From: Sporohalobacter salinus
Lineage (GTDB): Bacteria > Bacillota > Halanaerobiia > Halobacteroidales > Acetohalobiaceae
Length of the DNA stretch: 64,000 nucleotides
Direction of reading: 5' to 3'
Assembly (NCBI RefSeq): GCF_016908635.1
Contig: NZ_JAFBEG010000003.1
Location: 1 to 64,000 of the forward strand
A program made the translations under genes and the position numbers. The first letter of the stretch is position 1. Each line of letters begins with the position of its first letter. The notes below the pieces were generated by a model. That model did no database searches and was not told the DNA's origin. It was given only the letters and a program-made list of their open reading frames with translations. Below are positions 1-64,000 of the stretch, piece after piece.

Positions 1-153
1 GCAGCAGCATTAATAGCTCAAAGAATAAAAAAGGCAGAGGTAATAGCCTATGATGATTTAGGAACAGAGGCAGTAAGAAAATTAGAAGTAGAAGACCTAC
101 CTGTAGTAGTAGTAATAGATACTAAAGGTAATAGTCTTTATGAGGCTGAATAA
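1..153 (+). CDS. Fumarate hydratase class I, beta subunit (C-terminal end only)
   Basis: The window opens inside a reading frame that runs in frame 1 to a TAA at 151-153, leaving the last 50 residues. The tail contains AEVIAYDDLGTEAVRKLEVE followed by LPVVVVIDTKGNSLYE. This pattern is typical of the C-terminus of the beta subunit of class I (iron-sulfur) fumarase / L-tartrate dehydratase. The family reversibly hydrates fumarate to malate in the cytoplasm. That role fits the aspartase and malic enzyme genes about 10 kb downstream. The start and the alpha subunit lie outside the window. The family call rests on the short tail alone; tartrate dehydratase beta subunit is the alternative. Confidence 0.72.
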   Translation, partial: AAALIAQRIKKAEVIAYDDLGTEAVRKLEVEDLPVVVVIDTKGNSLYEAE

Positions 154-220
154 TTTTTATATTAAAGCAGGTGCAATATCATATTTTTAATTATAGTGGA
201 CTGCCCGGGAGGGAATATAG

Positions 221-2269
221 ATGTCTAATAAAGAGTTAGCAATTTTAACTATTAGTGAGGCAACGAATAATTTATTTAAACAGCAATTGCAGGAGATATT
301 ACAGAATAGAGTGGAGATAAAGAGCTATTCGATAAACGAAATCGAACCTAATACTATTGATTCCAATTTAGTTTTGGCAACTAATTCTTTAAAGAAAGAA
401 ATAGATAATTACATAGTTGATGTAGAGAATGTTATTTTTGCTAGAAGAGCTTTGAATTTTTCTTCTTTAGATAAGTTAATTAAATTACCAGATAATAAAT
501 TGGCTTTATTAGTTAATAATACTGAGAGGGCAGTTAATGAGACTAAATCAATGTTAGAAAAAGTAGGTATTGATCATATTAATTTACAGTCATTTTATCC
601 AGGAAAAGAACTAAATCAGAAAATAGATTTAGCTATTACTCCCGGGGAGAAAGACTATGTGCCTAATACTGTTGAGCAGATTATTGATATTGGTAGTAGA
701 GTCTTGGATTTAACAACGATTATTGAAGTTTTGATTGAGTTGAATTTACTGGATGAGAAAGCAAATTTATTAGTAACGAAACATATTAAGCGGTTAGTAA
801 AATTAAGCAAAAAATTATATAGGAATACAAAGAAAGTTGAAAGAATTAATAAAATGTTAGAAGCTGTAATTAATCATGTTCATGATGGAGTTATTTATGT
901 TAATCAACAGGCGAGGATTGAAATATTTAATCAAAAAGCAGAAGAAATTTTTGAAATGGAAGCTAAAGAAGTGATTGGAACTAAAGTAGAAGAAAAGATA
1001 TTTAATACTAAATTAAATTCTATTCTTAAGACAGGAGATAAACATTTAAATAGTTTACAGAATATAGGAGAAAAAAAGATTGTAACTTCCAGAGCGCCAG
1101 TTAAACTAGATGGTGAAATTATTGGGGCCTTAGCTACCTTTAAAGATGTCACTGAAGTAAAGAAATTAGAAAAAAATTTAAGAAGAAAATTAAAAGATAA
1201 AGGACATATTGCTAAATATGAATTTTCGGATATAGTTGGTAATAGTACTAATATTAATAATACTATTCAAAAGGCAAAAGATTTAAGTGAAAGTGAATCT
1301 ACAATTTTGATTCAAGGAGAAAGTGGAACCGGAAAAGAACTTTTTGCTCAATCAATTCATAATTATTCTAATCGAAGTAAACAACCATTTGTAGCTATTA
1401 ATTGTGCTGCTTTACCAGATAATTTATTAGAAAGTGAGTTATTTGGTTACGAAGAAGGAGCATTTACTGGAGCTAAAAAAGGAGGCAAGCCTGGAGTTTT
1501 TGAACAGGCCCATACAGGGACTATATTTTTAGATGAAGTTGGTAATATACCATTTAATATTCAAACTAATTTATTAAGAGTATTACAAGAAGAAGAGGTT
1601 ATGAGAATTGGAGGAACTAAGGTAACTCCAATTGATATTAGAGTAATTGCTGCTACTAATAGAGACTTACATAAGTTAGTTAAAGAAAATAAATTTAGAG
1701 AAGATCTCTATTATCGTCTTAATGTTTTGCCGTTAAAGATTCCTCCATTAAGAAAACGAAGGGAAGATATTCAGCCCTTGATTGAATTTTTCTTAAAGAA
1801 GTTTGGTGCAGAAGAGTTAGTATTTTCAGAAGAAATAAAGAGTAGATTATATAATCATAACTGGTTTGGTAATGTTAGAGAATTAGAAAATTGTATAGAA
1901 TATATTTCTCAAATATGTAATGAAGTAGTGGAAGTGAAGGATTTGCCTCCTCACTTTAATGATGAAGAGAATATTTTAAATGAAAATGTAGAAATTATAA
2001 AACAGGAGTTAGAGGAATTAGGAAGGCTAGAAGAATATTTATTTATTTTAAATGAACTTTATTTAGCCAAACAGGAAAGAAAGAATATAGGAAGGCGAGA
2101 GATAGCTAAGAAGGCTAAAACTAATGAAATACATCTTTCATCTCATATGGTGAGGAGCAGATTAAGAAAACTGGAATTCTGCGAGTTAGTTAATATTGGT
2201 CAGGGCAGACAAGGAACTAAAATTACTGAAAGAGGTATTGGATTTTTAGAGTATTTAACTAATGATTAA
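221..2269 (+). CDS. Sigma-54-dependent transcriptional activator with PAS domain
   Basis: This enhancer-binding protein would remodel sigma-54 RNA polymerase using ATP. The N-terminal ~200 residues form a sensor region of a PrpR-like or unknown type. A PAS domain follows at about residues 210-310 ([20 protein letters not shown]). The AAA+ domain is at about 335-570, with Walker A GESGTGKE, the sigma-54 contact loop GAFTGA, Walker B TIFLDEVG and the arginine-finger region [11 protein letters not shown]. The C-terminus is not an obvious Fis-type helix-turn-helix. It reads like a winged helix ([15 protein letters not shown], then [15 protein letters not shown]). The ATG has a GGGAGG site 8-10 bases upstream. 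The gene follows the fumarase tail by 67 bases. Two candidate sigma-54 promoters lie downstream (6719 and 9650), so control of dicarboxylate/aspartate catabolism is a reasonable inference. Confidence 0.9.
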
Positions 2270-2566
2270 TAAAAGAAATAATCTCGTTATTGTAACTAAT
2301 AAAGTTTTTATAACTTCCTGTTTAATCATATTATTTGCTATTAAACCTAGTACTATATAACCTACTATTCTTAAATCCTGTTGTAGATTTAAAAAATAAG
2401 CTTGTAAAAGCCAGGTAATTAGGTAACCGATTATCACTGAAGCCATAAAACGGCGCTGACTATATATAATAATAAAACGAGATAAGAATATTACAATACA
2501 ATAACTTATTAAAGCTACTCCAAAAGTTAATAATATACCTATTCCTACTGATTCAGCTATTATCAT
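2255..2566 (-). CDS. Short PgsC/CapC-like membrane protein
   Basis: The 103-residue hydrophobic protein has about three membrane segments. It resembles the C-terminal part of PgsC/CapC, the membrane subunit of the poly-gamma-glutamate synthase. The telling stretches are [20 protein letters not shown] and [18 protein letters not shown], matching the family's ILYGRRKFAATLI and RGIGVIIPGLIANT as I remember them. PgsC is usually about 150 residues and begins with a PGYLAL-type segment that is missing here. The protein is therefore N-terminally short, and the gene may be degenerate. The start is placed at 2566 because AGGTGAG precedes that ATG; an upstream in-frame ATG at 2587 lacks a good site. 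The 3' end overlaps the activator gene by 15 bases on the opposite strand. Confidence 0.5.
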
Positions 2567-2771
2567 ACTGCTCACCTTTTTCCTCAAAATGGTTTAGGAT
2601 TTTTTCTCCAGAATCTTTAATATTTCTAAATTCAAATAGTAAAATATCTGTTTTTCTAGAGTTAATAATATCATTAAGTAAAGTAGTGATAGAGAATAGA
2701 AAGGTAAATAAAAGTTCTAGTGGTTTGCTATAAATATAAATAGAAGTTATTGTAATTAAATTAATTATCGA
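2553..2771 (-). pseudogene. Possible remnant of the C-terminus of a PgsB/CapB-like ligase
   Basis: An open frame on the minus strand ends at 2553 and overlaps the start of the PgsC-like gene by 14 bases. This is the normal pgsB-pgsC arrangement. Its last part reads ILLFEFRNIKDSGEKILNHF, which resembles the C-terminus of PgsB/CapB (…YGVGNI-type strand followed by an amphipathic helix), with the glycines replaced. No start codon with a binding site and no catalytic P-loop are present, so at most the last ~50 residues survive. The match is short and made by eye. A non-coding stretch is the alternative. Confidence 0.28.
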
Positions 2772-2811
2772 TTACAAAACTTATAGAAGCTTCTTATAAA
2801 GTATTAAAAAA

Positions 2812-3719
2812 ATGAATAATAGTTTAATGAATAATCATTTTGTTGTTAAAGCAGTTAATAAAGTTATGAAAAAAGAAAGTAATGGAATGATTGACTGTTG
2901 GATGGCTCAGGATGTTGCCCTGGAAAGAGCTTCTACTGCTGGAGAAGTTGTAAAGATAATGGGAGATTTTATTGAAAAATATGGCTGGCATGATAATGTG
3001 GAAGCTATCAATGTAACTGATGATGATGAATTATGGATTGTTGAATTTTATGGTAGAGATATCTGGGCAGCAAAGAGAGTACCAGATGGACATTTCTTTG
3101 TAGCTGCTAGGAGAGCACGAATCGATATGTCGATGATGAAGATAATTATATGTGTTTACCCAATTTAATAGATTTTGCTGTTGAACAGGGATGGTGGTTT
3201 CCTGATTCAGGTAAAGAATTTAATCCAGCAAGAATTTATGCTCCAAATGATGCAGTCTATGTAACAAGACGTACTTGGAGAGCTTTTGATATTGTTGCTC
3301 CTTCTTTGAACTTAAATTCACATTAGAAAGATTTTACGTTTGTTGTAAAACCCGTTTGGCCAGTTATGGACGAATTACCAGATTTCTATCAAACAGGTTC
3401 GACATATAAAGACTTTAGAAGAAATTCTGGATGGTGGGTTAATATTTATGTCTATAGATCTTCTAAATTAAAGGCATTATATAAAGAGACTGATGCTATA
3501 CAAGAGAAGGTGGCTGAAATATACGAAGATGATCTAAAAACTGCTATTAATATGATTGATGAGTTTGCATATAATGCTGCTGTTTCTTGGCATGAGCAGT
3601 GGAAAAAGATCGGTGACCATTTATTTGGGAAGTATGCAATGGGTTACATAAATTTCCATACAATTGGGTATCCAGAATGGTGGAATGGCTTTATTGGTTA
3701 TGATAAAATAGAGAGGTAA
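2812..3719 (+). pseudogene. Broken C69-family dipeptidase (PepD-like)
   Basis: Three pieces of one peptidase family C69 protein are read in two frames. Piece 1 (2812 to about 3120) contains VEAINVTDDDELWIVEFYG and DIWAAKRVPDGHFF. A frameshift near 3120 moves the reading to piece 2 (about 3124-3327, with NPARIYAPNDAVYVTRRTWR), which ends at a TAG at 3325-3327. Piece 3 (from about 3366) has ELPDFYQTGSTYKDFRRNSG and WWVNIYVYRSSKL, the usual C-terminal part of the family. The N-terminal part carrying the catalytic cysteine is missing, and so is the segment between pieces 2 and 3. Intact C69 dipeptidases are about 450-550 residues. This is a decayed copy with no expected activity. A small conserved-looking C-terminal frame remains open only by chance of erosion. 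Confidence 0.85.
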
Positions 3720-3732
3720 AGAAGGAAAGCAT

Positions 3733-3770
3733 AAAATAGCTGCAGCTTTTAGCTGGAGCTATTTTGTTTT
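3733..3770 (+). terminator. Rho-independent terminator after the C69 pseudogene
   Basis: The stem AAAATAGCT (3733-3741) pairs with AGCTATTTT (3757-3765), enclosing a second small GCAGC/GCTGG-type helix, and is followed by a T-rich run (TTTTGTTTTCTTG). It sits 14 bases after the stop of the broken dipeptidase. Confidence 0.7.
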
Positions 3771-4054
3771 CTTGTTTTCCAGATTAATATGATTATTAAA
3801 TTAGAATGTATTATATTCAGTTTGATTACAATTGAGTAGTTTTTTTAAGTAGAATTTTTAGTATAAGAGTTATATAATTTCTAAAAAGTTGGAAAAAAAG
3901 CATCTTAGTGATATAATTAAATTAATTTGAGAAGATTATAGAAATTAAGTTTATTCTTTGGAATCGAAGTAAAAATAAAAAATTGATTAGCAAGATAAAA
4001 TTAAAGTGATATAAATTAAAAAATTATTAACTTCAGAAAAAATTTAAATATGTC
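3771..4054. other. Gene-free AT-rich stretch
   Basis: No reading frame with a ribosome binding site is visible between the terminator and the fossil sequence at 4055. The segment around 3923-3970 (AATTTGAGAAGATTATAG…) loosely resembles the part of a sigma-54 AAA+ domain that would precede the fossil, but the spacing to it is about 45 bases too long. I do not claim it. Confidence 0.5.
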
Positions 4055-4168
4055 GGCTGTAGTAAAGACTTACATAAGTTAGCTAAAATAAATTTTGAGA
4101 AGATTCTTTATAAAGTTATTTTAAAATAATTCTAAAATATCCTATTAATTTAAAAGTTGCGAAAATAG
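4055..4168 (+). pseudogene. Fossil fragment of a sigma-54 activator AAA+ domain
   Basis: The 17-mer AGACTTACATAAGTTAG at 4066-4082 is identical to 1663-1679 inside the activator gene, where it encodes RDLHKL. The similarity continues on both sides: GGCTGTA before, and ATAAATTTTGAGAAGATTCT after, corresponding to ATAAATTTAGAGAAGATCTC. A degenerate version of the following [11 protein letters not shown]-encoding region comes next. Stops and small indels break every frame. This is the remains of a second copy, or of a related activator, and not an expressed gene. It lies directly upstream of the M20 peptidase gene. Confidence 0.65.
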
Positions 4169-4267
4169 TAATTATTTTTATGTGTTACTGAGATAGAAGG
4201 ATCAATTTGAAAATTAATAATTGATTTTTTGAATATAAATTTATTGAGAGAAAAAAGGAGGGATTCG

Positions 4268-5425
4268 GTGAACGTTAAAGAGAAAATTTTTGAGTTTATT
4301 GATTTTAATTTAGATAGATTTATTGAAGAGACTATTAAGATTCAGCAGATTTCTGCTCCAACATTTCAAGAAGAGAATAGAGCTAACTATATTAAAAATA
4401 GATTAGAATTATTAGGAGGAGATAAGGTTCAAATTGATGAAGTGGGCAATGTAATAAATACTTATACTGTAGATAAAGAGTTACCTACAATTATGATTAC
4501 TGCTCATCTAGATACTGTTTTTTCAGAAGAAGTAGATTTAGGAATAAATAGAGAAGAAAATAAAATTTCAGGGCCTGGACTTTGTGATAACAGTTTAGGA
4601 TTAAAAGGGTTATTGGTGATAGCAGAAATATTAGATGAATTTGAGCTAAAACTTGATTATAATTTAATGTTAACTGCTACAGTGGGAGAAGAAGGTAGAG
4701 GTAACTTAAAAGGAATGCAGCAGCTGATGAAAAGGTATCAGGATGGGATAGATGCAGTTATTGTATTAGAAGGTAATGGTTTAGGCAGGATTACTCATCA
4801 GGCAGTTGGTAGCAGACGTTGGAAAGTAGAAATTGAGGCTGAAGGAGGACATAGCTGGAATGATTTTGGTAATTCTAGTGCAGTTCATACTATGTCAAGA
4901 ATAGTTAGTACTTTAGCTGATTTTGATTTGCCTACTGATCCAAAGACAACATTTAATATTGGGAAAATAGTTGGAGGTCAGGCGGTGAATGCTATTGCAT
5001 CTGAAGCAGAAATGTTATTGGAAATTCGATCATTAAGTAAGGGGGCGTTAGCAGAGATAAGTCAAGAATTTAAAAGAATTATTCAGGATATTTGTCAACA
5101 AGACGAAGTTAAGGTTAAATTTGAATGTATAGGTAAGAGACCAGCAGGAGAATTAAGTAAAGAACATAAGTTGGTAAAATTATTAAAGAGGATTCATCAA
5201 AAATTAAATTTAAAATCTAAATTTAAGCCAGGAAGCACCGATGGTAATTTACCATTGGATTTAAATATTCCTGCTGTGACTATAGGATTAACTAAAGCTG
5301 AAAATTTACATTCAACAGAGGAATATATAGAAACAGAACCATTAAAGGCGGGATTAGAACAGTTAATTTTAGTAATTTTAGAGATTGAGAATTATTTAAA
5401 AAATAGGAGGCAAAAGGATGAGTGA
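4268..5425 (+). CDS. M20-family zinc metallopeptidase
   Basis: The cytoplasmic metallohydrolase is of the PepT/ArgE/CPG2 type and would cleave a small peptide or amidated amino acid. The metal and catalytic residues are visible: H and D in ITAHLDTVF (about residue 78), the bridging D in GPGLCDNSLG, the EE pair in ATVGEEGRG, and the late H in AENLHSTEEYIE. The dimerisation domain lies between them (GGHSWNDFGN). The GTG start at 4268 is chosen because AAAGGAGGG lies 5-6 bases upstream; an ATG 13 codons earlier has no site. The 3' end overlaps the symporter gene by 8 bases, so the two are co-translated. With the symporter and asparaginase nearby, a role in peptide or amino-acid catabolism is likely. 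The substrate is unknown. Confidence 0.85.
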   Translation: MNVKEKIFEFIDFNLDRFIEETIKIQQISAPTFQEENRANYIKNRLELLGGDKVQIDEVGNVINTYTVDKELPTIMITAHLDTVFSEEVDLGINREENKISGPGLCDNSLGLKGLLVIAEILDEFELKLDYNLMLTATVGEEGRGNLKGMQQLMKRYQDGIDAVIVLEGNGLGRITHQAVGSRRWKVEIEAEGGHSWNDFGNSSAVHTMSRIVSTLADFDLPTDPKTTFNIGKIVGGQAVNAIASEAEMLLEIRSLSKGALAEISQEFKRIIQDICQQDEVKVKFECIGKRPAGELSKEHKLVKLLKRIHQKLNLKSKFKPGSTDGNLPLDLNIPAVTIGLTKAENLHSTEEYIETEPLKAGLEQLILVILEIENYLKNRRQKDE

Positions 5426-6710
5426 GCAGAGATCTTTATGGGCTAAATATCGTTCGATTCCTTTAGTTTATCGGATAGGAGTTGCTTTTGTTTTAGGGTC
5501 TATACTTGGATTGATTTTTGGAGACACAATGACTAGGCTTCAGCCACTTGGTGATCTTTTTATAAGATTATTGAAAATGGTAGTAATTCCTATTGTATTC
5601 TTCACTTTAATTATGGGAATGAAACGCTTAACTCCATCAAAGCTAGGTAAAATTGGAGGGCAAACGGTTTTATTTTATGTAGTTACTACTGCAATTGCTA
5701 TTGTAATTGGATTGTTCATAGCTAATATGACAAGTCCTGGAGTTGGTTTAACATTAAAAACTCAAGGGGAAATTGCAGCTAAAGAAGCACCGAATATAAT
5801 GAAAGTTATTGTAGATATAGTTCCTAAGAATGTTGTTGGAGCTTTTGCAGATGGGAATGTGCTTCAGACCATATTTTTTGCTATTACTTTTGGAATAGCA
5901 CTTGCTGTACTTCAAGAAAATGGTTCGGAAAATATTCAAAAAGGTGCTGAGACGATATTTAATCTAGTAGAAACATGTGCAGAGGCTATGTTTAAAATTG
6001 TATGGGGAATTATGGAATATGGTGTGATTGGTATATTTGCCTTAATGGCTTCTGTGTTTGGGCAAACTGGTGTGAATGCTATTTTACCATTTGCTAAGTT
6101 AATAGGTTCATTAACATTAGCGGTAACTGTCCACATTATTTTAACTTATTTATTGGTGATTATAATTGGTTTTGTAGGTCAATCTCCATTAGCATTTCTT
6201 AGGGGCGTTAAAGATGCTATGTTGACTGCATTAAGTATTCGGTCTAGTAGTGGAACGCTTCCTGTTTCAATGTCTAATGCAGAAGATGATTTAATGATAG
6301 ATGAATCAGTATTTAGTTTTACTCTTCCATTAGGTGCTACTATTAATATGGATGGAACTGCTATGTATCAAGGTGTAGCTGCTATATTTGCTGCTAACCT
6401 TATAGGGCAAACTCTTACTATTGGTCAGCAAATGACAGTAGTACTTACTACTACATTAGCGAGTATAGGAACTGCTGGGGTTCCAGGGAGCGGATTGATT
6501 ATGCTTTCAATGGTGTTAACCCAACTTGGGCTGCCGCTTGAAGTAGTTGGATTTGTTGCTGGTATTGATCCTATATTGGACAGATTGCGTACTATGAATA
6601 ATGTTACCGGAGATCTTGCTGTAACTACTTTAGTTGCTAAATTAAATAATGCTATTGATTTCACTAAAGGAGTTTGGGTTTCTGAAGATAGCAAAAATAT
6701 TGTCGGCTAG
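5418..6710 (+). CDS. Dicarboxylate/amino acid:cation symporter (DAACS/SLC1 family)
   Basis: This membrane transporter of the GltP/DctA/GltT family has about eight helices plus re-entrant loops. Diagnostic motifs are SIRSSSGTLPVSMSN (hairpin 1), LPLGATINMDGTAMYQ (helix 7, NMDG) and ASIGTAGVPGSG (hairpin 2). Length 430 is normal. It would import aspartate, glutamate or C4-dicarboxylates with Na+ or H+. Its position between a peptidase and asparaginase/aspartase genes favours aspartate or fumarate/malate. The start ATG has GGAGG 8 bases upstream and overlaps the end of the M20 gene. The NhaC antiporter downstream may recycle the sodium. Confidence 0.92.
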   Translation: MSEQRSLWAKYRSIPLVYRIGVAFVLGSILGLIFGDTMTRLQPLGDLFIRLLKMVVIPIVFFTLIMGMKRLTPSKLGKIGGQTVLFYVVTTAIAIVIGLFIANMTSPGVGLTLKTQGEIAAKEAPNIMKVIVDIVPKNVVGAFADGNVLQTIFFAITFGIALAVLQENGSENIQKGAETIFNLVETCAEAMFKIVWGIMEYGVIGIFALMASVFGQTGVNAILPFAKLIGSLTLAVTVHIILTYLLVIIIGFVGQSPLAFLRGVKDAMLTALSIRSSSGTLPVSMSNAEDDLMIDESVFSFTLPLGATINMDGTAMYQGVAAIFAANLIGQTLTIGQQMTVVLTTTLASIGTAGVPGSGLIMLSMVLTQLGLPLEVVGFVAGIDPILDRLRTMNNVTGDLAVTTLVAKLNNAIDFTKGVWVSEDSKNIVG

Positions 6711-6718
6711 TGGTATTA

Positions 6719-6735
6719 TGGAGTTGATTTAGCAA
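6719..6735 (+). promoter_or_regulatory. Candidate sigma-54 (-24/-12) promoter before nhaC
   Basis: TGG at 6719-6721 and GCA at 6732-6734 have exactly ten bases between GG and GC, as sigma-54 promoters require (TGGAGTTGATTTAGCA). The inner positions of the -24 element fit poorly. It lies about 90 bases before the nhaC start and just after the symporter stop. Confidence 0.35.
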
Positions 6736-6822
6736 GATGGGCTGAAAATAATTTTTTTATATAAAGGGTATAAATTTGTAAAGGATAGAAATTCTAATTA
6801 AATTAAAAGGAGGCAATATTTA

Positions 6823-8229
6823 ATGGAAGAAACGAAAAAATTACCTTCAATGTGGAAAGTATTTCTAGTATTAGGCGGTTTTTTAGCACTAGCTTTTACA
6901 TTTACTAGTTTAGGAATTACAATTCATTTAGCTATATTTAGTGGATGGTTTTTAGCTATTGGTGTAGGTTTATCATTAGGTTATTCTTATCAAGAATTAG
7001 AGAATGCAATTACTGATGGCATTAATAATGGTATGAATGCAGTAATAATTCTTTTAGCAGTAGGGGCTTTAGTTGGAACTTGGATTTCAGGTGGAGTTGT
7101 TCCTAGTATAATTTATTATGGTTTAAAGATAATTCATCCATCTATATTTTTCTTGGCTACTTTAATTATTTGCACTCTTACTTCTCTTTCTACTGGTACT
7201 TCTTGGGGAGCAGCAGGAACTGCTGGTATTGCTATGATGGGTATAGGAGCTGGCTTAGGTGTACCAGATCCAATGACCGCAGGTGCAGTATTATCTGGAG
7301 TTTATTTTGGAGATAAGCTTTCTCCATTATCTGATAGTACAATTTTGTCTGCTTCTATGTCCGATGTTGATGTGATCGATCATGTAAAAGGTATGTTTCC
7401 AGCTTCTATAGTAGGTTATGCTATAACAGCTATAGGATTTACAATATTAGGTTTTAACGTTGGTGGTGGTTCTGCTGATTTAAGCAGAGTTAATAAAGTT
7501 ATGAATGCTATTGATAGTATGTTTAATGTTAATTTAATTTCTTTACTTCCATTAGTAATAGTTATAGCTTTGCTAATAATGGAGAAACCATCAATTCCAG
7601 TTATAACTTTTGGAGCTGTATTAGGTATTATTTGGGGAATAGTTTTTCAAGGATTAGAGCCTGTTAAAGCAATTGGAACAGCCTGGAGTCAAATTCCTAA
7701 AGATACAGGTATGAAGTTTATTGATAGTATTTTGAGTCGGGGCGGTATGCAGTCTATGCTCTGGTCTGTGGGAGTTATTTTATTTGGTTTAGGTTTTGGT
7801 GGATTATTAGATGAAATAGGTATTTTAGAGGCTATTGCTGAAAGAGTTGAGAAAGGAATTAATTCTGGAGGCTCTTTAACAATTACTACAATTATTGTTG
7901 GTTTTCTTGGTAACTTATTTGGTAGTGCAATGTATGTCTCATTAATTTTAACTCCAAAGATTATGGAGAAAAAATATGATGAATTAGGATATGACAGAAG
8001 AGTTCTTTCTCGAAATACTGAGTTTGGAGGTACTTTAACATCAGGAATGGTACCCTGGAGTGATAATGGAATTTATATGGCAGGGATATTAGGAGTATCG
8101 ACTCTTGATTATTTACCATATATGTGGTTATCATTTGCTTGTATTGGCGTATCAATTATTTATGGATTTACAGATACATTTATGTATAGAGCGGATGATG
8201 AGGCAACTGATGAAACACTGACAGTATAA
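6823..8229 (+). CDS. nhaC: Na+/H+ antiporter, NhaC family
   Basis: The polytopic membrane protein is 468 residues long, a usual length for NhaC. The conserved core is present: STGTSWGAAGTAGIAMMGIG, then GVYFGDKLSPLSDSTILS with the charged residues inside the membrane. It would exchange internal Na+ for external H+ or, as in several NhaC relatives, couple to organic acids (malate/lactate antiport). AAAGGAGG precedes the ATG. The gene follows a sodium-coupled symporter and precedes asparaginase by 106 bases. This fits either sodium recycling during amino-acid uptake in a saline habitat or substrate/product antiport. Confidence 0.85.
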   Translation: MEETKKLPSMWKVFLVLGGFLALAFTFTSLGITIHLAIFSGWFLAIGVGLSLGYSYQELENAITDGINNGMNAVIILLAVGALVGTWISGGVVPSIIYYGLKIIHPSIFFLATLIICTLTSLSTGTSWGAAGTAGIAMMGIGAGLGVPDPMTAGAVLSGVYFGDKLSPLSDSTILSASMSDVDVIDHVKGMFPASIVGYAITAIGFTILGFNVGGGSADLSRVNKVMNAIDSMFNVNLISLLPLVIVIALLIMEKPSIPVITFGAVLGIIWGIVFQGLEPVKAIGTAWSQIPKDTGMKFIDSILSRGGMQSMLWSVGVILFGLGFGGLLDEIGILEAIAERVEKGINSGGSLTITTIIVGFLGNLFGSAMYVSLILTPKIMEKKYDELGYDRRVLSRNTEFGGTLTSGMVPWSDNGIYMAGILGVSTLDYLPYMWLSFACIGVSIIYGFTDTFMYRADDEATDETLTV

Positions 8230-8242
8230 GTGAATTTTCAGA

Positions 8243-8260
8243 AAAAATATCGATATTTTT
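8243..8260. repeat. 18-base perfect palindrome between nhaC and asparaginase
   Basis: AAAATATCGATATTTTT-type sequence is perfectly self-complementary around the central CG at 8251-8252, and GAAA/TTTC almost extends it. No T-tract follows, so it is not a good terminator. It could be an operator or an attenuating hairpin. Only the symmetry is seen. Confidence 0.35.
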
Positions 8261-8335
8261 CTCTGGGATTATAGTATGATTAAGGGGGAGTATCGGTATT
8301 TTGTTTTCAGAAACTAGGTTTCGGAGGGATGATTA

Positions 8336-9376
8336 ATGAAAAAGATACTTTTTATTACAACAGGAGGCACTATTGCTTCCTCAGAAGGAGACAAAGGCTT
8401 AGAACCGGCTTTTGATGCTGAGGAATTATTGGCTCACATACCTGAGATTAGGGATCTTTGTGATATAAATGGCAAGTTAATTATGAATATAGATAGTACA
8501 AATATGAGGCCTACTTCAGTAAAAAAGATAGCTGAAACAGTTTTTGAAAATTATGAGGATTACGATGGATTTGTAGTAACTCATGGTACTGATACTATGG
8601 GATATACTTCTTCATTATTAACATATATGTTATCTAACATTAAGAAACCAGTTGTTGTTACAGGTTCTCAAGTTGCAATAGGTCAACCTTATACAGATGC
8701 CAAAAAGAATATTTCAGATGCTGTAAGATTTGCTCTTGAAGGGGTTCCAGGAATATTTGTAGCTTTCGATGGGAAAATAATTAATGGGACAAGGGCAATA
8801 AAAATGAGAAGTAAAAGCATGAGTGCTTTTGAGAGTATAAATAGGCCTTATGTAGCTTCTATTAAATTAGGTAAAATTACTTATAATGGAGATAGTAGAG
8901 GTAATAATTATAATGATAAATATGAAATAATGAATATTGATCCAAGTAAGCCTTTTAGGTTACGAACTGATTTATGTACAGATGTATGTGTGTTGAAACT
9001 TTATCCCGGAATTGATCTTAGTATTTTTGATTTCATAAAAGAAAATTATGAAGGATTAGTTATTGAAACCTTTGGACTTGGCGGTATTCCTAATTTAGAG
9101 GATTATGATATTGTGTCTAAAGTAAAAGAAATTATTGATGCTGGAGTTGCTGTTGCAGTAACAACACAGTGTGTAGAAGAAGGTGTCAATTTATGCGTTT
9201 ATGAAGTAGGGCAGGATTTAGCAGAACATAATAAAGTAATAGTTTCTGGTGATATGAATACTGAAGCAATAGTAGGAAAATTAATGTGGGCATTAGGCAA
9301 CTTTAATAATATGAATGACATTAAATGTTTTATGGAAACTCCTATGTTTGGGGATATGAGTATTGAAGAAGAATAA
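8336..9376 (+). CDS. ansA: L-asparaginase (type I-like)
   Basis: This enzyme hydrolyses L-asparagine to aspartate and ammonia. Both threonine active-site motifs are visible: TTGGTIASSEG at residues ~8-18 and VVTHGTDTMGYTSSLL at ~80-96, with the lysine of TGSQVAIGQPYTDAKKN further on. No signal peptide is seen, so it is cytoplasmic. Length 346 is typical. CGGAGGG lies just before the ATG. It precedes malic enzyme and aspartase, although a strong terminator separates them. The product aspartate is the substrate of aspartase encoded at 10969. Confidence 0.92.
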   Translation: MKKILFITTGGTIASSEGDKGLEPAFDAEELLAHIPEIRDLCDINGKLIMNIDSTNMRPTSVKKIAETVFENYEDYDGFVVTHGTDTMGYTSSLLTYMLSNIKKPVVVTGSQVAIGQPYTDAKKNISDAVRFALEGVPGIFVAFDGKIINGTRAIKMRSKSMSAFESINRPYVASIKLGKITYNGDSRGNNYNDKYEIMNIDPSKPFRLRTDLCTDVCVLKLYPGIDLSIFDFIKENYEGLVIETFGLGGIPNLEDYDIVSKVKEIIDAGVAVAVTTQCVEEGVNLCVYEVGQDLAEHNKVIVSGDMNTEAIVGKLMWALGNFNNMNDIKCFMETPMFGDMSIEEE

Positions 9377-9390
9377 ATAAAATAGTTTTT

Positions 9391-9430
9391 AAAATAAGCT
9401 TAGGGCTTAAGCCCTAAGCTTATTTTTTTA
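9391..9430 (+). terminator. Strong rho-independent terminator after asparaginase
   Basis: A perfect 16-base stem, AAAATAAGCTTAGGGC (9391-9406) with GCCCTAAGCTTATTTT (9411-9426) and a TTAA loop, is followed by TTTATTA. It closes the M20-symporter-nhaC-ansA group. The A-rich 5' arm and near symmetry make it potentially bidirectional. Confidence 0.92.
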
Positions 9431-9649
9431 TTATATTAGCAGATAAAGATAATAATAGTATGGCTTAAAAGTGGTAAAATGGGTGATGTAAAATAATAAT
9501 TGGGGATATTGGGGTTTTTAAGTAGTTTAAAGTAATCTTTTATTGACTATCTATTAATATATAAATTAATGGTGATTAATGCATGATATCAGTATGAAAT
9601 AAATGGTATATATTACATTTTGAGATGGGAAAGTTTTATTAGGTTATTT

Positions 9650-9665
9650 TGGTATGAATTATGCA
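9650..9665 (+). promoter_or_regulatory. Candidate sigma-54 (-24/-12) promoter before malic enzyme
   Basis: TGGTATGAATTATGCA matches the sigma-54 consensus TGGCACG-N4-TTGCA at most fixed positions. GG (9651-9652) and GC (9663-9664) are exactly ten bases apart. It lies about 50 bases before the malic enzyme start, in a 335-base gene-free interval (9377-9711) that otherwise holds only the asparaginase terminator and AT-rich sequence where an activator could bind. No clear inverted-repeat activator site was identified there. Confidence 0.55.
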
Positions 9666-9711
9666 ATAATAAAATAATAACTTAATTGGAAAAAATAAAG
9701 GAGGGGATGGC

Positions 9712-10932
9712 GTGAACTTAAAAGAAAGAGCATTGAAATTACACAAAGATAATCAGGGAAAATTAGAGGTGAAAACAAAAGTTGGAGTAGAAACAGAAGA
9801 TGATTTATCTTTAGCTTATTCTCCTGGAGTAGCTGAACCCTGTCTTGAGATTGAAAAGGATAGAGATAAGATATTTGATTATACAAATAAGTCCAATTTT
9901 GTAGCTGTTGTCAGTAATGGTAGTGCAGTATTAGGATTGGGGAATATCGGGAGTGAAGCATCTATGCCGGTAATGGAAGGTAAAGCAGTACTCTTTAAAG
10001 AGTTTGGCAAAGTAGATGCTTTACCAATCTGTCTCGATGAAGATGATCCTGATAAATTGATAAATACTATTAAACGTATGGTTCCAACATTTGGAGGAAT
10101 AAATTTAGAAGATATTAAGTCTCCAGAATGTTTTTATATTGAGAAACGTCTTAAAAAAGAAGTAGATATTCCAGTTTTTCATGATGACCAGCATGGTACG
10201 GCAATAATTACTCTGGCTGGGCTGGTAAATTCTCTAAAGTTAGTAGATAAAAGTTTTAAAGATATTAGAGTTATAATTAATGGTGCGGGAGCTGCTGGAG
10301 TAAGTATTACTAAATTATTATTGGCTGAAGGAGTAGAAGAAATTATAGCTCTAGATAGTAAAGGAGTTATTTATGAAGGCCGGGATAATTTAGATAAATC
10401 AAAGGAAGAATTAGCTAAGTTAACTAATCAAGATAATGAAAAGGGAAATCTTAAAGATGTAATTAAGGGTGCTGATGTGTTTATCGGTGTTTCTGTAGGA
10501 GAGGTATTAACTAAGGAAATGGTGAGTACTATGGCAAATGATCCTATTTTATTTCCGATGGCTAACCCTGTTCCTGAAATTTGGCCCGAAGATGCTTTAG
10601 AAGTAGGAGCAAAGGTAGTAGGTACTGGTCGTTCTGATTATCCTAATCAGGTTAATAATGTTATGGCATTTCCAGGTATTTTTCGAGGGGCACTAGATGT
10701 AAGAGCTAAAGATATAAATGAAAAAATGAAAGTAGCTGCTTCTTATGCAATAGCGGAACTTGTATCTAATGAAGAATTAGGTACTGATTATGTAATCCCC
10801 AAACCTTTTGATAGACGGGTAGGACCTCATGTAGCTGCAGCTGTAGCCAAGGCAGCGGTTGAAAGTGAGGTAGCTCGAGTTAATATTGATTATGAAACAG
10901 AATTGCAAAGAGCAAGAGAATTGATGGGTTAA
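9712..10932 (+). CDS. Malic enzyme (oxaloacetate-decarboxylating, short bacterial type)
   Basis: The enzyme oxidatively decarboxylates malate to pyruvate and CO2 with NAD(P)+. Visible motifs are the substrate region YSPGVAEPCLEI, the NGSAVLGLGNIG segment, the metal-binding VFHDDQHGTAIITLAGLVN, and the Rossmann GAGAAGVSITKLLL. Length 406 matches the short Firmicutes/archaeal type without the C-terminal phosphotransacetylase domain of MaeB. The GTG start has AAAGGAGGGG 6-7 bases upstream. Aspartase begins 36 bases after its stop. With the fumarase tail at the window start, this completes aspartate to pyruvate. Cofactor preference cannot be read reliably. Confidence 0.9.
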   Translation: MNLKERALKLHKDNQGKLEVKTKVGVETEDDLSLAYSPGVAEPCLEIEKDRDKIFDYTNKSNFVAVVSNGSAVLGLGNIGSEASMPVMEGKAVLFKEFGKVDALPICLDEDDPDKLINTIKRMVPTFGGINLEDIKSPECFYIEKRLKKEVDIPVFHDDQHGTAIITLAGLVNSLKLVDKSFKDIRVIINGAGAAGVSITKLLLAEGVEEIIALDSKGVIYEGRDNLDKSKEELAKLTNQDNEKGNLKDVIKGADVFIGVSVGEVLTKEMVSTMANDPILFPMANPVPEIWPEDALEVGAKVVGTGRSDYPNQVNNVMAFPGIFRGALDVRAKDINEKMKVAASYAIAELVSNEELGTDYVIPKPFDRRVGPHVAAAVAKAAVESEVARVNIDYETELQRARELMG

Positions 10933-10968
10933 GTGAGTGTAAAATTCTTTATGAGGAGGGGGTTACTG

Positions 10969-12384
10969 ATGTCGAGAATTGAAAAAGATTTTTTGGGAGA
11001 AATGGAGATTGATGATGAGGCATATTATGGAGTTCAAAGTAAGAGGGCTGCACAGAATTTTATGGTAACTGGAATTTCTGTATCACCAGAATTGATTCAT
11101 GCATTGGGAATAGTAAAGAAAGCAGCAGCTACAGTAAATATAAAATTAGGTTATCTTAATAAGAAAAAAGGTGAGGCAATTGTTCAGGCAGCTGAAGAGA
11201 TAAGAGAAGGAAAATTTAATGAAGAGGTTATACTGGATTCAATTCAGGGTGGAGCAGGAACTTCTATTAATATGAATATTAATGAAATAATTGCTAATAG
11301 GGCATTAGAAATTTTAGGCTATGATAAGGGCGATTATGCTCATGTACATCCTAATACTGATGTGAATATGGCTCAGTCTACTAATGATGTAATACCAACT
11401 GCAGTCAGAATAGCTACTATTAAGAAAATTGATGGATTAATTGAAGCTGCTAAATTATTAAAGAAAAGGTTAGCAGAGAAAGAGGAAGAATTTGATGATA
11501 TATTAAAGCTGGGAAGGACTCAGCTTCAGGATGCTGTTCCCATTAGGTTAGGACAGGAGTTTGGAGCTTATCGAAAGACAGTTGATCGTTTTCTTAATCG
11601 AATTAAAGAAATTAGAAATGATTTAACAGAAATTAATTTAGGAGCGACGGCTGTGGGAACTGGATTAAATGCTGATCCTAAGTATATTGAATTGGCTATT
11701 AAAGAATTAAGAAAGAATACAGGTTTGAAATTAGAATCAACTGATAATTTAGTTGATGGTACTCAAAATACTGATGTTTTTGTTGAGATATCTGGGCGAT
11801 TAAAGACATTTGCTAGCAGCTTATCTAAAATTGCTAATGATCTTAGGTTGTTAGACTCTGGACCACAGGCAGGACTGAATGAAATTAATCTTCCAGCAGT
11901 ACAGCCAGGGTCATCAATTATGCCTGGAAAAGTTAATCCTGTAATACCGGAAATGGTAAACCAGGCTTCCTTTCAGGTATTAGGCAATGATCAGACCATT
12001 ACTTTGGCTTCGGAAGCAGGTCAATTAGAATTAAATGTAATGATGCCGGTTATGCTCTTTAACGTATTACAGTCAATTAATATTTTAACTAATGTGAATA
12101 GGATCTTTGCTGAGAAGTGTATTAAGGATATTACAGTCAATAGACAAAGATGTAATGAATTTGTTGAACGCAGTGTAGGAATAGTTACAGCACTTAATCC
12201 TCATATTGGTTATACTAAAGCTTGTGAAGTTGCCAAAAGATCTTTAAGGGAAGATAAATCTATTAAAGAAATTATTTTAGAAGAAGAGATTATGAGTGAA
12301 GAGAAATTATCACAGATATTAAATCCAATTGAAATGACCGAGCCAGGAATTGCAGGTGAACAATTATTGCCTAAGGAGGCATAA
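10969..12384 (+). CDS. aspA: Aspartate ammonia-lyase (aspartase)
   Basis: The enzyme deaminates L-aspartate to fumarate and ammonia. It belongs to the fumarase/aspartase superfamily, with signature GSSIMPGKVNPVIPEM at about residues 305-320 and the TQSTNDV-type segment seen as MAQSTNDVIPTA. Overall pattern (IQGGAGTSINMN, GATAVGTGLNADP, NDLRLLDSGPQAGL, LNPYEMT-like LNPIEMTEPGIAG) is closer to aspartases of Bacillus than to class II fumarase. The ATG at 10969 is preferred because AGGAGGGGG lies 7 bases upstream; an upstream GTG at 10933 has no site. It is in one transcription unit with malic enzyme. Confidence 0.88.
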   Translation: MSRIEKDFLGEMEIDDEAYYGVQSKRAAQNFMVTGISVSPELIHALGIVKKAAATVNIKLGYLNKKKGEAIVQAAEEIREGKFNEEVILDSIQGGAGTSINMNINEIIANRALEILGYDKGDYAHVHPNTDVNMAQSTNDVIPTAVRIATIKKIDGLIEAAKLLKKRLAEKEEEFDDILKLGRTQLQDAVPIRLGQEFGAYRKTVDRFLNRIKEIRNDLTEINLGATAVGTGLNADPKYIELAIKELRKNTGLKLESTDNLVDGTQNTDVFVEISGRLKTFASSLSKIANDLRLLDSGPQAGLNEINLPAVQPGSSIMPGKVNPVIPEMVNQASFQVLGNDQTITLASEAGQLELNVMMPVMLFNVLQSINILTNVNRIFAEKCIKDITVNRQRCNEFVERSVGIVTALNPHIGYTKACEVAKRSLREDKSIKEIILEEEIMSEEKLSQILNPIEMTEPGIAGEQLLPKEA

Positions 12385-12406
12385 GGTTTTAGGAGGAAAG
12401 TAGAGA

Positions 12407-12481
12407 ATGAAATTTTTATGTCTAGAATGTAATCGAGAATATATGATTGGCTATTTACCCGTTCTAGGTAGATTAAACTAG
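12407..12481 (+). CDS. Possible 24-residue peptide with a CxxC motif
   Basis: A tiny frame reads MKFLCLECNREYMIGYLPVL then GRLN and stop. It has AGGAGG (12391-12396) 10 bases before the ATG, as strong a site as many real genes here. The CLEC pair could bind metal. Its last eight codons lie inside the stem of the terminator at 12458, so translation would disturb the hairpin. It may be a leader-like peptide, a remnant of a longer zinc-ribbon protein, or chance. Function unknown. Confidence 0.3.
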   Translation: MKFLCLECNREYMIGYLPVLGRLN

Positions 12482-12492
12482 AACGGGTTTTC
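12458..12492 (+). terminator. Terminator after the malic enzyme-aspartase unit
   Basis: CCCGTTCTAG (12458-12467) pairs perfectly with CTAGAACGGG (12478-12487) across a 10-base loop, followed by TTTTCC. The T-run is short. Confidence 0.8.
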
Positions 12493-12588
12493 CTATCTCA
12501 ATACTTTTTTTAAAACAGGGAAATTAAGTTATAATAAAGAAAAAGTTTATATATGTATGATCAATGTATAAATAGGGAGGAAGTGTTA

Positions 12589-15500
12589 GTGGCAGATTTA
12601 TTTAATAAAAAAGTATTAGAAATGAAACTCAAAAATTATTTTATTTCTGATTATAAGAATAAATTGGATATTATTAAAAGTTGGAAGCGGAATTTAAAGT
12701 CAATCATTCTTGCTAATGAAGAAGGATTACAATCTTCTTTTCTCAAAAGTATCTTTGGTGTTGTTCTAGGTTATCAAGATATGACAGAGGCTGATAAAAG
12801 TGGGGAGTATACTCTGAAAATTGAAGACTTTACTGAGATAGATGCTACTAAACCCGAGGGCAGCTTAGGATTTTATCAACAGGACGGAGTAGAGAAGACT
12901 GAAGCAGTAATTGAACTTAAAGAACCTAGAGTTAGCCTCGATAATCCTCAAAAGAGATCAGAAAAGTATTACGGGACGCCAGTAGAACAGGCTTTTAGTC
13001 ATGCTAATAAATATGATGGTTGTAAATGGATTATTGTATCAAATATGATTGAGCTTAGGCTATATACATCAATTAGAGGTCAAGGTTATTATGAAGAATT
13101 TCGAATTGATGAACTAGATAGGGAAGAAAATTTTAAGAAGTTTCATTTCTTATTATCTAGAGATAATCTATTGAGTAAACAAGATAAGAGTTTGACCTTA
13201 GAATTGAGTGAAAAAACAAAGCAACAAGAGGAAAATATTTCGGTAGAATTTTATAATTTTTATAAAAAGGTACGAGTAGAGTTATTTGAGCATCTGAAGG
13301 ATAATAATCCTAACTATGAGGAAAAGGTACTACTGGATAAGGCTCAGAAGCTTTTAGATCGAATTATTTTTATCTGTTTTTGTGAAGATTTAGGGGTACT
13401 ACCTGCTGAAATACTTCATAAAGTTATTAATCGTGGAGAAAATTTTTATAGTTTTAGTGAAACAACAGTTTGGCAGGAAATAAAAGATGTCTTTCAAACG
13501 ATTTACAAAAGGAATGAGCGGCATAAGATTAATGCCTATACCTATAATGGCCAACTGTTTAAACCAGATGAAGTACTAGATGGTTTAGTAATTAAGAATG
13601 ATTTTTTTAGTGTGATTAATGAGTTTTTAGCATATGATTTTGATAGTGAACTGGATGTCAATATTTTGGGACATATCTTTGAGCAATCTATTTCAGATAT
13701 TGAAGAGATTAGGGCCGACATTCAAAATGATGATTATGATAGGCAAAAATCGAAGCGTAAAAAGGATGGTATTTATTATGCTCCGGAGTATATTACTAGG
13801 TATATAGTGGAGAATTCTATTGGAAATTATTTAGAGGATATTCGTCAGGAGTTGGGTGAAGATAAATTACCGGATTTAAAAAGAGCAGATACTCCACAAG
13901 TTGAGGGGAAGTATAGAAAAAGACATTTAGAGTTTTATCGTAAGTACGAAGCATGTTTAAAGGAAATTAAAATTCTAGATCCAGCTTGTGGTTCAGGAGC
14001 TTTTTTAAATCAAGCATTTGATTTTTTATTGAAAGAATATCAGTGGATTTATCGTCGGATCGATTGTTTACAGCAAGGACAGCGAAGCATCTTTGGCTTG
14101 GAGTCATTACAAAAAGAGATTCTAAAGAATAATATTTATGGTGTTGATATTAATGAGTCTTCTGTAGAAATTACAAAGCTGTCTCTTTGGTTAAAGACAG
14201 CAAATAAAAATAAGCTACTAACTAATCTTGACGATAATATCAAATGTGGTAATTCTCTAGTTAACACCTCAAAAGTAGCTGGTAAAAAGGCATTTGATTG
14301 GACAGAAGAGTTTCCTGAGATAATGGCTAATGGTGGTTTTGATGTAGTTGTAGGTAATCCTCCTTATGTATTATTACAGAATCAAGATAATACTAAACAA
14401 CTAGAAAATTTTATTAAAGATGAATATATTACTGCTGAATATAAAATCGATACCTATCCTTTATTTATAGAATTAGGTATTCAACTTATTAAAAAAGGAG
14501 GATATCTTTCCTTTATTACGCCTAACACCTTTTTAAAGAATAAATTTTCACGAGATTTAAGAAAGTTCATAGTTGATAATACTAGTATAATAAAAATAGT
14601 TAATTTTTATATTTCAGTTTTTGCAGATGCTTCAGTGGATACTTTGATTTTTTCTCTTCTAAAGGGGAAAAGAAAAGATAATCAGATAAAAGTAGTTGAT
14701 ATCAATAATGATTTTAATTCTGAACTATATGATTATAAAATTTTTGACCAGAGTCGAATTAAAGGCGATAATTATTTGTTTGAGTTTGATATTTCGGAAT
14801 CAGATTTTAAAATCATTCAAAAAATAATTAAAAATAGTAATTCCTTCGATGATTTTGGAAGGGCATATTTTGGAATCCAAACTTTTGACAGAGAGCAATA
14901 TGTTACCGCTACTCGATTAAGCAAACGGCATAAACCGGTAGTAGATGGTGGTAATATAAATAGATATTTTTTAGAAGAACCTGAAGAATATATTGAATTT
15001 ATAGAGGAGAATATTAAAAGTGGTGGAAATTTAGATATTTATCAATCAGAAAGAATTTTAGTTAGACAGATTGGTAAATATCCTGAAGGCGTTTATGTTT
15101 CTCCAGGTATTTTCACATTAAATACTGTTTATAATTTATTTTTAAATGATGAAGAGCTAAATATTAAATATGTTTTGGCAGTCGTTAATTCTAAGTTAAT
15201 AGAGTATTTTTGGATGTTAAAATTTTATGATAAGAAAAAGACTTTTCCTAAAATCAAAAAATCTTCTTTAGAAAATATTCCGATAAAAAAGATTTCATTA
15301 GAAAAACAACAACCCTTAATTAAAAAAGTTAATTTTATGCTTGAAAATAATAAAGAATTGAAGCAGCTAAAACAAATTGAGTTTATAAATTTAGTTACTA
15401 AATATACTTCTCAATCAGGTCCACAATTGAGTAACATAGTAAAAAAAGATGGTTTTTATAACAGGGTTTATTCTGGACGAGCCAGCAAGGTTAGGGAGAT

Positions 15501-15888
15501 GACTGTTACTGTCAAAGATACTATTCTAACTATTTATGCTGATAAATCCAGTGGTGGTAGTTATGAGTTAATGGAATTCGAAGTTGATAACAAGTATCAG
15601 CGTCAGTATATCAAATATTATTTAGAAAATTTTACTAATCAGCAGTTAAAAGAAGTAAATGAATTTAGCGGAGGATTAGTTAAGCGGGTCCTGCAGATAG
15701 AGATTCCTGATTATCATAAAAATAATATAGTTTTGAAAACGACCAACGAATGGAATAATCTTCAGCAGGAAATTGTTGATTTAGAAAGAGAGATAGAGAC
15801 TACAGATAGAGAGATAGACCAGATGATCTATGATTTATATTGCTTAACCGAAGATGAGATTCAAATAATAGAGGAGAGTCTAGAATAA
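12589..15888 (+). CDS. Type IIG restriction-modification protein (Eco57I/TaqI-like methylase-endonuclease)
   Basis: The single-chain protein would both methylate adenine-N6 and cut DNA. The N-terminal region carries a PD-(D/E)xK-like nuclease pattern (DATKPEGSLGF … EAVIELKEP, the ExK). The helical connector is followed by the methyltransferase with motif I LDPACGSGAFLNQAFDFLL at about residue 465, GVDINESSVEITKLSLWL, and motif IV VVVGNPPYVLLQ. The C-terminal ~350 residues form a TaqI-like specificity domain (VDGGNINRYF, FPKIKKSSLENIPI). The GTG at 12589 has GGGAGG 8 bases upstream; an ATG 12 codons earlier has no site. It stands alone, with no separate R, S or M subunit beside it, as expected of type IIG. 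Recognition sequence unknown. Confidence 0.88.
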   Translation: MADLFNKKVLEMKLKNYFISDYKNKLDIIKSWKRNLKSIILANEEGLQSSFLKSIFGVVLGYQDMTEADKSGEYTLKIEDFTEIDATKPEGSLGFYQQDGVEKTEAVIELKEPRVSLDNPQKRSEKYYGTPVEQAFSHANKYDGCKWIIVSNMIELRLYTSIRGQGYYEEFRIDELDREENFKKFHFLLSRDNLLSKQDKSLTLELSEKTKQQEENISVEFYNFYKKVRVELFEHLKDNNPNYEEKVLLDKAQKLLDRIIFICFCEDLGVLPAEILHKVINRGENFYSFSETTVWQEIKDVFQTIYKRNERHKINAYTYNGQLFKPDEVLDGLVIKNDFFSVINEFLAYDFDSELDVNILGHIFEQSISDIEEIRADIQNDDYDRQKSKRKKDGIYYAPEYITRYIVENSIGNYLEDIRQELGEDKLPDLKRADTPQVEGKYRKRHLEFYRKYEACLKEIKILDPACGSGAFLNQAFDFLLKEYQWIYRRIDCLQQGQRSIFGLESLQKEILKNNIYGVDINESSVEITKLSLWLKTANKNKLLTNLDDNIKCGNSLVNTSKVAGKKAFDWTEEFPEIMANGGFDVVVGNPPYVLLQNQDNTKQLENFIKDEYITAEYKIDTYPLFIELGIQLIKKGGYLSFITPNTFLKNKFSRDLRKFIVDNTSIIKIVNFYISVFADASVDTLIFSLLKGKRKDNQIKVVDINNDFNSELYDYKIFDQSRIKGDNYLFEFDISESDFKIIQKIIKNSNSFDDFGRAYFGIQTFDREQYVTATRLSKRHKPVVDGGNINRYFLEEPEEYIEFIEENIKSGGNLDIYQSERILVRQIGKYPEGVYVSPGIFTLNTVYNLFLNDEELNIKYVLAVVNSKLIEYFWMLKFYDKKKTFPKIKKSSLENIPIKKISLEKQQPLIKKVNFMLENNKELKQLKQIEFINLVTKYTSQSGPQLSNIVKKDGFYNRVYSGRASKVREMTVTVKDTILTIYADKSSGGSYELMEFEVDNKYQRQYIKYYLENFTNQQLKEVNEFSGGLVKRVLQIEIPDYHKNNIVLKTTNEWNNLQQEIVDLEREIETTDREIDQMIYDLYCLTEDEIQIIEESLE

Positions 15889-16029
15889 AATTAGAAATCT
15901 CGAAATATATTTTTTGGCAGGAAGTAAATGGCAAAAGAAGAGATTTATTAACTATATCTACAAGGTATTTAAATAACTATCTAGAAGTAGTCAATTATAA
16001 AAATAAAAGGGGATTATTTTATCTAAAAC

Positions 16030-16079
16030 ACCTCAAGAAAACTTCATCTAAATCTTATTTTTGATTTAGGTGGTGAGGT
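16030..16079 (+). other. Two-part stem-loop in the folC leader
   Basis: The outer arms ACCTCA (16030-16035) and TGAGGT (16074-16079), and the inner arms ATCTAAATC (16046-16054) and GATTTAGGT (16063-16071), can form a nested hairpin. No poly-T follows. It ends about 30 bases before folC. It could terminate the upstream gene weakly or act as a leader structure. No known riboswitch core was recognised. Confidence 0.35.
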
Positions 16080-16109
16080 TCACTAGAAAGGAAGGGAGAA
16101 GTAAAGCTA

Positions 16110-17399
16110 ATGGAAGATGCGGTAGAATATCTCAATGAATTGGATAAATTTGGCGTTAAGCCTGGTTTAGAGAGGATAGAAATTCTCTTAGACTATTTGG
16201 ATAATCCTCAAGATAAAATTGACATTATTCAAGTTGGTGGTTCTAATGGGAAAGGTTCAACTTCAGTAATGATTAGTTCTATCCTGACAGCAACCGGATA
16301 TAAAGTAGGGACTTATAATTCACCTGAGATTGTTTCTTTTTATGAGCGAATGCGGATTGATGGTGATTATATAGCCCCTGCTGTTTTAAATAGATTAACT
16401 AAGAAGATATGGCCTTATTTAAAGAAAATTGAAAAACAAGGATTAGGACATCCTACTTTCTTTGAAGTAGTTACAGCTATAGCTTTTAAATATTTTGCGG
16501 AAGAAGAAGTAGATATTGCAGTAATGGAAGTTGGGTTAGGAGGTAGATTAGATGCTACTAATTTAACAGATAACTTAGTAGCTGCTATTACAAACATAAG
16601 CCGAGAACATACCGAGTATTTGGGTGATTCAATAATTGAGATAGCAGCTGAAAAAGGAGGAATTATAAATCAAGGTGGAAAGCTAGTAACTGGTGTTAAA
16701 AATGAAGTTGCTTTAAATAAATTAAAAGAAATTTCTGTTCAAAAAGAAGTTGAGATGATAGATGTTAATAAAGAATTAGAGCTTAAAAGGTTAAATAAAG
16801 ATTTAAAAGGTCAATGTTTTAAAATTAAGGGGAGAAAGGACTATGGAAAGCTTCAGCTTGACTTATTAGGAAGCTATCAACAACAAAATCTAAAAGTAGC
16901 CCTTGGTGTTATAACAGCTTTACCAGAACGTTTTAAAGTTACTGTAGATAATATTCGTCAAGGATTAACAGATCTAAATTGGCCCGGAAGATTAGAACTT
17001 TTAGGTAAAAATCCGCTAGTTATTCTTGATGGTGCTCATAATCCTAGTGGTGCTAGAGAGCTTAAGCGAGTAATTGAAGAAGATCTGGGTTATCAACAGT
17101 TAATTTTGGTGTTGGGGATTTTAGCTGATAAAGATATTAAGGAAATGCTTAATATTCTTACTCCATTGGCTGATAAAATTATTCTAACTAAGAATACAAA
17201 TAAACGAGCGTCTGATCCTTATGAAGTAGCCAAAGCTTTAAAGGACAGGGATAAAGAGGTAGAAGTTGTTCCTAAAGTAGCTCAGGCAGCTCAAAAAGCT
17301 ATAGATATAGCTACTCCAGGTGATTTAGTTAGTATTAGCGGTTCACTTTATACTATCGCTGAAGCTAGAAAATTTTTAGTAAAAAACATAATAAACTAA
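16110..17399 (+). CDS. folC: Folylpolyglutamate synthase / dihydrofolate synthase
   Basis: The cytoplasmic ATP-dependent ligase adds glutamate to folates. The Mur-ligase-like ATP-binding loop is GGSNGKGSTSVMISSIL at ~42-58. The GLGGRLDATN and NISREHTEYLG segments follow at ~138-168, and ILDGAHNPSGARELK marks the C-terminal glutamate ligase domain. Length 429 is normal. AAGGGAG lies upstream of the ATG. It is transcribed separately from the restriction gene and is followed 131 bases later by a SPOR-domain gene, a neighbourhood also seen in other clostridia. Confidence 0.93.
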   Translation: MEDAVEYLNELDKFGVKPGLERIEILLDYLDNPQDKIDIIQVGGSNGKGSTSVMISSILTATGYKVGTYNSPEIVSFYERMRIDGDYIAPAVLNRLTKKIWPYLKKIEKQGLGHPTFFEVVTAIAFKYFAEEEVDIAVMEVGLGGRLDATNLTDNLVAAITNISREHTEYLGDSIIEIAAEKGGIINQGGKLVTGVKNEVALNKLKEISVQKEVEMIDVNKELELKRLNKDLKGQCFKIKGRKDYGKLQLDLLGSYQQQNLKVALGVITALPERFKVTVDNIRQGLTDLNWPGRLELLGKNPLVILDGAHNPSGARELKRVIEEDLGYQQLILVLGILADKDIKEMLNILTPLADKIILTKNTNKRASDPYEVAKALKDRDKEVEVVPKVAQAAQKAIDIATPGDLVSISGSLYTIAEARKFLVKNIIN

Positions 17400-17530
17400 C
17401 TTGTGGGTGCATAGTATTCTAGTAACAAATTGGTTAAATAGTTTTTTTATTCAATGGTGAATAAAAGGAGGTTGAAAAATAGAGTTTAGTTGCATGAAAG
17501 ACTAAAATTTTAGTAAAGGAAGTGGTGATT

Positions 17531-18040
17531 ATGAAGTTTGATCGGCCGAAGTTGAAGTCAGGTTTTTCTTTGGCGGTGATGGTCATCTCTATGTCTCTGT
17601 TGGCGGCTGTAGTTGGATATTTTTTAGGTAATTGGATGATTCAATATGTAACTGCTCCAAACGATAATATTCAGAATGTTTCAAGTGAAAAGGTAGTTTC
17701 GGAAGAAAAAATTAATACTTCAGAATTAGAGAATACAGAATCAAGTACTGTTCCTGAAGAGGCTATTCAGAATCAATCAAATCAGAATTTAACACAAGAT
17801 CAACCTGAGGTTAAACAAAATAGCACTAATAATTTATTTGTAGTCCAAGTTGGAGCTTTTGATAATCATGATAATGCTAAAGGATTAGTGGATAAATTAA
17901 AGGCTAAAGGTTATTCAGCTTATATTACTTCTCAGAATCCGTATAAAGTACAAGTAGGAGCATTTAAAAAGCGGGATAAAGCAACTCAATTAGGTAATAA
18001 ATTAAAGAAGGACGGTTTTTCAGTTTATATCGATCAGTAA
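17531..18040 (+). CDS. SPOR-domain membrane protein
   Basis: One N-terminal transmembrane helix (about residues 15-37, FSLAVMVISMSLLAAVVGYF) is followed by a Gln/Asn/Ser/Glu-rich linker (~40-95) and a C-terminal SPOR domain with its two halves (LFVVQVGAFDNHDNAKGLVD and PYKVQVGAFKKRDKATQLG). SPOR domains bind denuded septal peptidoglycan, so the protein likely sits at division or spore septa with the domain outside. The start is placed at ATG 17531; in-frame GTGs at 17522 and 17525 are alternatives. A terminator follows directly, so it is monocistronic or the last gene after folC. Confidence 0.85.
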   Translation: MKFDRPKLKSGFSLAVMVISMSLLAAVVGYFLGNWMIQYVTAPNDNIQNVSSEKVVSEEKINTSELENTESSTVPEEAIQNQSNQNLTQDQPEVKQNSTNNLFVVQVGAFDNHDNAKGLVDKLKAKGYSAYITSQNPYKVQVGAFKKRDKATQLGNKLKKDGFSVYIDQ

Positions 18041-18051
18041 TATATTTTTAT

Positions 18052-18080
18052 CCCACCTAAAAGGTGGGGTTTTATTTTTT
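18052..18080 (+). terminator. Terminator after the SPOR gene
   Basis: CCCACCT (18052-18058) pairs with AGGTGGG (18062-18068) across AAA, followed by GTTTTATTTTTTATTT. Confidence 0.92.
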
Positions 18081-18164
18081 ATTTAACAAAAAAGGAATCA
18101 GAAAACTAGTATTGTACATAATAATTATAACCTTGGATTTTTTTAAGGTCTAAGGAGGTTGAGG

Positions 18165-18524
18165 ATGAAATTAAGAGATATTAAAGAAATTATAGATGCT
18201 GAAGTTATATGTGGTGATGCAAAGCTGGATTTGGATATTGCAACTGCCTGTGGTGCGGATTTGATGAGTGATGTTCTAGTTTTTACTGAAGAAAAAACTC
18301 TATTATTGACTGGGTTAACTAAACCTCAGGTGATTAGAACTGCTGATATGTTAAATTTAGCAGCTATTATTTTTGTTAGGGGGAAAAATCCCAATAAAAA
18401 AACAATAAAGTTAGCCCAGAAAAATAATATAGCCTTACTTTCTACTGACTATCCTTTATATAAAACTTGTGGTTTATTGTACGAAGCGGGATTATCAGAA
18501 GAAGAAATTAAGGAGGAAGTATAA
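18165..18524 (+). CDS. DRTGG-domain protein
   Basis: This small (119-residue) cytoplasmic protein consists of one DRTGG-type alpha/beta domain, which pairs with CBS-domain proteins in other contexts. Visible family features are the N-terminal LRDIKEIIDAEVICGD, the central ACGADLMSDVLVF and the terminal ALLSTDYPLYKTCGLLYEAG. Such stand-alone proteins sit beside [FeFe]-hydrogenase (hydABC) genes in many Clostridia and Thermotogae. Their function is unproven; a regulatory nucleotide-sensing role is inferred. The ATG at 18165 is chosen because AAGGAGG lies 8 bases upstream. The next gene begins right after its stop. Confidence 0.8.
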   Translation: MKLRDIKEIIDAEVICGDAKLDLDIATACGADLMSDVLVFTEEKTLLLTGLTKPQVIRTADMLNLAAIIFVRGKNPNKKTIKLAQKNNIALLSTDYPLYKTCGLLYEAGLSEEEIKEEV

Positions 18525-18525
18525 T

Positions 18526-19425
18526 TTGCAGAAGGCTGGGTTTAGTTTAGAGTTTATTGAGAAATTAGCTCTCGACCTTACTATTGATGATATTATGACT
18601 TATGATGTAATTACTTTAAGTCCTGACCATAAAGTGAAGAAGGCTAAAGAAATTATGCGGTTAAGAAAGATTTCAGGGATTCCTATTATTAATGATAATG
18701 AAAGATTGTCAGGAATTATCAGTATTGATGATATTATTACAGCTTTAGAAGATGAAAAGTTAGAAGAAAACCTTGATAATTTAATGAGTAAGGATTTAAT
18801 TACTATTAATTCTGATGCACCAATAACAGATGCTTTGCGTCAGTTTAAGAAGTATCAATATGGTCGACTACCAGTAGTGGATAATAAAAATATACTGCAG
18901 GGGATTGTTACTCCTGGAGATATTACTAACAAGCTATTAGAAGAAGTAGAAGCAATGAAGCTAATTGAAGAAGATCAAAATGACAATAATGAAGAAGAAT
19001 TTCAGATAAAAATAGAAGTTGAAGGTGGGGATTTTGAAAATTCCGGCCAAGCATCTACTAAAATAAAAAAGCTATTAAAAAGACAGAATATATCACCTTC
19101 TTTCATTAGAAAAGTAGTAGTTATAGCTTATGAAGCAGAAATGAATGTAGTAATTCATGCGAATCGAGGACAAGTAGCAGCTGATATTACTCCTGAAAAA
19201 GTTGATGTAGTAGTTGAGGATGAAGGTTCTGGGATTGAGGATGTCGATTTAGCTATGCAGCCTGGATATTCTACAGCTTCTGATTATATACGTGAATTAG
19301 GTTTTGGAGCTGGAATGGGGTTAGCTAATATCCAACGTTGTTCTGATGAATTGAATATTGAATCAGAAGTAGGAGTAGGGACTAAACTTGAAGCTACTGT
19401 TTATCTAAGAGAAAATGAGAAGTAA
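18526..19425 (+). CDS. CBS-pair protein with an anti-sigma-type ATPase (HATPase_c) domain
   Basis: Two CBS domains occupy residues ~18-140 (TIDDIMTYDVITLSPDHKV and ENLDNLMSKDLITINSDAPI). An acidic linker follows, then a GHKL ATPase domain at ~160-299 with the N-box EAEMNVVIHANRG, G1 EDEGSGIEDVDLAM and G2 GFGAGMGLANIQR. The fold is that of SpoIIAB/RsbW serine kinases. It would sense adenine nucleotides and phosphorylate or bind a partner; the partner is unknown. A TTG start at 18526 has AAGGAGGA 8 bases upstream and lies one base after the DRTGG stop; an upstream in-frame ATG at 18469 would overlap that gene. The two genes are translationally coupled. Confidence 0.85.
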   Translation: MQKAGFSLEFIEKLALDLTIDDIMTYDVITLSPDHKVKKAKEIMRLRKISGIPIINDNERLSGIISIDDIITALEDEKLEENLDNLMSKDLITINSDAPITDALRQFKKYQYGRLPVVDNKNILQGIVTPGDITNKLLEEVEAMKLIEEDQNDNNEEEFQIKIEVEGGDFENSGQASTKIKKLLKRQNISPSFIRKVVVIAYEAEMNVVIHANRGQVAADITPEKVDVVVEDEGSGIEDVDLAMQPGYSTASDYIRELGFGAGMGLANIQRCSDELNIESEVGVGTKLEATVYLRENEK

Positions 19426-19588
19426 GTTATTATTTATTTTAGTGAGTTAAATTAGTTATTTCTTTCTAATTAGTTCTGTTTTTTCCTGAACTTTCATTAA
19501 AAAATCTAGACAAGTGCATAAATAAAGTTATTGAAACACAGTATAATAATAAATTAGCTATTACAATCACAAGGAGGCAATAAAATTC

Positions 19589-19945
19589 ATGAAGTCTTTG
19601 GCTGAATTGGATAAGATTAAAAAGGAAGCTAAAGAGGAAATAAAGTTAAGAGATAGTGATGAAGAAGTAAGAATTAATATTCCTATGAGTACTTGCGGAA
19701 TTGCTGCTGGAGCTAGAGAAATATTTGATGTGATTTCAGAAGAACTGGATAGGCAGGAAGTTAATAATGTAGTTTTAAATCAAATAGGTTGTATAGGTTT
19801 ATGTCATTATGAACCAATAGTAGAAGTTGAAAATTCTAACCAAGATGTAGTTACTTATGGAAATGTTACTAGAGAGGATGCTAAAAATATTGTGAAAGAC
19901 CATATTGTTAACGGCCAAATTATAGAGGAATTAATGATTAAATAA
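19589..19945 (+). CDS. Thioredoxin-like [2Fe-2S] ferredoxin-domain protein (NuoF N-terminus/HydB type)
   Basis: The 118-residue protein has the pattern of the ferredoxin-like domain that begins HydB/NuoF-type flavoproteins: STCGIAAGAREIFDVI at ~34 and NQIGCIGLCHYEPIVEVEN at ~64. Only three cysteines line up (TCGIAAGA; CIGLC). Whether it holds a full [2Fe-2S] cluster cannot be judged. It usually accompanies the DRTGG and HATPase genes in hydrogenase clusters. Here no NADH-binding subunit or hydrogenase follows. AAGGAGG precedes the ATG by 13 bases. Confidence 0.8.
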   Translation: MKSLAELDKIKKEAKEEIKLRDSDEEVRINIPMSTCGIAAGAREIFDVISEELDRQEVNNVVLNQIGCIGLCHYEPIVEVENSNQDVVTYGNVTREDAKNIVKDHIVNGQIIEELMIK

Positions 19946-20395
19946 CCTTTGTAATAATATTTACTATTTTTGGATATTTAACTTATTTTAGTAAAATTTT
20001 ATTTGATTTAAAGAATTTGATAGTATGATTTTTCTTTGTTTATATTATATAATATAATAGTAATGGAAACATAATTACTTATTCTTTTTATAAGTTTATT
20101 TTTGGTTTAAATTAAAAAATATTTTTTAATAACTTTCAGCTAACTAATGAAAGCAATAATCTGGATTTTATGCTAAAAATAAATTTGAAATTGATTTAAA
20201 TTTATAGTATTATGTCAGGTGGTGTTTTGTAAAATTAAATTTTGAAGATAAAGAAAGATTAAATAAATTATGATGAGTGAAGAAGGTTACAATTATATAA
20301 TTGTATGTTCGAATATATATTTATGATTATGTAATTAAAATATTATTTTTTTGATAACTTTTAGTAAAATATAATTTTTTAAAAGGGGTGGAAAA
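19946..20395. other. 450-base intergenic region before the rnf operon
   Basis: The stretch is extremely AT-rich and has no credible gene. It contains a possible promoter TTGATA-N17/18-TATATT (20017-20046) and a perfect 16-base palindrome ACAATTATATAATTGT (20289-20304). A T-rich run with a TATAAT (20370-20375) lies just before rnfC, without a convincing -35. A long leader or several regulatory sites could be present; nothing more can be assigned. Confidence 0.5.
20289..20304. promoter_or_regulatory. Palindrome upstream of rnfC (possible operator)
   Basis: ACAATTATATAATTGT is perfectly symmetric and lies about 90-105 bases before the rnfC start. It does not match the Rex consensus well. AT-rich palindromes arise easily by chance in DNA of this composition. 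Confidence 0.25.
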
Positions 20396-21724
20396 ATGGA
20401 AGCAAAAACTTTTGAACAAGGGATTCATCCTTGTTACAACAAAGAGGCGACTGCTTCTAAGAATCTCAAAAATGCTCAATTACCTGAGGAAGTAGTAATT
20501 CCCCTCCAACAACATATTGGGGCTCCTTGCGAACCACTGGTGGAAGTAGGAGATAAAGTAAAAGTGGGGCAGAAAATTGGAGATGATAATGGTTTTGTTT
20601 CTGCACCAGTACATGCTAGTATTTCGGGTGAGGTAACAGACATAAGTCCAGTTATTACTGCTGATGGAAGTGAAAATTTAGCTGTAACTATTGCCTCTGA
20701 TGGTCAAGATACTTTACATGAAAGTGTTGAACCAAAAGGAAACTTAAGTGATCTATCTTCTCAGGAATTAAGAGATATAGTACGTGAAGCTGGGATTGTA
20801 GGTTTAGGAGGGGCAACCTTTCCATCACACGTTAAGGTTAGCATTCCAGAAGATAAAAATGTAGATACGGTGATTTTAAATGGAGCTGAGTGTGAGCCTT
20901 ATTTAACTGTTGACCACAGGACAATGGTAGAGATGCCTGATGAAGTTATTTATGGTTTAAAAGCAATAATGAGGATGTCAGATGCTAAGCAAGGCTATAT
21001 TGGAATTGAGGTAAATAAGCCTGATGCCATAAAAGAGATGAAGAAGGCAGTAAAAGATGAATCTAATATTGATGTAATTTCATTAGAAGTTAAGTATCCA
21101 CAAGGTGCAGAAAGACAATTGATTGATGCCTGTTTAGGCCGAGAAGTACCATCTGGTGGTTTACCGCTGGATGTAGGAGTAGTAGTTAATAATGTAGGAA
21201 CAGCTGTAGCAATTACTGATGCCATTAAGAATGGTATGCCCTTAGTCCAGAGAACTGTAACGGTTACCGGTTCAGGAATTCAGAATCCGCAGAATTTAGT
21301 TTTTAGATTAGGTACTAGAATTGAAGACTTAATCGAACAATGTGGAGGATTGGAAGGTGAAATCGGAAAGATAATTATGGGTGGACCAATGATGGGAGCA
21401 GCCCAACACTCGACAAATATACCTGCTACTAAAGGAACATCTGGTATCTTAGCTTTTCAAGAAGATGAAGTTGATGAATTTGAATCTTCTAATTGTATTC
21501 GTTGTGCTAGATGTGTAGATGTTTGTCCAGCCTTTTTAATGCCAGTAACTTTATCTAAATTAGCTCAAGCTGATAAGGTTATAAAATTAGATGATTATAA
21601 TGTTATGGATTGTATTGAATGTGGCAGTTGTTCTTATATTTGTCCAGCTAATATACCTTTATTACACTGGATTAGATTAGGAAAAGATAAATTAGCTGCT
21701 GAACAGAGAAAAGATGAGGAATAG
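20396..21724 (+). CDS. rnfC: Rnf electron transport complex subunit C
   Basis: RnfC is the NADH-interacting peripheral subunit of the Rnf complex (ferredoxin:NAD+ oxidoreductase coupled to Na+ or H+ translocation). Seen: an N-terminal RnfC barrel (QHIGAPCEPLVEVGDKVKVG), the Rossmann/NADH region GLGGATFPSHVKVSIPED and LNGAECEPYLTVDHR, a SLBB-like part, and two C-terminal [4Fe-4S] motifs, CIRCARCVDVCP and CIECGSCSYICP. Length 442 is typical. AAAAGGGGTGG precedes the ATG. It is the first gene of a compact rnfCDGEAB operon with 11 bases to rnfD. Confidence 0.95.
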   Translation: MEAKTFEQGIHPCYNKEATASKNLKNAQLPEEVVIPLQQHIGAPCEPLVEVGDKVKVGQKIGDDNGFVSAPVHASISGEVTDISPVITADGSENLAVTIASDGQDTLHESVEPKGNLSDLSSQELRDIVREAGIVGLGGATFPSHVKVSIPEDKNVDTVILNGAECEPYLTVDHRTMVEMPDEVIYGLKAIMRMSDAKQGYIGIEVNKPDAIKEMKKAVKDESNIDVISLEVKYPQGAERQLIDACLGREVPSGGLPLDVGVVVNNVGTAVAITDAIKNGMPLVQRTVTVTGSGIQNPQNLVFRLGTRIEDLIEQCGGLEGEIGKIIMGGPMMGAAQHSTNIPATKGTSGILAFQEDEVDEFESSNCIRCARCVDVCPAFLMPVTLSKLAQADKVIKLDDYNVMDCIECGSCSYICPANIPLLHWIRLGKDKLAAEQRKDEE

Positions 21725-21735
21725 GAGGGATAAGG

Positions 21736-22662
21736 ATGAGTAACAAAAGAGATCTGGTTGTAACATCTTCACCACATGTTAGTGATAATGATTCGGTACC
21801 TAAGATTATGTATGGTGTAGTTTTAGCCTTACTACCTGCAACTATTGTAGGAGTTAAAACCTTTGGGTTACATGCTTTATGGGTGATTTTAACTTGTTGT
21901 GTAACTGCCTTAATTAGTGAAGCAGTAATCCAGAAAATGAGAGGTGTTAAAGTAACGATTCAGGATGGTAGTGCTTTAGTAACTGGTTTATTATTGGCAT
22001 TAAGTCTACCGCCTGGACTACCCTTATGGATGGCAGTAGTTGGTACATTAGTAGCAATTATATTAGGAAAACAGATTTTTGGAGGTTTAGGTTATAATTA
22101 CTTTAATCCAGCTTTACTTGGGCGAGCATTCTTGCTGGCTTCTTTTCCAGTAATGATGACTACTTGGCAGAAACCATTTGTTGATGCTCAAGCACAAGCA
22201 ACTCCTCTTAATTTAATGAAGATGCAGGATAAAGCAACTCCGTATTATGATCTTTTTATGGGAACAATCGGAGGTTCTATTGGTGAAGTTTCCGCTTTGG
22301 CTGTTTTAATTGGAGGACTTTACTTATTATATAAAGGATATATCGACTGGAGAATTCCACTTAGTTACCTAGGTACTATTGCTATCTTTATGACTATTTT
22401 AGGAGAAGACCCTGTCTTTCATTTGTTAGCTGGTAGTGTAATGATTGGTGCCTTTTTCTATGCTACTGATATGGTAACTACGCCGATTACTAAAAAAGGA
22501 CGCTGGATTTTTGGTGTTGGCGCTGGAATTTTATTAGTTTTAATTAGAATTTTTGGTGGCTATCCAGAAGGAGTTTTATATTCAATTTTATTGATGAATA
22601 TGTGTGTTCCAATTATTGATAGATATACTGTCCCAACGGTCTTTGGGGAGGTGACTGAGTAA
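21736..22662 (+). CDS. rnfD: Rnf complex subunit D
   Basis: This membrane subunit carries covalently bound FMN and has about nine helices (308 residues). The stretch FGGLGYNYFNPALLGRAFLL and the flavin-attachment motif region QATPLNLM (threonine at about residue 156) are recognisable. The later DMVTTPITKKGRWIFGVGAG is also characteristic of the NqrB/RnfD family. It passes electrons within the membrane during ferredoxin-driven ion transport. It overlaps rnfG by one base (TAATG). ApbE, the enzyme that attaches the FMN, is encoded at 39277. Confidence 0.95.
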   Translation: MSNKRDLVVTSSPHVSDNDSVPKIMYGVVLALLPATIVGVKTFGLHALWVILTCCVTALISEAVIQKMRGVKVTIQDGSALVTGLLLALSLPPGLPLWMAVVGTLVAIILGKQIFGGLGYNYFNPALLGRAFLLASFPVMMTTWQKPFVDAQAQATPLNLMKMQDKATPYYDLFMGTIGGSIGEVSALAVLIGGLYLLYKGYIDWRIPLSYLGTIAIFMTILGEDPVFHLLAGSVMIGAFFYATDMVTTPITKKGRWIFGVGAGILLVLIRIFGGYPEGVLYSILLMNMCVPIIDRYTVPTVFGEVTE

Positions 22663-23210
22663 TGGCGCAAGATGATCCTAAATTAAAAATGATTGTAGTA
22701 TTAACAGGAATTATGATTGTTTCAGCAACAGTATTAACAGGAATCTTTGTTTTTACTAAACCTAAAATTGAAGCACATAAAGCTCAGGCAAAAAAGGAAG
22801 CTATTTTGGAAGTTTTGCCTGGATCTAAAGAGTATAAAACAGTTAAAAAGGGTGGATTAGAACTTTATAAAGGATATGATGATAGTGGAAATTTAGTAGG
22901 AACTGCTATTCAAACAGAAGGTTCAGGATTTCAGAGTGTTATAAAATTAATGTTAGGACTTGATTTAAAAGAGGATAAGATATTAGCAGTTAAAGTTTTA
23001 AGTCATAAAGAAACTCCTGGTTTAGGAGCTAGAATGACAGAGCCTTGGTTTCAAAAACAATTTAAAGGAAAAGAATTTTCAGATAAATTTAAGGCAAAAG
23101 AAGATGTAGAAGCAATTGCTGGTTCGACGATTTCTAGTCAATCTGTTGCTGATATTATTGAAAATACAATTGAAGAAGTTGAGTCTGCTATAGAGGGTGG
23201 AGGTGAATAA
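22662..23210 (+). CDS. rnfG: Rnf complex subunit G
   Basis: The membrane-anchored subunit carries covalent FMN on its outer domain. An N-terminal helix (about residues 13-32) is followed by the FMN-binding domain with SHKETPGLGARMTEPWFQKQ and the attachment site AIAGSTISSQSV. The threonine in GSTIS (~155) is the likely phosphoester acceptor (family motif SGATxS/T; here the first residues are AGST). Length 182 is usual. Two bases separate it from rnfE. Confidence 0.95.
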   Translation: MAQDDPKLKMIVVLTGIMIVSATVLTGIFVFTKPKIEAHKAQAKKEAILEVLPGSKEYKTVKKGGLELYKGYDDSGNLVGTAIQTEGSGFQSVIKLMLGLDLKEDKILAVKVLSHKETPGLGARMTEPWFQKQFKGKEFSDKFKAKEDVEAIAGSTISSQSVADIIENTIEEVESAIEGGGE

Positions 23211-23212
23211 TC

Positions 23213-23803
23213 ATGACAGAATTGATTAAAGACTTCACGAGAGGTTTATGGGCTGAAAATCCTGTTTGGGTCTTATTATTAGGAATGTGTCCTACTTTGG
23301 CAGTAACAACTACTGCAATTAATGGTTTTGCTATGGGATTAGCTACTAGTTTCGTGCTTTTAGGTGGAGGAATTGTAAATTCATTACTTCGAAATATTAT
23401 TCCAGATAAAGTACGGATTCCTAGTTATATTGTAGTAATTGCTACTTTTGTGACTATTGCTGATTATGTCATGGCAGCCTACGTTCCAAATATTCATAGT
23501 TTTTTAGGACTGTTTATTCCTTTAATTGTTTGTAACTGTTTGATTTTAGGGCGTTCTGAAGCTTTTGCCGGTAAGAATCCGGTTCATAGATCAGCTATAG
23601 ATGCTCTAGGAATGGGAGTTGGTTTTACTTGGGCTTTAACTTTATTAGGAATTATTAGAGAAATATTTGGTTTTGGTAGTGCTTTTGGAATTCAGATCTT
23701 TGGTGATTGGTTTACTCCTTGGATTATTATGGTGTTACCGGGAGGAGCTTTCATTACTTTAGGTTTAGTGTTAGGTTTCTTTAATTTCATTAAAAGTAAA
23801 TAA
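23213..23803 (+). CDS. rnfE: Rnf complex subunit E
   Basis: This integral membrane subunit (196 residues, about six helices) is of the RnfE/NqrD type. The conserved NPVWVLLLGMCPTLAVTT near the N-terminus and the IPLIVCNCLILGRSEAFA segment hold the cysteines that, with those of RnfA, bind an intramembrane [2Fe-2S] cluster in this family. GGAGGTGAATA precedes the ATG. It pairs with RnfA. Confidence 0.95.
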   Translation: MTELIKDFTRGLWAENPVWVLLLGMCPTLAVTTTAINGFAMGLATSFVLLGGGIVNSLLRNIIPDKVRIPSYIVVIATFVTIADYVMAAYVPNIHSFLGLFIPLIVCNCLILGRSEAFAGKNPVHRSAIDALGMGVGFTWALTLLGIIREIFGFGSAFGIQIFGDWFTPWIIMVLPGGAFITLGLVLGFFNFIKSK

Positions 23804-23841
23804 TCCTAAGTTGGCTTTAGATAAAAGGAGGTTAAGCGAGC

Positions 23842-24420
23842 ATGAAACTCTTGTTATTATTTGTGGGAGCTGCTATTACTAATAACTTTATTTTGGCTAG
23901 ATTTTTAGGGATCTGCCCCTTTATAGGTGTATCTAAAGAGGTACCGACTGCTTTTAGTATGGGGATGGCTACTACTTTTGTATTAACAACTTCGGCTATG
24001 GTAGTTTGGGCAGTACAGAATTTAATTTTAGTGCCTTTTCATATGGAATTTATGCAATACGTATCTTTTATTTTAATTATTGCTTCCTTTGTTCAGTTGA
24101 CAGAAATGGCTATAAGAAAGATTAGTGAACCGCTATATAAGACGTTGGGTATCTTTTTACCACTAATTACGACTAATTGTGCAATTTTGGGTATGGCTTT
24201 ATTAATTCCGTTGAAAGGATATAGCTTTATTGAAAGTACAATATTTGGTTTTGGAGCTGGAGCTGGTTTTACATTAGCAATGGTATTAATGGCTGGAATG
24301 CGTGAAAATTTAGAGTTTGCTGATGTACCTAAACCACTGCAGGGAGCTCCAATAACTTTAATTATTGCCGGGCTAATGGCTATTGCCTTTATGGGCTTTT
24401 CTGGTATGCTTTCTATGTAA
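23842..24420 (+). CDS. rnfA: Rnf complex subunit A
   Basis: The integral membrane partner of RnfE (192 residues, about six helices) has NNFILARFLGICPFIGVSKE near the start and FLPLITTNCAILGMALL in the middle; both carry the conserved cysteines. It forms the inverted-topology pair with RnfE. AAAGGAGG lies 9 bases upstream of the ATG. A 59-base gap leads to rnfB. Confidence 0.95.
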   Translation: MKLLLLFVGAAITNNFILARFLGICPFIGVSKEVPTAFSMGMATTFVLTTSAMVVWAVQNLILVPFHMEFMQYVSFILIIASFVQLTEMAIRKISEPLYKTLGIFLPLITTNCAILGMALLIPLKGYSFIESTIFGFGAGAGFTLAMVLMAGMRENLEFADVPKPLQGAPITLIIAGLMAIAFMGFSGMLSM

Positions 24421-24479
24421 TAGATTTCAAACATAATTGATGTTAAATTATTTATCGTTTAAGTGGAGGTGAAGATTCA

Positions 24480-25556
24480 ATGGATTTAAGTCTGTTTAAA
24501 GTATCAATTCCAAGTATGGGAATTATGGGGGCTGTTTTTGCTGGTGGATTAGCAATTGCATCTTCTAAGTTAGCAGTAGAAGTAGACCCTAGAATAGAGG
24601 AAATTGAAGAGGCTCTACCTGGTGCTAATTGTGGTGCCTGTGGAGAGCCTGGGTGTAGTAGCTTTGCTGAAGCAGTAGTAAATGGTAATGCTGAGATAAA
24701 TGGTTGTCCAGTAGGCGGTAGTGAAGTAGCCGATGAAATTGCAGAGATTATGGGAGTTGAAAGCGGTGATTCAGTACGCAAAATTGCCCGTTTACTTTGT
24801 AAAGGCGGCAAAGAAGAGACTTTTAATCGTTCTGAATATCGCGGAATTGAGAGTTGCAAAGCAGCTAATATTGCTGGAAGTGGGAATAAATCCTGTGTTT
24901 ATGGTTGTTTAGGCTTTGGTGATTGTGAAGAGGTCTGTTCTTTTGATGCTATTAAGATGAATGAGAATGGATTACCTGAAGTTAATGATGATAAATGCAC
25001 TGGATGCAGAAACTGTGTTGAAGAGTGTCCAAAAGATTTATTTATCTTAGTAGAAGAAGATCAGGAAGTCTTTATTCATTGTAGTTCTCAGAGTGAAGGT
25101 AAGGATGTAAAAGAAGTTTGTAAAACTGGCTGCATAGGATGTGGAATTTGTGCTCAGAAGTGCCCAGTGGATGCTATAACTGTCGAAGATAATTTAGCAG
25201 ATATAGATTATGAAGAATGCATTAATTGTGGTGCTTGCGTTGAAGCTTGTCCGATGGGTACTATAGATACCATTGAAACTGAGGCTGAAGAAACAGATGA
25301 AGAATTTGAAGCTAAAGATCAGGGGGCAGCGACAGACAATACAGAAAAAGAAGAAAATGAAGCTAATGAAGTTGAGGATGATTGTAGTATATATATTACA
25401 GATGCATGTGTAGGTTGTGGTGTTTGTGTGGATGAATGTCCAGTAGATGCTATCAGCGGTGAAAACGGTGAAGTTCATAATATAGATTCGGAAGTTTGTA
25501 TTGAATGTGAAAATTGTGTTGGAGCCTGTCCAACAGAAGCTATTGAAACTGAATAA
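24480..25556 (+). CDS. rnfB: Rnf complex subunit B, multi-cluster ferredoxin
   Basis: RnfB accepts electrons from reduced ferredoxin. The N-terminal membrane helix (~12-30) precedes the Fe-S domain with CGACGEPGC. There are then CLGFGDCEEVCSFDAI, CTGCRNCVEECP, CIGCGICAQKCP and CINCGACVEACP. After an acidic linker (~258-305, rich in Glu/Asp) comes a further two-cluster ferredoxin module with CVGCGVCVDECP and CIECENCVGACP. By eye about seven [4Fe-4S] motifs are present in 358 residues. Clostridial RnfB proteins are generally long, but the separate module beyond an acidic linker is notable. It is the last gene of the operon and a terminator follows. Confidence 0.95.
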   Translation: MDLSLFKVSIPSMGIMGAVFAGGLAIASSKLAVEVDPRIEEIEEALPGANCGACGEPGCSSFAEAVVNGNAEINGCPVGGSEVADEIAEIMGVESGDSVRKIARLLCKGGKEETFNRSEYRGIESCKAANIAGSGNKSCVYGCLGFGDCEEVCSFDAIKMNENGLPEVNDDKCTGCRNCVEECPKDLFILVEEDQEVFIHCSSQSEGKDVKEVCKTGCIGCGICAQKCPVDAITVEDNLADIDYEECINCGACVEACPMGTIDTIETEAEETDEEFEAKDQGAATDNTEKEENEANEVEDDCSIYITDACVGCGVCVDECPVDAISGENGEVHNIDSEVCIECENCVGACPTEAIETE

Positions 25557-25565
25557 TTAAAGTAC

Positions 25566-25600
25566 TAAGGAGGCTTTTTAAGCCTCCTTAATTTTTTATT
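25566..25600 (+). terminator. Terminator of the rnf operon
   Basis: TAAGGAGGCT (25566-25575) and AGCCTCCTTA (25581-25590) form a perfect 10-base stem over a TTTTA loop, followed by ATTTTTTATT. Confidence 0.95.
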
Positions 25601-25727
25601 AATTAAATATGCAGGAAATTAATGCTATATAAAGAATAATACTGAACAATAAAAGTTAAAATAATTAATGAATTTTATAAAATCACAAAGTAGATTAATC
25701 TGAATTAATAATTAGTGATTTTTATAA

Positions 25728-25769
25728 TTGAAGTAACTAAATTTATAATTATACTACATAATATGTAGT
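25728..25769 (+). promoter_or_regulatory. Promoter and overlapping palindromic operator before the menG-like gene
   Basis: TTGAAG (25728-25733), 16 bases, then TATACT (25750-25755) form a plausible sigma-A promoter. The perfect 17-base inverted repeat ACTACATAATATGTAGT (25753-25769) overlaps the -10 end and the start-site region, a place typical of repressor binding. The regulator is unknown. The start codon is at 25800. Confidence 0.45.
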
Positions 25770-25799
25770 GAAAGTAAGAAAGGTTTTAGGTGAGGGATT

Positions 25800-26513
25800 A
25801 TGAACTATAAAAACAAAGAGAAGCTTGTATATGATATTTTTCAATCTATAGCTTCTAAGTATGATTTAATAAATAAATTTATGTCCTTTGGACTTGATAA
25901 TCATTGGCGCCGTTGTGTTGCCAAACGAGCTGACTTAAAACCTGGAGATAAAGTATTAGATGTAGGAGGTGGAACTGGTAGATTAAGTTTAGAATTAGCT
26001 AAATTATTAGATGATAGTGGTTCAGTTGTTTGTACGGACTTCAGTGAAAACATGTTGAAGAAAGCTAAAAAAGATTTGAAAGAGCATCGATGTTATAATC
26101 AAATTGAGTTTAAATTTGATGATGCTATGAATCTTTCTTTTGTAGATAATACTTTTGATGTTGTAACTAGTGCTTGGGTATTAAGGAATGTTGAGGATAT
26201 TTCTCAGGTATTAGTAGAGATGCAGCGAGTAGTAAAACCAGAGGGGAAAGTGGTTTCCTTAGATTTAGCTAAACCGAAATCAGAATTATTTAAAAAGGGA
26301 TATTCCTTTTATTTATATAGGATTATACCTTTAATTGGTAGTTTCATTTATGGTCAATCTGATCCCTATGAATATCTGTATGATTCATGGAAGAGGTTTC
26401 CTAGTCAGGATGAATTAGCTGAAAAATTTAAAAAAGCCGGGTTAATAAATGTAGATTATTATGAATTGATTGGGGGAGCTATTGCTGTTCATGTTGGTCA
26501 AAAACCCCACTAA
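25800..26513 (+). CDS. menG: Demethylmenaquinone methyltransferase-like SAM methyltransferase (MenG/UbiE)
   Basis: The family C-methylates demethylmenaquinone to menaquinone. The protein shows the N-terminal VYDIFQSIASKYDLINKFMS, then LDNHWRR, the SAM-binding motif VLDVGGGTGRLSLELA, and the late signature VDNTFDVVTSAWVLRNVEDI, with the WVLRN region matching the UbiE family. Length 237 is normal. A polyprenyl diphosphate synthase gene follows 45 bases later, which supports a quinone role. No other men or mqn genes are in the window. A different methyl acceptor is possible. Confidence 0.8.
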   Translation: MNYKNKEKLVYDIFQSIASKYDLINKFMSFGLDNHWRRCVAKRADLKPGDKVLDVGGGTGRLSLELAKLLDDSGSVVCTDFSENMLKKAKKDLKEHRCYNQIEFKFDDAMNLSFVDNTFDVVTSAWVLRNVEDISQVLVEMQRVVKPEGKVVSLDLAKPKSELFKKGYSFYLYRIIPLIGSFIYGQSDPYEYLYDSWKRFPSQDELAEKFKKAGLINVDYYELIGGAIAVHVGQKPH

Positions 26514-26558
26514 AATTTCATTATTCATGCATAATTTTAATATAGAGTGGGTGAAAAA

Positions 26559-27566
26559 ATGATTAAAGTTGAGTTGATGCCATCGATTAATAAGGATTTA
26601 CAGAAAGTTGAGAAGAAATTAAAAGAAGTTACTGAAACAAAATTTAATTTACTATATAGAATATCTAACCGATTATTAAATGCAGGTGGAAAACGGATGA
26701 GACCATTATTAGTCTTATTATCCGGCAAATTGAATAAATATTCAGCTAAAGACCTGATTTCTATGGGGGCTTCGGTAGAATTATTACATATGGCAACTTT
26801 AATTCACGATGATGTTATTGATAATTCTCTAAATCGACGAGGAGAGAATACAATTAATCGGGATTGGGGTAATAAAGTAGCGGTTTTGAGCGGCGACTTA
26901 CTTTATACTCAGGCTTTGAAGTTATTAGTTGAAGACGGAAATGATGAAATAGCAACTTATATATTGGATATTGTAGGTTTAATCTGTGAAGGTGAAGCTA
27001 AACAGGCAGTAACTAATCATAATTTGAATCAGAATATGGAGAATTATATTAATAAAATTACTAAAAAGACAGCTTTATTAATTGCAGCTAGTTGTAAATT
27101 AGGAGCGATGATTGCTGATGCTACTTCCGAAAAAGCAGCTGCTATGGAGAGATACGGAAAGAATTTAGGGATTGCATTTCAAATTATAAATGACTTAAAT
27201 GATATTGTAGCTGATAAGAAAGAACTTGGTAAAGAACCAGGCGATGATTTACGGCAAGGAACTTTAACTTTACCGATTCTATATGCTCTAGAGGAATCAA
27301 TAGAAAAAGAATTTTTAGAAGAGGTTATTGTCAATCGTAATAATTCAAAAAGAGAAATAAAAAAAGCGATTAATATTTTGAAGAATTCTGGTGCAGTAGA
27401 ACATTCAATTGAGGTTAGTCAGAACTATATTAATAAAGCGCTGGATACTTTAACTCGATTTTCTGATTCACCGGCTAAGAATGCTCTTCAGTTGATTGCT
27501 CAAACTGTAGTTAATTCGTATAAAGGAATTGATTCTTTAGAGACAGGAATAAAGATAAATAATTAA
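26559..27566 (+). CDS. Trans-polyprenyl diphosphate synthase (heptaprenyl type, HepT-like)
   Basis: The enzyme makes long-chain prenyl diphosphate, likely for a quinone side chain. Visible are GGKRMRPLLVLLSG, the first Asp-rich motif LIHDDVIDNSLNRRGENT, and the second at ~208 written FQIINDLNDIVADKKELGK, where the usual first Asp of DDxxD is Asn. The KEPGDDLRQGTLTLP segment follows. Length 335 is typical. The ATG at 26559 is chosen with GGGTGA upstream; an in-frame GTG at 26547 is possible. It directly follows the menG-like gene. Chain length is not readable from the sequence. The Gx-transporter family protein at 41587 belongs to the family once annotated as heptaprenyl synthase component I. 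Confidence 0.85.
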   Translation: MIKVELMPSINKDLQKVEKKLKEVTETKFNLLYRISNRLLNAGGKRMRPLLVLLSGKLNKYSAKDLISMGASVELLHMATLIHDDVIDNSLNRRGENTINRDWGNKVAVLSGDLLYTQALKLLVEDGNDEIATYILDIVGLICEGEAKQAVTNHNLNQNMENYINKITKKTALLIAASCKLGAMIADATSEKAAAMERYGKNLGIAFQIINDLNDIVADKKELGKEPGDDLRQGTLTLPILYALEESIEKEFLEEVIVNRNNSKREIKKAINILKNSGAVEHSIEVSQNYINKALDTLTRFSDSPAKNALQLIAQTVVNSYKGIDSLETGIKINN

Positions 27567-27589
27567 CTTTTGGTTATTTATTATTAAAG

Positions 27590-27618
27590 TTGATTAATGT
27601 TGGAAGAAATTATATAAT
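27590..27618 (+). promoter_or_regulatory. Sigma-A promoter of the heme operon
   Basis: TTGATT (27590-27595), a 17-base spacer and a perfect TATAAT (27613-27618) lie about 95 bases before the hemA start. The remaining leader has no recognised riboswitch. Confidence 0.65.
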
Positions 27619-27711
27619 GATTAGAGGAAATTATGTAATAATTTTTTAAGAAGTAGCTTATTTAGGTTTTAATCGAATTATTGGGGTTTCAGGATTAAGG
27701 AGGCAATAAAT

Positions 27712-28989
27712 GTGACTATTGTTGCCATGGGTTTGAATCATAAAATGGCTTCTGTGGAGATACGGGAACAGACATCTTTTACTTCACAGGAAAAAGAAGA
27801 TGCTTTGAATATAATTGATGATCATAATCAAGTTTTAGAAGGGGTAATTTTAGCTACTTGTAATCGGACTGAAATTTATGTTATAAGTTCTAATAGAGAA
27901 GCAGGGACTGAATTTATTTTAGAGTTATTGAGCCAATTTTCAACTCTTAATCAAAAGGATTTATCTAAATATTTATATGCTTATTTTAATTTAGATGCTG
28001 TTACACATCTTTATAAAGTAGCATCAGGACTTGATTCTATGATATTAGGAGAAGAACAGATTTTAGGACAGATAAAGTCAGCATTTGAGTTGGCTAAAGA
28101 ACAGAGTACTATAGATACTATTTTACATCATTTATTTACTGAAGCATTGAAAGTAGGAAAGAGAGCTCGAAATGAAACATCTATTAATGAGAATGCTGCT
28201 TCTGTTAGTTATGCTGCTGTTGAATTGGCTAATAAGATATTTGGAAGCTTGGATGAAAAGCGGATTTTGATTTTAGGAACAGGAGAGATGAGTAAATTAA
28301 CTTTAAAGAACTTAGTGGATCATGGGGTTGAAGATGTATTAGTAGCTAATCGAACTTTTTCTAAAGCTAAGGATTTAGCTGATGATTTTAATGGTAAGGC
28401 AATTAGGTGGAAAGAGATTGAGGAGCAATTGAATCAGATAGATATAGTTATTAGTTCTACAGGAGCACCGCATTATATAATTAGATATGATATGATAGAA
28501 AAGATTCTTCCGAATAGAGGACATAAACCGCTATTCTTTATTGATATTGCTGTGCCGCGCGATATAGAGCCTGAGATTCATGATTTGTCTAAAGTTTATG
28601 CCTATAATATTGATGATTTAAAATCAGTGGTTGAAGCTAACTTGAAAGAAAGAAAAAAGGCTGTTAAGTTTGTAAATGAGATTATTAAAAAAGAAGTTAC
28701 AGCTTTTGATAAATGGCAAAATTCTAGGAATGCAGTTCCTATTATTAAATCTTTGCGTAAACAAGCTGAAGAGATTAGACAGGAAGAATTAGATAGAGCT
28801 TTTACTAAACTTGATGATATTGATGAAGAAGAAAAGAATGTGATTAAGAGTTTAACTCATAAAATTGTTAATAAATTACTTCATAATCCTACTGTTCAAG
28901 TAAAAGAATTTGCTAACATTGAGAATAATCAGGTTTATTTAGAGGCAGTGAATAAATTATTTGATTTGGATAGTAGGGAGGATGAATAG
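27712..28989 (+). CDS. hemA: Glutamyl-tRNA reductase
   Basis: This is the first enzyme of the C5 pathway, reducing glutamyl-tRNA to glutamate-1-semialdehyde with NADPH. Seen: the N-terminal MGLNHKMASVEIRE, the catalytic cysteine in VILATCNRTEIYV (~50), DSMILGEEQILGQIKSAF, the Rossmann ILILGTGEMSKLTLKNL and the C-terminal dimerisation helix region. Length 425 is usual. The GTG start has AAGGAGG 9 bases upstream; an overlapping ATG stops at once (ATGTGA). It leads an eleven-gene heme operon. Confidence 0.95.
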   Translation: MTIVAMGLNHKMASVEIREQTSFTSQEKEDALNIIDDHNQVLEGVILATCNRTEIYVISSNREAGTEFILELLSQFSTLNQKDLSKYLYAYFNLDAVTHLYKVASGLDSMILGEEQILGQIKSAFELAKEQSTIDTILHHLFTEALKVGKRARNETSINENAASVSYAAVELANKIFGSLDEKRILILGTGEMSKLTLKNLVDHGVEDVLVANRTFSKAKDLADDFNGKAIRWKEIEEQLNQIDIVISSTGAPHYIIRYDMIEKILPNRGHKPLFFIDIAVPRDIEPEIHDLSKVYAYNIDDLKSVVEANLKERKKAVKFVNEIIKKEVTAFDKWQNSRNAVPIIKSLRKQAEEIRQEELDRAFTKLDDIDEEEKNVIKSLTHKIVNKLLHNPTVQVKEFANIENNQVYLEAVNKLFDLDSREDE

Positions 28990-28990
28990 T

Positions 28991-29815
28991 ATGTTCTGGG
29001 TTAATGTTTTTTTTAAGATTACTTTAATTATTTATTTTGTTAGTAGTGGCTTTTATATTAAGCGAGAATTTTTTTCTGATCCTAAAACTAAGAATCACTG
29101 GACTGCAAACCTTTTATATGTAGGAATTGGGACTCATACCTTAAGTTTATTAGCTTTAATTTTAGCTACTAACTATCTGCCGATCAAGAACTTGTTTGAA
29201 ACTATTCTGTTATTAACTTGGACTGTAATTATTATTTATATGTTAATTGAATATTTATATAAATTTAGAGTTTTAGGTGCTTTTATTTTACCTGTTAACT
29301 CTTTATTACTTTTATATGCTATTTTCCTTCCCAATGATTTGAATAATTTACCAGAGAGTATGCAGAGTATTTGGCTTAGTATTCATACTTCTACTATTTT
29401 TGTTGGTTATGGTGTTTTTACTTTAGCTTTTTGTGTTAGTATAGCTTATCTTATTCAAGAAAAGCAGTTACAGGATAAAAAATTATCAATTTTTTATCAT
29501 CGTTTACCTCCCTTAGAAAAACTGGAACAATTAAATCTTCAATTGGTAGCAGTTGGCTTTCCATTATTGACTATTGGAATTATTACTGGTTCTTTATGGG
29601 CTAAAGAGGTTTGGGGAATGTACTGGAACTGGAATATTAAACAAATCTGGGTATCAATAATTTGGCTAATTTATGCTTTATATCTTCATAATCGTATTTC
29701 TGGAAAATGGCGTGGAAAGAAAAGTGTTTATATTACTATTGTAGGTTTTCTCGCCATTCTATTTACTTATTTAGGTCTGAGCTTTCTACCGGTTGAATTT
29801 CATAATTTTAATTAG
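28991..29815 (+). CDS. CcsA/HemX-like membrane protein
   Basis: The 275-residue protein has about eight membrane helices of the CcsA/CcmC cytochrome c assembly superfamily. It keeps the histidine-bearing segments SIHTSTIFVGYG and ALYLHNR and a tryptophan-rich heme-handling motif WGMYWNWNIKQIW. In that motif the usual Asp of WWD proteins is Asn. HemX, which follows hemA in Bacillus and influences HemA levels, belongs to this family, so position favours HemX; the retained histidines leave a cytochrome c assembly role open. The ATG at 28991 follows the hemA stop by one base, with GGGAGG 9 bases upstream. Confidence 0.75.
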   Translation: MFWVNVFFKITLIIYFVSSGFYIKREFFSDPKTKNHWTANLLYVGIGTHTLSLLALILATNYLPIKNLFETILLLTWTVIIIYMLIEYLYKFRVLGAFILPVNSLLLLYAIFLPNDLNNLPESMQSIWLSIHTSTIFVGYGVFTLAFCVSIAYLIQEKQLQDKKLSIFYHRLPPLEKLEQLNLQLVAVGFPLLTIGIITGSLWAKEVWGMYWNWNIKQIWVSIIWLIYALYLHNRISGKWRGKKSVYITIVGFLAILFTYLGLSFLPVEFHNFN

Positions 29816-29935
29816 AAATTTCTATAGATATATTTTCAATAATTAGCTGAATTTTTATTGTCAAGTTAGCAATGCTATAATTATTTGATTATCTAGAAAT
29901 ATGTATGTTATTAAATAGATTGAAGGAGAGATAAT

Positions 29936-30598
29936 ATGGCTAAGTATTATCCACTGGCTTTAGATTTAGTAGATAAAAAGGTATTAGTAGTAGGAGGAGG
30001 AACTGTTGCTGAAAGAAAAGTGCAGCCTTTATTAGAATCTGAAGCAGAAGTTACAGTTATTAGTCCGGAATTGACTTTTAAGCTGAAAGAACAAGTAGAG
30101 GAAGGTTTGATTTCTTATAAAGATAGGGGATATCGATCAACTGATATTGAGGGAAAGTTTCTAGTGATTGGAGCTACAGATAATTTAGCTATTAATAAAC
30201 AAATTGCAGAGGATGGTTTAGCCCAGAATTTATTGGTTAATATTGTAGACCAACCTGAAATTTCTAATTTTAATGTACCAGCAGTTGTAAGACAGGGCTC
30301 GTTATGCTTAAGCATCTCAACTGATGGAAAGAGTCCAGCATTGTCTGGTAGGATTAGAAGAGAGTTAGAGGAGGAATTTGGTCCCGAATATAAAGAGTTT
30401 CTGGACATAATGGGTAAATTAAGAGTAGAAATTATTTCTCGAGTAGATGATAGTAAAGTAAGAAGAAGAGTCTTCAAAGAATTAGCTTATTCAGAAATAA
30501 TTGATTATATTGAAGTAGGAGATTACAAAAAAGTAAAGGAATTAATTAATAATATTTTGCCAGAAGAGATTGAATTAGAGGAGGTAACAAATGAATAA
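29936..30598 (+). CDS. Precorrin-2 dehydrogenase / sirohydrochlorin ferrochelatase (Met8/CysG N-terminal type)
   Basis: The cytoplasmic enzyme oxidises precorrin-2 to sirohydrochlorin with NAD+ and may insert iron to give siroheme. The N-terminal Rossmann motif KVLVVGGGTVAERKVQPLL is followed by the central NVPAVVRQGSLCLSISTDGK and the SPALSGRIRRELEEEFG segment. It has 220 residues and no fused methyltransferase; that activity is encoded two genes later. No CbiK/SirB chelatase is visible in the operon, so iron insertion may fall to this protein. GGAGAG precedes the ATG. It overlaps hemC by 8 bases. Confidence 0.9.
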   Translation: MAKYYPLALDLVDKKVLVVGGGTVAERKVQPLLESEAEVTVISPELTFKLKEQVEEGLISYKDRGYRSTDIEGKFLVIGATDNLAINKQIAEDGLAQNLLVNIVDQPEISNFNVPAVVRQGSLCLSISTDGKSPALSGRIRRELEEEFGPEYKEFLDIMGKLRVEIISRVDDSKVRRRVFKELAYSEIIDYIEVGDYKKVKELINNILPEEIELEEVTNE

Positions 30599-31535
30599 TA
30601 GTAAGGTAGTTATTGGCACTAGAAGTAGTGACTTAGCGGTAGGACAAGCTGAGATAGTAGCTGAAATGTTGAGGGAGGCTGCTCCGAAATATGAATTTGA
30701 ATTAAAAAAGATTACTACTAAAGGAGATAAGATTTTAAATAGTCCTTTGTCACAGATAGGCGGGAAAGGATTATTTATTAAGGAGCTAGAAATTGCCTTG
30801 TTAGAAAAAGAAATAGATTTAGCAGTACATAGTACGAAAGATATGCCTGCAGAACTACCAGAGGGATTAGCAGTTCTTGGTTTTCCAGAACGAGTAGATC
30901 CTAGAGATTCTTTAATTTCTAAAACAGGTTTAGGGCTCGATGAATTACCATCAGGAGGGAGAATTGGAACAGGTAGTTTAAGACGTACTTCACAACTTTT
31001 AAATTATAGATCTGATTTAGAAGTTATTCCAATCAGAGGAAATATCAATACTAGATTGGAAAAATTGAAAAATGGAGAATTGAATTTGGATGCAATTGTG
31101 TTAGCAGCAGCCGGTTTGATTAGAATGGGGTGGCAAGAAAAGATTACTCAATATTTAGATTATGAAATTATGCTGCCAGCAGCAGGACAAGGCGCTTTAG
31201 CTATTGAGGCAAGAGAATCTGATACAGAAATTAGATCATTAATAAACAAGATAGATGGTCAAAAGATTCGCTATATTTTACAGGCAGAACGAGGATTTTT
31301 AGAACGACTAGATGGTGATTGTCATGTACCGGTTGGGGCTTTAGCTGAGATAGATGGAGAAGAAATTACTTTAGAAGGTATGGTAGCAACTTTAGATGGT
31401 CAGAAATATTTACGCAATCAGATGACAGATTCTATTAAAAAGGCGGAGGAGTTAGGAATAAAGTTAGCTGAAGATCTAATTGACAAAGGTGCAAAAAAGA
31501 TTCTACAACAAGCAAAACAGGAGACTGATAAATAA
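30591..31535 (+). CDS. hemC: Hydroxymethylbilane synthase (porphobilinogen deaminase)
   Basis: The enzyme joins four porphobilinogens into hydroxymethylbilane. Motifs include IGTRSSDLAVGQAE at the start, AVHSTKDMPAELPEG, PIRGNINTRLEKL, AAAGLIRMG and the cofactor-binding cysteine in RLDGDCHVPVGAL (about residue 245). Length 314 is normal. GAGGAGG lies before the ATG. It overlaps its upstream neighbour by 8 bases and cobA-hemD by one base (TAATG). Confidence 0.96.
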   Translation: MNNSKVVIGTRSSDLAVGQAEIVAEMLREAAPKYEFELKKITTKGDKILNSPLSQIGGKGLFIKELEIALLEKEIDLAVHSTKDMPAELPEGLAVLGFPERVDPRDSLISKTGLGLDELPSGGRIGTGSLRRTSQLLNYRSDLEVIPIRGNINTRLEKLKNGELNLDAIVLAAAGLIRMGWQEKITQYLDYEIMLPAAGQGALAIEARESDTEIRSLINKIDGQKIRYILQAERGFLERLDGDCHVPVGALAEIDGEEITLEGMVATLDGQKYLRNQMTDSIKKAEELGIKLAEDLIDKGAKKILQQAKQETDK

Positions 31536-33043
31536 TGGAAGAAGGGAAAGTATTCTTAGTTGGTGCTGGACCTGGAGATCCAAAGTTGATTACTGTTAAA
31601 GGATTAGAGGCTATTAAAGAAGCTGATGTTTTAATTTATGATTATTTAGCTAATGAACAATTATTGGCTAAGGCTTCTACTGATGTAGAAAAAATTTACG
31701 CTGGTAAAAAAGCTGGGGATCATACTTATACTCAAAAAGAGATTAATGATATAATTGTCAATAAGGCTAAAAGAGGTAAGGTAGTTACCAGATTGAAAGG
31801 TGGGGATCCGTTTATATTTGGACGCGGTGGAGAAGAAGCAGAGTATTTACAAGAGAATGGAGTTGAATTTGAGATAGTTCCAGGAATTACTTCTCCAATT
31901 GCAGTACCAGCTTATGCTGGAATTCCACTAACTCATCGTGATTTTAATTCATCTGTTTCTTTTGTAACAGGTCATGAAGCCCCTAACAAAGAAGAATCTA
32001 GTTTGGATTGGGAGAAGTTAGCAACTGCTACTGGTACGATTGTTTTTTTAATGGGAGTAGGTAACTTAGCAAAAAATGTAGCTAAGTTAAAAGAACATGG
32101 CCGTGATCCTGAAACACCGGCAGCTTTGATTCGCTGGGGGACAAAACCAGAACAGAAGACAGTCTCCGGTACCTTAAATAATATAGTTGAACGTGTAGAA
32201 AAGGCCAATTTGAAACCGCCGGCAATTACTATTGTTGGAGAGGTTGTACAGCTAAGAGATAAGATAAAGTGGTTTGAGAATGAACCGTTATTTGGTAAAA
32301 GAGTTTTAGTAACTAGATCTCGTACTCAGGCTAGCAGTTTATCGAAGAAATTATATCGATTAGGTGCTGAGCCTATAGAATGTCCAGCAATTAAGATAGT
32401 ACCTCCTGAAGACTTTGCTCAATTGGATAAAGCTTTATTAAAGGCAGATGAATATGACTGGGCTGTCTTTACCAGTGTTAATGGGGTTAAAGCAGTAGTT
32501 AATCGTCTAAAAGAGCTTGGACGTGATGTGCGTGCTTTTGGTAGTGCTAAGATCTGTGCTATAGGTTCTAAGACTGCAGCTGAGCTCGAAAATTGGGGAT
32601 TAAAAGTTGATTACGTTCCCGAAAAGTATGTTTCCGAATCTATACTTTCAGGGTTGGATGATGATTTGACTGGTGAAAAGTTCTTACTACCTCGTTCAGA
32701 TATTTCTCGCCCAGCTCTTCCAGATGGATTAAAGAAGAGAGGCGCTGAAGTAAATAATGTAACTGCTTATAGAACGGTAACTGGCGAAGGAAATGAGAAA
32801 GCATTGGAATTAATAGATAAAGGAGAGGTGGATATTGTGACATTTACTAGTTCATCCACTGTTAGAAACTTCATCAAAATGTTAGACAGCCGGGATTACA
32901 ATGGATTATTGAAATCTGTAACTATTGCCTGTATTGGACCGATAACTGCTGGAACAGCCGGAGAATTTGGTTTAGAAGTAGATATTATAGCTGAAGAATA
33001 TACTATTGAAGGTTTAGTAGAAGCAGTATTAAATAATACTTAA
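31535..33043 (+). CDS. Fused uroporphyrinogen-III C-methyltransferase and uroporphyrinogen-III synthase
   Basis: Residues ~1-245 form the SAM-dependent methyltransferase (CobA/SUMT): FLVGAGPGDPKLITVKG, VTRLKGGDPFIFGRGGEE and VPGITSPIAVPAYAGIPLTH. Residues ~255-502 form HemD: RVLVTRSRTQASSLSKKL and VFTSVNGVKAVVNRL. The protein would close hydroxymethylbilane to uroporphyrinogen III and methylate it to precorrin-2. This fusion is common in Clostridia. With the dehydrogenase and AhbABCD genes it directs flux to siroheme and heme; cobalamin is another possible branch. Confidence 0.95.
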   Translation: MEEGKVFLVGAGPGDPKLITVKGLEAIKEADVLIYDYLANEQLLAKASTDVEKIYAGKKAGDHTYTQKEINDIIVNKAKRGKVVTRLKGGDPFIFGRGGEEAEYLQENGVEFEIVPGITSPIAVPAYAGIPLTHRDFNSSVSFVTGHEAPNKEESSLDWEKLATATGTIVFLMGVGNLAKNVAKLKEHGRDPETPAALIRWGTKPEQKTVSGTLNNIVERVEKANLKPPAITIVGEVVQLRDKIKWFENEPLFGKRVLVTRSRTQASSLSKKLYRLGAEPIECPAIKIVPPEDFAQLDKALLKADEYDWAVFTSVNGVKAVVNRLKELGRDVRAFGSAKICAIGSKTAAELENWGLKVDYVPEKYVSESILSGLDDDLTGEKFLLPRSDISRPALPDGLKKRGAEVNNVTAYRTVTGEGNEKALELIDKGEVDIVTFTSSSTVRNFIKMLDSRDYNGLLKSVTIACIGPITAGTAGEFGLEVDIIAEEYTIEGLVEAVLNNT

Positions 33044-33076
33044 TTTAATAAATTAGTCTAAAGAGGTGAAGTAATT

Positions 33077-34255
33077 ATGATCGGGGTCTCAAAGTTACTA
33101 GGAGGGGATAATAAATTTGGCGATCAATTGAGATATAGCAAGAAATCAAAGAATCAAAAACATGGAACCAGAAAGGGACATGGACCAGTAGTTGTCTGGA
33201 ATATAACTCGTACCTGTAATTTAAATTGTACACATTGTTATTCGGATTCTGATTACAAACGGTACGAGGGAGAACTAAAGACGGCAGAAGCTAAAGAATT
33301 TATTGATGATTTAGATCATTTTAATGTACCAGTACTTTTATTTTCGGGCGGTGAACCGTTAATTAGAGATGATATTTATGAACTGGCTGAATATACAGCT
33401 CAAAAAGGAATTAGACCTACAATTTCTACTAATGGGACTTTAATTACAAAAGAGGTAGCCCAGAGGTTAAAGAATATAGGTGTTGGTTATGTAGGGATTA
33501 GCTTTGACGGTATGCGCGAAACTAATGATAGGTTTCGGGGGGGAGATGGTGCCTTTGATAAGGCTTTAGAAGGATTACATAATTGTTTAGATGTTGGACA
33601 GAAGGTGGGACTAAGATTTACTATTAATAGGCATAATTATCATGACTTAGATGATATCTTTGATTTAATTGAAAATGAGAATATACCTCGGGCCTGTTTT
33701 TATCATTTAGTCTATTCTGGACGAGGAAGTGGAATGATTAAGGAAGATATAAGCAATGAAAAATCTCGAAAAGCTATGGATTTAATTATTGATAGAACTT
33801 TAGATTTTCAAAAGAGAAGTCTAAATAAAGAGATTTTAACTGTTGATAACCATGCTGATGGTATCTATATTTATCTACGTATGAAGAAAGAATATCCTCA
33901 GAAAGCTGAGAATATTCTTGAATTATTGAAAAGAAATGGCGGTAATCGCAGTGGTATAGCCATTGCTAATGTTGATTGGAATGGAAATGTTCATCCCGAC
34001 CAGTTTACTCAGAATTATACTTTAGGAAATATCAGAAAAAGAAATTTTAGTGAGATCTGGACTGATACTTCGCAGAGTGAAATTTTAGCTGCTTTAAGGG
34101 ATAGAAAATCTTTACTTAAAGGACGTTGTGCTAAATGCCAATGGTTGAATATCTGTAATGGTAACTTTAGACCAAGAGCTGAAGCAGTATATGAAGATTT
34201 TTGGCAGGAAGATCCAGCGTGTTATTTGACATATGAAGAAATTGGGTTAGAATGA
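33077..34255 (+). CDS. ahbC: Radical SAM protein AhbC/NirJ1 (12,18-didecarboxysiroheme deacetylase)
   Basis: The iron-sulfur radical SAM enzyme removes the acetate side chains of didecarboxysiroheme to give Fe-coproporphyrin in the alternative heme pathway. The N-terminus (SKLLGGDNKFGDQLRYSK … GHGPVVVWN) and the cluster motif CNLNCTHCY (~52) match the family once named NirJ1. LLFSGGEPLIRDDIYELAEY is the SAM-binding GGEP strand. The C-terminal SPASM-like region has CAKCQWLNICNGNFRPRAEA and a late cysteine in DPACYLTYEE. The gene is embedded among heme genes, which makes the role convincing. Assignment of AhbC rather than another NirJ-like step is from family memory. Confidence 0.8.
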   Translation: MIGVSKLLGGDNKFGDQLRYSKKSKNQKHGTRKGHGPVVVWNITRTCNLNCTHCYSDSDYKRYEGELKTAEAKEFIDDLDHFNVPVLLFSGGEPLIRDDIYELAEYTAQKGIRPTISTNGTLITKEVAQRLKNIGVGYVGISFDGMRETNDRFRGGDGAFDKALEGLHNCLDVGQKVGLRFTINRHNYHDLDDIFDLIENENIPRACFYHLVYSGRGSGMIKEDISNEKSRKAMDLIIDRTLDFQKRSLNKEILTVDNHADGIYIYLRMKKEYPQKAENILELLKRNGGNRSGIAIANVDWNGNVHPDQFTQNYTLGNIRKRNFSEIWTDTSQSEILAALRDRKSLLKGRCAKCQWLNICNGNFRPRAEAVYEDFWQEDPACYLTYEEIGLE

Positions 34256-34277
34256 ATATCAAGGAGAGTGATATATA

Positions 34278-35264
34278 ATGTTTTCCGGTTTAATAAAACG
34301 TCCAAGGAGATTAAGAAATGATAATATTCGGGATTTAGTTAGAGAAACAGGATTGAGCATTGATGATTTAATTTATCCCTTGTTTGTAGTCCCGGGGAAA
34401 AATATAAAAGAAGAAATTCCTTCAATGCCAGGAAATTATCATTGGTCTTTAGATCTATTAGAAAAAGAAATTGATCGTATAGTTGATTTAGGGATTAAAG
34501 CAGTTATTTTATTTGGAATTCCTGAATCTAAAGATGAAAGAGGTTCTGCAGCTTGGGCTAAAGATGGAATTGTACAGCGGGCCTGCCAAAAGATTAAAGA
34601 AAAACATCCTGATTTGTTGGTAATTACTGATGTTTGCTTATGTCAATATACAGACCACGGTCACTGTGGAGTATTAGAAGAAGGTAGAGTTAAAAATGAT
34701 TCGACACTGGAATTATTGCCTAAGGTAGCTGTTTCTCATGTCGAGGCTGGAGCCGATATGGTAGCTCCCTCTGATATGATGGATGGTAGAGTAGGAGCTA
34801 TTCGACAGGCATTAGATGATAGAGGTTTTAATAATACTTCGATTATGGCTTATTCAGCTAAATATGCTTCCGGTTTCTATGGGCCTTTTAGAGATGCTGC
34901 CCATTCAGCACCACAGGAAGGTGACCGTCGTTCTTATCAGATGGATCCTGGCAATAGTAGAGAAGCAGTTAAAGAGACAGAGTTGGATATTGAAGAAGGT
35001 GCTGATATAGTAATGGTAAAACCAGCCCTATCTTACTTGGATATTATTAAAACAGTTAAGGAAGAGTTTAATTATCCAGTAGCAGCTTACAATGTTAGTG
35101 GAGAATTTTCTTTAATTAAAGCAGCGGCTGAGAAAGGCTGGATTAATGAACAAGAAGTTGTTTTAGAGATGCTTATGAGTATGAAGCGGGCGGGAGCTGA
35201 TTTGATTTTAACATATTTTGCTAAAGAAGTAGCTAGATGGTTAAATGAAGGAAAAATAAAATAA
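34278..35264 (+). CDS. hemB: Porphobilinogen synthase (delta-aminolevulinic acid dehydratase)
   Basis: The enzyme condenses two 5-aminolevulinates. The zinc-binding cysteines are visible in [20 protein letters not shown] (~118-135). The two active-site lysines are those of [21 protein letters not shown] and [12 protein letters not shown]. The allosteric/C-terminal region [14 protein letters not shown] is normal. Length is 328. The stop overlaps the start of the ahbD gene (TAATG), so the two are translationally coupled. Confidence 0.96.
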
Positions 35265-36262
35265 TGATTATTTCCTGGAATGTAACTAAAGAATGTAATT
35301 TATATTGTAAGCATTGTTATCGCAGCTCAGGTCCGGAAGAGAAGCAGGCTGATGAACTAGGTACAGAAGAAGGCAAAAAATTATTAACTGAAATAGCTAA
35401 AGCAGGATTTAAGATTGTGATTTTTAGTGGTGGAGAGCCATTAATGAGAGAGGATATTTATGAATTAGTGGAATATGCTGTTAGTTTAGGGCTGCGTCCT
35501 GTCTTTGGTACCAATGGTACTTTAATTACTAAAAAAGTAGCTAATGAATTAAAAGAAGCAGGAACTATGGCTATGGGGATTAGTCTTGATAGTATAGATT
35601 CTGAAATTCATGATAAATTTAGGCAAGTAGATGGTGCTTGGGAAAAAGCAGTTGAAGGAATTAAAAACTGTATTGAAGTAAATCTTCCAGTTCAAATTAA
35701 TACTACAATTAGTGAGGTTAATTATGATGAGTTCGAAAAGATTACTGATTTTGCTGTCGAATTAGGAGCTAAAGCTCATCATCCTTTTTTCTTAGTTCCA
35801 ACTGGTAGAGGCAAGGAGATTAAAGAGAATTCAATGCGAGCACAACGATATCATGATATGATTGATCGAATTCTAGAAAAGCAAAAAAAGGTAGATATTG
35901 AATTGAAACCTACTTGTGCTCCTCAGTTTATGGTGACAGCTAAAGAAAAAGATATGGATATGCGTTTTACTCGTGGTTGTCTTGCTGGAATATCTTATTG
36001 TTGTATTTTGCCTAACGGTGAGGTGCATATTTGTCCTTATCTTCCTGTTAAAGCAGGTAATGTTCGAGAAGAACCTTTTAGTGAAATTTGGGAAGATTCC
36101 GAAATATTTGTAGAGCTTAGAGAAATGGATTATAATGGTAGTTGCGGTAGTTGTCAGCATATTGATATATGCGGTGGATGTCGGGCTAGAGCTTACTATT
36201 ATTCAGATGACATAGATTATATGGCTGGTGAACCCTGGTGTAATAAGGAGGATAGCGTGTGA
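35264..36262 (+). CDS. ahbD: Radical SAM protein AhbD/NirJ2 (Fe-coproporphyrin decarboxylase, heme synthase)
   Basis: The enzyme would convert the two propionates of Fe-coproporphyrin III to vinyls, giving heme b. The cluster motif CNLYCKHCY (residues ~10-18) lies very near the N-terminus. FSGGEPLMREDIYELVEYAV is the GGEP strand. The auxiliary-cluster cysteines are in CLAGISYCCILPNGEVHICP and CGSCQHIDICGGCRARA. Length 332 and the short N-terminus match the family once called NirJ2. It has no separate binding site and relies on coupling to hemB. A heme d1-like product cannot be excluded from sequence, but no nirS or d1-specific gene is seen. Confidence 0.72.
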   Translation: MIISWNVTKECNLYCKHCYRSSGPEEKQADELGTEEGKKLLTEIAKAGFKIVIFSGGEPLMREDIYELVEYAVSLGLRPVFGTNGTLITKKVANELKEAGTMAMGISLDSIDSEIHDKFRQVDGAWEKAVEGIKNCIEVNLPVQINTTISEVNYDEFEKITDFAVELGAKAHHPFFLVPTGRGKEIKENSMRAQRYHDMIDRILEKQKKVDIELKPTCAPQFMVTAKEKDMDMRFTRGCLAGISYCCILPNGEVHICPYLPVKAGNVREEPFSEIWEDSEIFVELREMDYNGSCGSCQHIDICGGCRARAYYYSDDIDYMAGEPWCNKEDSV

Positions 36263-36741
36263 AAAAAGAATTAGATCCTGTAAATAAAAAGTTATTAAAT
36301 TTAATACAACATAATTTTTCGATTACATCTGAGCCTTATAAGGAGATTGGAGAAAAGTTAGGACTTAGCACTGAAGAAGTAATTGACCGATTAAAAGAGT
36401 TAAAAGAAGCCAGTTATATTCGTAGAATCGGAGGTGTTTTCGATTCTAAAAAATTAGGTTATGTTAGTACTTTAGTCGCTTGCAAAGTAAAAGAAACTAA
36501 ATATTATGAGGTAGCCAATAATATAAATAAGTATCAGGGAGTTACTCATAATTATCGGCGTGATCATGAGTTTAATCTCTGGTTTACTTTAATTGCTTCT
36601 TCTCCAGAGAAATTAAGCCAACAGTTAGAAGAAATTAATGAATTAGATGGAATAGAAGTTTTAAGAAATCTTCCTGCTAAGCGATTCTTTAAATTAGGTG
36701 TGAATTTTGAGCTTAAGCAGCAGGACAAGGAGGAGTCGTGA
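36259..36741 (+). CDS. ahbA: Siroheme decarboxylase subunit AhbA (Lrp/AsnC-like)
   Basis: The 160-residue protein has an N-terminal helix-turn-helix like Lrp (LNLIQHNFSITSEPYKEIGE) and an RAM-like alpha/beta domain (THNYRRDHEFNLWFTLIASS). Members placed beside ahbB and radical SAM heme genes are the two subunits of siroheme decarboxylase, which removes carboxyls from the acetates at C12 and C18. They are not DNA regulators. RIGGVFDSKKLGY and the histidine/arginine stretch THNYRRDH fit the active-site region. GTG start with GGAGG upstream; it overlaps ahbD by 4 bases. Confidence 0.85.
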   Translation: MKKELDPVNKKLLNLIQHNFSITSEPYKEIGEKLGLSTEEVIDRLKELKEASYIRRIGGVFDSKKLGYVSTLVACKVKETKYYEVANNINKYQGVTHNYRRDHEFNLWFTLIASSPEKLSQQLEEINELDGIEVLRNLPAKRFFKLGVNFELKQQDKEES

Positions 36742-37226
36742 TGGCAGTTGAAATTAATGAATTAGATAAATCAATTATTAAAGAGATTCAGGAAGAATTG
36801 CCTTTAGAAGCACGTCCTTATCAACAGATTGCTGAAAGAATAGGCATTAGCGAAGAAGAATTATTAGAACGATTAAATATATTAAAAGAAAAGGAGCAGT
36901 TAAGAAGAGTAGGAGCTATTCTCTATCATCGTGAACTAGGATATTCAGCTAACGGCATGGGGGCTTGGATTGTACCGGAAGGAAAGAGAGAAGAGATAGG
37001 TAGATTAATGACAACTTATGATGAGATTAGTCATGTTTATGAACGACCTACTTATCCTGACTGGCCATATAGTCTTTTCAGTATGATTCATGGTCAGAGC
37101 AAGGAAGAGGTAGAAAAAGTAGCTGATGATATTTCTCAGAGAACAGGTATTGAAGATTATATTATTTTATATAGTACAGAAGAATTAAAAAAGGTAAGTA
37201 TGAAGTATTTTAGTGAAGATGAATAG
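36741..37226 (+). CDS. ahbB: Siroheme decarboxylase subunit AhbB (Lrp/AsnC-like)
   Basis: This paralogue of the preceding protein has the same architecture: LDKSIIKEIQEELPLEARPY, RRVGAILYHRELGYSANG, and ISHVYERPTYPDWPYSLFSM. The tail matches NirG/NirH-type sequences. It should form the heterodimer with AhbA acting on siroheme. The ATG at 36741 overlaps the ahbA stop by one base, with AAGGAGG 6 bases upstream. A moderately different pattern from AhbA (YERPTYPDWP instead of YRRDHEFNLW) supports distinct roles. Confidence 0.85.
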   Translation: MAVEINELDKSIIKEIQEELPLEARPYQQIAERIGISEEELLERLNILKEKEQLRRVGAILYHRELGYSANGMGAWIVPEGKREEIGRLMTTYDEISHVYERPTYPDWPYSLFSMIHGQSKEEVEKVADDISQRTGIEDYIILYSTEELKKVSMKYFSEDE

Positions 37227-37246
37227 TATAATAGTTGGAGGTGGAG

Positions 37247-38551
37247 ATGAAAATTATGTGTTTTAAAGAATCTAAAGAATTATTTACAGATGCTAAGAAG
37301 GTAATACCTGGTGGAGTTAATAGTCCGGTGCGGGCTTTTAGTTCAGTAGATACTGAACCAATATTTATTGAACAGGCAGAGGGTTCGAAACTTTATGATG
37401 CAGATGGTAATGAATATATCGATTATGTTGGTTCTTGGGGACCGATGATTCTTGGTCATGCTCATCCTCAGGTAGCAGAAGCAGTTCAAAAAGGAGCAGA
37501 GAGAGGAACTAGTTTTGGAGCACCAACTGAATTAGAAACTGAATTGGCTGAGTTGGTTGTAGATGCTGTTCCTTCAATTGAGAAGGTTCGAATGGTTAAT
37601 TCAGGTACTGAAGCAACCATGAGTACTCTTCGTTTAGCTCGAGGTTATACTGGAAAGGATAAGATTATTAAATTAACTGGTTGTTATCATGGCCATGGAG
37701 ATAGTCTTTTGATTGATGCTGGCTCAGGGGTAACTACATTAGGAATTCCTGGTAGTCCTGGTATACCGGAAAGCATTGCTCAGCAGACAATTGCTGCTCC
37801 TTATAATGATTTAGAAGCTATTGAAGAAATTTTTGCTGAGCATGGTGATGAAATTGCTGGAATTATTTTAGAACCAGTTACAGGTAATATGGGGGTTATT
37901 GAGCCAAAAGGGGGATATTTAAAAGGATTACGTGAGATTACAGATAAATATGAGTCATTATTAATCTTTGATGAAGTGATGACCGGATTTAGAGTTGCTT
38001 ACGGAGGAGCACAGAAGAGATACGGAGTAACTCCAGATCTAACATGTTTAGGTAAAATTATTGGCGGAGGCCTTCCAGTAGGTGCCTACGGCGGCAAAAA
38101 AGAAATCATGGACTACGTTGCTCCTGATGGTCCTGTTTATCAAGCAGGAACTTTATCTGGGAATCCTTTAGCTATGGCAGCTGGAATTGAGACGTTAAAA
38201 TTATTGCAGGAGCCTGATGTTTATGAAGAATTAGAAGAAAAAACTGATAAACTAATGACAGGTTTTGAAAATAACTTAGACAATCTAGGTTTATCTTACT
38301 ATCAATCTGGAGTTGGGGCTATGTTTAGTCTTTTCTTTACAGATCAAAAAGTAGTTGATTATTCTATTGTACAGACTTGTGATATTGAAGCTTTTAGTCT
38401 TTATTTCAGAAAGATGTTAGAGGAAGGGATTTATTTAGGTTGTTCGCAGTTTGAAGCCAATTTTATGTCACTAGCTCATACAGATAAAGACTTGGAAAAG
38501 ACAATTGAAGCTAATTATAATGCATTAAAGGTTGTTAAAGAGAATCTATAA
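37247..38551 (+). CDS. hemL: Glutamate-1-semialdehyde 2,1-aminomutase
   Basis: The PLP enzyme converts glutamate-1-semialdehyde to 5-aminolevulinate. Seen: the N-terminal [32 protein letters not shown], the gating region [20 protein letters not shown], the PLP aspartate in [12 protein letters not shown], and the Schiff-base lysine in [18 protein letters not shown] (~270). The start is chosen at ATG 37247 with GGAGG 5 bases upstream; an in-frame TTG at 37235 is an alternative. It is the last gene of the heme operon; a strong terminator follows. Confidence 0.95.
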
Positions 38552-38555
38552 TGAA

Positions 38556-38596
38556 TAGACCTAGGTATTTTAATACCTAGGTCTAATTTTTAATTT
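38556..38596 (+). terminator. Terminator of the heme operon
   Basis: TAGACCTAGGTATT (38556-38569) and AATACCTAGGTCTA (38572-38585) form a perfect 14-base stem followed by ATTTTTAATTTTT. Confidence 0.95.
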
Positions 38597-38669
38597 TTCC
38601 TAAGAGAACACATTCCTAAGTGGATATCATATGATAAAGTATGATACTGCTTATGGAGGAGGAGTTTAA

Positions 38670-39185
38670 TTGGAAGTAGGAACTTTAATTTTATTAGCAT
38701 TATTGGTTAGCTTAGATAGCTTTTATGGCGGAATAATTTATAGAAAAGATTGGGGAGTAATTTCAGTTGATGAATTATTAATTATATTTTTAGTTAATCT
38801 TTTTTTAATTAGTTTAACTACTTTATTAGGAAAGATTATATTAGCGTTGGTAGGAACTAGAATAGCTAAGTTAGTTAGTATCATGTTATTAGGAGTTATA
38901 AGTCTTATATTTAGTGCAGTTATTCAACGGTCAAATTTTTTAGGGGATAAGGAAGAATTTAAAGCACGAATTATATTAAACGCTCTGAAATTAGATAAAC
39001 TAAAGTTAAATTCAAATAAAAGATTAATTGCATTAATCGATTTAAGAATTATGACAGCTATTGATGTAATATTGGTTAGCTTTATAGCCGCCGTTTTAAC
39101 TTCTAATACTTTGTTTAGTATAATTACTTTTAGTTGTATTGATTCACTTTTTTTAAAAACAGGGAATTTAATTTTAAGAGAATAA
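38670..39185 (+). CDS. MntP/YtaF-like small membrane protein
   Basis: The 171-residue protein has about five membrane helices. The N-terminal LILLALLVSLDSFYGGIIY is like the SLDSF helix of the MntP/YtaF family (manganese efflux pumps; YtaF is a sporulation membrane protein), and a second DVILVSFIAAVL helix echoes it. The family is usually 185-210 residues, so this member is short and divergent. Transport function is not shown. The TTG start has GGAGGAGG upstream. It stands between the heme operon and apbE. Confidence 0.5.
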   Translation: MEVGTLILLALLVSLDSFYGGIIYRKDWGVISVDELLIIFLVNLFLISLTTLLGKIILALVGTRIAKLVSIMLLGVISLIFSAVIQRSNFLGDKEEFKARIILNALKLDKLKLNSNKRLIALIDLRIMTAIDVILVSFIAAVLTSNTLFSIITFSCIDSLFLKTGNLILRE

Positions 39186-39276
39186 TATTAGTTTATTTGT
39201 AATGTTTTATTTTGAGTGATAAAATTATAATTAAGTTTTGATAATTAAAATTATTTTATATGGCAGGTGGAGATTG

Positions 39277-40302
39277 ATGCAGACGAAGAAGAAGATAAGT
39301 TTAATTATAGTTATTCTTTTAGTTTTTTTAGGAGGGACTATAACATTATATAGGATGACCTCTTCTCCTCCAAAATATGAGACCAAAGAATTTTTAATGG
39401 ATACTATGGTTTCGTTAGAAGTAACTGGTCAAGAAGCTAAAAAGGCTGGACAGGCTGCTATAAAAGCTATGCGTCAGACTGCTGATAGATCTACTAGATA
39501 TAATGAAGACAGTATTATCAGTAAAATTAATAAAGAAGCTGGTAATAAACCGATTAAAGTAAATGATGATATTTTAATTATGATCAAGGCAGCCAAAAAG
39601 TATGGCAGATTAACTGAAGGAAAATTTGATATTACTATTGCTCCTGTAATTGATTTATGGAATTTTGAGACTGGAAAAAATTTAGTTCCTTCAACTAAAA
39701 AGATAGAAGAAAAGTTAGAATTAGTTGATTACAAAAAAATTATTATTAATGAAAATGAGAAAACAGTTATGCTTGCTAAGTCAGGAATGAAGATTGATTT
39801 AGGCGGGATAGCTAAAGGATATATAGTTGATCAGGCAGCAGATGTTTTGAAGAAATTTAATATTAAATCGGCTTTAATTAATGCTGGAGGTAATATTAGA
39901 ACTATTGGAACTAAGTCTAGTGGAGATAAGTGGAGGTTAGGAATTAAAAATCCAAGAGATAACAGTAAAGATCCAAAAGATAATTATTTAAATATAATTG
40001 AAGTTAAAGAAACTAATGTAGTAACTTCCGGTGACTATGAACGATATTTTAAGAAAGAAGGACGTCGATATCATCATATATTGGATCCTAATACTGGTTA
40101 TCCAGCTCGTGGATTAGCTAGCGTAACTATAATTTCTGATTCATCATTTAAGGCAGATATTCTTTCAACTGCTTTATTTATTTTAGGTTTTAAAGAAGCT
40201 AAGTCTTATATTAAAGAACATGATGATATAGAAGGAATGTTAGTAACTACAGATCTTAATAAATGGAGGAGTAAAGGATTTAAAGAGTTAATTGCTGATT
40301 AG
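39277..40302 (+). CDS. apbE: FAD:protein FMN transferase (ApbE)
   Basis: The enzyme attaches FMN from FAD to a threonine of target proteins, for instance RnfD and RnfG encoded in this window. An N-terminal membrane anchor (~5-25, no lipobox cysteine) places it on the outer face. Motifs: TKEFLMDTMVSLEV, YNEDSIISKINKEAG, IDLGGIAKGYIVDQAADVL, INAGGNIRTIG and YHHILDPNTGYPARGLASVT. The ATG at 39277 is chosen with AGGTGG upstream; the longer frame from 39238 has no site. Length of about 342 is typical. Confidence 0.93.
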   Translation: MQTKKKISLIIVILLVFLGGTITLYRMTSSPPKYETKEFLMDTMVSLEVTGQEAKKAGQAAIKAMRQTADRSTRYNEDSIISKINKEAGNKPIKVNDDILIMIKAAKKYGRLTEGKFDITIAPVIDLWNFETGKNLVPSTKKIEEKLELVDYKKIIINENEKTVMLAKSGMKIDLGGIAKGYIVDQAADVLKKFNIKSALINAGGNIRTIGTKSSGDKWRLGIKNPRDNSKDPKDNYLNIIEVKETNVVTSGDYERYFKKEGRRYHHILDPNTGYPARGLASVTIISDSSFKADILSTALFILGFKEAKSYIKEHDDIEGMLVTTDLNKWRSKGFKELIAD

Positions 40303-40315
40303 AAGGAGGAAGGTT

Positions 40316-40927
40316 ATGTCAGCTATAGTACTTGCTGGTGGTTTAAGTTCTAGAATGTCTGGTGCAAATAAACCATTAATGGATTTTGGGGATACTACAA
40401 TGATTGGGCGGATAATAAATACTTTAAAAGTTATTTTTTCTGAAGTATTAATTGTAACTAAGGATAGAAAATTATATCAGAATTATGAGGTAGAAGTAAT
40501 AATAGATGAGCTAGAACATCAGGGGCCATTAAGTGGAATTCATGCTGGATTAAGGGCTAGTAAAACAAAAAATAACTTTATTGTTTCTTGTGATATGCCT
40601 TTTTTAAATTTAGATTTAATAAGGTATATGTTAGAACAGTCAGTAGGAGATATACTTATACCCAAAGTAGATGGTTATTTGGAACCCTTACATGCAATTT
40701 ATAGTAAAAATTGTATTCCTAAAATTGAAGAGGTAGTTAAAAAAGGGAAATTTAAGATTACAGACTTATGGAAAGAGACTAATTTAAATGTAAAGTATAT
40801 AGAACAGAATGAAATTAAGAGATTTGATCCTTGCTTATATACTTTTTTTAACGTCAATACAAAAGAAGATTATAACCAGGCACTAGATATATTAACTGAG
40901 GTAGAGAAAAGAAATGAAAGAAATTAA
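40316..40927 (+). CDS. mobA: Molybdenum cofactor guanylyltransferase
   Basis: The enzyme adds GMP to molybdopterin to form the guanine dinucleotide cofactor of the DMSO-reductase family. The nucleotidyltransferase signature is AIVLAGGLSSRMSGANKPLM at the N-terminus. HQGPLSGIHAGLRAS and the metal-binding VSCDMPFLNLDLI follow. A late FFNVNTKEDY fits the family. AAGGAGGAAGG precedes the ATG at 40316, 13 bases after the apbE stop. Molybdo- or tungsto-enzymes must be encoded elsewhere. Confidence 0.9.
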   Translation: MSAIVLAGGLSSRMSGANKPLMDFGDTTMIGRIINTLKVIFSEVLIVTKDRKLYQNYEVEVIIDELEHQGPLSGIHAGLRASKTKNNFIVSCDMPFLNLDLIRYMLEQSVGDILIPKVDGYLEPLHAIYSKNCIPKIEEVVKKGKFKITDLWKETNLNVKYIEQNEIKRFDPCLYTFFNVNTKEDYNQALDILTEVEKRNERN

Positions 40928-41034
40928 TATCTTCATTAGATAATTTATTGAATTTCAAACAGGAATTTACTTTGGTTGTAACGAAGTTTGTTATGTGGTT
41001 TTAACTTAGCGTTTTTTAAATAGGTGGTGGTAGA

Positions 41035-41526
41035 GTGTTACCAGTAGTTTCAGTTGTTGGTAATTCAGGTTCAGGGAAGACTACTTTTCTAAAAGAGCTA
41101 ATTCCTGAAATGAAGGCTAGAGGATATAAAATAGCAACAATTAAGCATGGTTCCCATGATTTTGAGATAGACAAGCCTGGTGAAGATAGCTGGCAGCATA
41201 GAGAAGTAGGTGCTCAGACAGTTATTCTGTCCTCACCAGTTAAAATGGCTATGGTAAAAGAATTAAATCAGGAGATTGATTTAGATACTTTAATTCAGGA
41301 TTATATCAATAAAGATATTGACTTAGTTATAACTGAAGGATATAAAGGTGGTAATAAACCTAAGGTTGAAATTTTTCGTTCGGCTAAGTTTGATACTCCT
41401 TTATTTTCTGAGCAGGATGATGATGTGTTAACTATTATAACTAATAATGAACAGACTGATAGAGTTTTTTCAGCTAATCAAGTAAAAAAAGTTGCTGACT
41501 TAATAGAAGAAACAGTAATGGAATAA
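41035..41526 (+). CDS. mobB: Molybdopterin-guanine dinucleotide biosynthesis adapter protein
   Basis: This P-loop GTPase-like partner of MobA has Walker A VVGNSGSGKTTFLKELI (~7), followed by IATIKHGSHDFEIDKPGEDS and ADLVITEGYKG-type LVITEGYKGGNKPKVEIFR. Length 163 is typical. The start is GTG at 41035 with AGGTGGTGG upstream. It is 107 bases from mobA, probably the same unit. Confidence 0.92.
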   Translation: MLPVVSVVGNSGSGKTTFLKELIPEMKARGYKIATIKHGSHDFEIDKPGEDSWQHREVGAQTVILSSPVKMAMVKELNQEIDLDTLIQDYINKDIDLVITEGYKGGNKPKVEIFRSAKFDTPLFSEQDDDVLTIITNNEQTDRVFSANQVKKVADLIEETVME

Positions 41527-41586
41527 TTAAATTAAGTATAATTATTATTTAGATTTTCTGTTATAATAAAGAAAGAAGGGAAAAAT

Positions 41587-42114
41587 ATGACTAAAACTAA
41601 AAGCTTTCTTTATTTAGCATTATTTGCTGCTATTGCAGTTGTGCTTCATTTAGTTGAAACGCTAATTCCGATGTCAGTTATTGTACCCGGGGCTAAATTG
41701 GGTTTAGCTAATGCAATGGTTTTATTAACTTTAGTTTTATTTGGTTATAAGGCTGGAATTAAGGTTTTATTATTACGAATTGTCATTTCATCATTTTTGT
41801 TAGGAACTTTTATGACTACTAGCTTTTATTTGAGTCTAACTGGTGGATTATTAAGTTTTGGAATAATGTCAATATTTTATAGATATTTAAGTGATAAATT
41901 TAGTTTAGTTGGAATCAGTTTAGTAGGAGCTGTAGTTCATAATATTGGTCAAATTATAACTGCTTATTTAATTATAAATAATTGGGGTATATTTTATTAT
42001 TTACCGTATCTTTTATTCTTTTCTATCCCTACAGGAATATTTATTGGTTTAACTGTTATTTATTTAGAAGAATATTTAAGATTAAATTTTGTGTTAAACA
42101 AGGAATTTAATTAG
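41587..42114 (+). CDS. Gx-transporter family membrane protein (PF07456-like)
   Basis: The 175-residue protein has about five or six helices. The conserved VETLIPMSVIVPGAKLGLAN and VVHNIGQIITAYLI mark the family once labelled heptaprenyl diphosphate synthase component I and now seen as an ECF/S-component-like putative transporter. In many Firmicutes it lies with apbE-type and NusG-like genes and with rnf. Its substrate is unknown, and a link to quinone or flavin metabolism is suggested only by context. AAGAAGGG precedes the ATG. Confidence 0.8.
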   Translation: MTKTKSFLYLALFAAIAVVLHLVETLIPMSVIVPGAKLGLANAMVLLTLVLFGYKAGIKVLLLRIVISSFLLGTFMTTSFYLSLTGGLLSFGIMSIFYRYLSDKFSLVGISLVGAVVHNIGQIITAYLIINNWGIFYYLPYLLFFSIPTGIFIGLTVIYLEEYLRLNFVLNKEFN

Positions 42115-42165
42115 AAATAACGAAATGAGTACAATAGTATCAGATTAGTAGTTGGAGGGATTTGG

Positions 42166-42741
42166 GTGGAAAGGGTAGTATTAGCATCGGCTTCACCTAG
42201 AAGAAGTCAATTATTAGAACAGATTGGGGTAGAATTTACTGTTCATCCCAGTAATATAGATGAAAGCAAGGTGAATAAGGATTCTGCTATAGATTTAGTT
42301 ACAGAATTAGCAGTTTCTAAAAGCAAAGATGTAGCTCAAAAATTGGACAAGGGTTTAGTAATTGGTGCTGATACTGTCGTGGTATATGAAAATCAAATTT
42401 TAGGCAAGCCTGATTCTTATGATAAAGCCTATGCAATGTTGACTACATTAAGTGGTACTTACCATCAGGTAATTACAGGATTAGCAGTTATTGATGTGGA
42501 AAATTCTATTCAAAGAGTTGATTATAAAATAACTAAAGTAGAAATGAGAGAGCTTACTGACCAGGAAATTTCAGACTATATTGCAACTAAGGAACCTATG
42601 GATAAAGCAGGAGGATATGGTATTCAACAGCGGGGAGCCGTCTTTGTAAAAGGAATTAATGGTTCCTATACTAACGTTGTAGGGTTGCCAGTAACTAAGT
42701 TGGTTATGATGTGTAGTGAGTTAGGACATCAGATAGTTTGA
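42166..42741 (+). CDS. maf: Maf-family nucleotide pyrophosphatase
   Basis: The cytoplasmic enzyme hydrolyses dTTP/UTP or modified nucleoside triphosphates. The signature ASASPRRSQLLEQIGVEF is at the N-terminus. GADTVVVYENQILGKPDSYD and KAGGYGIQQRGAVFVKGI carry the catalytic acidic residues and lysines. Length is 191. The GTG start has TGGAGGG upstream. It opens the maf-radC-mre cluster typical of Firmicutes. Confidence 0.93.
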   Translation: MERVVLASASPRRSQLLEQIGVEFTVHPSNIDESKVNKDSAIDLVTELAVSKSKDVAQKLDKGLVIGADTVVVYENQILGKPDSYDKAYAMLTTLSGTYHQVITGLAVIDVENSIQRVDYKITKVEMRELTDQEISDYIATKEPMDKAGGYGIQQRGAVFVKGINGSYTNVVGLPVTKLVMMCSELGHQIV

Positions 42742-42764
42742 GTAAAGGTTGGTGAGAGAGTAAA

Positions 42765-43454
42765 GTGGAGTATAATTTAACAATTAAGGATTTACCAAAG
42801 GAAGAACGTCCAAGAGAGAAACTATGTAAGTTTGGTACTAAGGCTATGTCTACAGCTGAATTATTAGCCTTAATTATTAGAACTGGAAGTCAAAGTGACA
42901 CTGCTATAGAATTAGCTAATAAATTATTGACTCATACAGGCGGTTTAAAGTTTATAAATAATTTAAGTGTAGAAGAATTGCAAGAAATAAAAGGAATTGG
43001 TGTAGCTAAAGCAGCTCAGATTAATGCTACTGTTGAGTTAGGGCGGCGCATTAGATTAGCTAACCAAGAGACTAAGGAGGTAATAACTTCACCTCAGGAT
43101 GTAGCTAATTTATTATTAGCAAAACTATCATTTCTTGAAAAGGAACATTTTGTAGTTTTGTTGTTAAATACAAAAAATGAGATAATTTCAATAGAGGATA
43201 TTTCTGTCGGAAGTTTAAGTAATTCTATAGTTCATCCGCGGGAAGTATTTAAACCGGCTATTAAGCGTAGTAGTGCAGCAATGATTTTAGCTCATAATCA
43301 TCCTAGTGGTAATCCAGAACCAAGTAATGAAGACATTAAAGTGACTAATCGAATAAAAAGAGCAGGAAAAATAATAGGTATTGAAATTTTAGATCATTTA
43401 ATTATTGGAAATAAAGATTATATTAGTTTAAAGGAAAGAGGACATTTCAAATAA
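42765..43454 (+). CDS. radC: RadC/JAB-domain protein
   Basis: An N-terminal helix-hairpin-helix region (LQEIKGIGVAKAAQINATVE) precedes the JAB/MPN metalloprotease-like domain, with FVVLLLNTKNE and the zinc motif HNHPSGNPEPSNED. The family was named for DNA repair, but that role is doubtful. Its gene almost always precedes mreB in Firmicutes, as here (24 bases). The GTG start has GAGAG upstream; length 229 is normal. Confidence 0.93.
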   Translation: MEYNLTIKDLPKEERPREKLCKFGTKAMSTAELLALIIRTGSQSDTAIELANKLLTHTGGLKFINNLSVEELQEIKGIGVAKAAQINATVELGRRIRLANQETKEVITSPQDVANLLLAKLSFLEKEHFVVLLLNTKNEIISIEDISVGSLSNSIVHPREVFKPAIKRSSAAMILAHNHPSGNPEPSNEDIKVTNRIKRAGKIIGIEILDHLIIGNKDYISLKERGHFK

Positions 43455-43478
43455 GTTTGGCAGAAAGGAGAAAAAATA

Positions 43479-44525
43479 ATGGTACTTGACTTTTTAACAG
43501 CACCATTTTCACGAGATATGGGGATTGACTTAGGAACTGCTAATACACTAGTTTACGTAAAGGGAAAAGGGGTTTTAATTACTGAACCTTCTGTTGTAGC
43601 TATTAGACAGGATAGCGATGAAGTTTTAAAAGTAGGAAATGATGCTAAGCAAATGATTGGACGAACTCCAGGCAACATAATAGCTATTCGCCCGATGAAG
43701 GATGGAGTCATTGCTAATTTTGAAATTACTGAAAAAATGTTGAGGCATTTTATTACTAAAGCACATAAACGAAGAAGACTGGTTAGACCAAGAATTATTG
43801 TCTGTGTACCTTCAGGTGTAACAGAAGTAGAGAAAAGGGCGGTGATTGATGCTGCTTTGCAAGCAGGAGCGAGAGAGGCTTACTTAATTGAAGAACCGAT
43901 GGCAGCAGCTATAGGTGCCGGTTTGCCTGTAGACGAGCCAACTGGAAATATGGTGGTTGATATTGGCGGTGGTACTACAGAAGTTGCAGTTATTTCATTA
44001 GGTGGGATTGTTACTAAACAGTCTATTCGTGTTGGCGGTGATGAAATGGATGAAGCTATTGTAAATCATATTAAAAGTAATTATAATTTAATGATAGGGG
44101 AGAGAACAGCGGAATCAGTTAAAATGGATATAGGATCAGTTTGTTCTGTTGAGGAGGGAGAAGAAGAGGAAATAGATATTAGAGGTCGAGATTTAGTTAA
44201 TGGCTTACCAAAGACAATTACAGTAACTTCTAATGAAATTAAAGAAGCCTTAGAAGAACCGGTCTTTGATATAGTTAGAGCAGTTACAGATACTTTAGAA
44301 AGAACTCCACCTGAATTATCAGCAGATATCATGGATCGTGGTATCATTATGGCTGGTGGAGGAGCTTTATTGACTGGATTAGATCAATTATTATGTGATA
44401 AAACAGGGATGCCGGTCTATTTAGCAGAAGATCCACTTCATTGTGTTGTAGAGGGGACTAGTAAAGTATTAGATGAATTGAATAGTCTGCGAGATGTTTT
44501 AATTACTCCTAAACGTTTATCTTAG
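43479..44525 (+). CDS. mreB: Rod shape-determining actin-like protein MreB
   Basis: The bacterial actin organises cell-wall synthesis. Phosphate 1 loop [34 protein letters not shown], phosphate 2 [18 protein letters not shown], and the adenosine motif [14 protein letters not shown] are all seen. Length is 348. AAAGGAG precedes the ATG. It is the first gene of mreBCD, followed by PBP2. Confidence 0.97.
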
Positions 44526-44554
44526 TCAGTAGTGATTTAAAGTAGGTGATATGA

Positions 44555-45385
44555 TTGGGTTCATTTTTTCGGGGGCATCAGAAGTTTATTCTTGTATTAG
44601 TAATTTTAGTTTTAGTTTTAAGTTTAGTAAACTTGGCTGATAGTTTTTTTCCTGATAATGATTGGGGACAGGGAATTATAATTGATGTTATCTCCTTCTT
44701 TACTGAAGGGATAGATTTAGTCAGTGATAAAATAAGTAGTTCTTTTAGTGTGATATTTAATTATAGTAAAGTAAAAGATGAGAATAGTGAGTTAAAAGAA
44801 GAAGTAAAGAAATTAAATTGGAAGATCCAACGGTTAAAAGAAGTAGAAAAAGAAAATAAAAGATTACGTAGTTTATTGAAATTTAAGGAACGAGTTTCCT
44901 TTGAAGTTATGGGAGCTAAAGTAATTAGTAAAAGTGCTGATAACTGGTCTAGATTAATAACTATTAATCGGGGTAGTAATTCAGGATTAAAACCTAAGAT
45001 GTTAGTTGTTACTTATGATGGATATTTAGTTGGTAGAGTAAAGAAGGTAACTACTTATAATGCTCAGGTTTTATTGTTAAGTGATCCTAACTTTACTATT
45101 GGTGGCTTAGTAGCTAAAAAAGAATCTCGAGAAATAGGAATTGTAAATGGAACTTTGAATCAAAGGAAGAGATTAAAAATGAAACGCTTACCTTGGGATG
45201 CTGAAGTTAAGGTTGATGATAAGGTAATAACCTCTGGACTGTCGGATACTTATCCTAAAGGGATTGCCATTGGAGAAATAACAGAAGTAAAGCCTGATGA
45301 TTATGGTTTGACAAAATTGGCAATTCTGCAGCCATTTGTTGATTTAAATACTTTTGAAGAGGTGTTGGTAATTACCGATTTTTAG
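44555..45385 (+). CDS. mreC: Rod shape-determining protein MreC
   Basis: One N-terminal membrane helix (~12-30) is followed by a coiled coil (~68-100, ENSELKEEVKKLNWKIQRL) and the periplasmic-type beta domains with VISKSADNWSRLITINRGSN and VITSGLSDTYPKGIAIGEI. It bridges MreB to the outer wall synthases. The start is TTG at 44555 with AGGTGAT upstream; an ATG at 44551 is in another frame. Length is 276. Confidence 0.93.
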   Translation: MGSFFRGHQKFILVLVILVLVLSLVNLADSFFPDNDWGQGIIIDVISFFTEGIDLVSDKISSSFSVIFNYSKVKDENSELKEEVKKLNWKIQRLKEVEKENKRLRSLLKFKERVSFEVMGAKVISKSADNWSRLITINRGSNSGLKPKMLVVTYDGYLVGRVKKVTTYNAQVLLLSDPNFTIGGLVAKKESREIGIVNGTLNQRKRLKMKRLPWDAEVKVDDKVITSGLSDTYPKGIAIGEITEVKPDDYGLTKLAILQPFVDLNTFEEVLVITDF

Positions 45386-45402
45386 TTGCAGGAGGTAGGT
45401 AG

Positions 45403-45891
45403 ATGAGATATTTGTTTTATGTTTTATTAATATTGACTGCGTTAATCTTACAGATTACTATATTTGCATTTAATCCAGTCTGGGGGATAACTCCAGACTT
45501 GCTTTTAATTGTAGTAATTAGTCTAGCTTTACTTAATGGCCATCGACAGGGAGCATATATAGGCTTTATAGCAGGAATTTTTCAGGAAATATTTTCTAGT
45601 GGCTTATTTGGAATTAACATAATTATTAAATTGACCTTTGGGTATATTTTTGGATTTTTCAAAGGCAAAGTTTACTCGGAAAATATCTTGTTGCCGTTAT
45701 CTTTGGTTGCAGTTGCAACTTTCTTAAATCAATTTTTGATTATTTGTTTAAGTGATCATATTATATTGAAGTCTGAATTTTTGGATCAATTTAAAGATGT
45801 TATAGCTCCATTAACAGGTTATCATGTATTGTTATCATTAGTAATTTATCCGGCCGTTTATTATATAGATGAGAAGTATCTATTAAGGTAA
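45403..45891 (+). CDS. mreD: Rod shape-determining protein MreD
   Basis: The 162-residue integral membrane protein has five or six helices, with WGITPDLLLIVVISLALLNG and GFIAGIFQEIFSSGLFG as in MreD. AGGAGGT precedes the ATG, 17 bases after mreC. Divergent at sequence level, but the position makes the call firm. Confidence 0.9.
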   Translation: MRYLFYVLLILTALILQITIFAFNPVWGITPDLLLIVVISLALLNGHRQGAYIGFIAGIFQEIFSSGLFGINIIIKLTFGYIFGFFKGKVYSENILLPLSLVAVATFLNQFLIICLSDHIILKSEFLDQFKDVIAPLTGYHVLLSLVIYPAVYYIDEKYLLR

Positions 45892-45915
45892 TCTTTTTCT
45901 AGGAGGCAGTTAAAA

Positions 45916-47802
45916 TTGGCAGTGAATAATAAATTTAATCAGCGATTAAGATACTTCGGGATTATAATAATTATTCTTTTTATGATTTTGGCTGGAAGGT
46001 TATTTTATTTGCAGATCCTTTCCGGAGAAGAGTATCAGAAGTTAGCTAATGGTAATCGGATTCATGTTCGAGAAATTAAAGCTCCTAGAGGAAAAATTAA
46101 GACTAAAGATGGTAAAATTTTGGTTTCAAATCGACTTGCTTATACTGTTTCTATCCTTCCTAGAAAAACTAATAATAAATTAGAGACTATTTTGGAAAGA
46201 TTGAGCCAATTTTTAGATGTTGAAGTCAGCAAATTGAAAGCAAAAGTGAAAAAGAATGTTAATAATAAATCCGTTGTATTAAAGAGAGATATTAGTCAAA
46301 AAGAATTAGTTATTCTTGAAGAAAACAAAAATGAATTGCCAGGAGTGATAATTAATAAAGTTCCAGTTCGAGATTATGTTTATGGTCGATTAGGCAGCCA
46401 TATTCTCGGTTATGTAGGAGAAATTTCAGCTAATCAATTAAAAAGGTATAAGGATTTAGGTTATGAAGTAAATGATATCATCGGTAAGACTGGACTTGAA
46501 TTAGAGTATGAACAATATCTTCGTGGTGAGGATGGTAAAAAGCAGGTTGAAGTTAATAATTTAGGGCAGAAAAAACAGACTTTAGGTATTAAACAACCAA
46601 CTTCTGGTAATGATTTGATTTTAAATATTGATTTTGAGCTGCAAAAGATTGTTCAAAAGCATCTAGAAGCTGAATTAAAGAAATTACAGAATGAAGCTAA
46701 AAAAGATGATAGAATTAAAGAACCTCCAACAGGAGGAGCAGTAATAGCTTTAAATCCTAATACAGGAGAGGTTTTGGCTTTAACTAGTATTCCTAATTAT
46801 GATCTTTCTCTCTTTTCTGGTGGGATTTCGAGTAAGGATTGGAAAAGATTAAATAATAATCCACAACGTCCATTGCTTAATAGAGCAATTGGTCGGGCTC
46901 CGCCTTCAGGTTCTGTTTTTAAGTTAGTTACGGGAACAGCGGCAATTGAAGAATTAGAAGTGACTGCTGATAGTGAATTTTATGATCCAGGCTATTATCA
47001 AGTAGGTGATGTAAAATTTAAAAATTGGTTGACTGGTGGACAGGGAAGACTTGACTTTATTGATGCTATTGCTTTTTCTAATAATACTGTTTTTTATAAG
47101 TTAGGTCATCAATTATATAAGAAGGATAAAACGCTTTTACAGAAGTATGCTAGAAAGTATAGGTTAGGAAAGAAAACTGGTGTTGATTTACCTAATGAAA
47201 AAAAGGGATTAGTACCTGGACCTAGTTGGAGAAAAGAAAATTTCACAAAACAAATTAATCAAATTTGGCTTCCTGGATATACAATTAATCTTTCTATTGG
47301 GCAAGGAAATTTAAAGACTACACCAATTCAGTTGGTAAATCTTGTTTCTACTATTGCTAATAAAGGCACAATTTATGCACCACAAATTGTCGATAGGATT
47401 GTCAATCATCAGGGGCAAATAATTAAAGATTTTGAGCCTAAAGTGATGAATGAATTATCGATTTCTGATTCTACTTTTGAAATTTTACAGGCAGGAATGG
47501 AAGGGGTTACTACTATTGGGACTGCTGGTTCTATATTTGGAGATTTACCTTTTGCAGTAGCCGGAAAGACTGGTACTGCTCAAACTAGTTCTAATAGAAG
47601 TAATCACGCTTGGTTTGCTGGTTATGCTCCAGTAGATAATCCCCAGATATCTATTGTAGTTTTTATTGAGTATGGTAGTTCAAGTGGAAATACTTTACCT
47701 GTAGCTCGACAGATTTTTGAGGATTATTTAGTTGATAAAGAAAAGGATGGAGAAGCAGAAGGTAATGATTCTAAACCAAAAGAAAAAGAAAATAATATCT
47801 AA
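45916..47802 (+). CDS. mrdA: Penicillin-binding protein 2 (elongation transpeptidase)
   Basis: This class B PBP cross-links peptidoglycan during elongation with RodA. An N-terminal membrane helix (~12-33) precedes the dimerisation domain (ITREIKAPRG-type VREIKAPRGKIKTKDGKIL). The transpeptidase has the active serine in PPSGSVFKLVTGTAAI (~335, SVFK), SNN in FSNNTVFYKLG, and KTG in VAGKTGTAQTSSN. Length 628 is typical. The TTG start has AGGAGG 9 bases upstream. A charged low-complexity tail (KEKDGEAEGNDSKPKEKENN) ends the protein. Confidence 0.95.
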   Translation: MAVNNKFNQRLRYFGIIIIILFMILAGRLFYLQILSGEEYQKLANGNRIHVREIKAPRGKIKTKDGKILVSNRLAYTVSILPRKTNNKLETILERLSQFLDVEVSKLKAKVKKNVNNKSVVLKRDISQKELVILEENKNELPGVIINKVPVRDYVYGRLGSHILGYVGEISANQLKRYKDLGYEVNDIIGKTGLELEYEQYLRGEDGKKQVEVNNLGQKKQTLGIKQPTSGNDLILNIDFELQKIVQKHLEAELKKLQNEAKKDDRIKEPPTGGAVIALNPNTGEVLALTSIPNYDLSLFSGGISSKDWKRLNNNPQRPLLNRAIGRAPPSGSVFKLVTGTAAIEELEVTADSEFYDPGYYQVGDVKFKNWLTGGQGRLDFIDAIAFSNNTVFYKLGHQLYKKDKTLLQKYARKYRLGKKTGVDLPNEKKGLVPGPSWRKENFTKQINQIWLPGYTINLSIGQGNLKTTPIQLVNLVSTIANKGTIYAPQIVDRIVNHQGQIIKDFEPKVMNELSISDSTFEILQAGMEGVTTIGTAGSIFGDLPFAVAGKTGTAQTSSNRSNHAWFAGYAPVDNPQISIVVFIEYGSSSGNTLPVARQIFEDYLVDKEKDGEAEGNDSKPKEKENNI

Positions 47803-47903
47803 GAATAAATAATTTTTATTTAAAAAAGGAAATAGAATTTTTTTAGTGAAATAATAAATAAATAACTAATGGTGTTCTCTTTCGCTCAGGAGGATAGTAG
47901 ATT

Positions 47904-48536
47904 ATGCAGGAAGATGGAGTTAATTTTAGATGGAAAGAAGGAAACTTAATTATTGAGTTAGATGATGAGTTAGGGTTTCAGCGTTTAATTAAGAATTTAA
48001 AACAAAAAGTTGTTCAAGCTGAGGGCTTTTTTATAAATTCTAAGCTTAAAATTAAGCTTAATAATCGTAAGTTGGATAAAGAAGAAAAGGATCAATTAAT
48101 TGGAATATTTGATTCATTAAAAGGGTTATCAGTTATAGAGATAGTTAGGGATAGCATTTTAGATAAAGCAGAAGAGATTGATGGAGATTCTGAACTGCCT
48201 ACTTTATTGTTGGATCGAACACTTCGTTCTGGTCAATCAATTACATATGAAGGTAATGTAGTTATCAAAGGAGATGTTAATCCGGGGGCAGAAGTAGTAG
48301 CTAAAGGAGATATATTAGTGATGGGAGCTTTTCGTGGTATAGGACATGCAGGTGCTGGCGGAAGAGAAGAAGCAACAATAGTTGCTTTTCGATTGCAGCC
48401 GTTGCAGTTAAGAATTGCGAACAAAATTTCTAGAGCTCCTGATGATGAGTCTAATTATTCTGTAGATTATTCTGATAGGCCAGAAATTGCACTAGTTAAA
48501 GGTGGTACTATCTTAATTAAAAAATTAAAGGATTAA
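47904..48536 (+). CDS. minC: Septum site-determining protein MinC
   Basis: The FtsZ inhibitor blocks division away from midcell. The N-terminal half (~1-100) is the FtsZ-antagonist domain. The C-terminal half is the beta-helix MinC_C (~105-205) with TLRSGQSITYEGNVVIKGDV, NPGAEVVAKGDILVMGAFRG and AGAGGREEATIVAFRLQP. Length is 210. AGGAGG precedes the ATG by about 10 bases. It is followed by minD and minE. Confidence 0.94.
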   Translation: MQEDGVNFRWKEGNLIIELDDELGFQRLIKNLKQKVVQAEGFFINSKLKIKLNNRKLDKEEKDQLIGIFDSLKGLSVIEIVRDSILDKAEEIDGDSELPTLLLDRTLRSGQSITYEGNVVIKGDVNPGAEVVAKGDILVMGAFRGIGHAGAGGREEATIVAFRLQPLQLRIANKISRAPDDESNYSVDYSDRPEIALVKGGTILIKKLKD

Positions 48537-48559
48537 TAAATTTAGAGGGGGACATTTTT

Positions 48560-49354
48560 ATGGACGGAAAAGTAATAGTGATTACCTCAGGTAAAGGGGG
48601 AGTAGGAAAGACTACTACTACCGCTAATATCGGAACTGGACTAGCTAAATTAGGTAACAAAGTAGCACTTATAGATGCTGATATTGGGTTGAGAAATTTG
48701 GATGTAGTATTGGGATTAGAAAATAGAATTGTTTATGATATAGTCAATGTTGTAGAAGAACAATGTAGACTAGAACAGGCTTTAATTAAAGATAAGAGGT
48801 ATAATAGTTTATGTTTATTACCTGCTGCTCAGACAAGAGATAAGACTGCGATAGCTCCTGAACAAATGGAGGAATTATGTAATTGCTTAAAAGAGGATTT
48901 TGATTATGTGATAGTTGATTCACCGGCTGGAATTGAACAAGGATTTCAGAATGCTATTGCAGGAGCAGATGATGCTATAATAGTTACTACTCCTGAAGTG
49001 TCAGCTATTAGAGATGCTGATAGAATTATAGGTATGTTAGAAGCTGAAGGCATCAAGGAGCCGGAAGTAATTATCAATCGAATGAGAATGGATATGGTTG
49101 AAAAAGGTGACATGATGGATATTGACGATATGATTGAAATTTTGGCTATTAAATTATTAGGAGTAGTTCCTGATGATGAACAAATTGTAGTTTCTACTAA
49201 TAGAGGAGAACCAATTATTCTGTCTTCTGATAAAGCGAAAGCTGGACAGGCTTTTGAGAATATTGCGCGTAGAGTTATAGGTGATAAAGTGCCTTTAATG
49301 TCATTAGAGGATAGTTTTGTTGATAGATTTAAACGAATTATTGGTCTCGGGTAA
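48560..49354 (+). CDS. minD: Septum site-determining ATPase MinD
   Basis: The deviant Walker A ATPase has ITSGKGGVGKTTTTANIGTG at ~8-27 and LIDADIGLRNLDVVLGLENR. The C-terminal amphipathic membrane-targeting helix is FVDRFKRIIGLG. It recruits MinC to the membrane. Length is 264. GAGGGGG precedes the ATG, 23 bases after minC. Confidence 0.97.
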   Translation: MDGKVIVITSGKGGVGKTTTTANIGTGLAKLGNKVALIDADIGLRNLDVVLGLENRIVYDIVNVVEEQCRLEQALIKDKRYNSLCLLPAAQTRDKTAIAPEQMEELCNCLKEDFDYVIVDSPAGIEQGFQNAIAGADDAIIVTTPEVSAIRDADRIIGMLEAEGIKEPEVIINRMRMDMVEKGDMMDIDDMIEILAIKLLGVVPDDEQIVVSTNRGEPIILSSDKAKAGQAFENIARRVIGDKVPLMSLEDSFVDRFKRIIGLG

Positions 49355-49373
49355 TTAGGGGGGAGGAATTTTA

Positions 49374-49628
49374 GTGCTTGAAGCGATTAAGAATTTTTTT
49401 AAAGATGAAGAGGATAGCAAGGACGTAGCTAAAGAAAGACTAGAATTAGTTTTAGTTCATGATCGAATCAATATTTCTCCAGAAACATTAGAGGATATGA
49501 AGGGAGAATTAATTGAAGTTGTTTCTAAGTACGTCCAAATTGAAGAGAGTAGACTGGAGATAAATTTGGCTCAAGATGATAGAATGATAGCTATTAAAGC
49601 TAATATTCCTGTAAAAGGACAAAAGTAG
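49374..49628 (+). CDS. minE: Cell division topological specificity factor MinE
   Basis: The 84-residue partner stimulates MinD ATPase and drives oscillation. The MinD-contact region AKERLELVLVHDRINISP is followed by the dimerisation beta domain. The start is GTG with GGGGGGAGG upstream. The presence of MinE, rather than only DivIVA, is shared by many anaerobic Clostridia. Confidence 0.93.
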   Translation: MLEAIKNFFKDEEDSKDVAKERLELVLVHDRINISPETLEDMKGELIEVVSKYVQIEESRLEINLAQDDRMIAIKANIPVKGQK

Positions 49629-49646
49629 AATAAATGAATATTACTT

Positions 49647-49680
49647 ATCAGGCCAAAATGCGGCCTGATTTTTTATTTAG
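49647..49680 (+). terminator. Terminator after minE
   Basis: ATCAGGCC (49647-49654) pairs with GGCCTGAT (49662-49669), followed by TTTTTTATTT. Confidence 0.93.
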
Positions 49681-49692
49681 ATTGTGGACTAA

Positions 49693-49720
49693 TTGGATTA
49701 AGTCAGTTATAATTTATAAT
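49693..49720 (+). promoter_or_regulatory. Promoter before rodA
   Basis: TTGGAT (49693-49698), a 16-base spacer and TATAAT (49715-49720) lie 29 bases before the rodA start, just after the minE terminator. Confidence 0.55.
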
Positions 49721-49748
49721 AGACTCCTTAAATAGAGGAGGAGAAGAC

Positions 49749-50876
49749 ATGAGATTGAAAAAATTATTACAGAATTTAGATTACTGGATTCCAATACTGA
49801 TGATAATTTTGATTGGGAGCGGTCTAGTAATTATTAATAGTGCTACTCAGACTGATAATATAACTAGTAATAGATTTATTATTAAACAGTTAATAGCTGT
49901 TATTTTAGGAATATTATTCTTAATTATAAGTCTTTTTTTCGATTATCGAGTTTTAAGGGATTATTCAAATATAATCTATATATTTACTTTAGTATTATTG
50001 TTTTTAGTTTTAGTTTTAGGAACGAAAATTTCAGGATCCAAAAGTTGGATTAAGTTGGGGCCAATTAACTTTCAACCAGCGGAATTAGCTAAATTAGGTT
50101 TAATTATTAGTTTAGCTAATTTTTTAGCAGTTCGTCGAAAAAACTTAGTGGAATTAAAACATTTTTTATTTTCATGTTTATATATATGTCCACTATTAAT
50201 ATTAGTTTTAGCCCAAAATGATTTAGGAACAGTTTTGGTTTTAATAGCTATTTTTGCTGGTATGTTCTTTATTGCTGGGGCTAATTTAAAATATTATTTT
50301 GGAGTAGTGGGACTAGTTGCTTTAGTAATTGGCGGTACTTTAATAGCTCATTTTTATTTTGGAATGTCTATTCCACTTAAAGAGTATCAATTAATGAGGT
50401 TAATAATTTTTTGGAATCCTAATTTAGATCCTTTAGGTTATGGCTATAATATAATTCAGTCAAAAATTGCCATTGGTTCAGGAGGTTTATTTGGCAAGGG
50501 ATTATTTGCTGGTACTCAGACTCAGTTAGGTTTTTTACCTGAAAATCATACTGACTTTATTTTTTCAGTATTAGGAGAAGAATTAGGTTTTATTGGTGGG
50601 GTTGTTATTTTAAGTTGTTATTTCTTTTTGCTTTGGCGTTCAATTAAAGTAGCTTTTGAAGCAAAGGATGATTTTGGTCAATTATTAGTAGTAGGGGTTA
50701 TTTCTATGTTTTTATTTCATATTTTTGAAAATATAGGAATGACAATTGGGATTATGCCTATTACTGGAATTCCACTCCCCTTTATTAGTTATGGAGGGAG
50801 TTCATTGTTAACTAATATTTTGGCTATAGGTTTGATTATTAATGTTAATATTAGAAAGAAAAAACTAATTTTTTAA
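49749..50876 (+). CDS. rodA: Rod shape-determining glycosyltransferase RodA (SEDS family)
   Basis: The ten-helix membrane protein polymerises lipid II with PBP2. SEDS features are SKSWIKLGPINFQPAELAKL, the catalytic-loop region QNDLGTVLVLIAIFAGMF (Asp), GGLFGKGLFAGTQTQLGFLP followed by ENHTDFIFSVLGEELGF, and GIPLPFISYGGSSLL. Length 375 is typical for RodA. The context (min cluster, PBP2 upstream) favours RodA over SpoVE/FtsW. GGAGGAG precedes the ATG. Confidence 0.93.
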   Translation: MRLKKLLQNLDYWIPILMIILIGSGLVIINSATQTDNITSNRFIIKQLIAVILGILFLIISLFFDYRVLRDYSNIIYIFTLVLLFLVLVLGTKISGSKSWIKLGPINFQPAELAKLGLIISLANFLAVRRKNLVELKHFLFSCLYICPLLILVLAQNDLGTVLVLIAIFAGMFFIAGANLKYYFGVVGLVALVIGGTLIAHFYFGMSIPLKEYQLMRLIIFWNPNLDPLGYGYNIIQSKIAIGSGGLFGKGLFAGTQTQLGFLPENHTDFIFSVLGEELGFIGGVVILSCYFFLLWRSIKVAFEAKDDFGQLLVVGVISMFLFHIFENIGMTIGIMPITGIPLPFISYGGSSLLTNILAIGLIINVNIRKKKLIF

Positions 50877-50940
50877 TTTTCATATATTCTACCCTGGGGC
50901 AATATATTTATAATGATTATTGGAGTAGGGTGGAATCAAA

Positions 50941-51810
50941 ATGTATATTATTAAAGTTTTAGGGGTTAAGATAAAGTTAAATTTGTTATTTTTAGTTGTT
51001 ATCTTAGTTTTTGGTTATTTTCATTTATTAGATAAGGCTATAATTACTTTTGGTTCTGCTTTTTTACATGAATTAACCCATGTCGCGGTAGCTAAAAGTA
51101 ATGACATTGGAATAGATGAAGTTGAACTGCTGCCTTTTGGAGGGGTGGCAAAATATAATGATTTATTGGAATTAGACCCTGAAGTTGAGATTAAAACTGC
51201 TATAGCTGGCCCCTTTTGTAATTTGTTTTTAGCTGTAGTTATGGTTATTTGTTTGCGTTATTCATTTTTTAAGATTGAGTGGGGGCTTTTTTTTATTAAG
51301 ACTAATTTTGTTATTGCTTTTTTTAATCTCTTTCCTGCGCTGCCATTGGATGGAGGGCGGATATTTCGTGCTTTTAAAACAATGGAGTTAGGATTTAGAC
51401 AGGCTACTAAGTTGACTATTCAACTCAGTAAGTATCTGGCTATTGCTATTGGTATTTTAGCTTTGATTGGTATTTGGCTTGGTTACTTCAATATTATATT
51501 GTTAATTATTGCTTTTTTTATTTATACGTCTACTTCTAAGGAAAACAGGAATAATATTTATGTATTGATGAGATATTTAACTAGAAAAAAGCGCCAATTA
51601 AAGGAAAGAAAGATATTACGGAATGAAGAATTAGTAGTTATTGAGACAACTAAAATCAAAGATATTATAGAAAAGTTTAAGCCTAAGTTTTTTCATACTA
51701 TTGTAGTAGTAGATAATAATTTAAATATAATTGTTACTTTAACAGAAGAAGAAATAATTACTGCTTTATTAGAACGAGGAATTAATAGTCAAATTAAAGA
51801 ATTAATTTAA
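50941..51810 (+). CDS. SpoIVFB-like intramembrane M50 metalloprotease
   Basis: The site-2-type protease has the zinc motif HELTH in FLHELTHVAVAKSN (about residue 43) and the second ligand in NLFPALPLDGGRIFRAF (~128). Five or so helices are followed by a C-terminal CBS-like region (TTKIKDIIEKFKPKFFHTIV, LTEEEIITALLERG). SpoIVFB cleaves pro-sigma-K in sporulating bacilli. The usual partner SpoIVFA, often encoded just upstream, is absent here. Size 289 is usual. The gene ends with a gap of about 130 bases before the radical SAM gene. Confidence 0.85.
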   Translation: MYIIKVLGVKIKLNLLFLVVILVFGYFHLLDKAIITFGSAFLHELTHVAVAKSNDIGIDEVELLPFGGVAKYNDLLELDPEVEIKTAIAGPFCNLFLAVVMVICLRYSFFKIEWGLFFIKTNFVIAFFNLFPALPLDGGRIFRAFKTMELGFRQATKLTIQLSKYLAIAIGILALIGIWLGYFNIILLIIAFFIYTSTSKENRNNIYVLMRYLTRKKRQLKERKILRNEELVVIETTKIKDIIEKFKPKFFHTIVVVDNNLNIIVTLTEEEIITALLERGINSQIKELI

Positions 51811-51941
51811 GCAGTGGTAAATAAAGGTGTTTTTTTGGTAAACCTAGAATGTAAAACAAATGGTGATGGATATAATAATATATAATTATAAATTAGATAC
51901 TATTTGTGATAATTTTTGTAGTTAAGGAGGAAATAATATTT

Positions 51942-53792
51942 ATGCAATCAGAGGAAATAAGGGAGAAATTAGAAGATATATTACCAAAAGTTAGTAAACC
52001 TACAAGGTATTTAGGGAATGAAATGTATTCTATAGATAAAGACTTAGATAAGCAGCAGATTAATTTTTTGTTAGCTTTTCCTGATATTTATGAAGTAGGA
52101 ATGTCACATTTAGGAATTAAAATTTTGTACCATTTGCTTAATGAAGAAGATGGTATAGCAGCAGAACGGGTCTATACTCCTTGGTTTGATTTAGAGGAGA
52201 AGATGCGAGAGTTGGGGATACCTCTTTTTAGTCTAGAGAGTAAAGAACCAGCAAAGAATTTTGATATTATCGGTTTTACACTTCAATATGAATTAAGCTA
52301 CAGTAATATTCTTAATATGTTGGATCTAGCAAATATTCCTTTGGAAAGTGAGAATAGGACTAAAGATGATCCCTTATTGATAGCTGGAGGTCCTTGTGCA
52401 GCAAATCCTGAACCTATAATAGATTTCTTTGATGTCATAGTAATTGGTGAAGCTGAAGAATTAATAAAAGAAGTAGTAGATATATATAGTCAATGGCAGA
52501 AAACTGAAGATGGGAAAGAGAAATTATTACATCAGTTAGCTAAGGTATCAGGAATTTATATACCTAGTTTTTATGATATAAGATATAATGTAACTAAAGT
52601 TAATTCTTTTATGCCTAAATACTCTGACTTATCTGACAGTATAACAAAGAGAGTAATTTCAGATTTAGATGAAAGTTATTATCCAACTCAATGGATAGTT
52701 CCTTATATGGATATTGTTCATGATAGAATTAATTTAGAGGTAGCTCGTGGATGTTCTCGCAGCTGTAGATTTTGTCAGGCTGGTATGATCTATCGACCGG
52801 TAAGAGAGAGGAGTCAAGAAAGATTAGAAGAGTTGGCATCTAATTTAATTGGTAAGACTGGTTATGAAGAATTGGGATTAACATCATTAAGTACTAGTGA
52901 TTATTCTCAGATTAAAGGACTAACGGAAAAATTAGTAGAAGATTACTCTGACCTACAGGTAGGAATTAGTTTACCTTCGCTGCGTGCTGAACCTTTTTCG
53001 GTTGAATTAGGGAAAAAAGTACAACAAATAAAAAAGACAGGTTTGACTTTTGCTCCAGAAGCAGGCACTCAGAGGCTTAGAGATGTGATTAATAAAGGTG
53101 TAACTGAGAAGGATTTAATAGAAACAGTTCAAGCTGCATATGATGCTGGTTGGAAGCGAGTTAAGCTTTATTTTATGATAGGATTACCTACTGAAACTGA
53201 AAAAGACTTAGCAGGAATTGTTAGTTTAGCTAAAAAAGTAGCAGAAATTGGTAAGCTTAAGGTTAAAGTTAGTGTATCTACTTTTATTCCTAAACCTCAT
53301 ACTCCTTTTCAGTGGGTTAGTTTTAATAGGATGGAAGAGTTAAAAGATAAAATTGATTATTTAAAACAGAACCTGAGAGGAAAAGGCTTATCATTAGATT
53401 GGAATGATCCGGCCTTGAGTTTATTAGAAGCGGCTTTTTCTAGAGGAGACCGGAGATTAAATCAGGTATTAATAAAAGCGTGGCAATTGGGAGCTAAGTT
53501 TGAGGGTTGGTCTGAACACTTTGATGTCAGTATTTGGAGACAGGCATTTAAAGAGGTAGGGTTGGACTTAGAGAAATATGTCTATCGCGATTTTAATCTG
53601 GAAGCCAGACTGCCTTGGGACCATATTGAGATTGGTGTGACTAAAGATTATCTACGTAGAGAATATAATAAAGCATTGGCCGAGGAAGTAACGTTGGATT
53701 GTAGATCAACAGAATGTAGTGGATGTGGAGTTAATCAGATTTTAGATGTCGATAACTGTCTAGTAGGTGGTGGAAGCAACAATGAAGATTAG
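51942..53792 (+). CDS. B12-binding-domain radical SAM protein (TIGR03960 type)
   Basis: An N-terminal cobalamin-binding-like domain (~20-190, AFPDIYEVGMSHLGIKILYH) is followed by the radical SAM domain with cluster motif CSRSCRFCQAGMIYRPVRER (~265) and the GLTSLSTSDYSQIKGL strand. A C-terminal part with a cysteine cluster (CRSTECSGCGVN) ends it. The family is conserved in Clostridia and always sits with the next gene, between spoIVF-type genes and rng/rplU. Its substrate is not known to me; ribosomal or tRNA modification is only a guess. ATG 51942 has AAGGAGGA upstream. Confidence 0.88.
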   Translation: MQSEEIREKLEDILPKVSKPTRYLGNEMYSIDKDLDKQQINFLLAFPDIYEVGMSHLGIKILYHLLNEEDGIAAERVYTPWFDLEEKMRELGIPLFSLESKEPAKNFDIIGFTLQYELSYSNILNMLDLANIPLESENRTKDDPLLIAGGPCAANPEPIIDFFDVIVIGEAEELIKEVVDIYSQWQKTEDGKEKLLHQLAKVSGIYIPSFYDIRYNVTKVNSFMPKYSDLSDSITKRVISDLDESYYPTQWIVPYMDIVHDRINLEVARGCSRSCRFCQAGMIYRPVRERSQERLEELASNLIGKTGYEELGLTSLSTSDYSQIKGLTEKLVEDYSDLQVGISLPSLRAEPFSVELGKKVQQIKKTGLTFAPEAGTQRLRDVINKGVTEKDLIETVQAAYDAGWKRVKLYFMIGLPTETEKDLAGIVSLAKKVAEIGKLKVKVSVSTFIPKPHTPFQWVSFNRMEELKDKIDYLKQNLRGKGLSLDWNDPALSLLEAAFSRGDRRLNQVLIKAWQLGAKFEGWSEHFDVSIWRQAFKEVGLDLEKYVYRDFNLEARLPWDHIEIGVTKDYLRREYNKALAEEVTLDCRSTECSGCGVNQILDVDNCLVGGGSNNED

Positions 53793-54489
53793 AGCAAAAA
53801 TGGCTAAAGGCGATGAAGTTAAGTTTATTTCTCACTTAGATTTGATGAATACTTTAACTAGAGCTTTAAGAAGAGCTAGAATACCAATTAAATTCTCGCA
53901 AGGTTATAATCCTCGACCGGCTATTTCTTTTGGTTCAGCTTTGGCTGTAGGGATTGTAAGCCAGTGTGAATATATAGATTTTGAATTAAAGACTGATTTT
54001 TCAGTAGAAAAATTCAAGAAAGATTTAAATCAGGAATTGCCGACAGGAATTGAGATTTTGAAAGCAAGGGAAATACCAGTGAATACTAAGTCCTTAATGG
54101 CAAAAATTAATGCCGCTCGTTATAGAATTGAAATGAAAACTGAGAATATTATTGATGAGAATGAAGCTAAAGAAATGTTGGCTGATTTTTTGGCTAAAGA
54201 TGAAATTATGATAGTTCGTAAACGGAGAAATAAGTCTGACCGAGAATTTAATCTACGACCGATGGTTTTCGAACTAAAATTGTTAGATGTAATGGAGAAA
54301 AGAATAGTAATTGAAGCTTTAATTCAAACAGGAAGTAGTGGTAATTTACGGACAGAAGAACTGGTTAGAGCCTTTCAACAGAGGTATCCGATTAGTAATG
54401 AATTTGAGTTGACTTATGTAAAGAGGTTAGGATTATATGTTAAACAAAAAGATAAGCTACTTACTCCTATTGAAGTAGCTTTAGAATAA
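53782..54489 (+). CDS. TIGR03936-type radical SAM-linked protein
   Basis: The protein of about 235 residues begins MKIRAKMAKGDEVKFISHLD and has RALRRARIPIKFSQGYNPRP, the DUF2344 hallmark. In some bacteria this domain is fused to the C-terminus of the preceding radical SAM protein. Here it overlaps that gene by 11 bases, so the two products probably act together. Function unproven. An ATG at 53782 is chosen over an upstream in-frame GTG. Confidence 0.88.
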   Translation: MKIRAKMAKGDEVKFISHLDLMNTLTRALRRARIPIKFSQGYNPRPAISFGSALAVGIVSQCEYIDFELKTDFSVEKFKKDLNQELPTGIEILKAREIPVNTKSLMAKINAARYRIEMKTENIIDENEAKEMLADFLAKDEIMIVRKRRNKSDREFNLRPMVFELKLLDVMEKRIVIEALIQTGSSGNLRTEELVRAFQQRYPISNEFELTYVKRLGLYVKQKDKLLTPIEVALE

Positions 54490-54527
54490 TTTTTAAATGA
54501 TGGAATTTATCAGGGAGCTGAGAAGTT

Positions 54528-56210
54528 ATGGTTAAGGAAATTTTGGTTGATGTTGATTTGAAAGAAACTCGAGTAGCAATTGTGAAAAATAATAAGTTAT
54601 CTGAAATATATTTTGAACGAGAAAATGATAATCAGGTAGTAGGAAATATCTATAAAGGTATAGTAACTGATGTATTGCCAGGAATGCAGGCTGCATTTGT
54701 CAATGTTGGGTTAGAAAAGAATGTATTTTTACATGTTAGCGATGCTTTAGCTTTAGTTTCAGATGAAAAACGAAACAAGAATTTATCGATTCAAGAGGTA
54801 GTACAGCCAGGACAGAAAATTATGGTTCAGATTACCAAAGAACCGTTAGGAAGTAAAGGGGCAAGAGTAACTTGTGATCTTAATCTACCTGGAAGATACT
54901 TAGTATTGATGGTAACGATGGATCATATTGGGATTTCACGTCGGATTACAGACAGTCAAAAGCGTAATCGATTAAAAGAGATTACTCAAGGGTTTAAACC
55001 AGATGATAAAGGTTTAATTGTTAGAACAGCAGCTGCGGATAAGTCTTCGGCTGCGTTGAAGCGAGATTTTAATTTTCTGATTAAACTGTGGGAAAAGATA
55101 GTTCATCATTATCATAATTCAGAGGCCCCAGCTTTGCTTCACAGTGATCTAAATTTGGCTAGTAAGATAGTAAGGGATAAATTTACTAAAAAAATAGACC
55201 GGGTTTTAATTGATGATAGAGAAGAATATCAAGATATTATAGAGTTATTAGACTTTATTTCACCTAGTTTAAAATCTAAAGTGCAGTTTTATGATAGAAC
55301 TAAGCCAATTTTTGAGTATTACAATTTAGAACCAGCAATTGATAAGACTCTAAAACGTCAAGTATGGTTGGACTGTGGTGGTTATATTGTAGTTGATATA
55401 ACTGAAGCTTTAACGTCTATTGATGTTAATACTGGAAAATATGTAGGAGATACCGATCTAGCAGATACAGTATTAAAAACAAATAAGGAAGCTGCTAGAG
55501 AGATTGCAAAGCAGTTGAAATTACGAGATATAGGTGGAATTATTATTATTGATTTTATAGACATGGATAATACCGAAGATCAAAAGGAAGTATTAGCAGT
55601 ATTAGATGAAGAATTACAAAAAGATAAGACAAAGACTACTATTTTAGGATTAACAGAGCTAGGGTTAGTAGAAATGACTCGAAAGAAGGAAAAAGAAGGT
55701 GTCGAAGAATTTTTGCAAAAACCTTGTCCTTACTGTGATGGGAAGGGGCGAGTTTTATCTGAAGATACCATGGCTTTGAGAGCAATTAGGAAATTAAGAG
55801 ATCTTTTTGCTGAACAGAATGATGAGGCTGTATTATTAGAAGTTCATCCACAGGTAGCAGCTCGTTTAATTGGTTTAGGAGGTAATAACTTAAAAGAATT
55901 GGAGGCAGAATTAGATCGACATATTTACGTTAAAGGATCTGAAGAGCTACATATAGAAGAAATTGATATAGTAGAGACAGGAAGTAAAAAAGCTATTGCA
56001 GAATTAGCCTCACCAGTAGAAGTAGGAGAAAGAAAAAAATTAGAAATTGAAGAGCCTCATGTAACTAATAAACAGGATGGAATTTCTCGAATTGAGGGTT
56101 TTATTATAGATGTTACTGATGGAGGACATTTGGTAGGAGAAAAAGTAGAGGTTGAAATTACTGATGTTTACCGAACTTATGCTAAAGCTAAAGTGATTAG
56201 AAATATTTAG
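54528..56210 (+). CDS. rng: Ribonuclease E/G family protein with C-terminal TRAM-like extension
   Basis: The endoribonuclease acts in rRNA maturation and mRNA decay. The S1 domain is at ~35-130 (GNIYKGIVTDVLPGMQAAFV). The DNase-I-like catalytic core has VDITEALTSIDVNTGKYVG and GGIIIIDFIDMDN with the metal-binding Asp residues. The zinc-link is CPYCDGKGRV (~400). After the family's usual end (~490) the chain continues with GFIIDVTDGGHLVGEKVEVE, a TRAM-like RNA-binding module. Length is 560, against about 490 for E. coli RNase G. CAGGGAGCTGAG precedes the ATG. It is followed by the L21 leader. Confidence 0.93.
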   Translation: MVKEILVDVDLKETRVAIVKNNKLSEIYFERENDNQVVGNIYKGIVTDVLPGMQAAFVNVGLEKNVFLHVSDALALVSDEKRNKNLSIQEVVQPGQKIMVQITKEPLGSKGARVTCDLNLPGRYLVLMVTMDHIGISRRITDSQKRNRLKEITQGFKPDDKGLIVRTAAADKSSAALKRDFNFLIKLWEKIVHHYHNSEAPALLHSDLNLASKIVRDKFTKKIDRVLIDDREEYQDIIELLDFISPSLKSKVQFYDRTKPIFEYYNLEPAIDKTLKRQVWLDCGGYIVVDITEALTSIDVNTGKYVGDTDLADTVLKTNKEAAREIAKQLKLRDIGGIIIIDFIDMDNTEDQKEVLAVLDEELQKDKTKTTILGLTELGLVEMTRKKEKEGVEEFLQKPCPYCDGKGRVLSEDTMALRAIRKLRDLFAEQNDEAVLLEVHPQVAARLIGLGGNNLKELEAELDRHIYVKGSEELHIEEIDIVETGSKKAIAELASPVEVGERKKLEIEEPHVTNKQDGISRIEGFIIDVTDGGHLVGEKVEVEITDVYRTYAKAKVIRNI

Positions 56211-56212
56211 AC

Positions 56213-56241
56213 TTGACATTAAGTCCGAATTATGCTAGAAT
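56213..56241 (+). promoter_or_regulatory. Strong sigma-A promoter of rplU-prp-rpmA
   Basis: A perfect TTGACA (56213-56218), a 17-base spacer and TAGAAT (56236-56241) begin three bases after the rng stop. The transcript would start near 56248, giving a ~120-base leader. Confidence 0.88.
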
Positions 56242-56247
56242 ACTGAC

Positions 56248-56365
56248 TTGTAAGTGGTATTTGTTTAAGGTAGTAATCGTTGACTACCAAAACCGCTCGG
56301 TACGGGTTTTAAATAACGTAATGTTTACCTAGTTACCGGCGAGTCTGAGGTAGAGGAGGTGTCAT
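56248..56365 (+). ncRNA. L21 ribosomal protein leader
   Basis: The region between the promoter and rplU has the features of the Firmicutes L21 leader. A first hairpin is GGTAGT…ACTACC (56269-56289). A second is AAAACCG…CGGGTTTT. A conserved-looking run GTTTACCTAGTTACCGGCGA then precedes GTCTGAGGTAGAGGAGGTG, which holds the Shine-Dalgarno. It presumably lets free L21 repress its own operon. Recognition is by position and hairpins, not by a covariance-model search. Confidence 0.75.
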
Positions 56366-56369
56366 ATTA

Positions 56370-56681
56370 ATGTATGCAATTATAGAAACAGGCGGTAAGC
56401 AGTATAAAGTAGAAGAAGGACAGATGGTTGAAGTTGAAAAGTTAGATGTTGAAGAGGATGATTCTGTAGAATTTGAAACAATAAAAGCTGTTTCTAGTGA
56501 AGAGGGTCTTCAGGTTGGGCAACCTACTTTAGAAGATGCTAAAGTAACTGGAAAAGTTGTAGAGCAGGGCAAGGGCGATAAAATTATTGTTTTTAAATAT
56601 AAGCCTAAAAATAATTATCGTAAAAAGATGGGCCATCGTCAGCCTTATACTAAAGTAATGATTGAAGATATTCAAGCGTAA
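56370..56681 (+). CDS. rplU: 50S ribosomal protein L21
   Basis: [20 protein letters not shown] at the start and [20 protein letters not shown] near the end are hallmarks of L21, which binds 23S rRNA. Length 103 is standard. GGAGGTG lies 9 bases upstream. It is first of rplU-prp-rpmA. Confidence 0.98.
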
Positions 56682-56683
56682 AG

Positions 56684-57016
56684 ATGGTTAAAGTAATTAT
56701 TGAACGTAATCAGTCTGGTCGAATTACTAAATTTAGGGCTGAAGGTCATGCAGAATATGGAGAATATGGTAATGATATAGTATGTGCTGCTGTATCAGCT
56801 ATCTTACAGACAGCTATATTTGGATTAACAGAACATTTAGGTCTGTCAGTAGAGGTTGATACCTCAGATGGCTGGTTAGGCTGTAATTTAGAAGATATTA
56901 ATGCGTCTAAAGAGATAAATGCAATTTTAGAAACTATGTTCATAGGATTGGAGAAGACCGCTCAATCTTATCCGGATAATTTAAAAATATTGGAAGGAGG
57001 TAAGAAAGATGATTAA
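56684..57016 (+). CDS. prp: Ribosomal-processing cysteine protease Prp
   Basis: The small cysteine protease (110 residues) removes the N-terminal extension of L27 in Firmicutes. The catalytic His is in [20 protein letters not shown] and the Cys follows in IVCAAVSAI, the family signature. It is two bases after rplU and overlaps rpmA by 8 bases. Its substrate is encoded directly downstream. Confidence 0.95.
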
Positions 57017-57311
57017 AAAAATGGATCTACAGTTGTTTGCTCAAAAGAAGGCGGTTGGAAGTTCTAACAATGGACGGGATAGTATTTCTAAACGCCTAGG
57101 AGTTAAAAGCCATGATGGTCAATTTATTTCTGCTGGTAGCATTATTGTTCGGCAGCGTGGAACTAAGTTTAAGCCAGGCTTAAATGTTGGTCGTGGTAAA
57201 GATGATACACTGTTTGCCAAAGAAGACGGATATGTTACTTTTGAACGAAAAGGAAAGCAGTCACGTCAAGTAAGTGTTTATACTGAAGATCAATTAGAAA
57301 TGTTGGCATAA
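57009..57311 (+). CDS. rpmA: 50S ribosomal protein L27 (with cleavable N-terminal extension)
   Basis: The start is [18 protein letters not shown]. The segment before AQKK matches the Firmicutes extension (LQFF-A) that Prp cuts to expose the functional N-terminus at the peptidyl-transferase centre. [20 protein letters not shown] and [20 protein letters not shown] are typical L27. AAGGAGG precedes the ATG. Length is 100. Confidence 0.98.
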
Positions 57312-57321
57312 ATGAGGTACT

Positions 57322-57353
57322 AACTCCCAGTGTTTATTTACTGGGAGTTTTTT
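57322..57353 (+). terminator. Terminator after rpmA
   Basis: AACTCCCAGT (57322-57331) pairs with ACTGGGAGTT (57340-57349), followed by TTTTATTA. Confidence 0.94.
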
Positions 57354-57420
57354 ATTAGCTAAACTAAACTTGGATATAATAAACAATAAGAACTTGTATT
57401 TATAAGGATGGTGGTTACAT

Positions 57421-58716
57421 ATGTTTGTAGATGAAGTATCAATAAAAGTGGAAGCTGGTAGCGGCGGTGATGGAGCAACTAGTTTTCGCCGGGAGAAGTA
57501 TGAACCAGAAGGTGGACCTAATGGTGGTGACGGTGGCCCAGGTGGAGATGTTATTTTAACTGTAGATGAAGGATTAAATACTTTATTAGAATTTAGAGAG
57601 AAAAAGTTTTATCAAGCTGAATCAGGAGAGAATGGTCAAGAAAAGAATAAACACGGTAAAGGTGGAGAAGATCTTATAATTGAGGTGCCGCCGGGAACTG
57701 TAGTTTATGATAATGAGACTGGTGAGGTTATGGCTGATATGACTGCTGAAGGAGATGAGTTAGTAGTAGCTGAAGGCGGTCGTGGAGGACGAGGTAATGC
57801 TCGCTTTAAATCTTCTACCAGACAGGCACCGAGGTTTTCAGAAAATGGAGAACCGGGTGAGAAAAAAGAGTTCAAATTGGAGTTAAAACTCTTAGCTGAT
57901 GTAGGATTAGTTGGTTTTCCTAATGTCGGAAAGTCTACTTTAATTTCCAGTGTTTCTGCTGCTAAACCAGAAATTGGTAATTATCATTTTACTACTGTTG
58001 AACCCAATTTAGGAGTAGTTAAGACAGGAAATTATGGCAGCTTTGTGATGGCTGATGTCCCTGGTTTGATTGAAGGAGCCCATTCTGGAGTTGGTTTAGG
58101 TGATGATTTTTTGCGTCATTTAGAGAGGACAAAAGTGATTCTTCATGTTTTAGATGTATCTGGATTTGAAGGTCGAGATCCAATAGAAGATTTTGAAGTA
58201 ATTAATGAAGAATTAGAAAAGTTCAATTCTAAATTGAGCCAGCGGCCACAGATAGTAGCTGCTAATAAGATGGATTTACCGGCAGCTAAGGAAAATATTG
58301 ATGAAGTCAAAAAAGAATTAGAAAAAGAAGGTTATGAGGTATTTCCAATTTCAGCTGTAACAGGTCAAGGTATAGATGAGTTAATTAAAGCAGTAGATAA
58401 ATTAGTTCAAAAGACAGAAGAGGCTGTAGAAACTGAAATAGGGGATGAAGATAAAGAGGTAGTAATTAAAGGACCTCAGCCTGCTGGAGAAGAGGATGAG
58501 TTTGAAATTATTAAGCGAGATGATCTTTACATAGTTAAAGGTGAAGAAATTGAACGAAAAGTTGCTATGGTAGATCTGACAAATGAAGATTCAGCTTATC
58601 ATTTTGCTCGTAGATTACAAGAAATGGGAATAGAAGATGCGTTAAAAGAACATGGAATTAATGATGGAGATACCGTTAAAATTGGTGAGGTTGAATTTGA
58701 ATACTTTGAAGAATAA
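57421..58716 (+). CDS. obg: GTPase ObgE/CgtA
   Basis: The ribosome-assembly and stress GTPase has an Obg domain (~1-158) rich in glycine repeats (AGSGGDGATSFRREKYEPEG, GGPNGGDGGPGGDV). The G domain has G1 GFPNVGKSTLIS, G3 DVPGLIEGAHSGVGLGDDFL and G4 NKMD. A C-terminal OCT domain ends the 431 residues. Between G and OCT lies a glutamate-rich insert. GGATGG lies before the ATG. It heads obg-yhbY-proB-proA. Confidence 0.97.
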   Translation: MFVDEVSIKVEAGSGGDGATSFRREKYEPEGGPNGGDGGPGGDVILTVDEGLNTLLEFREKKFYQAESGENGQEKNKHGKGGEDLIIEVPPGTVVYDNETGEVMADMTAEGDELVVAEGGRGGRGNARFKSSTRQAPRFSENGEPGEKKEFKLELKLLADVGLVGFPNVGKSTLISSVSAAKPEIGNYHFTTVEPNLGVVKTGNYGSFVMADVPGLIEGAHSGVGLGDDFLRHLERTKVILHVLDVSGFEGRDPIEDFEVINEELEKFNSKLSQRPQIVAANKMDLPAAKENIDEVKKELEKEGYEVFPISAVTGQGIDELIKAVDKLVQKTEEAVETEIGDEDKEVVIKGPQPAGEEDEFEIIKRDDLYIVKGEEIERKVAMVDLTNEDSAYHFARRLQEMGIEDALKEHGINDGDTVKIGEVEFEYFEE

Positions 58717-58740
58717 AAATTATAAAGGAGTGAATGCAGG

Positions 58741-59034
58741 ATGTTGACAGGGAAACAGAGAAGTTATCTAAGAAAAAAGGGGAATCAGTTAAATCCCGTA
58801 GTGCAGATTGGAAAGAATGGAATTACTTCTAGTCTGCTTGAACAGGTAGAAGAAGTTTTAGAAGCAAAAGAGTTAATTAAAATTAGAGCTTTAAATAATT
58901 CACTCTATACTGCTCGGGAAGTTGCAGAAGAGTTAGCTGAAGAATGTAATGCAGAGGTTGTGCAGGTGATCGGAAGTGTTTGTTTAATTTATCGTCAGAA
59001 TGAAGAAGAACAGAAGTATAATTTACCAGATTAA
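58741..59034 (+). CDS. yhbY: YhbY-family ribosome-associated RNA-binding protein (CRM domain)
   Basis: The 97-residue protein carries one CRM domain: LTGKQRSYLRKKGNQLNPVV, then QIGKNGITSSLLEQVEEVLE with the GxxG-type loop KNGI. It binds pre-50S particles in other bacteria. AAAGGAG precedes the ATG. It sits between obg and proB as in many Firmicutes. Confidence 0.92.
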   Translation: MLTGKQRSYLRKKGNQLNPVVQIGKNGITSSLLEQVEEVLEAKELIKIRALNNSLYTAREVAEELAEECNAEVVQVIGSVCLIYRQNEEEQKYNLPD

Positions 59035-59051
59035 TTGGGTTGGTGATTTCG

Positions 59052-60185
59052 ATGTCAATTGAGAAAGATTTACAGCAGGCTGATAGAATAGTGGTTAAAG
59101 TAGGCAGTAGTACTTTAACCCATTCTACATCTAAGTTAGATCTAGGGCGAATAGAGTCTTTAATTCGTCAGTTAGTGGATCTTAAGAATCGAGGTAAAGA
59201 GATAATTTTAGTTACTTCAGGAGCTATCAGTGCTGGTAGAGGTAAGCTTGATTTAAAAGAGTTGGCCAATACAATTCCTGAAAAGCAGGCACTAGCAGCA
59301 GTAGGGCAGGGGGTGTTGATGCAGATTTATGAGAAATTCTTTAGTGAATATGGTTGTACTTTAGCCCAAATTCTTTTGACTAAAGGTGATATTACAGAAC
59401 GAAAACGGTATCTCAATTCCCGAAATACTTTATTTAAATTACTTGATTATGGAATTGTTCCTGTAATTAATGAGAATGATACAGTGGCGGTAGATGAGAT
59501 TAAATTTGGTGATAATGATACTCTATCTGCTCTGGTTGCTACCTTAGTAGATGCTGATTTATTGGTTGTTTTATCGGATGTGGAAGGTATCTATACTAGT
59601 GATCCGCGTGAGAATGAGACAGCTGAGTTAATTTCACAAGTAGATAAGATTACTTCTGAATTAGAGGAATTAGCTGGTGGTGCTGGAACAAGTAGAGGTA
59701 CTGGAGGAATGGTAACTAAAATTGAAGCGGCTAAGATAGCTACACGAGCGGGAGTTATGATGATGATAGCTAATGGTAGTCAGGAACATATTCTGCAGGA
59801 AATTGTAGAAGGAATAAATCCAGGTACTGTGTTTTTACCTGATAATCAAGGATTGGATAGTCGGAAGAAGTGGATTGCTTTTAATTTAGCAGTTCAAGGG
59901 AGAATAACTGTAGATTCAGGAGCAGAGAAGGCACTTTTAAATCAAGGTACTAGTCTTTTACCTTGTGGAGTTGTAAAGGTTGAAGATGATTTTAAAGCTG
60001 GAGATGTAGTTGATATTCTGAATGGAGATAAAAAAGAGATCTGTAGGGGAATTGTAAATTATTCAAATGAGGAAATAGAGACTATAAAGGGTTTACAATC
60101 AACTGAAATTATTGATAAGCTAGGTTATAAGGACTATGATGAGGTTGTTCATAGAGATAATTTAGTTTGTTTAAAAACTAACTAA
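59052..60185 (+). CDS. proB: Glutamate 5-kinase
   Basis: This is the first enzyme of proline synthesis. The amino-acid kinase domain shows RIVVKVGSSTLTHSTSKLDL, VTSGAISAGRGKL, INENDTVAVDEIKFGDNDTL and GTGGMVTKIEAAKIATRAGV. A C-terminal PUA domain (~275-370) is present, as in E. coli ProB. ATG 59052 is chosen with GGTGAT just upstream; an in-frame TTG at 59040 is the alternative. proA follows by 30 bases. Proline is an osmolyte in saline habitats; control by feedback inhibition is a known family property. Confidence 0.96.
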   Translation: MSIEKDLQQADRIVVKVGSSTLTHSTSKLDLGRIESLIRQLVDLKNRGKEIILVTSGAISAGRGKLDLKELANTIPEKQALAAVGQGVLMQIYEKFFSEYGCTLAQILLTKGDITERKRYLNSRNTLFKLLDYGIVPVINENDTVAVDEIKFGDNDTLSALVATLVDADLLVVLSDVEGIYTSDPRENETAELISQVDKITSELEELAGGAGTSRGTGGMVTKIEAAKIATRAGVMMMIANGSQEHILQEIVEGINPGTVFLPDNQGLDSRKKWIAFNLAVQGRITVDSGAEKALLNQGTSLLPCGVVKVEDDFKAGDVVDILNGDKKEICRGIVNYSNEEIETIKGLQSTEIIDKLGYKDYDEVVHRDNLVCLKTN

Positions 60186-60215
60186 AATTTAAATAAATAA
60201 AGGAGTGAAAAGATA

Positions 60216-61472
60216 ATGAGTATTAAACAGCAAGTAGTGGATAAAGCTAAAGCAGCTAGTCAAGCAGCTAGAGAGTTAGCCAATATAGAAACTACTGTTA
60301 AAAATAAAGCATTATTGGCTATGGCTGATGCTTTAGAAGATAGTGTAGACTTTATTTTAGCTGAAAATGAAAAGGATATGAAAAATGGGAGAGAAGAGGG
60401 CTTGAATGAGGCCTTAATGGATCGTTTGTTATTGACTGAAGAAAGAATTAAGAAAATGGCCAATGGTTTGCGGGAAGTGGCTCAGTTTGATGATCCAATT
60501 GGAGAAGTTATAGGAATGAAAAAGAGACCTAATGAGCTACAGCTTGGAAAGGTTAAGGTTCCGCTAGGAGTTATTGGAATGATCTATGAATCGCGTCCAA
60601 ATGTAACTGCAGACGCTACTGGTCTCTGTTTAAAAGCTGGAAATACTGTTTTATTGCGCGGAGGTTCAGAGGCTATTAATTCTAATAAAGCCGTTACTGA
60701 GGTAATATCTAAGGCTGCGTATGAAAGTGGAATTCCAACTGGGGCAATTCAATTAATTGAGACGACTGATAGAGAGGCCGTTCAGGTTATGTTCGAGTTA
60801 AATGAATATTTAGATGTCCTAATTCCACGCGGTGGTTCTGGCTTAATTAATGCTGTAATCAATAATTCTACTGTGCCTGTAATTGAAACTGGTGTTGGAA
60901 ACTGTCATACTTATATAGATAACGAAGCAGATCAAGAGATGGCTGAAGATATTGTAATGAATGCTAAGACTCAACGGCCAGGTGTTTGTAATGCTATGGA
61001 GACCTTATTGGTTCATTCAGAGATTGCTGAAGATTTTTTACCGGAAATGGTTGCAAAATTGCAGAAAGCCAATGTAGAAATCAGAGGAGACGAGACAGTA
61101 CAGGAATTGGTTTCTGGTATTGAGCCGGCAACAGAAGATGACTGGTCAGCAGAGTATTTAGATTATATTTTAGCGATTAAAGTTGTTGCTGGGTTAGAAG
61201 AGGCTGTTGATCATATTCATAAATATAATACTAAACATTCGGAAGCAATTATTACTGATAATTATCATAAAGCTAGAAAGTTTTTAAATGTAGTTGATGC
61301 TGCTGCTGTTTATGTTAATGCGTCTACTAGGTTTACTGATGGAGGTCAATTTGGTTTAGGGGCTGAAATCGGAATTAGTACTCAGAAACTACATGCTCGC
61401 GGTCCAATGAGCGTAAATGAGTTAACCACTACTAAGTTTATTGTTTATGGAGATGGCCAGATTCGTGAATAA
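60216..61472 (+). CDS. proA: Gamma-glutamyl phosphate reductase
   Basis: The enzyme reduces glutamyl phosphate to the semialdehyde with NADPH. Family features are VPLGVIGMIYESRPNVTADA, LCLKAGNTVLLRGGSEAINS and the catalytic cysteine in NAKTQRPGVCNAMETLLVH (~263). VNASTRFTDGGQFGLGAEIG follows near the C-terminus. Length 418 is normal. AAAGGAG precedes the ATG. Confidence 0.97.
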   Translation: MSIKQQVVDKAKAASQAARELANIETTVKNKALLAMADALEDSVDFILAENEKDMKNGREEGLNEALMDRLLLTEERIKKMANGLREVAQFDDPIGEVIGMKKRPNELQLGKVKVPLGVIGMIYESRPNVTADATGLCLKAGNTVLLRGGSEAINSNKAVTEVISKAAYESGIPTGAIQLIETTDREAVQVMFELNEYLDVLIPRGGSGLINAVINNSTVPVIETGVGNCHTYIDNEADQEMAEDIVMNAKTQRPGVCNAMETLLVHSEIAEDFLPEMVAKLQKANVEIRGDETVQELVSGIEPATEDDWSAEYLDYILAIKVVAGLEEAVDHIHKYNTKHSEAIITDNYHKARKFLNVVDAAAVYVNASTRFTDGGQFGLGAEIGISTQKLHARGPMSVNELTTTKFIVYGDGQIRE

Positions 61473-61503
61473 GGTAGAATCGTTAGAAATCAATTTTAAT
61501 TAG

Positions 61504-61545
61504 CCGATATATCTCTAAAGTTTAGGGGTATATTGGTTTTTTTAT
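61504..61545 (+). terminator. Terminator after proA
   Basis: CCGATATATCTCTAAA (61504-61519) pairs imperfectly (G-T and one mismatch) with TTTAGGGGTATATTGG (61521-61536), followed by TTTTTTTATT. Confidence 0.85.
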
Positions 61546-61600
61546 TAAAAGAAATATTGATAAGAAAGTTAACTAGAGCTAAAGCAAGGAGGATTGGAAT

Positions 61601-62488
61601 ATGAGTTTAATAGATTTACATATTCATACTTACTATAGTTCAGATGGAGAATTGACTCCATTGGAGATAATTAAGCTAGCTCAAAAAAAGGGAATAGAAA
61701 GTATTGCTATTACCGATCATGATACTATAGATGGTTTAAAAGAGACACTGCAACTAGGAAAAAAGAAAGGAATAGAAGTAATACCTGGAATTGAATTTGA
61801 TACAGAATATGCTGGGAAAAGTTTGCATATTTTGGGGTATTATCTTGATTGGCAGAATACTAAACTTAAAGAAATAACAGAAAATATTAGGGATCAACAA
61901 TTAAAACGAGCTAAAAAAAGAGTTGAGTTATTACAGAAGATGGGGTTTTCATTAGAATGGTCAACAGTAAAAGAAAAAGCCAATATTATTCCTGTCGGTG
62001 GGATTATTGCGGAAGTGTTATTAACTAATGGCTTAAATGATAATGATGAAAGATTAGAACCATATGTTACAGGAGAGAGGAATGATCAACCATATTTTAA
62101 TTTTTATTTAGATTATTTTTTACCAGGTCAGCCTGCTTATGTTCCAATTGAATTACCTAATTCCAAAGAAATAATTAATTTAATACATGAATTAGGTGGA
62201 GTAGCAATTCTTGCCCATCCTGGTTCAGCAATTGATTTGAGTGAGGATGAAGAATTACTAACTGAATTAGTCGAAAGTGGCTTGGATGGTATTGAAGCTT
62301 ATAGTACTTATCATTCTCATGATGAAGATTTAGAGTTTGTTGATTGGGCTGTTGAAAAAAATATTTTAATTACAGCTGGTAGTGATTTCCACGGTCAGTT
62401 AAAGCCCAAGATTGAGTTAGGAGGCATTCAAGGTAATAATGATTACAAATTAGTTAAAAACTTAAAGAAAAGAGCTGAAAAGTACTAG
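61601..62488 (+). CDS. PHP-domain metal-dependent phosphoesterase
   Basis: The PHP domain shows IDLHIHTYYSSDGELTPLEI (HxH), AITDHDTIDGLKE, the EVIPGIEFD glutamate, AILAHPGSAIDLSED and the last ligand motif TAGSDFHG. Related proteins hydrolyse 3',5'-nucleoside bisphosphates (RNase AM/YciV) or oligoribonucleotides. Length 295 fits that group. AAGGAGG precedes the ATG. It follows the proA terminator and precedes a potassium transporter by 34 bases, probably without functional connection. Confidence 0.88.
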   Translation: MSLIDLHIHTYYSSDGELTPLEIIKLAQKKGIESIAITDHDTIDGLKETLQLGKKKGIEVIPGIEFDTEYAGKSLHILGYYLDWQNTKLKEITENIRDQQLKRAKKRVELLQKMGFSLEWSTVKEKANIIPVGGIIAEVLLTNGLNDNDERLEPYVTGERNDQPYFNFYLDYFLPGQPAYVPIELPNSKEIINLIHELGGVAILAHPGSAIDLSEDEELLTELVESGLDGIEAYSTYHSHDEDLEFVDWAVEKNILITAGSDFHGQLKPKIELGGIQGNNDYKLVKNLKKRAEKY

Positions 62489-62522
62489 TAATAAGAGTAG
62501 GTTTGAAGGGAGTAGTCTGGTG

Positions 62523-64000
62523 ATGAGATTTAATAAAAAAAATCATGTTATTCTTTATTTGCTAGGATCTTTATTGCTGATTTTGAGTGCTATGTTTACT
62601 CTTCCATTATTAGTGTCTTTTATTTATCGAGAGGGACTAGTTATATATAAATCATTTTTATTGCCAGCTTTGTTATCATTAGGATTAGGGATTATATTAA
62701 CAAAAATTGATTATAATCAACGACAGTTAAATTTGACTACTAGTATGATAGTTTGTGGTTTAGGGTGGATAATTTTTTCTATAATTGGATCTATCCCCTT
62801 TCAACTTGGATTGAATAAAAGTTTTATTGATGCTTTGTTTGAATCAGTGAGTGGTTTTACCACCACTGGAATTACTGTTTTTCAAAATTTACAGCAGATG
62901 CCAAAATCAATTTTATTTTGGCGAAGTCTAATCCAGTGGTTTGGAGGATTAGGAATTCTGACTTTCTTTTTAGTAATTACTTTTCGTAGTGAAGGTGGAA
63001 TTTGGCAGTTATTTACTGCTGAGAGCCATAAAATAAGTACTTCTCGTCCAGTACCTAATGTTTTTAAAACAATTAAGATTTTGTGGAGTATTTATGCTAG
63101 TTTTACTCTTTTAGAGATCTTATTATTGACTTTTTTTCAGGTATCATTTTATGATGCAGTGATTCATAGTTTAACTACTTTATCTACAGGAGGATTTTCT
63201 AATTATGATAGTAGCATTGGATATTTTCAGCAGATTGGCCATCCGTTTTATCCTGTAATAGAGTATATTATTATTTTCTTTATGTTTTTGGGAGGAATGA
63301 ATTTTTTATTACATTTTAAATTACTAACAGGCAAAATAGAAGATGTAATTACGAATTTGGAATTAAGATATTTTTTAGGTTTAATTGTAGCAGGGACATT
63401 AATAATTTTAATTCCTATGACGATAAATAACAGTAATATTTCATTAATAAATTTTGAAGCTAATTTTAGGACTACTTTATTTCAAGTGATGTCAATTATT
63501 ACTACTACTGGTTATGGAACGAAAAGTATAGGATCTAGCTTTTTTTCGGCAGTAGCAAAACAATTATTCTTATTTTTTATGTTAGTAGGTGGGTGTGTAG
63601 GTTCTACAGCAGGAGGTTTTAAGGTTATTAGAATAGTTATTTTAAATAAATTATTTAGTCGCGAAATAAAAAAGATATATTTACCTAAACGAGCTGTTCT
63701 ACCAGTTAAGTTAAATAAAAAGATTATTAAGAATAATGAGGTAATGAAGGTTGCTGCTTTGTTTTTTGGTTGGCTTGCTTTAATTTTAGTAGGAAGCGGT
63801 ATTACTGCTTTATTTTCTGATTTATCGGCTTTTCAGGCTATGTCAGGAATGTTCTCAGCGGTGGGGAATATAGGTCCTTTCTATTTTAGTGTAGATAAGA
63901 TGGTTTCTTTATCACCAGTAATAAAGTTGACTTATATTCTAGGAATGTTGGCAGGAAGATTAGAGATACTTCCTGTTTTTATATTATTTACTAGAGAAGG
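62523..64000 (+). CDS. TrkH/KtrB-family potassium transporter (runs off the window end)
   Basis: The reading frame is open from 62523 to the last base without a stop (492 codons), so the C-terminus is missing. The four pore loops are visible: SGFTTTGITVF, TLSTGGFSNYD, ITTTGYGTKSIG and AVGNIGPFYF. Their glycines form the K+ selectivity filter of the SKT superfamily. GGCVGSTAGGFKVIRI precedes the fourth repeat. It takes up K+ with a TrkA partner and suits an organism that uses K+ as osmolyte. AAGGGAG lies upstream; an in-frame GTG at 62520 is an alternative start. Confidence 0.92.
   Translation, partial: MRFNKKNHVILYLLGSLLLILSAMFTLPLLVSFIYREGLVIYKSFLLPALLSLGLGIILTKIDYNQRQLNLTTSMIVCGLGWIIFSIIGSIPFQLGLNKSFIDALFESVSGFTTTGITVFQNLQQMPKSILFWRSLIQWFGGLGILTFFLVITFRSEGGIWQLFTAESHKISTSRPVPNVFKTIKILWSIYASFTLLEILLLTFFQVSFYDAVIHSLTTLSTGGFSNYDSSIGYFQQIGHPFYPVIEYIIIFFMFLGGMNFLLHFKLLTGKIEDVITNLELRYFLGLIVAGTLIILIPMTINNSNISLINFEANFRTTLFQVMSIITTTGYGTKSIGSSFFSAVAKQLFLFFMLVGGCVGSTAGGFKVIRIVILNKLFSREIKKIYLPKRAVLPVKLNKKIIKNNEVMKVAALFFGWLALILVGSGITALFSDLSAFQAMSGMFSAVGNIGPFYFSVDKMVSLSPVIKLTYILGMLAGRLEILPVFILFTRE

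Follow-up and report, generated by a model that had tools for sequence, protein, structure and literature searches.

Overall, we consider it quite probable that the 16-mer at 9650–9665 of the window (the whole stretch of 64,000 nucleotides that was analyzed) serves as a working sigma-54 promoter of a malic enzyme–aspartase unit, and that it is driven by the activator encoded at 221–2269. That the site itself is real is well supported by sequence comparison. From gene linkage and shared motifs we infer that this activator acts on this promoter, along with the DNA binding, inducer and transcription that the circuit would entail. The features of the region are as follows.

1–153, + strand: fumarase beta subunit, C-terminal end, cut by the contig start (86% over 44 aa to a G001 protein)
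221–2269, + strand: sigma-54 activator (predicted two-lobed N-terminal domain, PAS, AAA+ with GAFTGA, winged helix)
4189–4204, + strand: degraded sigma-54 site before the M20 peptidase gene, TGAGATAGAAGGATCA, aligned to G001 TGGTATGAAAATTGCA
4229–5425, + strand: M20 peptidase
5418–6710, + strand: dicarboxylate/glutamate symporter (SDF family)
6823–8229, + strand: NhaC-type antiporter
8336–9376, + strand: asparaginase
9391–9426, + strand: intrinsic terminator 3′ of the asparaginase gene (-23.3 kcal/mol, z -4.7)
9470–9514, + strand: candidate activator binding block, ATGGGTGAT at 9479–9487 and GGGATATTGGG at 9503–9513
9650–9665, + strand: predicted sigma-54 (-24/-12) promoter, 16-mer TGGTATGAATTATGCA, GG-N10-GC, start predicted near 9676
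9712–10932, + strand: malic enzyme, first gene of the unit
10933–12384, + strand: aspartase (aspartate ammonia-lyase), above the NF008909 cut-off
12457–12488, + strand: hairpin then TTTT, 3′ of aspartase, likely terminator (-18.2 kcal/mol, z -5.0)

In terms of transcription units, terminator-like hairpins lie on both sides of the malic enzyme–aspartase pair, which therefore probably needs a promoter of its own; the hairpin at 12457–12488 is absent from the terminator scan listing because its loop of 10 exceeds the limit of that scan. The likelier start of aspartase is the ATG at 10969. The initial annotation had proposed a sigma-54 promoter with GG-N10-GC spacing ahead of malic enzyme, and both points are borne out: the spacing is present in the 16-mer, and the GTG of malic enzyme (9712) lies 62 bases 3′ of the first base of the site. 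Its placement of an activator gene beside fumarase is also correct, as the tail of the fumarase beta subunit immediately precedes 221–2269, which ends 7.4 kb upstream. A peptidase C69 gene at 2812–3719 is seemingly in pieces, with an ORF at 2812–3168 matching the middle of PF03577 and the later ORF of this broken region giving no match.

With respect to the site itself, 9650–9665 departs from the classical consensus at three positions, and 38 matches of that quality occur in the window against 33.6 expected, so that by classical consensus alone it is unremarkable. Since this consensus is uninformative, the question becomes what form sigma-54 sites take in this organism. A matrix of classical sigma-54 frequencies leaves 9650 tied for third in the window. 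The pattern TGGYAYGNNNNWTGCW, which was written around the site itself, has one match in the window against 0.09 expected, and genome-wide has eight matches against one when read backwards. A local matrix was built from 16 training sites of these bacteria, hand-picked from pattern matches and with all malic-enzyme sites left out. With this matrix 9650 ranks second among 127,970 window positions, at a score for which 40 first-order random sequences give an expectation of 0.025 positions per 64 kb. The rank check suggested earlier, made in the window with the local matrix and across the genome with pattern counts, thus favors the site, which fits a sigma-54 promoter form resembling TGGYAY...TGCW, with N10 between GG and GC. 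The first-ranked position, 48335, has an equal score and lies inside a 210-codon ORF; the next same-strand ORF begins 225 bases downstream of this strong sigma-54-like site (48335–48350).

For genome-wide counts we used the pattern TGGHAYRNNNNWTGCA. It was built on nine candidate sites from these genomes, the malic enzyme ones among them, and its counts are therefore partly circular for those. This pattern has 23 matches in the window's genome (G000), and summed over eight genomes, the window's included, it has 105 against 7 when read backwards. The backwards-read control is biased low because it contains CG itself, and spacer-length controls were therefore added. In the window's genome there are 23 sites with the N4 spacer against 11 for N2, N3, N5 and N6 combined (Poisson 4e-14), and the corresponding figures for the four other spacers are 16 against 9 in G001 (Poisson 3e-9), 13 against 19 in G003 and 11 against 17 in G005. 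Correctly spaced sites are also more often intergenic, at 13/23 in G000 and 13/16 in G001 against 3/11 and 1/9 of the controls (pooled, 26/39 against 4/20, p 9e-4). Ten intergenic sites of the window's genome remain once those of the window's activator family are set aside, and at five of these the next gene fits amino-acid use (methionine gamma-lyase type, 2,4-diaminopentanoate dehydrogenase, serine dehydratase-like, sodium:alanine symporter and NhaC); at the other five it encodes an activator, a dehydrogenase, UPF0261, a PTS IID component and an SLH protein. The absence of rpoN would have spoken against the annotation, and the gene is present (PF04552, 1.2e-65), as a single copy in the window's genome with an open frame of 463 aa and no stops. 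The window's genome has ten clear sigma-54 activators and three weak AAA+ matches.

The site also recurs before malic enzyme in two other genomes, as a conservation check proposed with the original claim would have it. Specifically, in G001, the only other genome of the genus compared and probably A. arabaticum, TGGTATGGAATATGCA (L053:16761) lies 66 bases before a malic enzyme 81% identical to that of the window, and its differences from the window's site are confined to the free spacer. In G003, which belongs to another genus of the same family, the site is TGGCATACTATATGCA (L078:6498), 73 bases ahead of a malic enzyme with 56% identity; aspartase and then both fumarase subunits come next. 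An ortholog of the window's activator is found within about 5 kb of the site in both genomes. A survey of malic enzyme covered 41 genomes and thirty loci, one of which was cut by a contig end and left out, and a site within 250 bases of the best-match malic enzyme was present at 2 of the 29 loci, those of the window and of G001; the G003 copy is a second, weaker malic enzyme match that was reached via the activator. The arrangement was seen in these three genomes only.

The activator at 221–2269 combines an AAA+ domain carrying the GAFTGA loop with a C-terminal HTH_12 match (residues 619–674), and the C-terminus is predicted to form a winged helix (Z about 9–11 to MarR, DtxR and CggR types); no match to a Fis-type helix is listed for this protein. 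The structure model of the whole activator is poor (mean pLDDT 52.6), so we relied on its two ends only and modelled the N-terminal domain again by itself (pLDDT 91.4). The predicted domain superimposes on the PrpR structure 2pju over 164 of 180 residues (Z 7.4, rmsd 4.6), a likeness to PrpR-type activators that is tied with many other two-lobed proteins and is accompanied by no Pfam sequence match to PrpR_N. Structure searches place the domain among two-lobed alpha/beta proteins (PrpR, racemases and periplasmic binding proteins), and since none of these is a clear winner no ligand is named. The predicted fold could be that of a small-molecule binding domain like the one in PrpR, with many two-lobed proteins fitting equally well. 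A sequence search of solved structures gave nothing convincing.

Activator copies 61–81% identical were found in 6 of 13 genomes of the order, and matches at E 1e-150 in 14 of 59 genomes of the class, the same six among them. A contig search with the activator gave no matches; with an alignment it gave six loci, two of them Natroniella copies and four partial or weak. The window's genome itself holds a second close copy, a paralog on contig C19 that is 65% identical and has the same domain plan. Among the distant activators, those of G023, G016, G055, G054 (both contigs) and G058 have no neighbor matching the labelled proteins, and neighbors include fumarase subunits in G044 and a symporter in G041.

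Upstream of promoters linked to this family we found half-sites of the TGGGTTAT type, often in tandem (period 8) or inverted. In the window, a candidate enhancer block with TGGGT repeats lies ~140–180 bases before the 9650 site, with candidate half-sites at -171, -149 and -141, and this block (9470–9514) is well kept in G001. The half-sites of the window are variants, with ATGGGTGAT reaching 11.6 bits and the others staying under 8. A 9-base matrix was trained on five glutamate-mutase and fumarase promoters and used with a threshold of 10 bits. By this matrix half-sites precede 11 of 13 untrained activator-family promoters (the window's included) as against 3 of 18 other sigma-54 promoters from G000 and G001 (p 2.6e-4), a comparison in which the 13 lack independence, since they include near relatives (G000/G001 and G006/G009), and the training half-sites were chosen after viewing nine upstream regions, four of which are among the 13 (both malic enzyme promoters of the genus, the G001 M20 promoter and the G003 malic enzyme promoter). 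The two misses are the promoter of G001's activator and G023. Only promoters with a located sigma-54-like site enter this count; L214, L216, L217, L218 and the G003 glutamate mutase operon, where none was located, stand outside it, as does the region before the C19 activator, which has repeats and no sigma-54-like site.

Among generic upstream regions, with none dropped, 3 of 62 have a half-site, namely two at Natroniella glutamate mutase operons, where a sigma-54-like site is also present, and one ahead of the C19 activator. The longer motif GGGNTAWYGGG occurs 7 times in the window's genome, including a match at 9503 and another ahead of the C19 fumarase, against 4 backwards, and 11 times in G001 against 6 backwards, 4 of these 11 lying before promoters of the activator family. 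The matches listed for the other genomes searched are not at activator-family promoters, and genome-wide enrichment of this motif is not clear. Sigma-54-like sites at L211:5780, L212:10113 and L215:9118 also have TGGGTTA-type repeats upstream; they lie near 42–51%-identical activators in other families, and the genes that follow them do not resemble the labelled ones. A preference for these repeats may be older than the target genes.

In the proposed circuit, RpoN–RNA polymerase would wait at 9650–9665 as a closed complex. The 221–2269 activator, as the putative cognate regulator, would bind the TGGGT-type repeats at ~9470–9514 through its winged helix, sense an intracellular ligand via its two-lobed N-terminal domain, its PAS domain or both, and open the complex by ATP hydrolysis via the GAFTGA loop. 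Asparaginase, aspartase, fumarase and malic enzyme together form a route from asparagine to pyruvate, and the circuit would make fermentation of asparagine and aspartate to pyruvate by these four enzymes inducible. The initial annotation had placed C4-dicarboxylate catabolism under a sigma-54 circuit. The circuit is supported by the recurrence of the site, rpoN, the GAFTGA loop and the half-sites, whereas the pathway is now read as asparagine/aspartate fermentation.

The promoter could instead be driven mainly by another activator, such as the C19 paralog or one of the other eight. The number of clear activators in the genome makes room for this, as do the domain plan that the C19 paralog shares, the similar repeats at its promoters and the variant half-sites at the 9650 promoter. 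We nonetheless assign this alternative a low, if appreciable, probability: G001 and G003 each have an ortholog of the window's activator near malic enzyme–aspartase, G003 without any other close copy, and window-type and Glm-linked activators form separate clades. Less probable still is that the -24/-12 site is real but minor, with a sigma-70 promoter giving most of the expression. Basal expression is common for central metabolism, and 9370–9720 contains five weak sigma-70-like matches, three of them on the other strand; against these stand 3.0 in shuffled sequence, and none scores above 9/12. G001 also retains the repeat block and the fixed bases of the sigma-54 site, an argument that is weak because it retains other stretches of the region too. 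A chance match in AT-rich intergenic DNA, in keeping with the classical consensus count at three mismatches, is very improbable given 0.025 positions expected at that score in random sequence and matching sites at a similar distance in two other genomes.

Returning to control of the unit by the 221–2269 activator, the best reading of these comparisons is that the putative asparagine/aspartate circuit is related to one for glutamate (methylaspartate) fermentation. A copy of the activator adjoins a glutamate mutase operon in G000, G001, G003, G005, G006, G009 and G019. Each of these operons contains glmS, glmE, methylaspartate ammonia-lyase, an AtuA-like gene and DUF4387; glmL is missing only from those of G006 and G009. 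A sigma-54-like site lies upstream of six of the seven; none was found upstream of the G003 operon. Acetohalobium has two close activator copies. The Glm-linked one (contig C19; G001 523347) has the glutamate mutase operon as a neighbor, together with a fumarase that carries a sigma-54 site. The window copy lies near the M20 peptidase, the transporters, asparaginase and malic enzyme–aspartase. G003 has one activator, situated between the glutamate mutase operon and M20, asparaginase, malic enzyme, aspartase and fumarase; its asparaginase differs from that of the window (32% identical). In the tree, window-type activators are separate from the Glm-linked clade, and the G003 protein has no firm position.

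We tentatively suggest, at somewhat less than even likelihood, that an ancestral regulator of glutamate plus aspartate fermentation split in two in Acetohalobium. On this reading the Glm-linked copy kept TGGGTTAW and the window copy changed its repeats, and two parallel sigma-54 circuits would thereby separate glutamate from aspartate fermentation. The repeats at the malic enzyme and M20 promoters of the window copy are ATGGGTGAT, ATGGGTGAA, ATGGGTAAT and TTGGGGGAT, which are few sites. G003, with one activator and the repeat TTGGGTTAT, may picture the undivided state. If the circuit is real, one close activator in one genus and two in another offer a compact test of how paralog regulons divide and DNA preference changes.

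The surroundings of the window's activator can be followed a little beyond the contig start. In G001, valS precedes the activator, and the end of contig C23 carries a 92%-identical valS and the start of a fumarase, so that C23 probably abuts the window. No match to TGG-N10-GCW occurs in the last 700 bases of C23, before the fumarase copy that is probably beside the activator, and one bare GG-N10-GC lies just after valS; the other fumarase copy, on C19, has a sigma-54 site. Two fumarase alpha genes begin in this genome, at the C19 end and the C23 start, and each is truncated by its contig end; the two ends have their last 95 bases in common, and the contigs contain no full fumarase alpha gene. 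The promoter before the activator that is present in G001 was not found in the window's genome, and this, like the degraded site before the M20 peptidase, counts against the proposed circuit. Further sigma-54-like sites of the family lie before fumarase, a transporter and the G001 activator (L075:16291, L076:13624, L079:9857 and L053:9754), and the G001 activator could possibly regulate itself via its own upstream site.

With respect to known systems, DctB/DctD with RpoN provides sigma-54 control of C4-dicarboxylate uptake in Proteobacteria, as a two-component system acting on the transporter DctA; sigma-54 and C4-dicarboxylates are what it shares with the proposed circuit. Histidine breakdown commonly yields glutamate. 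The genome paper on Acetohalobium (PMC3035264) gives betaine, lactate, pyruvate and histidine as organic substrates, with aspartate and glutamate absent from that list, which speaks against the proposed circuit. Close parallels come from Nie, Dong and Yang 2019 (PMC6615313), who described 39 sigma-54 groups in Clostridiales, among them groups for ornithine, proline, leucine, cysteine and methionine catabolism. Their search consensus was TTGGCATNNNNNTTGCT, binding sites lay mostly 100–250 bases upstream, and each activator had one to few target operons. The likeness lies in one-component activators of the PAS type (OrdR, PrdR, LeuR, CdsR and MdeR), whose genes adjoin operons for amino-acid fermentation. 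The window shares this layout, with its activator gene linked to an operon of that kind that has a sigma-54 site and, by sequence only, a motif upstream. The difference is that 335 of the 490 activators there have a Fis-type helix, whereas the window's family has a winged helix. Compared by target genes, no group in Table 1 of that paper includes aspartase, malic enzyme, fumarase or glutamate mutase, and its main text does not mention glutamate mutase, aspartate, malic, methylaspartate, fumarase or Halanaerobi. The main text of a 2025 cross-phylum survey (PMC12316311) likewise lacks glutamate mutase, aspartase, malic enzyme, methylaspartate, aspartate ammonia and Halanaerobi. In Pseudomonas, AauR/AauS and RpoN control glutamate and aspartate use, with putative sites at glutaminase-asparaginase and transporter genes (PMC7962211); this is a two-component system with the site TTCGG-N4-CCGAA, and the word aspartase is absent from the main text of that paper. 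The kind of switch is thus known, and in titles and abstract openings of the best-ranked open-access papers we found no description of such a circuit in this lineage. If true, the circuit would mean that sigma-54 governs amino-acid fermentation in the halophilic Halanaerobiales as well as in Clostridiales, where this is known, and that such control includes aspartate and glutamate (methylaspartate) branches.

In all seven glutamate mutase operons, methylaspartate ammonia-lyase is followed by an AtuA-like gene and a DUF4387 gene. These pairs are located as follows.

L075:12003–13711: AtuA-like and DUF4387 pair
L076:9414–11118: AtuA-like and DUF4387 pair
L078:11196–12894: AtuA-like and DUF4387 pair
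L079:12182–14065: AtuA-like and DUF4387 pair
L080:6066–7839: AtuA-like and DUF4387 pair
L081:8695–10679: AtuA-like and DUF4387 pair
L210:11582–13308: AtuA-like and DUF4387 pair

CitF (citrate/citramalate lyase alpha) has no match in any of the six genomes searched, G019 not being among them, and no mention of DUF4387 was found in the open-access papers searched. As a guess, the AtuA-like and DUF4387 proteins may handle mesaconate or citramalate.
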